Origin: Candidatus Wolfebacteria bacterium RIFCSPLOWO2_01_FULL_47_17b
Lineage (GTDB): Bacteria; Patescibacteriota; Minisyncoccia; UBA6257; JAGOQP01
Direction: 5' to 3'
DNA: 38,379 nucleotides
Assembly (NCBI GenBank): GCA_001793865.1
Contig: MGIS01000004.1
Coordinates: 30,916-69,294, forward strand
Both the position numbers and the translations under genes were made by a program. Positions within the stretch are counted from its first letter, which is position 1, and every line of letters begins with the position of its first letter. The notes under the pieces were generated by a model, which was not told the origin of the DNA, ran no database searches, and saw only the letters and a program-made list of their open reading frames with translations. Of this stretch, positions 1 to 38,379 are shown piece after piece.

Positions 1-195
1 ATCCTCGGAGGCGATATGCGACGTATCTATGCGATAAATAAGATGCGATCCGCCAACCAAGTCAAGCCCCAACCGCCACGGCATCCAATTCGCAAAACTT
101 GGCAATACCGGGTTGTTCGGATACACAAAAAAAGCACCCGCAATGGTTACCAGAAATATAACAACAAGAAATGCAATGACTCCCCCTCGAGACAT
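1..195 (-). CDS. secD: Protein-export membrane protein SecD, N-terminal part (cut by window edge)
   Basis: An open frame starts at ATG 195 and runs off the left edge (65 codons visible). The first 25 or so residues form a hydrophobic membrane segment, followed by WRLGLDLVGGSHLIYRID. The LGLDLxGGxHL motif just after TM1 is the hallmark of SecD, the RND-type accessory subunit that with SecF uses the proton motive force to help Sec translocation. There is no Shine-Dalgarno site. A TTGACA/TAGTAT promoter ends nine bases before the ATG, so the mRNA is nearly leaderless. The rest of the gene lies outside the window. The identification rests on the short motif but is specific. Confidence 0.85.
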   Translation of the reverse strand, partial: MSRGGVIAFLVVIFLVTIAGAFFVYPNNPVLPSFANWMPWRLGLDLVGGSHLIYRIDTSHIASED

Positions 196-204
196 AATAG
201 GAAA

Positions 205-233
205 ATACTACCCTCTTAAAACCAGAATGTCAA
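205..233 (-). promoter_or_regulatory. Promoter for secD
   Basis: On the minus strand, TTGACA (233-228), a 17-bp spacer and TAGTAT (210-205) form a near-consensus sigma70-type promoter. The expected start is about 198, giving a leader of only 3-4 nt before the secD ATG at 195. It sits in the 48-bp gap between the ileS stop and secD. Confidence 0.75.
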
Positions 234-243
234 AAAAATCGCT

Positions 244-3200
244 TTATTTTTTCCGAACTCCTATCCAAGTTCTATATTCATCAACTTTCGTCTCCACCTG
301 CGCGTCAACCTTGTCATTCTTGCCGATCATCATCTTCTTCGCCCCCACCTGTCTCATAAGCTCTTTTTCATTGTTTTTGACAAGGAGCTCGATTTGCTCA
401 CTGCCCGCCACCCACAACTGAATTCTATCCTTTGGTTGATACCCGGCGTCCTGCCGTAACCCTTGCACCGTGCGCACAAACTCCCGCAACAACCCCTCCG
501 CTTTTAGCTCCGGTGTAATTTCTATATCTAGCTCGAACTCGGAACCAAGTTTCGCATCCATAACCACATCTTTTACATTTATCTCCTCTTTCAAAACCTC
601 AAGCATCTCTTCAACCCGACTTCCTCGTTTCGCCTTGGGAATATTTTTTACAGTGAGCTTTGCAAGCGGCTGGCGCACCTTAATGCCGAGTTCCGCCCGC
701 TTCGCGAGCACCGCGCTTGCCGTGTCCCGCACCCATTGCATGAGGTGAGAAGTTGGAAGTTGGAAGTTGGAAGTTGGAAAATCCAGGCGCGACAAATGGA
801 CTGATTCTTCGGGAACGCCTTTGAAATCTTTTTTAAGCGACTGGAATAAACCCTCCGCAAAGAACGGGCTGAATGGCGCAATAAGCTTGGCGTATTGCAA
901 CAGCACATACGCGAGCGTCGCCGATTCGTTTGATATGCGCTTGCGCGACCGCCGGATGTACCAGCGAGAAAGGTCGTCGGTAAATGCTTCCAGCACAAGA
1001 GCGGCACGCGTTACATCATACGCGTCCATATGTTGCACGACCAACTGTGTTGTCTGGGTAAGACGCTCCAGAATCCACGCGTCAAGAATATGAGAAGGCG
1101 AAGGCGGTTTCGAAAGCGAAACGCCCTTCTTCCCATACATGCTAAGAAACGCGTACGAATTGTACGCCACCATATGAAACCTCCTCAGCGTCTTGACCAC
1201 ATCTTGTTCATCGAAATTTTTTGACTCTCCGGGGTCGTTCACCGTAAAAAAGTACCACCGCACCGCGTCCGCTCCGTACTTCTGCATAAGAGCCCAGGGA
1301 TCAACCACGTTTCCTTTTGACTTGGACATCTTCTGTCCTTGTTTATCGTGAATAAGCCCAACCGATATCACGTTCCTATACGGCGGAGGCGGCACATCCA
1401 GAAGAGTTGCGACCGCCAGCAATGTATAGAACCAGCCTCGCGTTTGATCAATCGCCTCACAAATGTAATCGGCGGGATATATACCTCGTAAATTTCGAAT
1501 TTCGAATTTCGAATTTCGAATTTGAGCGAAAGAGCTATGCTCTTGAGCAACAGGCATCGCGCCCGAATCAAACCATACATCCGCCACCTCCGGGATTCTT
1601 TTCATTTTACCAACCTCCGACTTCTCATCTCTCATTACACACTTCTCACATCTCACCTCAATTTCATCCACATACGGCCGATGCGGATCAAGGCGTCCCG
1701 ACATATCTGTAGGCAGATTATCGTATGAGAGTTTTTTTAATTCAGCATTTTTGAGCAGCATATCAAACGAGTGCTCCAGAGATTGTTCATTTGAGAAATG
1801 TTCCAGGGCAGATTGAAGCATCCACATTGTATCTCCATGGCTTACGATCAGAACACTTTGATTCCTATGTTCCGCCGCTATTTTGGTAAAAAAGTCCAAC
1901 ACCCGTTCGCGTACCTGACTTAATGTTTCTCCTCCTTCCGGAGCAACACTGAATTTATCAATTTCCTCTCTTCCATCAAGGGCATAAAACTTCAGCCGCT
2001 CAGTAACCTTCTTATGGTTGAAAATCCCCGAATTTATTTCGCCAAGCCGTTTGTCAAAGATCACTTTTGCCCCCGTTACACCAGAAATAATCCTTGCGGT
2101 TTGAATCGTACGACAATACGGAGACGTATATATGATATCTATTTTTTTCTTTTTAAGCTCCTGAGCAGCCCTTCCCACCTGCTCGATTCCTGTTTTCGTC
2201 AGCTTTGAGCGGAATTTTCCGCTCTTGGGCTCTTTCCCTCCCGCAAGCCACCCCTCCACATTACTCGTCGCCTGCCCGTGCCGCATAATAAAAAAAGTGT
2301 TTCCCTTATCCGCCTTTTTTGAAAGCTCCACGAAACTGCCTATAACATCTGTATGCCCGCATGAATCGCACTTCCATACCGGAAGTGGGGTGCCCCAATA
2401 CCGCTCGCGCGAAAAATTCCAGTCCTTCACGTCTTTAAGCCACTCGCCAAACCTGCCCTTCTGCAGGTGCGAGGGAATCCAATTAATTTTTGCGTTTGAC
2501 GCCTGCAATTTTGACCTCAACTTGGACATCGCCACAAACCACGATCCGCGCGCGTAATACAAAAGCGGCGTGCCGCACCTCCAGCAATGCGGATATTCGT
2601 GCTCATACGATTCCGTCTTGAAAAGATTTTTATTTTTTTGAAGGAGTTCGAATATTTTCTTTTCCGTTTCCGAAGATTTCACGAACATCCCCGAAAGCCC
2701 TTTGACGTCTTTAGTGAATTTCCCCTGCTCGTCCACCGTATGATACTGCGGAAGCCCGATCTTTTTTCCGAGTTCGTAGTCATCCTCTCCGTACATCACC
2801 GCCGTATGCACAATGCCGGTGCCGTCTTGTGCTGTTACAAAATCAGCCGCATATACCTTGTACGAAGCGTCCGACTTCAGTGCAGGAACATCGAACAACG
2901 GCTTGTATGAAAGTCCCTCGAGTTTTCTGCCTTTGAAACTTTCAACTTTTTCAAAGCCCTTCCCCAATACCTCTGCCCGATCCACCGCAACAATAACGTA
3001 TTCCTCCGTCTTGATATTTCTAAAAAGTCCGTAGGCAATATCCTTTCCGACTGCAAGCGCTACATTCCCCGGAAGCGTCCACGGCGTCGTAGTCCATGAA
3101 AGCACACATACAGGTGCTTTCGTGCCCTTCGTAGCTTCAGCGAAGAAGGGCTTCTCAATCCTAAACTTAACAAAAACGGATTCGTCCGTGACCGTTTTAT

Positions 3201-3783
3201 ACCCCTGCGCGAGCTCATGCGACGAAAGCGCCGTCCCGCACCGGGGGCACCACGGCACCACCTTATGCCCCTGGTACAAAAGCTTGCGATCATAAATCTT
3301 TTTAATAACTCCCCACAGCGCCTCCACATACGAGTTTTCGTACGTCACATACGGATGTTCCAGATCCAGCCAGTATCCCATCCGTTCGGTGAGCTTTTCC
3401 CACTCGCTTTTATACTGCCAGACCGATTCCTTGCATTTTTTGTTAAACTCGGCGATGCCGTAGTGTTCAATATCCTTCTTGGACTTCAAACCGAGTTGTT
3501 TTTCCACCTGCAGTTCCACCGGAAGCCCGTGCGTATCCCAGCCGGCTTTGCGCGGAACCAAAAAGCCCTGCATCGTCTTATATCGCAACACCACATCCTT
3601 AAACGAACGCGCAAGCACATGATGCAGGCCGGGGCGGCCGTTGGCAGTCGGCGGCCCCTCCCAAAAACGAAATGTTTTACTCCCTTTCTTTACACTTTTT
3701 TCAAAGATATGTTTTTCCTTCCAGAACGCCAGCACTTTTTCCTCCAGTTCGGGAAGATTGAACGATTTCAGATTCCGTAGCAT
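244..3783 (-). CDS. ileS: Isoleucyl-tRNA synthetase with an inserted histidine-phosphatase domain
   Basis: Cytosolic class I synthetase that charges tRNA-Ile with isoleucine (1179 aa). The N-terminal catalytic region has GPPTANGRPG followed by LHH in place of canonical HIGH (about residues 43-56). CPRCG (179-183), the CP1 editing region, CWRCG (400-404) and CDSC (472-475) follow. WFDSGAMPVAQ is at 737-747 and KMSKS at 818-822; the C-terminal anticodon-binding region ends the protein. Between CDSC and the next CEKC pair (712-715), where the family has a short linker, residues about 495-690 form a histidine phosphatase/phosphoglycerate-mutase-like domain. It has RHG 501-503, R558 in CRTIQTA, E592 and H649 in SHGD. 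Two heptamer tandem repeats are translated in frame (about 753-766 and 1002-1015). A TAGTAT box 7 nt upstream suggests a leaderless start. Confidence 0.95.
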   Translation of the reverse strand: MLRNLKSFNLPELEEKVLAFWKEKHIFEKSVKKGSKTFRFWEGPPTANGRPGLHHVLARSFKDVVLRYKTMQGFLVPRKAGWDTHGLPVELQVEKQLGLKSKKDIEHYGIAEFNKKCKESVWQYKSEWEKLTERMGYWLDLEHPYVTYENSYVEALWGVIKKIYDRKLLYQGHKVVPWCPRCGTALSSHELAQGYKTVTDESVFVKFRIEKPFFAEATKGTKAPVCVLSWTTTPWTLPGNVALAVGKDIAYGLFRNIKTEEYVIVAVDRAEVLGKGFEKVESFKGRKLEGLSYKPLFDVPALKSDASYKVYAADFVTAQDGTGIVHTAVMYGEDDYELGKKIGLPQYHTVDEQGKFTKDVKGLSGMFVKSSETEKKIFELLQKNKNLFKTESYEHEYPHCWRCGTPLLYYARGSWFVAMSKLRSKLQASNAKINWIPSHLQKGRFGEWLKDVKDWNFSRERYWGTPLPVWKCDSCGHTDVIGSFVELSKKADKGNTFFIMRHGQATSNVEGWLAGGKEPKSGKFRSKLTKTGIEQVGRAAQELKKKKIDIIYTSPYCRTIQTARIISGVTGAKVIFDKRLGEINSGIFNHKKVTERLKFYALDGREEIDKFSVAPEGGETLSQVRERVLDFFTKIAAEHRNQSVLIVSHGDTMWMLQSALEHFSNEQSLEHSFDMLLKNAELKKLSYDNLPTDMSGRLDPHRPYVDEIEVRCEKCVMRDEKSEVGKMKRIPEVADVWFDSGAMPVAQEHSSFAQIRNSKFEIRNLRGIYPADYICEAIDQTRGWFYTLLAVATLLDVPPPPYRNVISVGLIHDKQGQKMSKSKGNVVDPWALMQKYGADAVRWYFFTVNDPGESKNFDEQDVVKTLRRFHMVAYNSYAFLSMYGKKGVSLSKPPSPSHILDAWILERLTQTTQLVVQHMDAYDVTRAALVLEAFTDDLSRWYIRRSRKRISNESATLAYVLLQYAKLIAPFSPFFAEGLFQSLKKDFKGVPEESVHLSRLDFPTSNFQLPTSHLMQWVRDTASAVLAKRAELGIKVRQPLAKLTVKNIPKAKRGSRVEEMLEVLKEEINVKDVVMDAKLGSEFELDIEITPELKAEGLLREFVRTVQGLRQDAGYQPKDRIQLWVAGSEQIELLVKNNEKELMRQVGAKKMMIGKNDKVDAQVETKVDEYRTWIGVRKK
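752..779. repeat. Heptamer tandem repeat (GTTGGAA)x4 within ileS
   Basis: Four perfect consecutive copies of GTTGGAA (plus strand). They are read by ileS as FPTSNFQLPTS at about residues 1002-1012. The frame is maintained. Confidence 0.95.
1491..1523. repeat. Heptamer tandem repeat (GAATTTC)n within ileS
   Basis: AATTTC followed by three perfect GAATTTC units and a final GAATTT. ileS reads it as IRNSKFEIRN between SSFAQ and LRGIYPADYI, a place where IleRS proteins normally have no extra residues. The unit also occurs in the arms of the AT-rich inverted-repeat elements at 7192-7302, 9825-10272, 12711-12830 and 13063-13180. Confidence 0.95.
1714..2301 (-). other. Histidine phosphatase (phosphoglycerate-mutase-like) domain inside ileS
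   Basis: This is the part of ileS coding for residues about 495-690. The RHG signature, second arginine (CRT), glutamate and SHGDT histidine of the histidine phosphatase superfamily are all present in order, so catalysis looks possible. Flanking residues on both sides match ordinary IleRS, which marks this as a clean domain insertion in one reading frame. The substrate cannot be told from sequence. Confidence 0.85.
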
Positions 3784-3796
3784 GCACTATATACTA
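3784..3796 (-). promoter_or_regulatory. Putative leaderless -10 box of ileS
   Basis: TAGTAT (3796-3791) lies 7 nt before the ileS ATG with no Shine-Dalgarno sequence between. The same hexamer serves secD and the HTH/PRTase gene. The -35 is weak. Confidence 0.45.
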
Positions 3797-3830
3797 CAGG
3801 AAAAAACGGCGGTTTTCCATCCACACATAT

Positions 3831-3859
3831 AAAAAGCGGCTCTTCCACGAGCCGCTCCA
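3831..3859 (-). terminator. Rho-independent terminator
   Basis: On the minus strand AGCGGCTC, a 6-nt loop and GAGCCGCT are followed by TTTTTAT. It closes the small two-gene unit at 3865-4237 and insulates it from ileS. Confidence 0.8.
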
Positions 3860-3864
3860 AATTG

Positions 3865-3948
3865 TTATACAAACAATTTAAAAATCAGGAAAGATAACAG
3901 AACAAAATAGACAACACCAACAGCATTAAGAGATTTCTTTAGTTTCAT
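3865..3948 (-). CDS. Small single-pass membrane protein, 27 aa, unknown function
   Basis: ATG at 3948 is preceded at 4 nt by a strong GGGAGG ribosome site. The product is 27 residues: a lysine-rich start (MKLKK), then a hydrophobic stretch (VGVVYFVLLSFLIFKLFV) to the end, so a one-helix membrane peptide with a cytoplasmic basic N-terminus is likely. It lies 37 nt after the 83-aa membrane protein and just before a terminator, so the two are probably one transcript. I do not recognise a family. The strong ribosome site, in a region where most genes lack one, is the main reason to believe it. Confidence 0.6.
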   Translation of the reverse strand: MKLKKSLNAVGVVYFVLLSFLIFKLFV

Positions 3949-3985
3949 ACAACCTCCCGATAAGAAAACCGTTCAAAAAAACAAG

Positions 3986-4237
3986 TCAGCTGATCCGGTA
4001 CAATATTTTGGGCCGATAGAAGATGATATTGGTCTGGCGGACATATCCCGTGTTTTCGTACCTATACGGGCCGAATCCCCCAATCGGAACATCATACGAA
4101 GCATTCCCCCTTTCCCAATACACAGTCGGTACAACCCTCATATAATCAGGGCGGACAAAGCGCGGGAACCCCATCGCGGCCATAGCTATAAAAATAGAAA
4201 TAACTATAACCGCAATGAAAAATTTATAATAATCCAT
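3986..4237 (-). CDS. Small membrane-anchored protein, 83 aa, unknown function
   Basis: The N-terminus carries one membrane helix (about residues 6-24, FFIAVIVISIFIAMAAMGF). A short polar, aromatic-rich tail follows, with several Tyr/Arg residues, that should face outside. A strong GGAGG site lies about 5 nt before the ATG. I recognise no domain. It is followed by a 27-aa membrane peptide and a terminator, so the two may form a small membrane module. Confidence 0.7.
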   Translation of the reverse strand: MDYYKFFIAVIVISIFIAMAAMGFPRFVRPDYMRVVPTVYWERGNASYDVPIGGFGPYRYENTGYVRQTNIIFYRPKILYRIS

Positions 4238-4371
4238 CTTTCCCTCCGATATTTTAGTGAAACTATAATTTGAATTATATTATAAAAGAACGAAATGTTT
4301 TGGCTACTCTTATAATACCACACCTAAAAGAATGGGTATGTGAAAAACTTTTTAAAAATGCGATCTTGCGG

Positions 4372-4377
4372 TATACT
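4372..4377 (+). promoter_or_regulatory. -10 box for the 61-aa protein gene
   Basis: TATACT ends 7 nt before ATG 4385, with no Shine-Dalgarno site, so a leaderless transcript is likely. The -35 is weak. Confidence 0.5.
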
Positions 4378-4384
4378 AAAACAT

Positions 4385-4570
4385 ATGAAAAAAGAGAAAT
4401 TCATACTGCCTGAAAAAGGAGACGAGCCGAGAGAAGGCCCGGATGATATTATAGAAGAATACATGCATGCGGCGCAGAAAAGAGGGTCAAACGATGAAGA
4501 AAAACATAAGAATATTAAGGATACTTTTGAAAAGCTGAAAGAGTTCAAAAAGGAGGAAACAAAAAAATAA
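4385..4570 (+). CDS. Small highly charged protein, 61 aa, unknown function
   Basis: Start chosen at ATG 4385 rather than the earlier ATG at 4340, because TATACT lies 7 nt upstream and would make the earlier ATG untranscribed. The product is almost entirely charged (Lys/Glu/Asp), starting MKKEKFILPEKGDEP and ending in a predicted amphipathic or coiled helix (NIKDTFEKLKEFKKEE). There is no membrane segment or known motif. It stands alone between the membrane pair and ssrA. It could be a small cytosolic binding protein; no function is claimed. Confidence 0.55.
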   Translation: MKKEKFILPEKGDEPREGPDDIIEEYMHAAQKRGSNDEEKHKNIKDTFEKLKEFKKEETKK

Positions 4571-4627
4571 AAGCAAGCGGCCTTTTGTTCGATTTCCGAT
4601 TCAATCCTCCTAAGCCTCCGCATTCTC

Positions 4628-4664
4628 TAAAATAAAATACCCTCGGGAATGAGAGTATTTTATT
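4628..4664 (-). terminator. Terminator of ssrA
   Basis: A long A/T-rich stem starts 5 nt past the tmRNA 3' end on the minus strand: AATAAAATACTCTC pairs with GAGGGTATTTTATT (one G-U) around a 5-nt loop, then T-rich sequence. Confidence 0.7.
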
Positions 4665-4668
4665 CCAG

Positions 4669-4991
4669 TGGAGGCGGGAGGATTGAACCCCCGTCCAGAA
4701 AAAACTTCGAAAACCGTCTACAGACATAGTTTAGTCCGAAGACTAAGCAAATTTTTCTTCCTTAATGTCCCCACACCTACGGAAGAGCTTGGTGCGGGTA
4801 CATCTCATATATAACACCGGAGATTCTCCTATGAGATATCAGGGTCCGATGTGCGTACGCGAGAACTGTACGTTCTTAAGCGTATGCAGGTGCTAATTGT
4901 TTGTTAGCAGTTGTTGTTTGATCGGATTCAAGAGGCGATCAGCTCTGCCTGCAGTTTTCAAAGGAGTTTCTCCGTCGAAGCGTGCGCCCCC
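4669..4991 (-). ncRNA. ssrA: tmRNA (transfer-messenger RNA)
   Basis: Rescues stalled ribosomes with SmpB. The 5' end GGGGGCGCACGCUUCGACGG and 3' end CGCCUCCA pair into a 7-bp acceptor stem (one G-U), and the GGGGGUUCAAUCC T-arm is present. CCA is not encoded: the bases after the discriminator A are CTG, so CCA must be added by the nucleotidyltransferase. The tag frame runs from 4908 to 4876: resume codon GCU, peptide ANKQLAPAYA, stop UAA. The length of about 323 nt is normal. The 5' end directly abuts the smpB stop codon. Confidence 0.95.
4876..4908 (-). other. tmRNA proteolysis tag open frame
   Basis: GCU AAC AAA CAA UUA GCA CCU GCA UAC GCU UAA codes ANKQLAPAYA. Like other tags it starts with Ala-Asn and is alanine-rich with a small hydrophobic end, but it ends in AYA rather than the common LAA. 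Confidence 0.85.
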
Positions 4992-5429
4992 TCACTTTAT
5001 AAAACGTTTTAATGTGCGCTTTGTTTCACGCTCTTTAATGACCTCGCGCTTGTCGTATTTTTTCTTGCTCTTGCAAAGCGCGAGTTCTACCTTGATCCGT
5101 CCACGGTTGGCATACAACTTGAGCGGCACCAGAGTATAGCCCTTTTCTTTTGTTTTGCCAATAAGCTCCTTGATTTCCTCTTGTTTTAATAAAAGCTTCC
5201 GCGCCCGCTTCTGATCATAGTCAGCGGGCGTATTTTTTTCCTGGTATGGCGAAATAGTTGCATTAACCAACCACACCTCATCCGCGTATACCTTCGCGTA
5301 GGATCCCACAATTCCCACTTTGCCGGCACGAACCGCCTTGACCTCATGCCCAAGCAAAACAATCCCCGCTTCATACGTGTCTACAACTTCATAGTCGAAA
5401 TATGCTTTCCGGTTCACAATCGGTTCCAT
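4992..5429 (-). CDS. smpB: SsrA-binding protein SmpB
   Basis: 145-aa partner of tmRNA that binds its tRNA-like part and carries it to stalled ribosomes. It starts MEPIVNRKAYFDYEV and contains the family signatures GIVLLGHEVKAVR and SYAKV, a central beta-barrel and the basic C-terminal tail (KKKYDKREVIKERETKRTLKRFIK region). The start at ATG 5429 is chosen over a longer upstream frame because the family begins here and TACACT sits 6 nt before it. The TGA stop (4994-4992) is directly followed by the first base of tmRNA, so the two are almost certainly co-transcribed and processed apart. Confidence 0.95.
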   Translation of the reverse strand: MEPIVNRKAYFDYEVVDTYEAGIVLLGHEVKAVRAGKVGIVGSYAKVYADEVWLVNATISPYQEKNTPADYDQKRARKLLLKQEEIKELIGKTKEKGYTLVPLKLYANRGRIKVELALCKSKKKYDKREVIKERETKRTLKRFIK

Positions 5430-5441
5430 GTTCCCAGTGTA
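5430..5441 (-). promoter_or_regulatory. -10 box for smpB-ssrA
   Basis: TACACT (5441-5436) followed by 6 nt and the smpB ATG, with no Shine-Dalgarno site. A weak TTTTCA lies 17 nt upstream. Confidence 0.5.
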
Positions 5442-5486
5442 AAGTGAAAACCATAAAATGAAAAGCGGAAAGTCCGCGGGTTTCTG

Positions 5487-5516
5487 TTGACACTGAGCCG
5501 CTTGCTGTGCTATTTT
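5487..5516 (+). promoter_or_regulatory. Promoter of the infC-rpmI-rplT operon
   Basis: Perfect TTGACA (5487-5492), an 18-bp spacer ending in TGC, and TATTTT (5511-5516) make an extended -10 promoter. Transcription should begin at about 5522-5524, right at the ATAATC that precedes the conserved IF3 sequence. This rules out a longer N-terminus starting at the TTG inside the -35 box. Confidence 0.8.
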
Positions 5517-5522
5517 TCTTCC

Positions 5523-6035
5523 ATAATCAGAAACAAATACACCATCAATACCCAGATCACGACAAAGGAATTGCGTGTCGTTGGTAGTGAAGGAGAGAAC
5601 ATCGGAGTACTGAGCCGAGACGAAGCATTGCAAAAGGCCCAAGCAGACGGGCTTGATCTTATTCTCATCAACGCCATTTCCTCGCCTCCCATCGCCAAAA
5701 TAGCCAGTTTCGACAAATGGCGCTACCAGCAGGAAAAAGAGGAAAAGAAACAGCACGCGCATAAAGGAGGAGAACTCAAGCAGATACGCATTACCGTCCG
5801 AGCCGCAGAAAATGACCTCCGCCGACAGGCGCAAAAAGCGGATGAATTTTTGAAAGAAGGCCATAAAGTGGAGATTATGATGGCGCTTCGTGGGCGGGAA
5901 AAATCGCCCAAAATGAAGGGCTGGGTGCTTGAAAAGTTTCATGCATTCGTCGCGATGATCACCGAAGAACATAGGGCGGCATCCGAGCCGAAGCCGGGCG
6001 GACGAGGAATGATAATGCAGATTGTTAAAAAATAA
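5523..6035 (+). CDS. infC: Translation initiation factor IF-3
   Basis: IF-3 keeps the 30S subunit free and checks start codons. The protein has the N-terminal domain (KYTINTQITTKELRVVG, then LSRDEALQKAQADGLDLILI), the basic linker (WRYQQEKEEKKQ) and the C-terminal domain (KQIRITVRAAENDLRRQAQKA, then GREKSP). No ATG, GTG or TTG lies at the expected N-terminus. The expected position falls on ATA (5523) or ATC (5526), directly at the predicted transcription start. I place the start at 5523; 5526 is the alternative. Non-standard infC starts are known (AUU in E. coli) and allow autoregulation. It heads the classical infC-rpmI-rplT operon. Confidence 0.85.
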   Translation: MIRNKYTINTQITTKELRVVGSEGENIGVLSRDEALQKAQADGLDLILINAISSPPIAKIASFDKWRYQQEKEEKKQHAHKGGELKQIRITVRAAENDLRRQAQKADEFLKEGHKVEIMMALRGREKSPKMKGWVLEKFHAFVAMITEEHRAASEPKPGGRGMIMQIVKK

Positions 6036-6042
6036 CAATAGT

Positions 6043-6118
6043 AATCCAAATGACATTCAAATGTATCCGAATACCGCGAATAATTCGAAACATTCGGATT
6101 CATTTGTAGATTAGGATT
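6043..6118. repeat. Imperfect inverted repeat between infC and rpmI
   Basis: AATCC...GGATT ends, with an inner perfect ATCCGAAT (6065-6072) / ATTCGGAT (6092-6099) pair and further matching AAATG/CATTT segments. It fills nearly the whole infC-rpmI gap. It could act as an RNA hairpin controlling the ribosomal protein genes, or be a decayed mobile repeat; the loop shares ATTCGAAAC-like sequence with the AT-rich elements further right. Confidence 0.6.
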
Positions 6119-6120
6119 AA

Positions 6121-6142
6121 GTTTTTAAATATATTTAAAAAC
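6121..6142. promoter_or_regulatory. Perfect 22-bp palindrome directly before rpmI
   Basis: GTTTTTAAATAT and its exact complement meet at 6132/6133 and end on the base before the rpmI ATG. It contains TATATT 7 nt before the ATG, so it could be both a -10 box for leaderless rpmI mRNA and a protein or RNA control site. Confidence 0.6.
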
Positions 6143-6325
6143 ATGAAAAAAGCAGTGACCACACGACTAAAAGTCACCAAAAACGGAAAGGTACTTGTAC
6201 GCAAACAAGCGCAGTGCCATTTTCGCGCAAAGAAAACAGGTCAACAGCTCATGCGCAAATCACGCACCATCGAGGCAAGCGCCGGTATTGCTCACAAATA
6301 TTTTAATAAAAAAGATCAGTTCTAA
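6143..6325 (+). CDS. rpmI: 50S ribosomal protein L35
   Basis: 60-aa, very basic protein with the L35 pattern: TRLKVTKNGKVLVRKQAQCHF then KKTGQQLMRKSRT. It is slightly shorter and more diverged than usual (62-66 aa). Its position between infC and rplT is the standard operon order. The stop is 4 nt before the rplT ATG. The start has no ribosome site but abuts a palindrome holding a -10-like box. Confidence 0.9.
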   Translation: MKKAVTTRLKVTKNGKVLVRKQAQCHFRAKKTGQQLMRKSRTIEASAGIAHKYFNKKDQF

Positions 6326-6329
6326 AGTT

Positions 6330-6677
6330 ATGACACGAGTTAAGCGAGGCACTATTGCCCACAAAAAAAGAGAAAAATTGCTAAAGAAAACAAAAGGGTA
6401 CCGATGGGGACGCAAATCAAAGGAGCGCGCCGCCAAAGAAGCCCTTCTGCACGCGCAGTCCCGTATGTTCCGGGGACGGAAGGAAAAAAAGCGCGTCTTC
6501 CGAGCTCTCTGGCAAGTCCGGCTCAACGCCGCCGTACGAAAAGAGGGTATGACCTACAGCAGATTTATAGACGCCCTCAAAAAGAAAAATATCGCGCTCG
6601 ACCGCAAAGTACTCTCAGAAATCGCCCGCACCAAACCCGAAGCGTTCAAAAAAATAGTAGCGGAAGTTTCCAAATAA
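6330..6677 (+). CDS. rplT: 50S ribosomal protein L20
   Basis: 115 aa, the normal L20 length. It starts MTRVKRGTIAHKKREKLLKKTKGY and has the conserved RKKEKKRVFRALWQVRLNAAVR-like helix region and GMTYSRFI. L20 binds 23S rRNA early in 50S assembly and in many bacteria represses this operon. The start is set at ATG 6330, 4 nt after rpmI, instead of a longer frame that would overlap rpmI. A terminator follows directly. Confidence 0.95.
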   Translation: MTRVKRGTIAHKKREKLLKKTKGYRWGRKSKERAAKEALLHAQSRMFRGRKEKKRVFRALWQVRLNAAVRKEGMTYSRFIDALKKKNIALDRKVLSEIARTKPEAFKKIVAEVSK

Positions 6678-6703
6678 CCCCGACATCAGGTCGGGGTTTT
6701 TTT
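6678..6703 (+). terminator. Terminator of the infC operon
   Basis: CCCCGAC, a 5-nt loop, GTCGGGG, then TTTTTTT. The stop of the convergent Nudix gene (6686) falls inside the hairpin. Confidence 0.9.
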
Positions 6704-7186
6704 CTTGTTTTTTGTCAGGAAATTGTGCACGAGATCAAGAATCTTCCGATTCTCGTCGTTTTTGGCGCCTATAAATATCTGCTTTGCCCACTCATAACTG
6801 AACCAGCCATACCCCTCAAACTTATCCTCAATGCGCACCTGCTTCCGACGTGTTTCGGCAAGATATAAAATGACCGTTTTGTGGATTTTTTCATTGCGTT
6901 TCACAAACGTCCAATTCTCATATGCCTTGAAGTAGTCCACGAAATGAAGGTCGTTGCGCCCCAGGCCCGTTTCTTCGCGCGTTTCCCGAAGCGCCGCCGC
7001 AAAGCTCCGCTCTTCCCCTTCTATTTTACCCCGCGGGAAAGTCCATTGGTTGTGCCCACGATACAAAATCAAATACCGAATCCCGTCCGGAAGCTTTCGA
7101 AATACGATAATACCCGACGATATCTCGCGTGCGCGGGGTTTTTCTTTTTTCTGCTGTTTTAACGATTGTTGTTGATTTGAAACCAT
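6686..7186 (-). CDS. Nudix hydrolase, Ap4A-hydrolase-like
   Basis: 166 aa with a full Nudix box (GX5EX7REUXEEXGU) at residues about 54-76, so the metal-binding glutamates are intact. The preceding SSGIIVF...YLILYRG...WTFPRGKIEGEE context resembles asymmetric dinucleoside tetraphosphate (Ap4A) hydrolases, which remove stress dinucleotides, but substrate assignment within Nudix is uncertain. The N-terminal 20 residues are Gln/Lys-rich and probably disordered. It is the last gene of the minus run that includes clpC and is separated from clpC by an AT-rich inverted-repeat element. It ends inside the rplT terminator. Confidence 0.85.
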   Translation of the reverse strand: MVSNQQQSLKQQKKEKPRAREISSGIIVFRKLPDGIRYLILYRGHNQWTFPRGKIEGEERSFAAALRETREETGLGRNDLHFVDYFKAYENWTFVKRNEKIHKTVILYLAETRRKQVRIEDKFEGYGWFSYEWAKQIFIGAKNDENRKILDLVHNFLTKNKKKTPT

Positions 7187-7191
7187 ATCTC

Positions 7192-7302
7192 AAGAATTTC
7201 GAATTCTTAATTCCGAATTTTGAATCAAATTCGAATGTTTTAAATTTAGAAATTCAGTCATTTAAAATTGAATCGAAATTAGAAATTCGAAATTATAAAA
7301 TT
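7192..7302. repeat. AT-rich inverted-repeat element A (gene-less)
   Basis: The arms AATTTCGAATTCTTAATTCC... and ...GAATCGAAATTAGAAATTCGAAATT are imperfect inverted repeats of about 40 bp around a TTTAAATTTAGAAATTCAGTCATT centre. The right end runs to the clpC stop codon. It belongs to the same family as 9825-10272, 12711-12830 and 13063-13180. Confidence 0.75.
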
Positions 7303-9811
7303 ACTCTGCCACAAATTTAAACTTCCCGTCGCTGTCCAGCGTCACCTCAATACTATCACCGCGCTGAAGTTCTCCGGAGAGTATTCTTTCAGATAACACG
7401 GATTTGATCTGCGTGTCCAGTACTTTGCGCAGCGGGCGGGCTCCAAACGCTGGATCGTAGCCCAAGTGCGCCAGTTTCTCCTGCGCGGAGGCCGATATTG
7501 TAAGTTTGATCCCCTGCGCCTCGGATACCTGCCGAGAGAGCGAAACCGCCTGAAGCGAAACAATTTGAGTCAAGTCCTCCCGCGACAGCGGCTTGAATAT
7601 AATAATATCCGAAAACCGGTTGGTAAGTTCCGGACGGAAGTATTCCGAGAGGCGTTGCTTCAGCTCATCCGTAAGGCCTTCAATGCTTCCGTGCTTCTGG
7701 ACATGCTGCTGTACCAGAACCGAATGCGCGTTGGATGTGGCTATAATAATCGTATGCGTAAAATCAACCGTCCTGCCGGTGCTATCCGTCAGTCGCCCTT
7801 CATCCAACACCTGCAAAAATAAGTTTAGGATGTCCGGATGGGCTTTTTCAAACTCGTCCAGTAGAACAACGCTGTAGGGCTGATGTGAAACCGCTTCGGT
7901 AAGCTGGCCGGCGGTTTTGCCGTCGCTGGAACCGATGAAGCGCGCGACCGCTTGTTTCTCCTGATACTCACTCATATCGAAACGGATTAAAAACGACTCG
8001 GCTCCGAAATAAAGTTTTGCGAGTATTTTGGAAAGTTCGGTCTTTCCCACGCCGGTCGGCCCTATAAACAGGAACGACGAAATAGGACCCCCTTTTCTTC
8101 CAAGACCGCTCCGATATGTCCGCAGAGCTCGCGCAACCGCGACAACCGCCTCATCCTGATCGATGTACGAGGTATGGATGGTATCCTCAAGCTTGAGCAG
8201 TTCTTTGGCCTCCATGCCCGATGCCACCCGCACCGGCATATGTAGCGTGCGCTCTACCACCGCGGTCACATGCTCCGAGCGTATCAGCTTCTCGCCGCGT
8301 TGCGCGGCGTCAACCGCCGTTTCCTGCAAAAGTTCCTGCGCGCTTGAAGGAAGCGGTTTGGTGCGGATGTATTTTGCCGCGAGTCCAACCGCTCGTGTGA
8401 CAGCTGCCGTACTAATCGTAATGCGGTATTTCTTTTCAAGTATCAAAGCGGAGTACGACAGCAGACGTATCGCATCGGATTGAGAAAGCTCCTGTATCCG
8501 CAGAACCTCAAACGAATCGGCAAAAGCCGGACGAGACTCTATAAACTGCCTGAATTCCTTCGGATACGTAGCGGCCACCACGGGGAACGTGCCGCTTTTT
8601 AGTATGGGCATAAACACATCCGCCAAAGAAAGTGTGCCTTGAGCGGCGCTTTTTTCCAAAAGATGCGCATCCGGAATGTAGAGTAATATGTTTCCCGCTC
8701 GCAAGATTTCTTCGGCTATCTGTTTGAGCCGACCAGTCGAATCTTCCCCCGAAGTTCCCGAGAGCATATCCGCAAGCGAAAGCTCAACCACTCGTCGGTC
8801 ATACAGCGCGCCCGGCACCGCGTCGGTCACAATACGGTGCGCCAAATGGTACACAAGTGCTTCCTTGCCTACTCCCGACTCTCCGACCAACAACACATTC
8901 CGCTCACCCGGCCGAGACAGCACATCGACCATGCGATCGTATTCCTCTTCGTGCCCGATAAGAAACCCGCCATATCCGTCACGCACATAATCAGTCACAT
9001 CGGTCGCGTACATATCCAGTGTCGGCGTGGGACGTGAGGTGAACGATCGGTTCACGCGATGCGCCCGCGTCTGCGCGTGCCGCATCGCAAATCCGCCAAG
9101 ATATGGAGCAGTGCGTGAGCGCGTATGCGATCCGAATACCAGCGCCGCATCCACATCAGCGGCCGAAAGCGAATAGTAATCCAAAAGCCGTAAAATGCGC
9201 GGATGCGTGGTGTGCGCGAGTGCGGAAAACAGGTTCCCCACGCCGACAGCGTCTTGTCCATGCGCGGCCGCATGCGCCGCCGCGGATATGCACAGCAGCC
9301 GTATGCGCTCAATGTATGCCTCCGCAACAGGCTGAGGATCTTTATGCACGGTCTTATCAATATCCGCGGAAATCCTATCTTTGAATTCAGACGGCTTTAC
9401 TTCAAGACGCTGGAGTGAGCGCTGTACAACCCGCTCGTCCGAAAGCCGCAGAAGAAGCGCAAATTCCATATCTACCCCGCGGGTAATCGCGGATTCGTAT
9501 GCGGACAAAAGCGCCTTCAAGGACGCTCGGTCCAAACAAAGGGCAATGTTATTGTTCCGGACCCGTCCGCGCCCAAAATCCGTGAGCGAATAATGCGGAC
9601 GGCGGACGTGCACCATATAATCGACAAGCATCAAGACAAGAAGCGCTCCTAACCAATTCAGCTGTACAATATCCGAAACCAAAAACGCCGCCGCGAGACC
9701 AATACAAAAAATCAAGAATGAATACGATACCACGCGGATAACAAAACGAGAGGCCGGATGCAGTTTGAACATCCTCCTGTCAAACGTCGCGTGCTGTAAA
9801 CGGTCAATCAT
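7301..9811 (-). CDS. clpC: Membrane-anchored ClpC/ClpB-like AAA+ ATPase
   Basis: 836-aa Hsp100 unfoldase. Two membrane helices (about residues 21-42 and 50-68) come first, unlike classical ClpC, which is soluble. A Clp-N-like helical region follows (about 90-225). AAA+ domain 1 has Walker A GESGVGKE (310-317), but the Walker B region reads LLYIPDAH (377-384), with Ala in place of the catalytic Glu. Domain 2 is intact: GPTGVGKT (584-591), VVLLDEFE (648-655), RPELTNRF and sensor-2 GARPLRK. It probably unfolds substrates at the membrane; no clpP is in the window. TAAAAT lies 6 nt before the ATG. An S23-carrying repeat element lies directly upstream. Confidence 0.85.
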   Translation of the reverse strand: MIDRLQHATFDRRMFKLHPASRFVIRVVSYSFLIFCIGLAAAFLVSDIVQLNWLGALLVLMLVDYMVHVRRPHYSLTDFGRGRVRNNNIALCLDRASLKALLSAYESAITRGVDMEFALLLRLSDERVVQRSLQRLEVKPSEFKDRISADIDKTVHKDPQPVAEAYIERIRLLCISAAAHAAAHGQDAVGVGNLFSALAHTTHPRILRLLDYYSLSAADVDAALVFGSHTRSRTAPYLGGFAMRHAQTRAHRVNRSFTSRPTPTLDMYATDVTDYVRDGYGGFLIGHEEEYDRMVDVLSRPGERNVLLVGESGVGKEALVYHLAHRIVTDAVPGALYDRRVVELSLADMLSGTSGEDSTGRLKQIAEEILRAGNILLYIPDAHLLEKSAAQGTLSLADVFMPILKSGTFPVVAATYPKEFRQFIESRPAFADSFEVLRIQELSQSDAIRLLSYSALILEKKYRITISTAAVTRAVGLAAKYIRTKPLPSSAQELLQETAVDAAQRGEKLIRSEHVTAVVERTLHMPVRVASGMEAKELLKLEDTIHTSYIDQDEAVVAVARALRTYRSGLGRKGGPISSFLFIGPTGVGKTELSKILAKLYFGAESFLIRFDMSEYQEKQAVARFIGSSDGKTAGQLTEAVSHQPYSVVLLDEFEKAHPDILNLFLQVLDEGRLTDSTGRTVDFTHTIIIATSNAHSVLVQQHVQKHGSIEGLTDELKQRLSEYFRPELTNRFSDIIIFKPLSREDLTQIVSLQAVSLSRQVSEAQGIKLTISASAQEKLAHLGYDPAFGARPLRKVLDTQIKSVLSERILSGELQRGDSIEVTLDSDGKFKFVAE

Positions 9812-9824
9812 GGTAAAATTTTAA

Positions 9825-10272
9825 ATTCATAATTTCGAATTTCGATTCAAATTCTAATTTCTTAATGTTGAAACAATTTTCCCAAATATAAGTGTTAATT
9901 CATGTGTTTCCTTCCACAAACGTCTCATTTCTTCCTTCTTGTTCGGCACACACTGCGCCATCATCCTAAGCCAATACTGTGTTTCCTGAGCTTCCTTCTT
10001 GCAGATAAATATCTTATTCTTAAAGTCTTTCTTTGAACTGGCGGCATTCGCTTCCATATAGTTTGCTCCAATACTGGTTCCAGAGCGAATGAGTTGATTG
10101 ATGATTGGTCTGGTAATCGTGTCCTGCGGAATGCCTCTGCAAAATGCAATAATGTGTTCGCCAAATAGAGACGTACGCTCTTCAAGATTATATTTTGTAT
10201 TTGACAGCCTGTCTTTCATAATTCAATAATTTAAAATTGATTCGAAAATCGAAATTCGAAATTAGAAATTAG
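9825..10272. mobile_element. AT-rich inverted-repeat element B carrying the S23 gene
   Basis: The left arm (9826-9873, AATTTCGAATTTCGATTCAAATTC...GAAAC) and right arm (10222-10272, CAATAATTTAAAATTGATTCG...GAAATTAGAAATTAG) match the left and right halves of the gene-less elements. The S23 gene sits at the centre. The last residues of the protein (STLRN) are coded by the arm itself. The element fits tightly between the stop of the 111-aa membrane gene (10277) and clpC (9811). Confidence 0.65.
9854..10219 (-). CDS. Four-helix-bundle protein of the S23 (23S rRNA intervening-sequence) family
   Basis: 121 aa, the usual family length. It is all helical, with the family pattern of ERTSLFGEHIIAFCR, RPIINQLIRSGTSIGANYMEA, KKDFKNKIFICKKEAQETQYWLRMM and a final LTLIFGKIVSTL. 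The family was first found inside intervening sequences of 23S rRNA genes; its biochemical role is unknown, though related bundles (Avd) bind nucleic acid. Here it is not in an rRNA gene but at the centre of an AT-rich inverted-repeat element of which gene-less copies exist nearby, which suggests a mobile unit. It has no convincing ribosome site. Confidence 0.9.
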   Translation of the reverse strand: MKDRLSNTKYNLEERTSLFGEHIIAFCRGIPQDTITRPIINQLIRSGTSIGANYMEANAASSKKDFKNKIFICKKEAQETQYWLRMMAQCVPNKKEEMRRLWKETHELTLIFGKIVSTLRN

Positions 10273-10276
10273 ATCA

Positions 10277-10612
10277 TCATCCTCGAACCGCCTGAATTAT
10301 AAGGTATGCAGGAATAGCCAACCATATCAAAAAAACGAGGCAGATAACGGAACTCAAGATGATGATGAATACTCCCCCTACGCCCAGCCGCAGCAACCGA
10401 AACAAAAATCCCAGCACGTAACCGGTAATGTTGCGCTCCTGGTACAGCGGCTTGAACAAAAACCGGAGGTTTACCCGCATACCAAACGCACGGTCTATGC
10501 GCCTCCATACGCCCAAAAGCTTGCCGTACGCGAACAGCGCCCCGTCACGGTACCAATGCACAAAAAACGCCCAGATGCGGAATATAAGTAATTTAAGGAG
10601 ATAGATGAACAT
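10277..10612 (-). CDS. Multi-pass membrane protein, 111 aa, unknown function
   Basis: One hydrophobic N-terminal helix (about residues 2-19), a basic amphipathic middle (RRIDRAFGMRVNLRFLFKPLYQERN) and a long hydrophobic C-terminal part (about 63-108) that could form two helices. No family recognised. It lies upstream of the membrane-anchored clpC on the same strand, separated only by the S23 element, so a link with ClpC at the membrane is possible but is inference. The first 27 codons are duplicated at 11681-11760, upstream of the HTH gene, which indicates that the HTH gene was inserted in front of this one. TATAAT at the 3' end of the HTH gene may now serve as its promoter. Confidence 0.75.
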   Translation of the reverse strand: MFIYLLKLLIFRIWAFFVHWYRDGALFAYGKLLGVWRRIDRAFGMRVNLRFLFKPLYQERNITGYVLGFLFRLLRLGVGGVFIIILSSVICLVFLIWLAIPAYLIIQAVRG

Positions 10613-10614
10613 GA
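10533..10614. repeat. 82-bp direct repeat, copy 1
   Basis: Matches 11681-11762 with only two differences (10544 G/A, 10605 A/G). It covers the 5' end of the 111-aa membrane protein gene including its ATG. Confidence 0.95.
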
Positions 10615-10630
10615 AATGCTATGGTCTTTA

Positions 10631-11611
10631 TTATATCTCACTTATTATTTCAAATCCGCTAAAACTGCCCGTTATCGCTAAACCAACGACTTTTTTCGCC
10701 ACCTTTTGTTTCTTTATTTTTTGCGCAGTTTCGTTCAAAGTCGAACCCGACCCAAGAGCATCATCAATTAAAAGCAGAGAATTAAAAGATCGCGTATCGT
10801 TCACCATAATGGTGCTTCGAGCATTCTCTACACGATCGGGCAATTTTGTAAGCGTTTTTTGAGGCACCACGATAGGCGTTTTTACCTTGACCAATGAAAT
10901 ATTCGGAGATGAAAGATTCAGTTGCCGCTCGAGTTCTTTCATAAGCTGGACTTCACGCTTTACCGTTGGAGGAATAAAGCCAACCGCGTCAACGATAAAC
11001 TTTTTCATAAGCATATTGACAACTGGCTTTACGCGTACAGCAAGTTCACGCATAAGACTTCTGTTTTGACTTTGCTTCGCGTACAAAAGCAATTGTCCAA
11101 GCTTTGTTTTGCCAAAACGCTCAATACTGTAAAAATCGAGATAAAAAATCTTATCAAGGTACACCGAATCAAAAGTATGTTTGAGCTTATACATGCCGTC
11201 AATAAGTCCATTTTTCTTATATGCTTCATATTTTCTGAGTGTACGTTCGTATTCAACTGCCGTTTTCAGTATCGGCAGATGCTGCTTCTCGCACCAATAC
11301 GCAAATCCTTCCACGCCTTCTTTTTGTTCACCCGCGGGCGTAATGATCAAATAATGTTCCTCTATCACTTTCCTAAGATGATTAGGAATTACATCGCCTT
11401 GCGCTTGTTCTTTTTCTTTTTGCACAAGGTAAAAAACCCTTGGCGGCTTTCCAATCTTATACACTTTTCCCTCCGCAAGAAGATTGTTCAACTGCTTCCG
11501 AACTGCCCGATCGGTAATATTAAGCGCTCGAGCAAGTTCATTGCCTGATGCCTGACCTTTGTCTTCTATATATTTTAGTATCCTTTGGGAAGTTTTCGGT
11601 ATAGCGTCCAT
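10631..11611 (-). CDS. Winged-helix regulator with C-terminal phosphoribosyltransferase-like motif
   Basis: 326 aa from ATG 11611. An N-terminal winged-helix domain (about residues 5-60: TSQRILKYIEDKGQASGNELARALN, then AVRKQLNNLLAEGKVYKIG) is followed by a long helical middle and a C-terminal PRPP-binding-like motif LLLIDDALGSGSTLNET, as in ComF/PRTase-fold proteins. It may be a ligand-sensing transcription factor or a DNA-linked PRTase; substrate unknown. The start at M4 of the longer frame is chosen because TGATAGTAT ends 7 nt before it. A perfect 13-bp inverted repeat covers the -35 region, consistent with self-repression. The gene is flanked by an 82-bp direct repeat, so it looks inserted. 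Confidence 0.75.
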   Translation of the reverse strand: MDAIPKTSQRILKYIEDKGQASGNELARALNITDRAVRKQLNNLLAEGKVYKIGKPPRVFYLVQKEKEQAQGDVIPNHLRKVIEEHYLIITPAGEQKEGVEGFAYWCEKQHLPILKTAVEYERTLRKYEAYKKNGLIDGMYKLKHTFDSVYLDKIFYLDFYSIERFGKTKLGQLLLYAKQSQNRSLMRELAVRVKPVVNMLMKKFIVDAVGFIPPTVKREVQLMKELERQLNLSSPNISLVKVKTPIVVPQKTLTKLPDRVENARSTIMVNDTRSFNSLLLIDDALGSGSTLNETAQKIKKQKVAKKVVGLAITGSFSGFEIISEI

Positions 11612-11624
11612 ACAAAACATACTA
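11612..11624 (-). promoter_or_regulatory. Extended -10 box of the HTH/PRTase gene
   Basis: TGA-TAGTAT (TAGTAT at 11624-11619) is followed by 7 nt and the ATG at 11611: a leaderless arrangement with TGN extension. Confidence 0.6.
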
Positions 11625-11636
11625 TCACAAATTTAT

Positions 11637-11671
11637 AAAAGTTCCTAGTGTATTAGGAACTAGGAACTTTT
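11637..11671. promoter_or_regulatory. Perfect 13-bp inverted repeat, likely operator (or hairpin)
   Basis: AAAAGTTCCTAGT (11637-11649) and ACTAGGAACTTTT (11659-11671) around 9 bases; the loop itself gives a second TTCCTA...TAGGAA pair. It overlaps the -35 position of the winged-helix gene at 10631-11611. It could also act as a terminator-like hairpin for transcripts from trxB. Confidence 0.65.
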
Positions 11672-11760
11672 CTCATATAAAACAGCGCCCCATCACGGTA
11701 CCAATGCACAAAAAACGCCCAGATGCGGAATATAAGTAATTTAAGGAGATAGGTGAACAT
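11653..11760 (-). pseudogene. Truncated copy of the 111-aa membrane protein gene
   Basis: ATG 11760 opens a frame of 35 codons whose first 27 match the intact gene (MFTYLLKLLIFRIWAFFVHW against MFIYLL...), then diverges at the repeat border and stops inside the inverted repeat. It is a remnant or by-product of the event that placed the HTH/PRTase gene here. Confidence 0.75.
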
Positions 11761-11762
11761 GA
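11681..11762. repeat. 82-bp direct repeat, copy 2
   Basis: 80 of 82 bases equal 10533-10614. With copy 1 it brackets the winged-helix/PRTase gene. It lies 24 bp from the trxB stop. Confidence 0.95.
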
Positions 11763-11785
11763 GCGTATACGCTCATTGTACACGA

Positions 11786-12703
11786 CTACAGATTTTTTTG
11801 AAGTGTCTCGTAAATATTGAGTACGGCTTTGATGCCATCACCTATAGAGGTATTGATTTGCTTATAGGAAATGTCGGTAATGTCTCCCGCCGCCCACACG
11901 CCCTGCGCCGACGTCTGCATCGTACGCGGGTCCACCACAATGTGCTTGGAATCGGATAGGGTAAGTGTTTTTTCGAACAGTTCCGTATTGGGCATCTGTC
12001 CGATTTCTACGAATGCCCCCTGCGCTTCCACAAATTGCTCTTCATCCGATCCGAGTGCCGAATAATATACCTTTTCCATAAATTCGCTTCCCGCGAATCT
12101 GCTTACCGTCACACTACGATGCACATGTACCTTCTCTTCTTTGAAAATACGCTCCTGATAGATGGGATCACCTTTGAGTTCGCCGCGGACAAGTAGATGA
12201 ATCTCGGTCGCGTACGGCAAAAGATCCACCACCGCCTCAAGTCCCGCGTTGCCTCCGCCAATCACCGCCGCCTTTTTATTTTTCATAAGCGGAGCATCAC
12301 ACAAGGAGCAAAAGAACACCCCCTTGCCCTCGTACTGCTTTTCACCCGGTACGTTAAGCCGCTTATACCTACTGCCTATGGCAACAAGCACCGCCCGTGC
12401 CTCATATTGGTTCTTTTTTGAATCGGTCACACGCCAAAGATCGCCCTGTTGCTCCAGCGCTTCTACGGTAACACCCACCTTGATTTCAATATCCTCCTGC
12501 AAGCGAAGTTGAGCCTCCAGCACCCGAGCAAATTCCACGCCCGATATGCTGTTATGGCCTATGAAGTTTTCGATCATCGCCGAATCAACCGATTGCCCCC
12601 CGAACTCCTTGGTCAAAAGAAGCGTTTTCATACGCTTACGCGCGGCATATACGCCCGCGCCTATAGCCGCAGGCCCGCCTCCGAGGATGATTAGATCAAA
12701 CAT
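11786..12703 (-). CDS. trxB: Thioredoxin reductase (FAD/NADPH)
   Basis: 305-aa low-molecular-weight thioredoxin reductase, reducing thioredoxin or glutaredoxin-like partners with NADPH. It has FAD motif GGGPAAIGAG (8-17), redox CSLC (132-135; the usual form is CATC), the NADPH motif GGGNAGLEA (149-157) and the C-terminal FAD motif WAAGDITD. Full family length. It lies downstream of the glutaredoxin and DsbA-like genes on the same strand, forming a thiol-redox group. The ATG sits at the centre of a perfect 18-bp palindrome (12695-12712). No ribosome site is seen. Confidence 0.93.
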   Translation of the reverse strand: MFDLIILGGGPAAIGAGVYAARKRMKTLLLTKEFGGQSVDSAMIENFIGHNSISGVEFARVLEAQLRLQEDIEIKVGVTVEALEQQGDLWRVTDSKKNQYEARAVLVAIGSRYKRLNVPGEKQYEGKGVFFCSLCDAPLMKNKKAAVIGGGNAGLEAVVDLLPYATEIHLLVRGELKGDPIYQERIFKEEKVHVHRSVTVSRFAGSEFMEKVYYSALGSDEEQFVEAQGAFVEIGQMPNTELFEKTLTLSDSKHIVVDPRTMQTSAQGVWAAGDITDISYKQINTSIGDGIKAVLNIYETLQKNL

Positions 12704-12712
12704 ATGTTTGAT
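12695..12712. promoter_or_regulatory. Perfect 18-bp palindrome centred on the trxB start codon
   Basis: ATCAAACATATGTTTGAT; the minus-strand ATG is at 12703-12701. It might be an operator or a start-blocking hairpin. The half over codons 1-3 is also constrained by coding, so chance is possible. Confidence 0.45.
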
Positions 12713-12830
12713 AAATTACGAATTTCTAATTTCGAGTTTCGATTCAAATTCTAATGTTTTAATTTCGAAACTTCAATCATTCAAAATTGATTCGAAATTT
12801 ATAATTTAAAATTAAAAATTTGAAATTCTT
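12711..12830. repeat. AT-rich inverted-repeat element C (gene-less)
   Basis: AATTTCTAATTTCGAG...GATTCAAATTCTAATGTTTTAATTTCGAAACTTCAATCATTCAAAATTGATTCG...: the left half matches the left arm of the S23 element up to GAAAC, and the right half matches its right arm from CAAT(C/A)ATT onward. It fills the trxB-glutaredoxin gap. Confidence 0.75.
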
Positions 12831-13060
12831 CATTGCAAATGAAGAATTTCATCAATGGATCCTCTATCAAACCCCACAATAATCGTGCCATCGATATCTA
12901 TCACGGGCACGCCCATCTGGCCGGACTTTTTAATCATGTCAGCGGCCGCGGCATCATCCTGCTCCACATTAATGTCTTTGTACTCCACGTTGTGCTGAGT
13001 AAAATAATCTTTTGCCATTTTGCAGTACGGACAGTGTGTTGTTGAGTAAATTGTTACCAT
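12830..13060 (-). CDS. Glutaredoxin-like protein (NrdH/Grx family)
   Basis: 76 aa, a single thioredoxin-fold domain. The active site CPYC is at residues 10-13 (MVTIYSTTHCPYCKMAKDYF). A cis-Pro segment (GVPVIDIDG) and the GFDRGSIDEIL C-terminal helix follow. It is reduced either by glutathione or directly by thioredoxin reductase; the adjacent trxB and the absence of glutathione genes here favour the latter. It is flanked on both sides by gene-less AT-rich elements C and D in the same orientation. Confidence 0.9.
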   Translation of the reverse strand: MVTIYSTTHCPYCKMAKDYFTQHNVEYKDINVEQDDAAAADMIKKSGQMGVPVIDIDGTIIVGFDRGSIDEILHLQ

Positions 13061-13062
13061 AT

Positions 13063-13180
13063 TAAAATTAATTATAAATTTCTAATTTCTAATTTCGATT
13101 CAATTTCCAAAGTATTAATTTCGAAACTTCACTCACTCAAAATTGATTCGAAATTCATACTTCGTAATTCGAGATTCCAA
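13063..13180. repeat. AT-rich inverted-repeat element D (gene-less)
   Basis: Very close to element C: TCTAATTTCGATTCAA, TATTAATTTCGAAACTTC, ACTCAAAATTGATTCGAAATT in the same order. It fills the gap between the glutaredoxin and DsbA-like genes. Confidence 0.75.
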
Positions 13181-13182
13181 TC

Positions 13183-13893
13183 CTATTTAATCAAATTTGC
13201 ATATTCTTCAAGATCGAATGGATTGGCCACCTTCGTTCCATTCACGAACACGGTTGGTGTCGAGACTCGCGCGCCCATCGCCGCCTCCGCGTCGTTGGAA
13301 TATGCTTCTAATACATTTTTTATCCGATCGCTTGCGATACATGCATTGAACACCCCCTTATCAAGCCCGATGGCCTCTGCCGTGCCTGCAAAAAAAGCAT
13401 CACTTAAGTTCCCGGAGTTTTCGGGATTTCCTCCGTCAGCGGCTTCTATGCGCTCCGCCTCGTAAATCGCATCGTGCATCGCCACATACTTCCCTTGTTC
13501 TTTGGCACATTCGGCCGCTGTTGCCGCACGCACAGATTCAGCCCCAAGAAAGGTAAGCGCCTTGTAGACCAACTTCGCCTTACCCGAATCTATATACAAT
13601 TCGCGCAGCTGCGGTTCCGTCTCAGTTGAAAAAAGTTCACAGTACGGACACTGGAAATCCAAAAATTCCACAATAGTGTTCGGAGCCTGCGGATCCCCGA
13701 GCACCGGTGCCTCGCCTATCTCCAAACCCCCACCCGCCACAATAGGTTCATTGGTTCCGCCGCCACGATTTCCCTGTCCTGCCCATATGGAACCGCCGAT
13801 AATAAGGGCGGCAACAACAATAGCTGAAACGATTATAATGGTATTACTGTCAACTTTCGCCGCGTTTGAACTTTGCATTTGTGTAATTCGCAT
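13183..13893 (-). CDS. DsbA-like thiol:disulfide oxidoreductase, membrane-anchored
   Basis: 236 aa. An N-terminal membrane helix (about residues 18-37) is followed by a Gly-rich linker, then a thioredoxin-fold domain with a DsbA helical insertion. The active site CPYC is at 82-85 (FLDFQCPYCELF) and the cis-Pro loop STPTVFVNG at 211-219. It should act outside the membrane, introducing or shuffling disulfides in exported proteins. It is the first of three thiol-redox genes (then glutaredoxin, trxB). Its ATG is only 17 bp from the divergent sugar-transferase ATG, so both promoters overlap the opposite gene. TATACT lies 10 nt before the start. Confidence 0.9.
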   Translation of the reverse strand: MRITQMQSSNAAKVDSNTIIIVSAIVVAALIIGGSIWAGQGNRGGGTNEPIVAGGGLEIGEAPVLGDPQAPNTIVEFLDFQCPYCELFSTETEPQLRELYIDSGKAKLVYKALTFLGAESVRAATAAECAKEQGKYVAMHDAIYEAERIEAADGGNPENSGNLSDAFFAGTAEAIGLDKGVFNACIASDRIKNVLEAYSNDAEAAMGARVSTPTVFVNGTKVANPFDLEEYANLIK

Positions 13894-13910
13894 TGTAACC
13901 TGAAGTATAA

Positions 13911-15230
13911 ATGATTATTCGTATAAAGCAACTCACACTCATATTCGGCGACATAATCGCGCTCTACGCCGCTCTCTTCTTAATGATCGGCATCCGCTAT
14001 GGGGTTTTTTCACAGGAATTTCTCGGAGCGCACCTGATGCCCTTTACTATTATTTTCGCTTTTTGGCTGATTATATTCTACATCGCCGGTCTCTATGACC
14101 TCCGGGTGGTGCGAACCTCCTACGAGACCCTCCGAACGCTTGCGATCGCGGCCTTTTCGGGCACGGTGCTTGCGGTTATCATATTTTACCTCGTGCCCTA
14201 CTTTCACATAGCCCCCAAAACAAGTCTGGTCATATTTTCCATCGTGTTTTTAGCGCTTGGCACAGGATGGCGGCTTTTGTTCTCCGCCATCAATCCGTCC
14301 TACCGCCGCAACATTGTCATTGTCGGCTCCAACAAGGAAACCGATGAGCTGTACGCGTTCTTTAAGCAAAATCCTCACGTCGGCTACAACGTAATCGGAT
14401 ATCTGAGTTCCCCCCAGCTTCTGAATGCCAAAGAGCTGAAAAATACCGCGTCCAAGTACAACACCTCCCTCTTTGTGATAGCGAAAAAATACGATCTGCC
14501 TCCGCACATTCGAGAAGAAATCCATCGCTACGCGGCACGCGGCATCGAGGTTATGGACAGCAGCACGCTCTACGAACTCGCCCTCAAAAAAATGTCCCTG
14601 GAGTTCCATGAGGATCTACTATCGCTAGAGCCCTACACGAGACAAAAACGGGTGCAGGACGCCATCAAACGCCCAATAGAATTTATTACCACGTTTATAC
14701 TCGTACTCATCCTTTCGCCAGTTTTGCTCATCATCTTCCTACTCATCAAGCTCACGTCACGCGGACCGGGCTTATACACGCAAATCCGTTTCGGAAAATA
14801 TCAGAAAACATTCCGCATTTACAAATTCCGAACCATGGCGCATGGCGCCGAAAAAAACGGCGCGCAGTGGTCATCGGGCACCGACGATCCCCGTGTCACA
14901 CGAGTAGGAAAATTCCTGCGCCGAACTCATATAGATGAATTTCCTCAGCTTCTCAACGTACTCCAGGGCACTATGTCGCTGGTAGGACCCCGCGCCGAAC
15001 GCCCTGAATTCGTTACCGGCCTGCTGGATAAGCTGCCCTACTATGAACTACGCCACATCATCAAACCCGGTATCACCGGTTGGGCGCAAACCAATTACCG
15101 CTACGGCTCATCGATTGCCGACGCCCGGGCCAAACTGCAGTACGATCTTTGGTACGCCAAACACCGCTCGCTTCTTCTGGATCTGCTTATTATCCTCCGC
15201 ACGATCAAGCACTTTTTTGCAATCCTCTGA
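13911..15230 (+). CDS. Polyprenyl-phosphate sugar-1-phosphate transferase (initiating glycosyltransferase)
   Basis: 439 aa, WbaP/WcaJ type. It transfers a sugar-1-phosphate from a nucleotide sugar to undecaprenyl phosphate, the first step of surface glycan synthesis. The N-terminal part has four membrane helices (to about residue 115). A CoA-binding-like Rossmann segment (IVIVGSNKETDELYAFF) and a fifth helix (about 255-280) precede the catalytic domain with KFRTM (305-309), DPRVTRVG, DEFPQL and SLVGPRAERPEF. All key family motifs are present. It opens the glycan locus. Its 3' end overlaps the convergent flippase gene by 26 bp. Confidence 0.93.
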   Translation: MIIRIKQLTLIFGDIIALYAALFLMIGIRYGVFSQEFLGAHLMPFTIIFAFWLIIFYIAGLYDLRVVRTSYETLRTLAIAAFSGTVLAVIIFYLVPYFHIAPKTSLVIFSIVFLALGTGWRLLFSAINPSYRRNIVIVGSNKETDELYAFFKQNPHVGYNVIGYLSSPQLLNAKELKNTASKYNTSLFVIAKKYDLPPHIREEIHRYAARGIEVMDSSTLYELALKKMSLEFHEDLLSLEPYTRQKRVQDAIKRPIEFITTFILVLILSPVLLIIFLLIKLTSRGPGLYTQIRFGKYQKTFRIYKFRTMAHGAEKNGAQWSSGTDDPRVTRVGKFLRRTHIDEFPQLLNVLQGTMSLVGPRAERPEFVTGLLDKLPYYELRHIIKPGITGWAQTNYRYGSSIADARAKLQYDLWYAKHRSLLLDLLIILRTIKHFFAIL

Positions 15231-16671
15231 TCTTTTCCCAAAGCAGGCGGAGTCCTGGCTCCTTGAGCAAAAACGAAACAAAGAGATACACCGCTCCGCC
15301 CACAGCGATCATAACGTACGTATCGATCTTCAACACGCGGAGAACAACAAGCACCGCCGCCATCGCGACGGATGCGAGCAATACCTTCCACACATTATGA
15401 AATATCCTGAAAGAAAACTCCTTGCGCAAAACATATACCAGATAGCTGGTAATAAGTAGCTGGCTTAACACCGCCGAAAGCGCGGCGCCAGACATGCCCC
15501 ATAGGGGAATGAGGGCCAGATTCAATACAACGTTCGACACGATGCCAATACCGACGTACATAAAAAGCTTCTTCTCCTTATTGAGCGCGAACAGCGCGTT
15601 GCCGAACATAGTAGAAAGAAACACGGGAAGAAACGTAAGCGACGTGATGCGGAATACTTCGGCAGCGACGGTATACTCATCCCCGAATACGACAAACATA
15701 ATTTCCCAAGCCAGCAGAATCCCCGCAGCAGTCATCGGCACCGCGATAAGTGTCAGAAACGACAATCCGCGCTCCAGAATTTTTCGCATTCCCTCGGTAT
15801 CGGCGATAAGCTTTGCCATCTGGGGGAAAAACGCGGAAGACAAGAATCCCGGAATTGCGTATAAAAGCCACATAATGCGCTGTACCGCGCCATAGTACCC
15901 GACCTCCTCAATGCTCCGAAACCACCCGAGCATGATCGTGTTGGTATTGAGCATAATCGCCCCCATAAGCCCTACCATCCCAAACGGCCAGCTCGCGTAC
16001 AATATCTTTTTTATTAGGCCCCGATCAAACATTTTGAAAATGTTCCGTACATATGATCGGTACGGCGCGTACGCAAAAATCATACCGACCGATGTGCCAA
16101 TAAGATATCCCCACACAAGCGACAGCGCCGTTCTGGAAACAACAAGCGCCACAAATCCGGCGACAACAATACATACATTCGTCAGAATTTGAATCCCCGC
16201 TTCCACCTCCATTTTTTCCCACGCGCGCGAAAGAGACGCCCCGAAATCACGAAGCCCGTCCACACCAAGCATAAATACCACAAGCGGCAGCAAAACAAGC
16301 ACCTCCGGTATGGAAACAAAGAAAGGAACGACAAGCACCACAAACAAGGTGATAGCAATAAACATAAGCACCTTTATGACAAATGCCGTTGAAAAGTACC
16401 TCTGCTGAACCGAAAGATCCCGCGAGGATTCACGCGTGATGACCGCGTTGATTCCAAAGTCCATAAAAAGTGTAAACAGCGCCGCAAGGCTCATCGCGTA
16501 GGAAAAAGTTCCCCACTCGGAGGCTCCGAGCACTCGGGCGGCATACGCAACCAGTACGGCTTTGATAAGACGGGACACAATCTGGCCCGCGGCTATCCAG
16601 AACGTATTTTTTGCTATGGTCTGGCCGGATGTCCGATTTTCAAACAAAAATGACCTCACGCGTTGCATCAT
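15205..16671 (-). CDS. Polysaccharide flippase (Wzx/MOP superfamily)
   Basis: 488 aa with about 12-14 hydrophobic helices. The N-terminus (IAKNTFWIAAGQIVSRLIKAV, then RVLGASEWGTFSYAMSLAALF) is typical of polysaccharide biosynthesis exporters that flip lipid-linked glycan units across the membrane. It lies between the initiating transferase and the glycosyltransferases, as expected for Wzx. The gene overlaps the convergent sugar transferase by 26 bp and is divergent from the GT4 gene at 16787. An intercellular MATE-type role is unlikely given the context. Confidence 0.88.
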   Translation of the reverse strand: MMQRVRSFLFENRTSGQTIAKNTFWIAAGQIVSRLIKAVLVAYAARVLGASEWGTFSYAMSLAALFTLFMDFGINAVITRESSRDLSVQQRYFSTAFVIKVLMFIAITLFVVLVVPFFVSIPEVLVLLPLVVFMLGVDGLRDFGASLSRAWEKMEVEAGIQILTNVCIVVAGFVALVVSRTALSLVWGYLIGTSVGMIFAYAPYRSYVRNIFKMFDRGLIKKILYASWPFGMVGLMGAIMLNTNTIMLGWFRSIEEVGYYGAVQRIMWLLYAIPGFLSSAFFPQMAKLIADTEGMRKILERGLSFLTLIAVPMTAAGILLAWEIMFVVFGDEYTVAAEVFRITSLTFLPVFLSTMFGNALFALNKEKKLFMYVGIGIVSNVVLNLALIPLWGMSGAALSAVLSQLLITSYLVYVLRKEFSFRIFHNVWKVLLASVAMAAVLVVLRVLKIDTYVMIAVGGAVYLFVSFLLKEPGLRLLWEKIRGLQKSA

Positions 16672-16725
16672 AATATGTAACCCATTTTATACGGTTTGAC
16701 GTATAATGCCAGTGCAAGCATATGA

Positions 16726-16788
16726 ATCCCACACATAATAAGCATACGCATGGCGTTTTGCATAAAAAATGCTTATTATGTGTGGGAT
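16726..16788. promoter_or_regulatory. Perfect 20-bp inverted repeat overlapping a GT4 start
   Basis: The left arm is 16726-16745. The right arm, 16769-16788, reads ATGCTTATTATGTGTGGGAT, with 23 bases between. In RNA it would form a very stable hairpin covering the start codons of the glycosyltransferase. It lies in the divergent gap with the flippase gene; TATAAT occurs at 16702-16707. Confidence 0.8.
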
Positions 16789-17896
16789 GAAAGTCTTGCT
16801 TATTATCACACACGGAAGTATGGGCGGAGCAGGCATAATGGTGCTGGATCTTGCCCGCGGACTCAAAGCGCAAGGAGTGGATGTAACGGTCGGCTTCGGA
16901 AAAGGGGAATACCTTGAGCGCCGTCTTAACGAACTCGGCATCCCGCGCGTGCGCTTCGCGTCTCTTGCACGCAGCCGTAATATCTTTTCCATACCCCTTT
17001 TTGTCCTCGAAATACGCAAATTTCTCAAAAAGAATCGCTTTGATGCGGTGCAGTTCAACAGCAGCAATACCCTCGCCGGGTGTTTTGGCGCGAAACTTTC
17101 CGGCACGGGCGTACGTACCGTGTTCACTATACACGGGCTTTCGGTTCTGGATCGCCACTACGCATCCCCATTTCTGAAACTGCCATATTGGGCGTACTTC
17201 AAGGTTTTTTTGCCTTTCGCGGATGAAATCGTATTCGTATCCCAAGACAACCTTCGCGAAGCTCGGCTTACCGGGCTCACCCGCCGAGGCAGGGTCATAT
17301 ACAATGGTATGGACCCGACCGCTTTGACCTACTGGACGAAGGAAAAAGCGCGCGCAGAACTCGAAACAATCACCGGGCAGTCTTTTGCAAATGCCTATCT
17401 CATAGGATCCATCGGAAGACTTTCCTACCAGAAAAACTATTCGTTCCTCATCCGCACGCTTCCGCAGATTCTTAGCATCCAGCCAACCATACGCTGCGTA
17501 CTTATAGGGGAAGGGAAAAAACGCGCGCTCTACGAACGGCTGATCAAAAAATATCGGCTTGAAAGTATATGCTTCCTCGCCGGCGGATTGGAAGACGCCG
17601 CGCGACTTCTCAAAGCATTCGATCTGTTCGTACTGCCGTCTCGCTATGAAGGACTGCCTATCACCCTTGTCGAATGTCTATTTGCGGATGTGCCTATGCT
17701 CGTTACCGACGTGAATGGAAACAAGGAAATCGTGGAAAAAGAGAACCGATATAAAATGGATGACACAAAAGATTTTATTCAAAAATTCTCCGGCATCGTG
17801 TCACGTCCGCAAGTTACCGGGTATGAATCACTGAAATCGAAATTTATGTTTGAAAAAATGACGCACGCATACACTTCCTTGTTCAAAAAACCCTAA
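16787..17896 (+). CDS. Glycosyltransferase, GT4 family
   Basis: 369 aa from ATG 16787 (an in-frame ATG at 16769 would add six residues inside an inverted-repeat arm). MKVLLIITHGSMGGAGIMVLDLARGL is the usual GT4 N-terminus with its Gly-rich acceptor loop. The C-terminal half has IGSIGRLSYQKNYSFLI and the EX7E motif in SRYEGLPITLVECL, binding the nucleotide sugar. A retaining GT-B enzyme adding one sugar of the glycan; donor and linkage cannot be read from sequence. Its 3' end is one base from the convergent epimerase gene's stop. Confidence 0.9.
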   Translation: MKVLLIITHGSMGGAGIMVLDLARGLKAQGVDVTVGFGKGEYLERRLNELGIPRVRFASLARSRNIFSIPLFVLEIRKFLKKNRFDAVQFNSSNTLAGCFGAKLSGTGVRTVFTIHGLSVLDRHYASPFLKLPYWAYFKVFLPFADEIVFVSQDNLREARLTGLTRRGRVIYNGMDPTALTYWTKEKARAELETITGQSFANAYLIGSIGRLSYQKNYSFLIRTLPQILSIQPTIRCVLIGEGKKRALYERLIKKYRLESICFLAGGLEDAARLLKAFDLFVLPSRYEGLPITLVECLFADVPMLVTDVNGNKEIVEKENRYKMDDTKDFIQKFSGIVSRPQVTGYESLKSKFMFEKMTHAYTSLFKKP

Positions 17897-17897
17897 A

Positions 17898-18869
17898 TCA
17901 CTTCTTCTTGCTTCCATACTTCTTATCTACTCGCTCCTTAATCCACGCGTAGTGAATGGCTATTCCTTTGCGAAGCGTGAATTTTGACCTCCATCCGGTT
18001 GAGTAAATCCTCCGATTACTGAAGTTTCTTGCGGCAACCCCTACCGGTCCAGAGACATATTTTATTTTCAGCTTTTTTTCTGAAGCAGCAATAACGGTTT
18101 CCGCTAGCTTCCCGACGGTTACATACTCCGAACTTCCAATATTGGTCGGTTCAGAAATATCTGACTTCATAAGAGCGCGAATTCCCGATATAAGATCATC
18201 CACATATGTAAAAACCCGCACCGCCTTGCCGTTTCCCCAGACTTCCAAAAATCCGCCGTCCCGAGCCAATGCGGCTCTTCGGCACAATGCATCAGCGGCC
18301 TTCTCCCTGCCTCCCTCCCAATTTGACTCTGGCCCGTAGGTGGTATGGAACCGCGCAATGCATATCGGCAAGCCGAATCGCCTATGAAATGCCTGTAACA
18401 GTCGCTCGCTATACAACTTTTCCCAACCATATTCGTTGTCCGGGTACGCGGGATATGCATGTTCTTCGCCCAACTTTCCGGATCCGACGGACATATCGCG
18501 ATACACACAGACCGAAGAAGAATAAAAATATTTCGGTTTTTTTTTGAGCTGTGCTGCTTCGGAGACCATATACACATTAATGAGCACATTATTCTCCATC
18601 ATTTCACACTCTTTGGGGACCATGTACCCGATACCGCCGCGATCCGCTGCCAATTGATACACCTCGTCAAACCCTCCCGATACGCGCAACGCTCTACGAC
18701 AATTTTTCCTCTCACGAAGATCCAGAAGTAAAAACTCGTCCGCAGCGGTCCGACTGTACTCGGGCTTTTTAATATCAACTCCACGCACCCAATATCCTTC
18801 TTTCTTTAAACGGCGCGCAAGGTGAGTCCCTAGAAAACCGCCCGCACCGCATATCAAAGCTTTTTTCAT
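17898..18869 (-). CDS. NAD-dependent epimerase, GDP-mannose 3,5-epimerase-like (paralog 1)
   Basis: 323-aa short-chain dehydrogenase/reductase. The NAD motif is GAGGFLG (8-14). The catalytic region has SSSVCVYRD and the YxxxK motif in YGWEKL. ARFHTTYGP and GGREKAADALCRR match the GDP-mannose 3,5-epimerase family (including its Cys and the GREKA lysine), although less closely than the paralog at 31256. It likely modifies a GDP-hexose for this glycan. The start is next to TATAAT only 3 nt away, so the true promoter is unclear. It is the last gene after the two GT4 genes on this strand, or its own unit. Confidence 0.82.
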   Translation of the reverse strand: MKKALICGAGGFLGTHLARRLKKEGYWVRGVDIKKPEYSRTAADEFLLLDLRERKNCRRALRVSGGFDEVYQLAADRGGIGYMVPKECEMMENNVLINVYMVSEAAQLKKKPKYFYSSSVCVYRDMSVGSGKLGEEHAYPAYPDNEYGWEKLYSERLLQAFHRRFGLPICIARFHTTYGPESNWEGGREKAADALCRRAALARDGGFLEVWGNGKAVRVFTYVDDLISGIRALMKSDISEPTNIGSSEYVTVGKLAETVIAASEKKLKIKYVSGPVGVAARNFSNRRIYSTGWRSKFTLRKGIAIHYAWIKERVDKKYGSKKK

Positions 18870-18899
18870 ATAATTATAAGTTAGCGCTTCGTCACAATA

Positions 18900-19994
18900 T
18901 CAAAAAGACCGATAGATGTCTATTGCGATTTCAGCAACGTGCCTCGGAGAAAATTTTTCACGGATCTCGGCCGAATTTTTCGACACATACCCCAGAACCT
19001 TCCTATCTTTGTCGATCTTTCGAATACACGACGCAAGCTCATGAGGCTTATTCGGTTCAATCAAAAGGCCGTTATATCCGTCTCTCACATATTCGGAGAT
19101 TGATCCGGTGTTCGTCGCGATAACCGGAATACCATACGAGAGCGCAAGCAATACTACCGCGGACTGTGTCGCAGTTTTGTAGGGAGCCGCCACGATATCA
19201 GTACTCTCCAGCAAAGACACGAGGTCTTCATTCGATATCCAGCTGTTTAAAAGATGGATGCCGAGCAGAGAAATCTTCTCACGCAACGACAAGGGTATAT
19301 CTCCTCTTCCCGCCAGCGTCAGAGAAATTGGAATCTTCTCATTATGGAGAATCTCAAATGCATCCACCAGCGTATCGATGCCTTTATATGTTTCGATCCT
19401 GCCGAAGAAAAGAATGCGGAGCTCTTTAGCAAGGGGCTTCTTGTTCAAGGCTCCGTATGCAAGCTCGGGAACAATAAGCGGCAAAATAAAAACATTTCTC
19501 GAAATATAAGATTGGATGTCGTCCCGCGCAAACGAGCTGTAAGCGATAACCGCATCCGCATGACGCGCAAAAAAACGCTCAAGCACATCCATAACCGGAG
19601 GATGCGGCTCCTTGGGCCGAAAGGGATTGTCATGGCAAGCGTATAATATTTTAAAACGGCAAAAAGGACGAACGGCGTACAGCAAGAAAATCCAAGGGTG
19701 AAAATTGGCAACGTGCACAATGTCCGCCCGTGTTTTTACAATTTTCAACAAAAAAACAAAAGGCCGTAGTAAAAATATTGAAACAAGAAAATCCACCGTA
19801 CGTGAACCGTGCGTCCGCACAAGCAATATATCCGAATTATTGATCTGTTCATGCTCGTCACGAAACTCATTATGGAAAGAAATGCACGCTGTATGAAAAA
19901 ATCCTTTCTCGCTCAAACCTTTTGTGAAATTCAAAAAATCGAGTGCCACTCCCCCTGATTTCTGCAATGAAACAAGTAAAATATTCTTTTTCAT
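18900..19994 (-). CDS. Glycosyltransferase, GT4-like, degenerate EX7E
   Basis: 364 aa from ATG 19994 (MKKNILLVSLQKSGGVALDFLNF). A longer frame from 20015 would overlap the upstream gene by 20 bp, while the chosen start follows its stop by one base. The GT-B fold is evident: RILFFGRIETYKGIDTLVDAF, SLTLAGRGDIP and GIPVIATNTGSISEYVRDGYNGLLI. The usual EX7E motif is altered (APYKTATQSAVVLLALSYG: neither glutamate is present). It may still be active, since some GT4 members vary here, but reduced or changed chemistry is possible. Co-transcribed with the GT4 gene at 19996. Confidence 0.85.
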   Translation of the reverse strand: MKKNILLVSLQKSGGVALDFLNFTKGLSEKGFFHTACISFHNEFRDEHEQINNSDILLVRTHGSRTVDFLVSIFLLRPFVFLLKIVKTRADIVHVANFHPWIFLLYAVRPFCRFKILYACHDNPFRPKEPHPPVMDVLERFFARHADAVIAYSSFARDDIQSYISRNVFILPLIVPELAYGALNKKPLAKELRILFFGRIETYKGIDTLVDAFEILHNEKIPISLTLAGRGDIPLSLREKISLLGIHLLNSWISNEDLVSLLESTDIVAAPYKTATQSAVVLLALSYGIPVIATNTGSISEYVRDGYNGLLIEPNKPHELASCIRKIDKDRKVLGYVSKNSAEIREKFSPRHVAEIAIDIYRSF

Positions 19995-19995
19995 A

Positions 19996-21123
19996 CTATG
20001 AGAAATTTTTATCAAACAACTCCAAGTACGCTTGGGCCGTCACGGCAACATCGAAAGAATGTACAACCTCGCGCGCTTTTGCACTCATCGTCTGGCGCAA
20101 AACCAGGTTCGTGCAAAGTTCCTGTACTTTTTCAAAGAAATCGTCATAGGAATCGGCAATAAGCACCGCGTCTCCCAGCTCCGGCGAATACACCTCTCGG
20201 AACAGCACGACGGGCAAGTCCGATGCCAATGCCTCCAGAACCGCGTTGCTGAATCCCTCCCCGATTGAGGGAAACACACAGAAATCTGCCGCCCGCAAAT
20301 ACATGGGAACGAGACTGCTGTGGATATGTCCGCAATACTTCACCCGCTCATCTATATGTTCCTGCTTTGCCTTATCCATAAAGTTTTGTAACTCAGAACC
20401 CTCGCCGCCCAATACGAGCGTAAAGCCCGGTACGCGTTTAAGCACGTCTACAAGAAACGCGTGATTTTTTTGCGGAGAAAACCTCGCAAGATATACGCCT
20501 ACCACCCCTTCTGGAATGCTCAGTTTCCTGCGAAGTTCATCCTTGCCCTCCCCTAGCGCGAACCGGTTCATATCAACGGCATTGGGAATAGTCAAAATAC
20601 GCTCCGTAAGCTCGGGAAATACCTTGCGCAAAGATTCCGATACCTCGTGCGAAACCCCCACAAGCGAGTCGAACACACGCAGTACGCGAAGATACGCGGC
20701 TCGCGTCGCACGTTGTTCAGGGCTTTTAAGAAAATGGTGTGAGTAAATAAGCCGTTTTGATTTCCTTCCGTACAGAAAAGAAAGCACCACGACAAAAAAG
20801 TTTGCGGGAAATCCTCTTGCCCACACGACTGGATGCTCTCTATATAATTTCCGAAGCCTCCCGTCCCGGATTGCCAACAATAATATCCGAAGCATATGCC
20901 GTACGTACGAAAATCGCGTAGGCGAAAATCCCACGCCTTGAGCGGTTATGGTATAAAAAGGCACGTGTATGCCTGCCAGAGCACGCTCAAATTCCTCCGA
21001 TCGGGCGAGGTTTACCACCTGCACCCCCCTTCCTCGCCCCAAAAAATCCCGGCACATCAAAAGGAGCTGTGTTTCTCCCCCTCCGAACGTTATAGGCGTA
21101 TGAAATATGAGAACAGGATTCAT
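19996..21123 (-). CDS. Glycosyltransferase, GT4 family
   Basis: 375 aa. The N-terminus MNPVLIFHTPITFGGGETQLL has the Gly-rich acceptor-loop region. The donor domain shows VGVYLARFSPQKNHAFLVDVL, LVLGGEGSEL and EX7E in PSIGEGFSNAVLEALASDLPV. The start is supported by TGG-TATTGT (-10) 6 nt before the ATG, a leaderless arrangement. It is divergent from the FkbM gene at 21212 with a 15-bp perfect inverted repeat between them. The next gene (GT4-like, 19994) follows directly. Confidence 0.9.
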   Translation of the reverse strand: MNPVLIFHTPITFGGGETQLLLMCRDFLGRGRGVQVVNLARSEEFERALAGIHVPFYTITAQGVGFSPTRFSYVRHMLRILLLAIRDGRLRKLYREHPVVWARGFPANFFVVVLSFLYGRKSKRLIYSHHFLKSPEQRATRAAYLRVLRVFDSLVGVSHEVSESLRKVFPELTERILTIPNAVDMNRFALGEGKDELRRKLSIPEGVVGVYLARFSPQKNHAFLVDVLKRVPGFTLVLGGEGSELQNFMDKAKQEHIDERVKYCGHIHSSLVPMYLRAADFCVFPSIGEGFSNAVLEALASDLPVVLFREVYSPELGDAVLIADSYDDFFEKVQELCTNLVLRQTMSAKAREVVHSFDVAVTAQAYLELFDKNFS

Positions 21124-21138
21124 GATCTCACAATACCA
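21124..21138 (-). promoter_or_regulatory. Extended -10 box, GT4 gene at 19996-21123
   Basis: TGG then TATTGT (21135-21130), 6 nt, ATG at 21123. Confidence 0.5.
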
Positions 21139-21141
21139 TTT

Positions 21142-21177
21142 ACCCCCACACCAAACAAGAAAGTTTGGTGTGGGGGT
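21142..21177. promoter_or_regulatory. Perfect 15-bp inverted repeat between divergent genes
   Basis: ACCCCCACACCAAAC (21142-21156), loop AAGAAA, GTTTGGTGTGGGGGT (21163-21177). It occupies the -35 zones of both divergent leaderless promoters (-10 boxes at 21130-21135 and 21200-21205), so it could control both genes. There is no T-run, so a terminator is less likely. Confidence 0.75.
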
Positions 21178-21199
21178 GTACCGAACCCCTTAGAAAGGG

Positions 21200-21205
21200 T
21201 ATGAT
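21200..21205 (+). promoter_or_regulatory. -10 box for the FkbM gene at 21212
   Basis: TATGAT, 6 nt, then ATG 21212; no Shine-Dalgarno site. Confidence 0.5.
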
Positions 21206-21211
21206 GGCTCT

Positions 21212-21988
21212 ATGCATTTTCTGCGGCGCGGAGCGCTTTTGGTGCGAGTAATCCGAAACATATCCAATTGGCATATCTATCTGCTCGATTTTTTTCGCCT
21301 TTTCCCCCGTGGAAAAAGGATTGTGTATCGGTTCCGGAATGGCATGAAAATCACGGTACGCGGCGGTATGGCTGATAGGTGGATACTCAACGAAGTGGTA
21401 CTCCGAAACACGTACTTCCCGCCCGAATTCAGTCTGCCTGATGACAGCGTTATGGTGGATATAGGCGCACACATAGGAACATTCGCCCTGCTTGCCGCCA
21501 AAAAATATCCCAAAGGCAGGGTATTCGCGTGCGAGCCAAATCCGGATAATTTCGCGATGCTGGTTGAAAATGTCCGTATCAACGGCTTTCATAATCTCAA
21601 AGCAATCAATAAAGCCGTGGCGGATACATCGGGCACCCGTACATTTTTCATAAACAAAGACGATTCGGATCGACATACTCTTGTAAAGGACTTCGCGGTA
21701 CATGAACATGATTCTCTAACCGTCGAAACGATCTCTATGAACGATCTTATGCGCGACGAGCACATTGAGCGCGTCGACCTGCTTAAAATCGACTGCGAAG
21801 GGGCTGAGTACGAGATACTGAACGAAAAAAACGGTCAATTTCTTGATCGTACGCGGCAGATCATAATCGAAATACATAATCTTGATGCCGCCCACAGCAA
21901 AAAAGATCTTATCGCATGGATTGAAAAAAAAGGCTTCCGAGTATACGGCGCGGACAAAGGCGTCAGTTATTTTATTAAATCCCAATGA
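21212..21988 (+). CDS. FkbM-family methyltransferase (1 of 3)
   Basis: 258 aa. The SAM-binding motif I is VDIGAHIGTFALLAAK (about residues 85-100), followed by FACEPNPDNFAMLVENV and the FkbM signature LLKIDCEGAEYEIL. These enzymes usually O-methylate sugars in exported glycans or glycolipids. It starts a plus-strand operon: its stop overlaps the next GT4 ATG (ATGA at 21985-21988). A leaderless promoter precedes it. Confidence 0.9.
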   Translation: MHFLRRGALLVRVIRNISNWHIYLLDFFRLFPRGKRIVYRFRNGMKITVRGGMADRWILNEVVLRNTYFPPEFSLPDDSVMVDIGAHIGTFALLAAKKYPKGRVFACEPNPDNFAMLVENVRINGFHNLKAINKAVADTSGTRTFFINKDDSDRHTLVKDFAVHEHDSLTVETISMNDLMRDEHIERVDLLKIDCEGAEYEILNEKNGQFLDRTRQIIIEIHNLDAAHSKKDLIAWIEKKGFRVYGADKGVSYFIKSQ

Positions 21989-23115
21989 CCAAAGTCGTAC
22001 TCGCCATAAACTCAGACGTAGGAAAACCGGGGAAAATAGGCATGCGGACATACCACATAGCCAAAGTATGCCTTGAGAAAAACGCGCTTGTAAAAATATT
22101 CTGCAGAAGCGCGTATGCGAAAGATATCCCCCGGCGCCTGTATTACGTGCCGTTTTTGCAAAAAACCATTTCACTGTTCATCCGAGCGATGAACCTCCGC
22201 GTCCTTACGCCGAAAAAACAGGTGCAATCGCAAAATAAGGTGCTCGGTATCTTCGATTTTTGGGTACGCCGGCATATGCCTCCATGCGACATATTCCACA
22301 CATGGGAATACCTCGAAAAATCGCTCCAAAAAGCCAAAACACAGGGCATACAAACCATACTCGATATTCAAATGGCTCCGGTGCTGTATGTAGACGGAAA
22401 GCCCACCCCATACCAAAAAGCGGCATATCTCAAATATCCGGAGCTTATTGATTATTTTATCGCACCCTCGGAATTTACGAAGGACATCTTGCTGCAGCTC
22501 CACATTCCCGAAGAAAAGATATTCCTGGTCCCCTTCGGCGTGGACACTGCCATCTTCCGCCCTACTGAAACAAAAAAGGAAAAATTCATATGCATGTTCG
22601 CGGGAACGCTATGCGAACGGAAAGGGACGCGCCTGCTGTTACAAGCATGGGAAGAATTGAACCTGCAGGATGCCGAGCTGGTATTATGCGGAAATATAAA
22701 AAAAGAATTTAGAGGAACACTGCACACGTATAAAAACCGGCTCAAAAATCTCAGAACAACCGGAAGCATATCGGAGAACAAACTTATGCGCGAATACCAA
22801 CAAGCATCCATTTTTGTATTTCCGTCGCTTGTGGAAGGATCCGCGAAAGTAACCTACGAAGCGCTTGCGTGCGGGCTTCCTGTCGTCACGACCAAAAACG
22901 CGGGATCAGTGGTGGAAGACGGCGTTAGCGGCTACATCATCCCGGATATGGACGTACAATCCATAAAAGAAAAAATGCGGTATTTGTACGATAATCCGCA
23001 AGAAACGATACGAATAGGCAAGAACGCCCGCCTGCGCGCCGAACAATACACATGGAAACACTACGGAGAAAACATAATGGAACTATATGAGCGCATCAAA
23101 ACTTGCACTCGTTGA
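21985..23115 (+). CDS. Glycosyltransferase, GT4 family
   Basis: 376 aa, starting in a 4-nt overlap with the FkbM gene, so translationally coupled. The N-terminus KVVLAINSDVGKPGKIGMRTYHIAKVCL is the acceptor side. The donor side has FICMFAGTLCERKGTRLLLQAW, VLCGNIKK and EX7E in FPSLVEGSAKVTYEALACG. It adds a sugar in the surface glycan. The 3' end overlaps the next GT4 gene by 29 bp. Confidence 0.9.
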   Translation: MTKVVLAINSDVGKPGKIGMRTYHIAKVCLEKNALVKIFCRSAYAKDIPRRLYYVPFLQKTISLFIRAMNLRVLTPKKQVQSQNKVLGIFDFWVRRHMPPCDIFHTWEYLEKSLQKAKTQGIQTILDIQMAPVLYVDGKPTPYQKAAYLKYPELIDYFIAPSEFTKDILLQLHIPEEKIFLVPFGVDTAIFRPTETKKEKFICMFAGTLCERKGTRLLLQAWEELNLQDAELVLCGNIKKEFRGTLHTYKNRLKNLRTTGSISENKLMREYQQASIFVFPSLVEGSAKVTYEALACGLPVVTTKNAGSVVEDGVSGYIIPDMDVQSIKEKMRYLYDNPQETIRIGKNARLRAEQYTWKHYGENIMELYERIKTCTR

Positions 23116-24157
23116 GGGCGGTTTGCATAACGTATACAAGGAGACGTACCGCGTACTCAGCGAGCTGTTTGATGTAGTCATCATCACGTCCGACAAGGAG
23201 ACACGCATTCCGATACGGACTGTGGTGCTTGAAAGCACTCCCTTCATCATAAAATCATTCAGGCACTACTCGGGCATATATGCCGCTTTGAAAAAAGAAG
23301 ATTCTGACATTATAAGCGTGCGCGCGTATTACCGGCCCTACGCCATTGCCGCGCTCGCGTATGCCATAGTGCACCACAAACGATTCGTCATAATGGAAGA
23401 GCAAAAAAACGACCCTCCCTCATTGATTCATAATATCGCATTAAAAGCGCTTCTCCTTGTCATTCGACCGATTATAAATAAGAAAGCCCAATCCATCATA
23501 TGCATCACGCGATCGTGCGCCGCATATATGGCACGCCTGGGATTTAAACGCGTAACATACATTCCGGTACCATTTGCCACTCCCGACAAATCCCCCATTC
23601 CTGCAGGCACGGGAATTCATTCCAATAACCTACGCCTACTCTGCGTAGCTCGATTCGAAGCATATAAAGGACACAAAACGCTTTTACGAGCGATAGCGGA
23701 TATGCCGCAAATCCACCTGACTCTCGCCGGAGAAGGAGTCTTAAAAAAACAACTTGAGGAATACGCGCGCGAATCCGGTACATCGGATCGAATCACCTTT
23801 GCCGGACACGTATCACAGGAAAAGCTGGCCGAATTATATCGATCGCATCATATATTCATGCTTCCAAGTATTTCAGAGCCGGTCGGCGCGGTTGTATTCG
23901 AAGCAATGGCATTTGGTATGCCGATTATAGTATCATCAACGGTGGGAGCAAAAGACGCCGTGCACGAAGGAAAGAATGGATTCATATTTGAAAGCGGTAA
24001 CGCGTCGGATCTGCAAAAAAAGCTGGAACTGCTTCGTGACTCCGGTCTCCGAAAAAAATTCGGCGAAGAATCCATTAAAATAATTCGGGAAGAATACGAC
24101 CCCGAAAAAATTAAAGAACTATATAAAAAAACTCTCATGCCAGGTAGTGAAAATTAA
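23087..24157 (+). CDS. Glycosyltransferase, GT4 family
   Basis: 356 aa. It begins within the preceding gene (29-bp overlap) with MSASKLALVEGGLHNVYKETYRVLSEL; no later ATG leaves the N-terminal strand intact. LLCVARFEAYKGHKTLLRAI, LTLAGEGVLKKQL and EX7E in PSISEPVGAVVFEAMAFGMPI mark the donor domain. Third gene of the plus-strand operon 21212-24802. Confidence 0.9.
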   Translation: MSASKLALVEGGLHNVYKETYRVLSELFDVVIITSDKETRIPIRTVVLESTPFIIKSFRHYSGIYAALKKEDSDIISVRAYYRPYAIAALAYAIVHHKRFVIMEEQKNDPPSLIHNIALKALLLVIRPIINKKAQSIICITRSCAAYMARLGFKRVTYIPVPFATPDKSPIPAGTGIHSNNLRLLCVARFEAYKGHKTLLRAIADMPQIHLTLAGEGVLKKQLEEYARESGTSDRITFAGHVSQEKLAELYRSHHIFMLPSISEPVGAVVFEAMAFGMPIIVSSTVGAKDAVHEGKNGFIFESGNASDLQKKLELLRDSGLRKKFGEESIKIIREEYDPEKIKELYKKTLMPGSEN

Positions 24158-24166
24158 ACGTAACCG

Positions 24167-24802
24167 ATGTTTGATCCATACGAAATAAGAAAAACTCCGC
24201 AAGAGCGCCCATGGTACCGCCCGGCCTTGGATATGATAAAACACGTGCCCGCTGGAAAAGCGCTTGATCTCGGATGCGGGCTGGCGGAGTTTTCACAAAA
24301 ACTTAAACAAAAAGGGTTTGAGGTAACATGCGTCGATGGCAGCGAAAAGTACGTGCAAAATGCTCACGAACTTGGTTTCAAAGCTTTGCGGCATGACTTC
24401 AATGAGCCATTCCCGTTCGAAGACGAGGAATTTGATCTGGTAGTATCTCTGGAAGTCATTGAGCACGTCGAAAAAGCGGAGCAGATGGTGCGGGAAATAT
24501 ACCGAATGCTGAAGCCGCGCGGATACGCGCTTATAAGCACCCCGAATTATGCGTTCGCCGGAGTGCGCCTTAAAATGCTTTTGGGAAAATCGATTCCCGG
24601 TGAAGGGTACCACTTCAGGTTTTTCACCCGAACGACACTCAAAAAATTGGTTGAAAAAACTGGTTTTTCGATCATGCGGGAAAACGGCATAAGTTTTTTG
24701 CCTTTCTACAAAATGACAAAAAACGTCCCCCGGGCCATCAGAATTCCCGTATGGAAAAAGTTACTCGCGAGCAAAACAATTTTATTGGTTCAAAAGCCGT
24801 AA
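24167..24802 (+). CDS. Class I SAM-dependent methyltransferase
   Basis: 211 aa. Motif I is KALDLGCGLAEFSQKL; then CVDGSEKYVQNAHE, EFDLVVSLEVIEHV and MLKPRGYALISTPN, the methyltransferase-11 type common in glycan loci. Starts 9 nt after the preceding GT4 gene and closes the plus-strand operon. Its 3' end overlaps the convergent Nudix gene by 21 bp, so no room is left for a terminator. Confidence 0.88.
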   Translation: MFDPYEIRKTPQERPWYRPALDMIKHVPAGKALDLGCGLAEFSQKLKQKGFEVTCVDGSEKYVQNAHELGFKALRHDFNEPFPFEDEEFDLVVSLEVIEHVEKAEQMVREIYRMLKPRGYALISTPNYAFAGVRLKMLLGKSIPGEGYHFRFFTRTTLKKLVEKTGFSIMRENGISFLPFYKMTKNVPRAIRIPVWKKLLASKTILLVQKP

Positions 24803-25225
24803 AACGAATGCGGCGTGCTCCTGTATGATAGGATTCGGAACATCCCTAAAATATTTCAATTCTTTGGCATTCTCGTCAGGCCGCACATTGCCGCTTCGCG
24901 GCCTCACCTCAACAACAATGCTCACCGTGTGAATAGACGCCCCATTTCTCATTTCGGATGGAAACTCCATAAACCCCCTATCACCGATATATGCAACGTC
25001 CAATCCGGTTTCATTTTTCGCGACACGAATAGCAGCTTGAGAAATTTTCTCGCCCTTGTATACCGTCCCCCCCCCCGGCAAATGCCAAAACCCCGCGTGC
25101 GGCTCGATTGAGCGAAGTCCAAATAAAATACCCTCGTCAGAGCGGATAACAAGATCGACGTTTAATCGCGGCACCTTGCCGTATATATCAAAAAATTCCC
25201 CATCAGTGAGTTTGTACTCGGACAT
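24782..25225 (-). CDS. Nudix hydrolase, GDP-mannose mannosyl hydrolase-like
   Basis: 147 aa from ATG 25225; the longer frame (25255) is rejected because TGC-TATACT lies 6 nt before this ATG. The box has G-X5-E-X7-R but continues VAKNETGL rather than REUXEEXGU. The same loss of two glutamates is typical of GDP-mannose mannosyl hydrolases, which cleave GDP-hexoses at carbon, and the gene sits in a locus with two GDP-mannose-epimerase-like genes. Preceding residues HAGFWHLPGGG also fit. Substrate is inferred. Confidence 0.8.
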   Translation of the reverse strand: MSEYKLTDGEFFDIYGKVPRLNVDLVIRSDEGILFGLRSIEPHAGFWHLPGGGTVYKGEKISQAAIRVAKNETGLDVAYIGDRGFMEFPSEMRNGASIHTVSIVVEVRPRSGNVRPDENAKELKYFRDVPNPIIQEHAAFVLRLLNQ

Positions 25226-25240
25226 ACCTTTAGTATAGCA
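25226..25240 (-). promoter_or_regulatory. Extended -10 box of the GDP-mannose-hydrolase-like Nudix gene
   Basis: TGC then TATACT (25237-25232), 6 nt (AAAGGT), ATG at 25225; clear TGN extension. Confidence 0.6.
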
Positions 25241-25317
25241 CACGCACACAAACATTTGACTTTCCCCTTAATTGTGTAACGATAGCCCCAGTATATCGAA
25301 AACTGAAAGGATACAAT

Positions 25318-25995
25318 ATGGACACCATCTATGGTCTTCCGATTATTAAGTATGAAGATCTCGAGCAGAGCTTATCGGAGTTGGGAATTTTACGAAAAAA
25401 GATTCGCATAAGAAAAAAACCCGAGGAAATAGATAAAACGGTTCTTGATCCGAATATTCAAGAACAATTCAAATACGCTCCCCAAATTGAAGTTATTCAA
25501 TACGAATCGGATCCGAATCTCTGGTTTGTCAGCCGGCAAACAAATTGGGTGCGCGTTTGCGTGCCACTTCCGGATAATTATGTACTCCTGACCGCGGAGT
25601 TTCTCGCCGGAATAAACGACATTATGATCGGCTTCTGCGGTGGGTGTATCGATGAAGGAGAGACTCCGGAATCGTGCGCAATCCGTGAAGTCCGGGAAGA
25701 ATCGGGCTTGATTCTCGCGACGGTTGTCCCGCTCGCGTCAAAAGGACTTCCGATAAGCGGACGAAAATCTTCTGAGTTGGTTTTTCCGTTCTGGGGAATA
25801 CCGAGCCTTAATACCAGCGGAGAGATCCAAAGGGTTAACCCGACTCCCGATAGAGAAGAGGGTATCAAGCCGTTTCTTATGTCATTCACGGACTATTGGA
25901 AGTTCATTGAGAATCCAACAATGCTCCATTCCACAGCAAGCCGCGATTGCGCGTACGCGACATTCAGAAAGATTGGGAAAATATCCATTACATAA
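25318..25995 (+). CDS. Nudix hydrolase
   Basis: 225 aa with a complete Nudix box at residues about 107-129 (GGCIDEGETPESCAIREV, then REESGL). The preceding 100 residues are not recognised, except that TAEFLAGINDIMIGFCGGCIDEG leads into the Nudix fold. It probably hydrolyses a nucleoside diphosphate linked to another group; the context suggests nucleotide-sugar or house-cleaning use, substrate unknown. AAGGA about 8 nt before the ATG is a plausible ribosome site. A strong terminator follows at 26001. Confidence 0.8.
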   Translation: MDTIYGLPIIKYEDLEQSLSELGILRKKIRIRKKPEEIDKTVLDPNIQEQFKYAPQIEVIQYESDPNLWFVSRQTNWVRVCVPLPDNYVLLTAEFLAGINDIMIGFCGGCIDEGETPESCAIREVREESGLILATVVPLASKGLPISGRKSSELVFPFWGIPSLNTSGEIQRVNPTPDREEGIKPFLMSFTDYWKFIENPTMLHSTASRDCAYATFRKIGKISIT

Positions 25996-26000
25996 CTTTT

Positions 26001-26030
26001 GGCACATGCACACCATGTGCCTTTTTATTT
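26001..26030 (+). terminator. Terminator after the 25318 Nudix gene
   Basis: GGCACATG, loop CACAC, CATGTGCC, then TTTTTATTTT. The convergent FkbM gene ends inside the T-run. Confidence 0.9.
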
Positions 26031-26771
26031 TCGTATCGCGATATAATTATCGCTGGTAAATTCTTCCGTTAACAATCTAAAATTGTTTTCCTTTAAAAAT
26101 GCAATAACATTCGCTCCGGAATATCCGAAATTTCTGTAATTATCCTCGTTATACTCAAAATAAATTTTTCTAACATCCGAAATACGATCACCAAGCGATT
26201 TCAATACATGCAACTCCGCCCCCTCGACGTCTATTTTCAGAAAATCTATTCTACCAAGTCCATTCTGCTCCAGTATGTGCCTCAAAGTAACTGAAGGAAC
26301 CATATACGCATGGGCACTCCTGTTCTTGGATCGAACCAGCGAGCTAAACGTATCCGTGTGGCTGTACTCATAGAATTCTACATCACCTTCCTTTTCGGAT
26401 ATCGCCGCATGTACAGGAACTATATTTTTAAAACCATTTTTCCGAATGTTCTTTTTAAGGCTTTGAAACATTCGTATGCCCGGCTCTACGGCAATGACCG
26501 TTCCATTTTTCGCCCGCTCGGCCATAACAAGCGCCAAATGCCCCACATTCGCGCCTACATCCACGCACACATCTCCTTCACGCACCTCATTTTGCACAAC
26601 CTCAATATCCTTTCCTTTCTTATCTCGGTTCAGCCAAAGCGCGTGCGGAACCGAAAGCGGATCCAGAGCTATTCGTACGCGGTCCGTAACCCGCACGCGG
26701 AAAGGAAGCGGTATATGCAAAAAGAAAAATAATCTGCTTATCCAAAATTTCGGCCTCAATAAGCGCTTCAT
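26025..26771 (-). CDS. FkbM-family methyltransferase (2 of 3)
   Basis: 248 aa. DVCVDVGANVGHLALVMAE is SAM motif I, with VIAVEPGIRMFQSL and the FkbM signature FLKIDVEGAELHVL. Last gene of the long minus-strand glycan operon. Its ATG overlaps the stop of the preceding methyltransferase gene by 4 nt. Confidence 0.9.
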   Translation of the reverse strand: MKRLLRPKFWISRLFFFLHIPLPFRVRVTDRVRIALDPLSVPHALWLNRDKKGKDIEVVQNEVREGDVCVDVGANVGHLALVMAERAKNGTVIAVEPGIRMFQSLKKNIRKNGFKNIVPVHAAISEKEGDVEFYEYSHTDTFSSLVRSKNRSAHAYMVPSVTLRHILEQNGLGRIDFLKIDVEGAELHVLKSLGDRISDVRKIYFEYNEDNYRNFGYSGANVIAFLKENNFRLLTEEFTSDNYIAIRK

Positions 26772-27397
26772 TGCCTTTCAATTTCCACAACCAACGTTTC
26801 GCCAAACATCCTCCCTCCGATCGGGAAAGGGACGGTAAACGGAATCTTCATAAGCCCTCGGGTATACGAAAACTTCGCCTGAGGATACACGTTTTCAACC
26901 ATAAACGGATGCATCGGCATCATATGTTCCCTATTCCCAAATCCGAATTTGTGAGGCGTTTTTTTAAGAAGAATTTTTACAAGAGAATATACCGCGTCAA
27001 CATTTGGCGTCGTGAAGTACGCTTTCCCTCCGCGTTTCAAATTCGCCATACAGCCGCGAATGAATGCGTACGGATTTTCCAGGTGCTCAATAACCTCTGT
27101 AGCAATCACGAAGTCAAATTCACCGAAATTAAATTCATTATTCAAATCCGCAACAGCGAACGTCACTCCTTCGACACCCTTGAGCTGAAATTCACCCTCG
27201 TCTATATCAACGCACATACTTGAAAATACTACGCCAATCTTCTTCAGCTCCTCTCCAAGCTTCCACGCGTTATACCCCTGTCCGGTTCCCAGATCCAAAA
27301 CGGAAGCTTGCCGCATGCCTCTGCTCCGTATGTTTTGCAGAACTTTTTGCACGACAACATCATTCACTCCTTTTGCCGCCTTTGGTCGTATATTCAT
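26768..27397 (-). CDS. Class I SAM-dependent methyltransferase
   Basis: 209 aa. Motif I is SVLDLGTGQGYNAWKL; then SMCVDIDEGEF, FDFVIATEVIEHLENP and LKRGGKAYFTTPNV. It probably methylates a glycan or a sugar intermediate. It is linked to both neighbours by 4-nt overlaps (ATG 27397 inside the end of the transferase gene, stop at 26768). Confidence 0.88.
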   Translation of the reverse strand: MNIRPKAAKGVNDVVVQKVLQNIRSRGMRQASVLDLGTGQGYNAWKLGEELKKIGVVFSSMCVDIDEGEFQLKGVEGVTFAVADLNNEFNFGEFDFVIATEVIEHLENPYAFIRGCMANLKRGGKAYFTTPNVDAVYSLVKILLKKTPHKFGFGNREHMMPMHPFMVENVYPQAKFSYTRGLMKIPFTVPFPIGGRMFGETLVVEIERQ

Positions 27398-28320
27398 TGT
27401 GATGCCTTTACCGTACCTGTTCCCAAAAAGCGGAGTATGCCATATAAGATATTTGAAAGTGGCTTTGGTGTCTTTGCAACGGCAACATAGATAGCGTAAA
27501 TATACAAAAATCTCATAAACATTTTCACTCTTCTCACAAACGAAGTCGGGGTCGGAACCAGTTTTCCGTCAGCAAGCCGATGGGTAAAATTGGTCGTATT
27601 ATAGACAGATACATACGGGGCAAACTTAAAGTTGCGGATCGAATCGGGATTCGTAAAAAGCGCGTCCCATAAATATTTTCGCGTCACGGTAAAAGTATAA
27701 TCGTGATTCTGGTGCACGGCAGTAATCGAATCGGTCAGATTTATCATCGGAATGCCGTTTTTATGTGCGAAGTAAAAGAACCAGTTATCCCAAAAAAAGC
27801 GGCCAATCACATAATCGGGAATAGCATCAAACGCGTCCTTGGTAAACAAGAAGTAGTCCGGACCTCCCCATATCGCGGTACCTTTTTTAAACATATCCGG
27901 TAGACGATCAATGAGTCTTTTTTCGTCTCCGTTAAATTGCAGCCGATCCCGAAAGTCAACGTTTATCCGCTGGCCGCTCGCAATAAAACGCTTGTGTGTT
28001 TCATATATCTTTTCTAAGGCGGTCTTAAAATCCCCGTCCAATATAATATCCGCGTTCACATAACACAGGACATCGTACTTCGCGTGTTCCTTTGCCGTAC
28101 CAAAGAGCGACCCGATCATCGGTATGCCCTTGGGCGTCGTCTCCACATCCGGGATATGGGTAAGTCCCAACTTTTTCGCGGTCTCCGCGGTCCCCGGGTC
28201 ATTCCCCATCAGGATAACTTCTTTTTCAACTGGCAATTTCATCCAGCTTCTGATGGCATTTGTCTGAATATCATCAAACATGCCTTCAAACGCCTTTGGG
28301 CAAGTAAAAAATGTAATCAT
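27394..28320 (-). CDS. Putative glycosyltransferase, GT-A-like
   Basis: 308 aa. It starts MITFFTCPKAFEGMFDDIQTNAIRSW; then EVILMGNDPG, KYDVLCYVNADIILDGDF (a DxD-like NAD site for metal and nucleotide sugar), RFIASGQRINVDF and a conserved WGGPDYFLFTK region. This pattern resembles GT-A transferases found in bacterial glycan loci. A C-terminal amphipathic/hydrophobic segment (about 262-300) may tether it to the membrane. Translationally coupled to neighbours by ATGA overlaps. Family assignment is less sure than for the GT4 genes. Confidence 0.7.
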   Translation of the reverse strand: MITFFTCPKAFEGMFDDIQTNAIRSWMKLPVEKEVILMGNDPGTAETAKKLGLTHIPDVETTPKGIPMIGSLFGTAKEHAKYDVLCYVNADIILDGDFKTALEKIYETHKRFIASGQRINVDFRDRLQFNGDEKRLIDRLPDMFKKGTAIWGGPDYFLFTKDAFDAIPDYVIGRFFWDNWFFYFAHKNGIPMINLTDSITAVHQNHDYTFTVTRKYLWDALFTNPDSIRNFKFAPYVSVYNTTNFTHRLADGKLVPTPTSFVRRVKMFMRFLYIYAIYVAVAKTPKPLSNILYGILRFLGTGTVKASQ

Positions 28321-29204
28321 TTCTTTTTAAATACAAAGTTAGCCGTTGAACGATTGGAATAAATGTAATTCAAGACATCCTCAAACCTGATTTCTTTCAC
28401 ATCCCCTCCGGCAAGTAGTTCATATGGCGCGTATCCGATATCCAGGAGTTTTTTTATTGCGCGAAGAGAGAAATTAAGACCCTTATCGCCTGACCACACC
28501 TCCATCCCGATGACTGGATAATGTTTCGAAAGCGTTTCTTTCCCGCCCGCAATAGCATCCGCTTCCGATCCTTCTATGTCCATTTTTATATATGTGGGTG
28601 CCGTGTTTTTCTTGATATACGTATCAAGCGTAGTTGATTGCACCTGTATTTCGGTAAAGTCGCGTATATTTTGCTGTGCCGCGTCTTTTTTAAGCGTGCT
28701 TGATCCTATGAGCGTCAGATTCTTTACGGGAATATAGAGCGGAAACGTCCCTTCTTTGTCTGAAACCGCAACATTATTTAAAAACACCTTCACGCCTCCC
28801 TGCACTTCCTCTTTTAGAATAGCGAACAGGTCGGCGATAGGTTCAAAAGCATGTATTTCAACTGCATCCGCGAATGCCTGCTGTACAAGCCCGCTGAAAA
28901 ATCCTTCATTTGCTCCTATGTCATAAAATACATCGCCCTCTTTCATATTTCGTATAAAAAACTGCGCAAGCTGCATTTCGCGAAGTCCGGTAAGCATACT
29001 CTCAAACACCGTCACGTCTGAAAACGCACGGCGCATAAACCCCGCCCGCGCGAGAGTATACTTTACGTACGCACCACGAAACTTGGCGAGCCGTTTCACT
29101 TTCTTTAAAAGTCCGGGACCCGCGTAAATATCCTCAAATTCCGCGAATTCTCTCTCGCTTTTTCCAAGTTCTTCAAGAACCTGTTGTTTTTTATCCATGT
29201 TCAT
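28317..29204 (-). CDS. FkbM-family methyltransferase (3 of 3)
   Basis: 295 aa. An extra N-terminal helical part (to about residue 85) precedes DVFYDIGANEGFFSGLVQQAF (motif I), IHAFEPIADLF and YIKMDIEGSEADAIAGG. It differs clearly from the other two FkbM genes here, so it probably acts on another position or sugar. ATGA overlaps join it to genes on both sides. Confidence 0.9.
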   Translation of the reverse strand: MNMDKKQQVLEELGKSEREFAEFEDIYAGPGLLKKVKRLAKFRGAYVKYTLARAGFMRRAFSDVTVFESMLTGLREMQLAQFFIRNMKEGDVFYDIGANEGFFSGLVQQAFADAVEIHAFEPIADLFAILKEEVQGGVKVFLNNVAVSDKEGTFPLYIPVKNLTLIGSSTLKKDAAQQNIRDFTEIQVQSTTLDTYIKKNTAPTYIKMDIEGSEADAIAGGKETLSKHYPVIGMEVWSGDKGLNFSLRAIKKLLDIGYAPYELLAGGDVKEIRFEDVLNYIYSNRSTANFVFKKK

Positions 29205-29950
29205 TTTCTAAAAAATTTATAGAGTGGACGAATAACGTACAAAAATTTCCTATATGCAACATCAGTATTACGCACTAAGCGTGCCTTCGCAACTTTCAAT
29301 AACGGATGAAAAAGCTCCACGTGCGACGCAACCAAAAATAACCTTTTTTTGGGGCGCTCTAGTCTTCCTTTGAAATCAACATGATCTGGAAGCGCCTCAA
29401 GCTGATATACATATGAAAACCCGGCTGCATATAGGGTAGTAATTAGAAACAATTCGGAAGGTCGCATGGCAAGATAATTAGGCGCTTGATCAATGCCCTC
29501 ACCCTCCTGAATAAGCACAGCGGACGGAAGTTTGAGCGGAGTCACGACCGACTCAATGATCAAAAATTTTTTTGTAAGCCACGCCAAATTACGGATCGCC
29601 TTGAACGGATTTTCAAGGTGGTACAGAAGCCCTATACAAAGCGCCATATCGAATTTCTTCTCAAGTTCCGCATGCCGATCGGCCTGCTCAATATCCAATA
29701 CCGAATATCGTCCCTCCGGATGCCTTTTCCTTGCCTCGGCTACATTCTCCTCTCTGAAATCAAAACCTTCAACGCAATCCTCCCCGAACATACCGGAAAG
29801 AAAGTCCGTAAAGTGGCCCACACCGCATCCCGCGTCCAGCGCGGTCACCGCACCCGTCGATCGCACAAGTTCCGGCACGAACCGGTTCATAAAATCCTTG
29901 CGCTTTTCGTTTATCAGAAGCGCGTGCGGCTGGTCAAAAACTTTTTCCAT
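29201..29950 (-). CDS. Class I SAM-dependent methyltransferase
   Basis: 249 aa. Motif I is TALDAGCGVGHFTDFLSG; then VEGFDFREENVAEARKRHP, FDMALCIGLLYHLENPF and a basic, aromatic C-terminus (about 200-249). Starts one base after the dehydrogenase gene's stop and overlaps the FkbM gene by 4 nt. Acceptor unknown. Confidence 0.87.
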   Translation of the reverse strand: MEKVFDQPHALLINEKRKDFMNRFVPELVRSTGAVTALDAGCGVGHFTDFLSGMFGEDCVEGFDFREENVAEARKRHPEGRYSVLDIEQADRHAELEKKFDMALCIGLLYHLENPFKAIRNLAWLTKKFLIIESVVTPLKLPSAVLIQEGEGIDQAPNYLAMRPSELFLITTLYAAGFSYVYQLEALPDHVDFKGRLERPKKRLFLVASHVELFHPLLKVAKARLVRNTDVAYRKFLYVIRPLYKFFRK

Positions 29951-29951
29951 T

Positions 29952-31259
29952 TTATAAACCCTTACCGAACACTACGTACGTTACCGAGTCGCCAAGCGGA
30001 ACATCTTTTAATATCCCCCACGGATCAATTACCATCTTGTTTTGTTTACCACGAAGGTAGTGCTCAAGCGCGAGAAATTTCTTGTCCGGCGTACCCAAAA
30101 AATACACATTTGAGGATTCAAGAAGATCTTCCATACTCTCATGCAATATATCTTCCGGAAGTTCATTTCTCACGTGCTCATGCCCTGCGGGTTCATGCAC
30201 GGCAACCTTATAGCCAAGCGCGATAAGCTTTTTTGCTATTTTAAGGGCATGGGATTCTTCAACAACGGGCGTATCTGTTTTATACGCTATACCCAGAAAA
30301 CCGATAAAATCTCCCTTTTTGGCGTTTTTAGAAACCAAGTCGGCAATACGATCAACCATTTTCTCGTTGTATGCGTGCACTACATCGGGTATTGGAGCAT
30401 CGCATCCGCGTGATTGCGCCATATAGCTGAACGCTACATTGTCTCTTGGAAAGCACGGCCCGCCGAATCCAAGCCCGGGCTTAATGTACAGCGAACCGAT
30501 TCGCTTATCTTTGCCGAGCGTTTCCAGTATACGCATAGCGTCCGCGCCGGGAATGTGCTCGGCAACCTCTGCAATCATATTGGCAAACGTTATTTTGGTG
30601 GTCACAAACGCGTTCAATGAGATTTTCGCAAGCTCAGCGGACGGGATAGACATGCGCTCTACAGGTGCTTCGTTGTCACACACGGCCGAATAGAATTCCG
30701 AAAGTTTGTCCCCCGCGCTGGCATCGCTTTCTCCGATAAGAAAAAAGTCCGGATTCAATAGGTTTTTTATCACGCTTCCAATCGCGATAAACTCCGGGCT
30801 GTAACAGAAACCAAAATCCTTTCCGCAAACTTTTCCGGAATGCTGTTCAAGCACGGGGATAATTTTTTCATCGCAGCTCCCGGGAAGCACGGTGCTGGTG
30901 AGCGTCACCAGATGATACGATTCTTTTTTTGAAAGAGCACGTCCGATCTCCTCGCATACTTTTTCAACGTACTTCGTCGTAAACCCACCCGTTTCATCGG
31001 TGGGAGTTGGAACAATAATAAATGTCGCGTCGCTTTCTAAAACCGCCTTCTGTGTATCTGTCGTCGCCTGCAGATTGTCCGCCCCCTTCAGAAGATAGTC
31101 GCCGAGCTGCGGTTCGGTTACGGGAGGTTTTATGGCATTTATCGCGTCCACATACGCCTGATTCAAATCAACACCCACCACTTCAAATCCTTTTGAAGCA
31201 TATACGGCGGCCATGCACGATCCCAACTTTCCCAAACCTATGACTGATACTTTTTTCAT
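29952..31259 (-). CDS. UDP-glucose/GDP-mannose 6-dehydrogenase family
   Basis: 435 aa from ATG 31259, which overlaps the epimerase stop as ATGA; a longer frame (31286) is rejected for this reason. KKVSVIGLGKLGSCMAAVYA is the NAD motif, the central domain follows, GFGGPCFPRDNVAF holds the catalytic Cys, and FLGIAYKTDTPVVEESHA is the UDP-binding domain. It makes a nucleotide-sugar uronic acid by two-step oxidation. UDP-glucose, UDP-ManNAc or GDP-mannose cannot be separated by eye. Confidence 0.9.
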   Translation of the reverse strand: MKKVSVIGLGKLGSCMAAVYASKGFEVVGVDLNQAYVDAINAIKPPVTEPQLGDYLLKGADNLQATTDTQKAVLESDATFIIVPTPTDETGGFTTKYVEKVCEEIGRALSKKESYHLVTLTSTVLPGSCDEKIIPVLEQHSGKVCGKDFGFCYSPEFIAIGSVIKNLLNPDFFLIGESDASAGDKLSEFYSAVCDNEAPVERMSIPSAELAKISLNAFVTTKITFANMIAEVAEHIPGADAMRILETLGKDKRIGSLYIKPGLGFGGPCFPRDNVAFSYMAQSRGCDAPIPDVVHAYNEKMVDRIADLVSKNAKKGDFIGFLGIAYKTDTPVVEESHALKIAKKLIALGYKVAVHEPAGHEHVRNELPEDILHESMEDLLESSNVYFLGTPDKKFLALEHYLRGKQNKMVIDPWGILKDVPLGDSVTYVVFGKGL

Positions 31260-32224
31260 GTTTTTTGTAACTGTTCCTGAATCCAATGGTAGGTGAATTC
31301 AATTCCTTTCCTCAACGGCCAGCTTGGAGCCCATCCAAGCTCTTTATTAATAAGGCGATTGTCCGAATTCCGTCCCCGCACGCCCAAGGGGCCTTCAATG
31401 TGTTTTATAGAAAGTTTTTTACCCGCAATCTCCATTGCCATTTCCGCAAGCCCGTTTATCGTAACCATTTCATCGGAACCTATATTAACCGGCCCCCTGA
31501 ATGACTTTGCGTCCATAAGCCGGCGGATACCATCCAGACACTCATCAATATACAGAAATGACCGTGTCTGCTTTCCATCCCCCCAAATTTCTATTTCTCC
31601 TCCATCTTTTGCTTCGGCAACTTTTCTGCAAATAGCCGCGGGAGCTTTTTCCCTGCCTCCGATCCAAGCGCCTTCCGGTCCAAATATGTTATGAAACCGC
31701 GCAATTCGCACATCAAGCCCATAATTCCGATGAAACGACATATACATGCGCTCGCTGAAAAGCTTCTCCCACCCATACTCGCTGTCGGGAGCCGCCGGAT
31801 ACGCTGAATCTTCCGAACATTTCGGATCGTGCGGGTCTATCTGATTATATTCCGGATAAATACATGCCGAAGAAGAATAAAATATTTTCTTTATGCCCGC
31901 CTTCTGGCCGTAATACGCCACATTCAGATTAATGGTCGCGGAATTATGCATAACATCCGCGTCGTGCTCTCCGGTAAATATATAACCCGCTCCTCCCATA
32001 TCCGCCGCAAGCTGATACACCTCATCAAACGGCCGATCTAAAACTTTTTGAACCACTTCCTGATCCCGCAAATCTCCTATGACAAAATCATCGGCCGCGG
32101 ATTTACTGAATTCATTGTGCTTAAGATCCACCCCACGTACCCAAAAACCTTCGGCTTTTAACCACTTCACGAGGTGCCCACCTATGAATCCTCCCGCACC
32201 GCACACTAAAGCTTGTTTCTGCAT
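31256..32224 (-). CDS. GDP-mannose 3,5-epimerase-like enzyme (paralog 2)
   Basis: 322-aa SDR enzyme closely resembling plant-type GDP-mannose 3,5-epimerase, giving GDP-L-galactose or GDP-gulose. GAGGFIGG is the NAD motif. SSSACIYPEYN carries the catalytic Cys, YGWEKL the Tyr/Lys pair, ARFHNIFGPEG and GGREKAPAAICRK the substrate lysine; VNIGSDEMVTINGLAEM and GVRGRNSDNRLI also match the family. It starts the operon running to 26025. It is the better conserved of the two epimerase paralogs in the window. Confidence 0.9.
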   Translation of the reverse strand: MQKQALVCGAGGFIGGHLVKWLKAEGFWVRGVDLKHNEFSKSAADDFVIGDLRDQEVVQKVLDRPFDEVYQLAADMGGAGYIFTGEHDADVMHNSATINLNVAYYGQKAGIKKIFYSSSACIYPEYNQIDPHDPKCSEDSAYPAAPDSEYGWEKLFSERMYMSFHRNYGLDVRIARFHNIFGPEGAWIGGREKAPAAICRKVAEAKDGGEIEIWGDGKQTRSFLYIDECLDGIRRLMDAKSFRGPVNIGSDEMVTINGLAEMAMEIAGKKLSIKHIEGPLGVRGRNSDNRLINKELGWAPSWPLRKGIEFTYHWIQEQLQKT

Positions 32225-32252
32225 AAAAAAGCTAATTTCCTATACTATATGC

Positions 32253-34610
32253 TCATATCTTCTTAAAATCAATCTTCCGCCACGTTCTATCCCGCGCTTC
32301 TTCCCGGACAACGTCCATGTTGGATTTCATCTCGGGAACTATTTTTTCAAACGCATCGGCAGCGCGAATAGAGTTTGTTGCATCCTTCTGCGTATAAAAA
32401 TGCTCAAGCAAGAAATAGAGCGCTTGTGCGGGATTAATGCCTCCACCATAACCTTCCCCGCCAAGATCTTCGCTTATAATGAATTCGTCCAAAGCGCGCT
32501 CGTATTGTTCCAAATCCCCTGCCGAGGTCAGAAATAATCCGAGATAGAAGTGCGGCCCCGCGACCCGCGAGTCAAGTGCGATCGCCTTTTCCAGAAGCCG
32601 TATCGCTTCATCATACCTGTTCTGCAGGGAAAGGTTGAAACCAAGCAGATAATATACATTCTGTCTCGTTGGCGAAAGCGAAAGAGCCTTTCGGTACATC
32701 TCTTCAGCTTGGGTATAGTAGGCGGGATCTTTTTTTCTGCCAAGCGCATCGTATGCTTCGCCTATGAGAATATAGTATCGCGGATTATACAACTCCCGAT
32801 CCGCGACATCGCGCATAAGATCAACGCTAAAAAGCAATAAATTCGTTTCGCCGTTCGTTCCGGAATACTGTTGCGTAACGCTTTCTATGACGTTTTTACG
32901 TATTATTTCCTGAGTAAACGTGTATGGCTTAAAATAGCCCTCTGAGAGTTGCTTTTCGGTTGATCGAGATTTTAATAGCTGCATATATGAATGTATCTGC
33001 CCGTACGGCACCCAAGTCCACGCGATAAACGCCAGCGCATAGAACAGAGCTGCCGCCGCAAATATCCAGGCATGAGTTGTGAGTTGTGAGTTGTGAGTTG
33101 TGAGTTTTTCTCCTTTCGCATCATTCGCATTTGAAGCATTGGAATATATTCGAAGATTTGAATTATATATCACAAACGCCAAAAACATGAAGAATGGAAT
33201 ATATGTCGTGATCGCGTCAAACACAAACAGATTCTGCACAAAATACGCCACACTAAAAAACAATACCGGCAGCACAAAGCGCGTATGAGGTTCTAAGGTT
33301 CGACCTTGGTCCCTAAAGGTCGAACCTTGGTCTTGAACCTCATGTGCACGGTCTTCGAATTGAATTTTCCTTCCTTTCAGCCCCCACCACAACGCCACCC
33401 AAATTCCCATATACGCCACAAACCCCAGCACGCCGTGCATAACAAGCACATCCATCAGTTTATTGTGCGCCCGGTCGAACCATGCCTGCTCATATCTGTA
33501 AAATTCCGGATTGTAATACGTATTGTATGCGATGTTAAAGTTTTCCGGCCCCCATCCGACAAGAAATCTGCCTATGCCGTTGTCCGCAGGATTGATTCCC
33601 CTTAAACTCACCCCAAGCGATATCAGCCGTGTCTGCACTGTATTATTTTGGAACGTAAATTCGGAAATACGATCAAAGCCCGGAATCCTGTTCCAAAGTT
33701 CCGCGTCTCTTGTTGTATAAAAAATCCCCCCCAGCACCACCAGCACTCCAAGTGCAACCACCGCAAGCTTCCTTGAGGTGGCATCAGCCGAAGGATTTCC
33801 ATTTGAAGCATTCGAATCAATTCGTTGATTTGGATTGCGTACGATTATATATATAAGCGTAGCCATAATCGCAACAGCGATTCCTACAATCACCCCTCTG
33901 GTCTCAGTAATAAATATCCCGAGCAGCGAGACTGGAACCATCACAGCACTGAACATTTTCCAGAATTTCCCGAAGGCCCAGCCTCGGTCCCGGGAGGCCG
34001 GGCCTTGATTCTGAGAGAGTCGGACCTCGGTTTGTAACACCACCCATCCCGCGAATATCACGAATAAAAACACCACCGCCAAATATATCGGATTCCCCGT
34101 AAACGATGCGGGTCGCGGTATCTTCTGCGAAAGCTGTACAAGTTCGTGTATAAAAAGTACCGCTCCCGAAATAAGCGTAAGCTTGAAAAACATCAGCCAG
34201 TTTTTGCGCTCGAAAAGAAGCGAAGCAAACACAAAGAATCCAAACAAGAAAAGCATGGTCACCAGCCCTTCCGCCCGCTCCGTATCTCCAAAAAATGCCC
34301 TGTATGGGTTCACCGCAAACAAGGTGCTTATAATCATCAGGACCATAAACGCCCCCACAAACCAAAATACTTTGTTTTTCAGCAACTTTCGCATCCGTAT
34401 TGAGGTTTGGCCTCGGTCTGCGGAGGCCGAACCTCGATCCTCGCTTCCGCGTTCTTTAAATACAAGCCACGCAAACCCCACCGCCACCAATGTCACCACC
34501 AACCGAATAAAAATCGATTTCCCGCTTATGAACGGAAAAAAAAGTGATTTCGTCACAATCAAAGGTGTAAACGCCAGCGCGTACAAAAGCCATATAAGAA
34601 CTTTCTTCAT
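32253..34610 (-). CDS. O-antigen ligase/polymerase-like membrane protein with C-terminal TPRs
   Basis: 785 aa from ATG 34610. TGG-TATTAT ends 6 nt before it, so the longer frame (34646) is rejected. Ten or more membrane helices (to about residue 560) include the Wzy_C/WaaL-type loop between the GWGPENFNIAYNTYYNPEF region and RAHNKLMDVLVMHGVLGF. Soluble TPR repeats follow (about 620-740: YYILIGEAYDALG, NVYYLLGFNLSLQNRYDEAI, PHFYLGLFLTSAGD). It likely joins or polymerises lipid-linked glycans, possibly glycosylating proteins. Three 41-bp hairpin repeats and one heptamer repeat are translated in frame in its loops (DQGSTFRDQGRT, LTTHNSQLTTH). Confidence 0.88.
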   Translation of the reverse strand: MKKVLIWLLYALAFTPLIVTKSLFFPFISGKSIFIRLVVTLVAVGFAWLVFKERGSEDRGSASADRGQTSIRMRKLLKNKVFWFVGAFMVLMIISTLFAVNPYRAFFGDTERAEGLVTMLFLFGFFVFASLLFERKNWLMFFKLTLISGAVLFIHELVQLSQKIPRPASFTGNPIYLAVVFLFVIFAGWVVLQTEVRLSQNQGPASRDRGWAFGKFWKMFSAVMVPVSLLGIFITETRGVIVGIAVAIMATLIYIIVRNPNQRIDSNASNGNPSADATSRKLAVVALGVLVVLGGIFYTTRDAELWNRIPGFDRISEFTFQNNTVQTRLISLGVSLRGINPADNGIGRFLVGWGPENFNIAYNTYYNPEFYRYEQAWFDRAHNKLMDVLVMHGVLGFVAYMGIWVALWWGLKGRKIQFEDRAHEVQDQGSTFRDQGRTLEPHTRFVLPVLFFSVAYFVQNLFVFDAITTYIPFFMFLAFVIYNSNLRIYSNASNANDAKGEKLTTHNSQLTTHAWIFAAAALFYALAFIAWTWVPYGQIHSYMQLLKSRSTEKQLSEGYFKPYTFTQEIIRKNVIESVTQQYSGTNGETNLLLFSVDLMRDVADRELYNPRYYILIGEAYDALGRKKDPAYYTQAEEMYRKALSLSPTRQNVYYLLGFNLSLQNRYDEAIRLLEKAIALDSRVAGPHFYLGLFLTSAGDLEQYERALDEFIISEDLGGEGYGGGINPAQALYFLLEHFYTQKDATNSIRAADAFEKIVPEMKSNMDVVREEARDRTWRKIDFKKI
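33074..33104. repeat. Heptamer tandem repeat (GAGTTGT)x4 in the ligase gene
   Basis: Four perfect GAGTTGT units plus GAG; read by the gene as LTTHNSQLTTH before a membrane helix. Confidence 0.95.
33287..33341. repeat. 41-bp hairpin repeat with GAGGTTC/GAACCTC arms (copy F1)
   Basis: Core 33294-33334 is an inverted repeat AAGGTTCGACCTT / AAGGTCGAACCTT, each half also nearly palindromic. It is bounded by complementary 7-mers. Inside the ligase frame. Confidence 0.9.
33972..34012. repeat. 41-bp hairpin repeat core (copy F4)
   Basis: GAAGGCCCAGCCTCGGTCCC followed by GGGAGGCCGGGCCTTGATTC; inside the ligase gene, followed by a half-unit GTCGGACCTCGGTTTG. Confidence 0.8.
34401..34441. repeat. 41-bp hairpin repeat core (copy F5)
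   Basis: TGAGGTTTGGCCTCGGTCTG then CGGAGGCCGAACCTCGATCC; inside the ligase gene. Confidence 0.85.
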
Positions 34611-34625
34611 TGGAAAATAATACCA
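34611..34625 (-). promoter_or_regulatory. Extended -10 box of the ligase gene
   Basis: TGG then TATTAT (34622-34617), 6 nt, ATG at 34610. Confidence 0.6.
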
Positions 34626-34646
34626 GATATTCGCGTTTTCTTCCAT

Positions 34647-34672
34647 CCAAAAACCCCCGAAGGGGTTTTTGG
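34647..34672 (-). terminator. Terminator after the surface protein gene
   Basis: 11-bp stem CCAAAAACCCC / GGGGTTTTTGG with a 4-nt loop and T-rich sequence; symmetric, so it may work both ways. Confidence 0.8.
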
Positions 34673-34693
34673 TGGTTTTTAGTTTAACCAGTA

Positions 34694-36652
34694 TTACCGA
34701 TCAACCAAGTATACATTTCCAGTCTTGAAATCTTCAAGATTGAAGTTGTATAGGATGTCGCCGTCCTCGTCAGACGTTGTACCATAGGTCAAACTACCCA
34801 GAGAGATGCCAGTGTATCCGGTCGACGTAGCAACGATGGTCGCGCTGATCTTAAAGCGAGCCGTATCATCCTCATTGATAGTGAATGAATTGGATCCTTC
34901 GGTTACCGCATCACCACTGATCCATTCGATGTCTGCCGACAACGTTCCCGTTCCGGTGATGTTAAGGTCGTGTGTTCCAAGACCTCCCGAATCGCTCGGA
35001 TTTGTGCTGTCAAGATACATAGCCGCATCAAACGCTGTTACGTCGAATACGATCTCATACGTACCGCGATCAGACGATGTCGTCTGCGCGCCGCTCAAAT
35101 CGACTGCGGTTGCACTGACGGAAATGAGTTCAACCATGATACCAGTGTCATAGAACGTAACCGCCTCTCCGGTTGCTGAACCGGTCAGATCCGCTGTCGC
35201 GAGATCTTCTCCGGATTCATCCTCCGCTTGAATGCTTGCGACCTCAACGCGCGCCTGCGCGGTGTCTCCTTCATCAAGAGTGCCAGTCAAATCCTGTACA
35301 TCAATGGTAACAAGAAGCTCAACGGTGTCTCCTGCGTCAATAGTGAAGTCAAGGTCATCAAATGTGACTGCACCACCTGCCGCAACATCCTTTGTGCTGA
35401 GTGTCTCACCATCCATAACAAGGTTTGCCGCTTTGATGATAACTGACTCATCCGTCTCGCCCGTGGTGGTAACGGTAATCGGAATATCCTTCACGAGAAC
35501 ATCCGAATCTCCTTCCGCTTCAAGCGTGAACGAAAGGACTTCAACATTATCCGTGTCGGTAGATCCCGAGTTCACATTAACCACGTGTGCTTCGTTGATT
35601 GCGTCATCATCGTTGTTCAGAGAAACTTTAAGCTCTGCGTCCGAAACGTCCGCAAACGCGCCGAAGTCGAATTTCTTCTCAAGCGTTTCGTCTGCGCTGT
35701 CATCGTCGATATCAAGCGTAAAGCTTTCGGTCAACGAAACTCCCGTTCCGTCCACAAAACGGATGCTGGATACACCAACGCTCCAGTCGTCCGAATCGAT
35801 ATCTGCGGAATCGAGGTTAGTTAACGCGGATACTGCGATTGCAACGGTCATCTCATCTCCTGCGCGAATGATCGCGTTGCTCAGTGAGATATTTTTTGAC
35901 CATTCATCGTTTGACTCGCTGAATGAATCTGTGTCCTCCTCTCCAACTTTGTCGCCTTCAAGGAAAACCGATACTGACTCGGCATAATCGGGAAGATCGC
36001 GGTCGCTTCCTGTAGTGTCATCTTCATGGAACTCAACCTTGATGGCGGTGAGCTGAACGTCTGAATCATCATCCGCTTCAACGTCAAATGCCAATATCTT
36101 CACATCCTCTTCGCCCTCTCCGACCTGCTCTGCTGAGTAGGTGGAAAGCGCAGTCACGGTTATATTACCCACTCCACCGCTCAGACCTGAAGGTGTCGGA
36201 GACACGCCAGGTGCTGTTGACGGAGAAACGGACGGATTAACCACGACCATCGAGTTCATGTGTGCTCTGGTTATAGGACCAAAGTAACCTGCTGCCGGCG
36301 AAATGCCGACTGATGCCTGATAGCTTGCCAATGCTGATTTGGTCAAAGGACCAAAGTAGCCGTAGCTTGCTCCCGCAGGCATGGTGAGGAAGCCCTTGGA
36401 AACCAAGAATTGCTGTAAAGCGGTTACGTCTGCACCTGTTGAACCGAGGGTGAGGTCCGCGGTATAGGTGTAGGATGCGCTGCCGCCTGTGCTGCCTCCT
36501 CCTGCAATTTGTCCTTGTAGTTGTGCGATCATCGCCAAAAGGCTCTGGATCTGCGCATTCAGCTCGTCAACCGTCTGTGCTTGCACAGGGGTGTACACGC
36601 CGATAACGCCAAGCATAAGAACAACTGCAACAAATTTCGAAAATTTACTCAT
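34694..36652 (-). CDS. Secreted acidic surface protein with peptidoglycan-binding domain
   Basis: 652 aa. Signal peptide about 1-26 (VVLMLGVIGVYTPVQAQ), then a short helical segment (28-50) and a Gly-rich linker. A peptidoglycan_binding_1-type domain follows (about 66-135: GSTGADVTALQQFLVSKGF, YFGPLTKSALASYQ, YFGPITRAHM), then a Pro/Ser/Thr linker. About 490 residues of Asp/Glu/Thr/Ser-rich beta repeats follow (VEFHEDDTTGSD, SADIDSDDW, EAEGDSDVLVKDI), with no Arg/Lys-rich parts. This looks like an S-layer-type or adhesive cell-surface protein, probably calcium-dependent. It is followed by a terminator and preceded by a 533-nt non-coding stretch. It could be a substrate of the neighbouring glycan system; that is inference. 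Confidence 0.85.
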   Translation of the reverse strand: MSKFSKFVAVVLMLGVIGVYTPVQAQTVDELNAQIQSLLAMIAQLQGQIAGGGSTGGSASYTYTADLTLGSTGADVTALQQFLVSKGFLTMPAGASYGYFGPLTKSALASYQASVGISPAAGYFGPITRAHMNSMVVVNPSVSPSTAPGVSPTPSGLSGGVGNITVTALSTYSAEQVGEGEEDVKILAFDVEADDDSDVQLTAIKVEFHEDDTTGSDRDLPDYAESVSVFLEGDKVGEEDTDSFSESNDEWSKNISLSNAIIRAGDEMTVAIAVSALTNLDSADIDSDDWSVGVSSIRFVDGTGVSLTESFTLDIDDDSADETLEKKFDFGAFADVSDAELKVSLNNDDDAINEAHVVNVNSGSTDTDNVEVLSFTLEAEGDSDVLVKDIPITVTTTGETDESVIIKAANLVMDGETLSTKDVAAGGAVTFDDLDFTIDAGDTVELLVTIDVQDLTGTLDEGDTAQARVEVASIQAEDESGEDLATADLTGSATGEAVTFYDTGIMVELISVSATAVDLSGAQTTSSDRGTYEIVFDVTAFDAAMYLDSTNPSDSGGLGTHDLNITGTGTLSADIEWISGDAVTEGSNSFTINEDDTARFKISATIVATSTGYTGISLGSLTYGTTSDEDGDILYNFNLEDFKTGNVYLVDR

Positions 36653-36713
36653 TGTAGAATTTTTGTCTTAACTAGTTGTAGATTTGTAATGTGTCTCTAA
36701 CTCTCCCTCCCAA

Positions 36714-36729
36714 TCCGCCAGCTGGCGGA
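36714..36729. repeat. 16-bp perfect palindrome TCCGCCAGCTGGCGGA
   Basis: GC-rich palindrome in an otherwise mixed region; only one copy is seen in the window. Confidence 0.8.
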
Positions 36730-36830
36730 CATCGGGAACCTACCACTACTACCGACCCGCTGCTTCATCGGTGAGGACGAATCAGCAAGCTAATAATAAT
36801 AAGCAATTTAGGAAATTAGAGTTCATGCAT

Positions 36831-36885
36831 CCCGTTAGACACGCGGTGCGCTGTCTAACCGGGACGACTTCCACTAGGGAAGTCG
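36831..36885. promoter_or_regulatory. Two adjacent hairpins in the surface-gene leader
   Basis: 36831-36863 has 11 paired bases with one bulge; 36865-36885 has 8 paired bases with a 5-nt loop. They are separated by one base, which could be a structured leader RNA. Confidence 0.55.
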
Positions 36886-36906
36886 GACATACAGGGAACG
36901 AAGCGG

Positions 36907-36961
36907 GAGGTTCTAAGGTTCAACCTTGGTTTTGGAAGGTTGAACCTTGGTCTTGAACCTC
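36907..36961. repeat. 41-bp hairpin repeat with GAGGTTC/GAACCTC arms (copy F2)
   Basis: Core 36914-36954; nearly the same as F1 although F1 lies in a gene and this copy is intergenic. Confidence 0.9.
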
Positions 36962-37022
36962 GGTCTGTAAGCTTCGTTCTCAATATCTCCGATCCCCCTA
37001 AAAAGAAAACTCTCACTGTTCG

Positions 37023-37063
37023 TGAGGTTCGACCTCGGTCTGGGGAGGTTGAACCTCGATTCC
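37023..37063. repeat. 41-bp hairpin repeat core (copy F3)
   Basis: TGAGGTTCGACCTCGGTCTG then GGGAGGTTGAACCTCGATTC; intergenic; flanks only partly complementary. Confidence 0.85.
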
Positions 37064-37185
37064 CAAACCGCCGCTCTCCTCCTCACAAGAAAAGCGAATA
37101 TATTCTATTCTATCACTTATAACGCCCCTCCGCAACAAACGTTACCCACTTATCCACAGTTTCGAAATTAGAAATTCGAAATTAG

Positions 37186-37977
37186 TCATTCCTCGTTTTT
37201 ACGGCTAAGCCGCAAAAACGAGTCTGGTCCTCCCTTGCCCACCCGCTCCACCAGGCGCCTGTCCACCAGCCCTTTTACGTCATATCTGAGTGTCCGCTCA
37301 CTGATATGCGGCAAAGCCGTTGCAATCTCCCGCATCCCGCACATAGACCGCTCTTTCAATAGGCGTAATATCACCTGTTTTCGCTCATATGACGTCATCT
37401 CCGAGTCCGGCAATTCCTTGCCAGGTTCAATCTGGTTCAAAGGTTGAACCTCGGTTTGTCCAGTCCGTAAGGTTTGGCCTTGCTTTGCGAAGGCCGAACC
37501 TTGGTTTGCGGACTGAATTTCTCCATTCTTTCCATTGCCTGACTCCGGCAACTCTTTGCCAGATATTAGATTCCGAGGTCGAACTTCGGTCTGTTCAGCT
37601 CGTAAGGTCTGGCCTCGGTCCGGGGAGGCCAGACCTTGGTCTGCGAGCTGAGTTCCAAAAATCCCCTCAATAGATTCTCCCAACTCTCTCTGCGTCCCCT
37701 CGCTACGCGATCGCTCCGCGATCGCTTGTCGCAGATTCTCCGTCTCCCGCAAAAGCACCCGTCCGTTCACATCCTTTATCTCTCCTATCTGTACCGCCAG
37801 CCGGACCGCCTCCTCCAACCCAACCAAGTTATCCACAGTTTTATCTGAAAGGTAGCTAAGCGCTCGCTTCTCCAGAAGCTCACGCAAATCGGTGCGCTTC
37901 ACGAATTCCCCCACGCGAAACACGGCCCACACCACCTCAAATGACCTCTGCATGAAGAATTCTTTGGAGAATTTCAT
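37186..37977 (-). CDS. HTH protein with repeat-expanded linker
   Basis: 263 aa. A predicted helical N-terminal domain (about 1-105; MKFSKEFFMQRSFEVVWAVFRVGEFV, then ELLEKRALSYLSDKTVDNLVGL) of unknown function comes first. A low-complexity linker (about 110-190) made almost wholly from two hairpin repeats follows (ADQGLASPDRGQTLR and ANQGSAFAKQGQTLR). The C-terminal winged helix-turn-helix is DeoR-like (about 192-258: RKQVILRLLKERSMCGMREIATALPHISERTLRYDVKGL, in two parts). Probably a DNA-binding regulator. Its ATG overlaps the GIY-YIG stop (ATGA). The tail of an AT-rich element adjoins its stop. Confidence 0.75.
   Translation of the reverse strand: MKFSKEFFMQRSFEVVWAVFRVGEFVKRTDLRELLEKRALSYLSDKTVDNLVGLEEAVRLAVQIGEIKDVNGRVLLRETENLRQAIAERSRSEGTQRELGESIEGIFGTQLADQGLASPDRGQTLRAEQTEVRPRNLISGKELPESGNGKNGEIQSANQGSAFAKQGQTLRTGQTEVQPLNQIEPGKELPDSEMTSYERKQVILRLLKERSMCGMREIATALPHISERTLRYDVKGLVDRRLVERVGKGGPDSFLRLSRKNEE
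37461..37515. repeat. 41-bp hairpin repeat with CAGTCCG/CGGACTG arms (copy F6)
   Basis: Core 37468-37508; preceded by a half-unit (37440-37458). In frame within the HTH gene. Confidence 0.9.
37596..37650. repeat. 41-bp hairpin repeat with CAGCTCG/CGAGCTG arms (copy F7)
   Basis: Core 37603-37643; preceded by a half-unit (37575-37593). In frame within the HTH gene. Confidence 0.9.
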
Positions 37978-38234
37978 CCCGTTAGAGAAAGGAAGCGCTT
38001 TAGCCGATTTTTAAGATATCTCTTACCCATGCCGGTTTTGAGATATTTTTCTCGTGCAAAAGCGTCTCCTTTTGTTAAGCACACTTCATAATATAAAAGC
38101 GTGAAAGGACCGCGACCTCTTGTTGATGCAACCATACCATTATTATGCTCGCTAAAGCGCTTCCGTAGATCATCGCTACAGCCGGTATACCACTTCTTAT
38201 CCTTGTCGCTTTGTAGCAGATATGTATACCACAT
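37974..38234 (-). CDS. GIY-YIG nuclease-superfamily protein
   Basis: 86 aa from ATG 38234 (an in-frame ATG at 38267 would add 11 residues and also has a possible -10, TAATTT, 6 nt before it). The single GIY-YIG domain is WYTYLLQSDKDKKWYTGCS, the catalytic Arg is in DDLRKRFSEHN, then G...YEVCLTKGDAFAREKYLK with its Glu. This is the small UPF0213/YhbQ-like type, usually annotated as a nuclease of unknown role. It is coupled by ATGA overlap to the HTH gene. Confidence 0.88.
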   Translation of the reverse strand: MWYTYLLQSDKDKKWYTGCSDDLRKRFSEHNNGMVASTRGRGPFTLLYYEVCLTKGDAFAREKYLKTGMGKRYLKNRLKRFLSLTG

Positions 38235-38312
38235 ATAGACTTTCTCTAACGGGAAGCATGCCTGCAAATTACCCCATTTCCCCCTCCCCCGTCAATGTCC
38301 AAGGTGGTGAAT

Positions 38313-38378
38313 TCAACCCTGAAGTGCAACACCAAGCATCTGTAGCGGTGTTTTGTAGCCCAGCCGCTTTCTGGGCCT
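38313..38378 (-). mobile_element. IS30-family transposase, C-terminal end only (window edge)
   Basis: The last 21 codons read RPRKRLGYKTPLQMLGVALQG then stop. This is the classic IS30-type ending, in which RPRKRLGYKTP is followed by the VAL-x end. The sequence just after the stop (GAATTCACCACC) is likely the element's terminal region. The rest lies outside the window. Confidence 0.8.
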
Positions 38379-38379
38379 A

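Follow-up and report, generated by a model that had tools for sequence, protein, structure and literature searches.

REPIN-like elements inserted within genes of a Candidatus Wolfebacteria bacterium and probably spread by a RAYT transposase

Repeat copies and host genes in the window

The window analyzed here is a stretch of 38,379 nucleotides from Candidatus Wolfebacteria bacterium RIFCSPLOWO2_01_FULL_47_17b (contig MGIS01000004.1, positions 30,916 to 69,294), and positions are those of this stretch. Two reverse-strand genes, coding for a 797-aa O-antigen ligase (Wzy_C) and TPR protein (32253..34646) and for a 263-aa HTH_12 winged-helix protein (37186..37977), host copies of a short hairpin repeat, all of them given here on the forward strand. 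Three copies are in frame within the ligase gene: copy 1 (33287..33341), composed of the outer arm GAGGTTC, a 13-nt near-palindrome, a loop, a facing near-palindrome and the outer arm GAACCTC; copy 2 (33972..34011), a core without clear outer arms; and copy 3 (34401..34440), a core without an outer helix. Copies 4 (36907..36961, outer arms GAGGTTC/GAACCTC) and 5 (37023..37062, a core without an outer helix) are intergenic, and copies 6 (37461..37515, arms CAGTCCG/CGGACTG) and 7 (37596..37650, arms CAGCTCG/CGAGCTG) are in frame within the HTH_12 gene. Copy 6 is adjoined by a decayed copy, CCAGGTTCAATCTGG...AAGGTTGAACCTCGGTTT (37421..37457; covariance-model match G000:C4:68336-68372, 20 bits), and a lone half-element, CCGAGGTCGAACTTCGGTCTG, was read directly in the sequence at 37574..37594.

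An earlier note, made from the sequence alone, had described seven copies sharing the core AGGTYNRRCCT, four of them with complementary flanking 7-mers, placed in frame within two genes and between genes. All seven were recovered by a repeat search of the window as a single 38-nt family, five of the window places also forming a 55-nt family, and both the locations and the four pairs of complementary 7-mers, spaced exactly 41 nt, were confirmed; the other three window copies lack clear outer arms. The claim of a common core held only in part, since copy 33972 reads AGGCCCAGCCT and is therefore off the AGGTYNRRCCT pattern, and the positions listed in that note mixed two reference points, being outer-arm starts for 33287, 36907, 37461 and 37596 and core starts for 33972, 34401 and 37023. 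Folding of the copies as single-stranded DNA exceeded chance, with z-scores as low as –8. A known structured RNA was ruled out in the window, where the only Rfam match was a tmRNA at 4666-4991 and none fell at the element places.

A genome-wide family with a conserved stem

The repeats of the window belong to a family dispersed over the whole genome. The AGGTYNRRCCT pattern gave 155 strand matches in 730 kb versus 15 for the reversed pattern, and a covariance model gave 101 strand matches genome-wide, corresponding to about 55-58 distinct places. The elements are doublets of 41-57 nt, whose conserved structure is a 13-bp stem joining the two near-palindromes, with 98.9% of cells paired and changes on both sides in 7 of the 13 pairs. 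Among the 429 stem pairs of the 33 ungapped copies, the only ones covered by this statistic, 406 were Watson-Crick and 18 G.T, leaving 5 mismatches, versus 47.6 expected (minimum 35) when arms were dealt to other copies; these 33 copies carry 19 different arms. Pairing within each near-palindrome was weaker, with AGG/CCT invariant and the inner pairs turning into G.T and C.A on opposite sides, and the outer arms scored at least 7 in 16 of the 33 copies versus 8% of mismatched partners. Thus, the proposal that the folded structure is kept holds genome-wide for the 13-bp stem, whereas pairing of the outer arms is limited to a subset of the copies. Besides selection on resident copies, this covariation might also reflect pairing needed during mobility or arm-to-arm homogenization.

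Inspection of 59 aligned covariance-model matches revealed no consistent GTAG/GTGG at the hairpin feet, their conserved neighbor being GGTYTG. The window subtype was found in just one other genome (G026) when 60 relatives were searched with the covariance model.

Insertion of the elements into genes

Open frames of 140 aa or more hold 42 of the roughly 55 places, 31 of them lying well inside, and the element-bearing genes include PGK, TIM, LepA, LeuRS, TsaD and Pth. Tandem duplication confined to the two genes of the window, which would have refuted the reading of the earlier note, was ruled out by the presence of copies in more than 30 different genes across many contigs, and neither of the refuting conditions set by that note was fulfilled. 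The elements were scattered across unrelated genes without any shared position relative to starts or stops, and alignment to solved relatives placed them in loops of TIM, Pth, LepA and TsaD. Whether selection acts on the protein sequence, which the earlier note denied, was checked by means of the reading frames, and several were found in use (EVxPxQTxVEP, DQGSTxxDQGRT and RFGLGLGRPNLG). When the ligase gene was aligned with five orthologs of the same family, each of its three copies faced a gap in every one of them. Since the elements lie mostly inside frames, their stem is kept and the ligase copies are missing from five orthologs, the family is composed of intragenic, REPIN-like inserted elements, a conclusion that, like the family itself, rests on sequence. 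The nearest genomes compared were of other genera and alignable only at the protein level, so that exact insertion boundaries and target duplications could not be resolved. Neither excision nor polymorphism among strains was seen, nor any target rule.

RAYT genes and their palindromes

A REP/BIME-like nature, with mobilization by a RAYT-type nuclease, had also been suggested for these repeats, and it was supported: no RAYT is present in the window, and four Y1/HUH (Y1_Tnp/RAYT) genes were found elsewhere in the genome, each with its own palindrome. The RAYT proteins, of about 235 aa, present the motifs NHFH, FQG, YIHLNP and RWSS, and their alignments show the HuH (NH[FYI]H) and YIHLNP motifs, with PF01797 over its cut-off. 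The NCBIfam RAYT model NF047646 scored 25-39 bits, under its equivalog cut-off of 80, and no solved relative was found by sequence at E 0.01. By fold, however, the predicted structure (pLDDT 89) corresponds to the E. coli RAYT, its best Foldseek match being 4er8 (E 5.8e-7, TMt 0.67), in which that protein is in complex with a REP hairpin.

The RAYT on contig 22 carries the palindrome GAGGTTGAACCTC upstream and GAGGTCGAACCTC at two places, downstream and, in frame, within its coding sequence, so that the 11-nt core AGGTYNRRCCT is common to the window family and to both flanks and the interior of this gene. Its flanks are single long palindromes (TCTTACGAGGTYGAACCTCGTAAGA) versus the doublet with a GGTYTG spacer of the window family; the palindromes flanking another resident RAYT, L006, are doublets, and the contig-10 RAYT has GAGGCTNAGCCTC REPs. 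The core that expanded is that of the contig-22 RAYT, because the genome holds 79 AGGTYNRRCCT versus 10 AGGCTNAGCCT, 7 of which lie at the two RAYTs of the latter type.

In a sample of 99 related RAYTs, mostly from Patescibacteria, palindromes occurred at the flanks and in the ORF of most genes, and an in-ORF palindrome matched the gene's own flanks in 63 of them. At the main in-ORF site, 54 of 58 palindromes matched their own flanks (permutations: mean 13, maximum 23), with one codon phase common to 52 of the 54. Within the ORF, the palindromes either preceded the HuH motif or followed the Y motif. A control window just after HuH contained no strong palindrome (0/99), and a second control window contained 12; scanning the whole ORF then revealed another genuine site, located about 75 codons past HuH. 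The palindrome varies from gene to gene, yet matches within each gene; therefore, the REP copies of one RAYT gene change together as concerted sets, which, as the RAYT genes themselves, are established on sequence. On the RAYT tree, the in-ORF label showed no significant clustering, which left the count of gains and losses unresolved.

The association also emerged across genomes. Among 101 genomes, at least 5 GAAGT- or GAGGT-core palindromes were present in 16 of the 23 that bear a RAYT and in 7 of the 78 that do not (p=2e-8), and the association persisted when 4 copies were deducted from each RAYT genome and the threshold was set at 4 (p=2e-5). One genome, G095, carried 43 core palindromes and no Y1_Tnp match.

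Proposed mechanism and alternative explanations

The copies are likely to be REPIN-like non-autonomous mobile elements, probably spread by a RAYT, most likely that of contig 22 or a close relative, with mobilization, cleavage and transfer by it being inferred. In this model, two facing REPs (13-nt near-palindromes with the core AGGTYNRRCCT) would form a 13-bp hairpin, often lengthened by pairing outer arms; the RAYT (TnpA_REP), an HUH/Y1 single-strand nuclease, would be expected to bind this hairpin in single-stranded DNA, to cut beside it and then to rejoin it elsewhere; and the frame-keeping insertions in surface loops or linkers would be those that survived within genes. Since the contig-22 RAYT has single palindromes and not GGTYTG doublets, the parent of the window doublets may be another or a lost RAYT.

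A first alternative, which we hold to be unlikely but the least so of three, is that another mobile system, or one since lost, spread the elements; the RAYT would then share the core as a mere target, or its REPs would have diverged from the doublets long ago. It is favored by the doublet architecture and outer arms, unlike the single palindromes of the contig-22 RAYT, and by the repeat-rich G095 without any Y1_Tnp match. However, RAYT presence tracks core-palindrome abundance across genomes, the core is identical to that of one resident RAYT and not to those of the others, and L006 does have doublet palindromes at its flanks.

It is unlikely that the hairpins are kept for an RNA or DNA function (terminator, mRNA stability or protein-binding site), mobility being only past. 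Stem pairs are kept despite the 19 different arms, and most copies are in transcribed genes, but the elements are spread through unrelated genes, use several frames and show no recurrent position with respect to starts or stops; they are also missing from orthologs of the same gene, and match no Rfam family at the window places. Selection of the inserted peptides as protein features, with the DNA palindrome as a by-product, is very improbable: the reading frames of housekeeping proteins run on through the inserts and 52 of the 54 main-site RAYT palindromes share a codon phase, but several reading frames are used by the elements, the same stem is kept in intergenic copies, and the insertion sites are variable loops.

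Beyond RAYT-mediated spread, a bolder reading, which we hold only tentatively and consider rather less probable than its negation, is that the in-frame REP works in the system: the nuclease would recognize the REP in its own gene or mRNA, resulting in self-limitation or cis-preference, and RAYT-driven conversion would keep the REPs of each gene identical despite fast drift between genes. What retains the in-ORF copy is thus a matter of inference; if this reading is true, it would represent a transposase family rewriting its own coding sequence to fit its changing target.

Comparison with known systems

In kind, REPINs, REPs inside subclass-2.4 tnpA_REP genes and Rickettsia palindromic elements are already known. 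As in REPINs/BIMEs, each hairpin is made of two REPs in inverted orientation around a short spacer, and compensatory changes are common. The genome also encodes a Y1 RAYT whose palindromes match in their 11-nt core; as these are long and single and not doublets, its standing as the cognate RAYT is only tentative. Unlike REPINs/BIMEs, the window family is not mainly extragenic (open frames hold 42 of its roughly 55 places) and yielded no GTAG guide, and the RAYT belongs to a different clade. Intragenic GTAG/CGTC REPs and TIRtrons (PMC3733652) also comprise REPs within ORFs and RAYT-like genes flanked by self-complementary repeats, but the window family has no GTAG/CGTC tag and the palindrome is also found inside the transposase gene; no discussion of Patescibacteria was found in that work.

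REPs inside tnpA_REP genes have been described for subclass 2.4 and some 2.8, between HuH and Y (PMC6006769). The present RAYTs likewise carry an in-frame REP within the transposase gene plus others on the flanks, but before the HuH or after the Y motif, and their in-ORF and flank copies were shown to change together. Their motifs fit those of subclass 2.1 (Bertels group 1: NH[YF]H, FQ, Y[IV]HLNP, SS tail, about 238 aa; Table 1 of PMC6006769), a resemblance that rests on motifs only, without a tree including reference members. No REPs were reported for this subclass (PMC6006769), whereas the present RAYTs do have associated REPs, flanking and in-ORF. REPs with a subclass-2.1-like clade, the pre-HuH position and concerted sets were not found in the literature searched. 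The RAYT-REP partnership is thus extended to Patescibacteria and to a RAYT clade resembling one reported to be REP-free. The dozens of transposase-target pairs with different specificities mean that a recognition code could be read and tested, and the coupling of transposase and repeat is directly testable where, as here, the likely mobilizing RAYT gene has the matching hairpin on either side of its coding sequence as well as within it.

Finally, the Rickettsia palindromic elements, of about 150 bp, occur in frame in many unrelated protein genes (Ogata et al., summarized in PMC10969869), and the family described here shares with them the in-frame palindromic inserts in many unrelated genes of a reduced genome, but consists of 41-57 nt doublets and coexists with a RAYT of matching core. 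The tiny, streamlined genome of this Patescibacterium carries dozens of apparently selfish inserts in housekeeping proteins, and joins Rickettsia as an example in which mobile DNA contributes new stretches of protein.

The repeat family in the window and in the genome

The earlier note had named seven copies in the window (at 33287, 33972, 34401, 36907, 37023, 37461 and 37596), with the core AGGTYNRRCCT, and had claimed flanking 7-mers in four of them that differ but stay complementary. Both claims held: all seven were present as a single family, and in four the 7-nt outer arms lie exactly 41 nt apart, with sequences that vary among copies and remain complementary. Between the arms, two facing 13-nt near-palindromes pair with each other, producing a 13-bp stem with an 8-nt loop. 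This stem presented standard pairs in 98.9% of cells in the window copies, with both-side changes at 7 of the 13 pairs, and single-strand folding was far better than that of shuffles in five of the seven copies. The half-sites were less strictly self-complementary than the stem; AGG/CCT was invariant, and the two inner pairs became G.T in one half-site and C.A in the opposite one.

The window belongs to a genome of 729,804 bases in 25 contigs, in which AGGTYNRRCCT gave 79+76 strand matches, against 10+5 for the reversed pattern. A covariance model search with the seven window copies recovered 101 strand matches (E up to 1), corresponding to about 55-58 distinct places. The claim that the folded structure is kept held genome-wide for the 13-bp stem, and for the outer arms in part of the family only. 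The 429 stem pairs of 33 gap-free aligned copies, whose left arms comprised 19 different sequences, included 406 Watson-Crick pairs, 18 G.T and 5 mismatches, while dealing the right arms to other copies produced a mean of 47.6 mismatches (minimum, 35). An outer helix score of at least 7 was reached by 16 of these 33 copies versus 8% of mismatched partners, indicating that the outer arms are a trait of one subfamily (T-AAGG...CCTT-GGTYT); other copies lack them, including those at 34401 and 37023 in the window. The covariation is consistent with pairing needed while the element moves, or with copying from arm to arm, and does not demonstrate that each resident copy is under selection.

Other repeats were also observed. 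A second dispersed inverted-repeat family, TCCCGTTAGA...TCTAACGGGA (window 37974-38267, minus strand, and 36831-36862), had 19+18 strand matches genome-wide versus 0+1 in the control, nearly all in facing pairs about 55-120 nt apart. In the window, one such pair flanks a short GIY-YIG-like ORF (97 aa) that might be the autonomous version of the family. Perfect 7-nt tandem arrays occur at 749-779 (GAAGTTG) and 1491-1523 (AATTTCG), both inside the long ORF 244-3783, and at 33073-33106 (TGAGTTG).

Insertion into host genes

Open frames 140 aa or longer contained 42 of the 55 examined places, and 31 of the 55 had at least 35 residues before and at least 15 after. The hosts identified by Pfam included O-antigen ligase, PGK, TIM, LepA, LeuRS, CysRS, Pth, RNase HII, TsaD, TsaE, FtsK, FolD, ScpA, SMC, rpe, ribosomal protein S16 and a reverse transcriptase. 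For AlaRS, MurG, NYN and some other hosts, the N-terminal element may precede the true start codon. Elements were read in several frames across host genes, and alignment to solved relatives placed those of TIM, Pth, LepA and TsaD at loops or gaps. The best insertion test was supplied by the O-antigen ligase gene of the window (32253-34646, minus strand; copies at 33287, 33972 and 34401), compared with five same-family orthologs, four with 46-53% identity over the N-terminal part and the fifth with 37% over the full length. None of the five contained any of the three copies; the alignments had gaps of 9, 5-14 and 19-26 residues opposite them, so these copies are insertions.

A copy was also observed in each of two genes on contig 24 (G000:C24:67050-72750, ORFs 1463-2959 and 3483-4682), encoding a pilin-like protein that has an FGE-sulfatase (C-type-lectin-like) domain and then a reverse transcriptase, a pair that resembles a diversity-generating retroelement.

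RAYT genes and their palindromes

The earlier note had seen no RAYT (TnpA_REP, a Y1 single-strand nuclease acting on short REP palindromes) in the window, which held; the search revealed four Y1_Tnp genes elsewhere in the genome, and reading of their surroundings showed that each has its own palindrome. Those of contig 22 (TCTTACGAGGTYGAACCTCRTAAGA), contig 10 (GAGGCTNAGCCTC) and the contig 24 plus strand (GAGGCTNAGCCTC) present it upstream, downstream and in frame within the coding sequence, at one common protein position (SYEVEPRK, LYEAKPRK, SYEAEPRR). The fourth, on the contig 24 minus strand (G000:C24:80559-83789), has paired CAAGATTTAATCTTG doublets on both flanks and none inside the ORF. 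The core of the window family is that of the contig-22 RAYT; the other core, of the contig 10 and contig 24 plus-strand genes, is hardly dispersed, with 7 of its 10 places at those two RAYTs.

A search of 101 related genomes detected such RAYTs in 25, and 80 loci were taken from GTDB genomes; most of these belong to Parcubacteria and other Patescibacteria, with a few records carrying labels such as Omnitrophota or Elusimicrobia. In 63 of 99 distinct genes, the in-ORF palindrome agreed with those flanking the same gene. The main site is located about 24 codons ahead of the HuH motif; there, a match, defined as 6 or more of the 8 arm positions, was found for 54 of 58 genes, against a mean of 13 and a maximum of 23 in 2000 gene permutations, and codon phase was identical for 52 of these 54. 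Eleven matches lay off this site, nearly all at a second one ~75 codons after HuH. Upstream and downstream palindromes matched in 61 of 69 cases, against at most 23 under permutation, and the 5-nt in-ORF core required at least 34 changes on the tree of 99 proteins. Therefore, the palindrome copies, which lie hundreds of bases from each other and include one in the coding sequence, change in concert. The tree came from a short search with weak inner support, and the label test counts genes, not events.

Structure prediction for L187, a relative that has the same 29-nt palindrome, gave a model with a mean pLDDT of 89, whose best solved match was 4er8 (E. coli RAYT in complex with a REP hairpin). 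The pLDDT fell under 50 only at residues 53-64; residues 58-68 are encoded by the palindrome, so the in-ORF REP encodes a linker that is probably disordered and precedes the HuH strand.

Link between RAYTs and repeats, and proposed mechanism

When two palindrome cores were counted across the 101 genomes, at least 5 palindromes were present in 16 of 23 RAYT-bearing genomes versus 7 of 78 others (Fisher p=2e-8); p was 2e-5 at threshold 4 after subtracting 4 copies per RAYT genome. These values are optimistic because same-clade genomes are not independent. A clear exception, the related genome G095, carries GAAGTNNNACTTC palindromes in 43 copies, many of them paired into doublets 18-21 nt apart, with no Y1_Tnp gene detected; these could be orphan repeats or reflect an assembly gap.

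By analogy with E. coli TnpA_REP, whose biochemistry is known (PMC6006769, PMC3733652), the RAYT would likely recognise REP hairpins in single-stranded DNA, and would then probably cut beside the hairpin and rejoin it at a new place; survivors would be the inserts that keep frame and fall in loops. The in-frame REP might be kept in the RAYT gene through autoregulation by mRNA or DNA binding, through RAYT-driven conversion between REPs, or as an ancestral insertion that became frozen and is homogenised with the flanks; each remains a possibility.

Comparison with known systems

Precedents exist for REPINs, for palindromic elements inserted in frame in Rickettsia, for intragenic REPs (Opitutus terrae) and for REPs located within subclass 2.4 tnpA_REP genes (PMC3116915, PMC10969869, PMC3733652, PMC6006769). 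No paper on RAYT/REP in Patescibacteria was found in the open-access literature searched, subscription papers and preprints being outside its scope. The motifs of the RAYTs reported here fit subclass 2.1, for which the survey PMC6006769 reports no REPs, yet these RAYTs have them. Unlike in the known systems, the REP inside the ORF precedes HuH or follows Y, a GTAG tag was not observed, the concerted palindrome sets are shown quantitatively, and the copies load housekeeping genes of a Patescibacterium.
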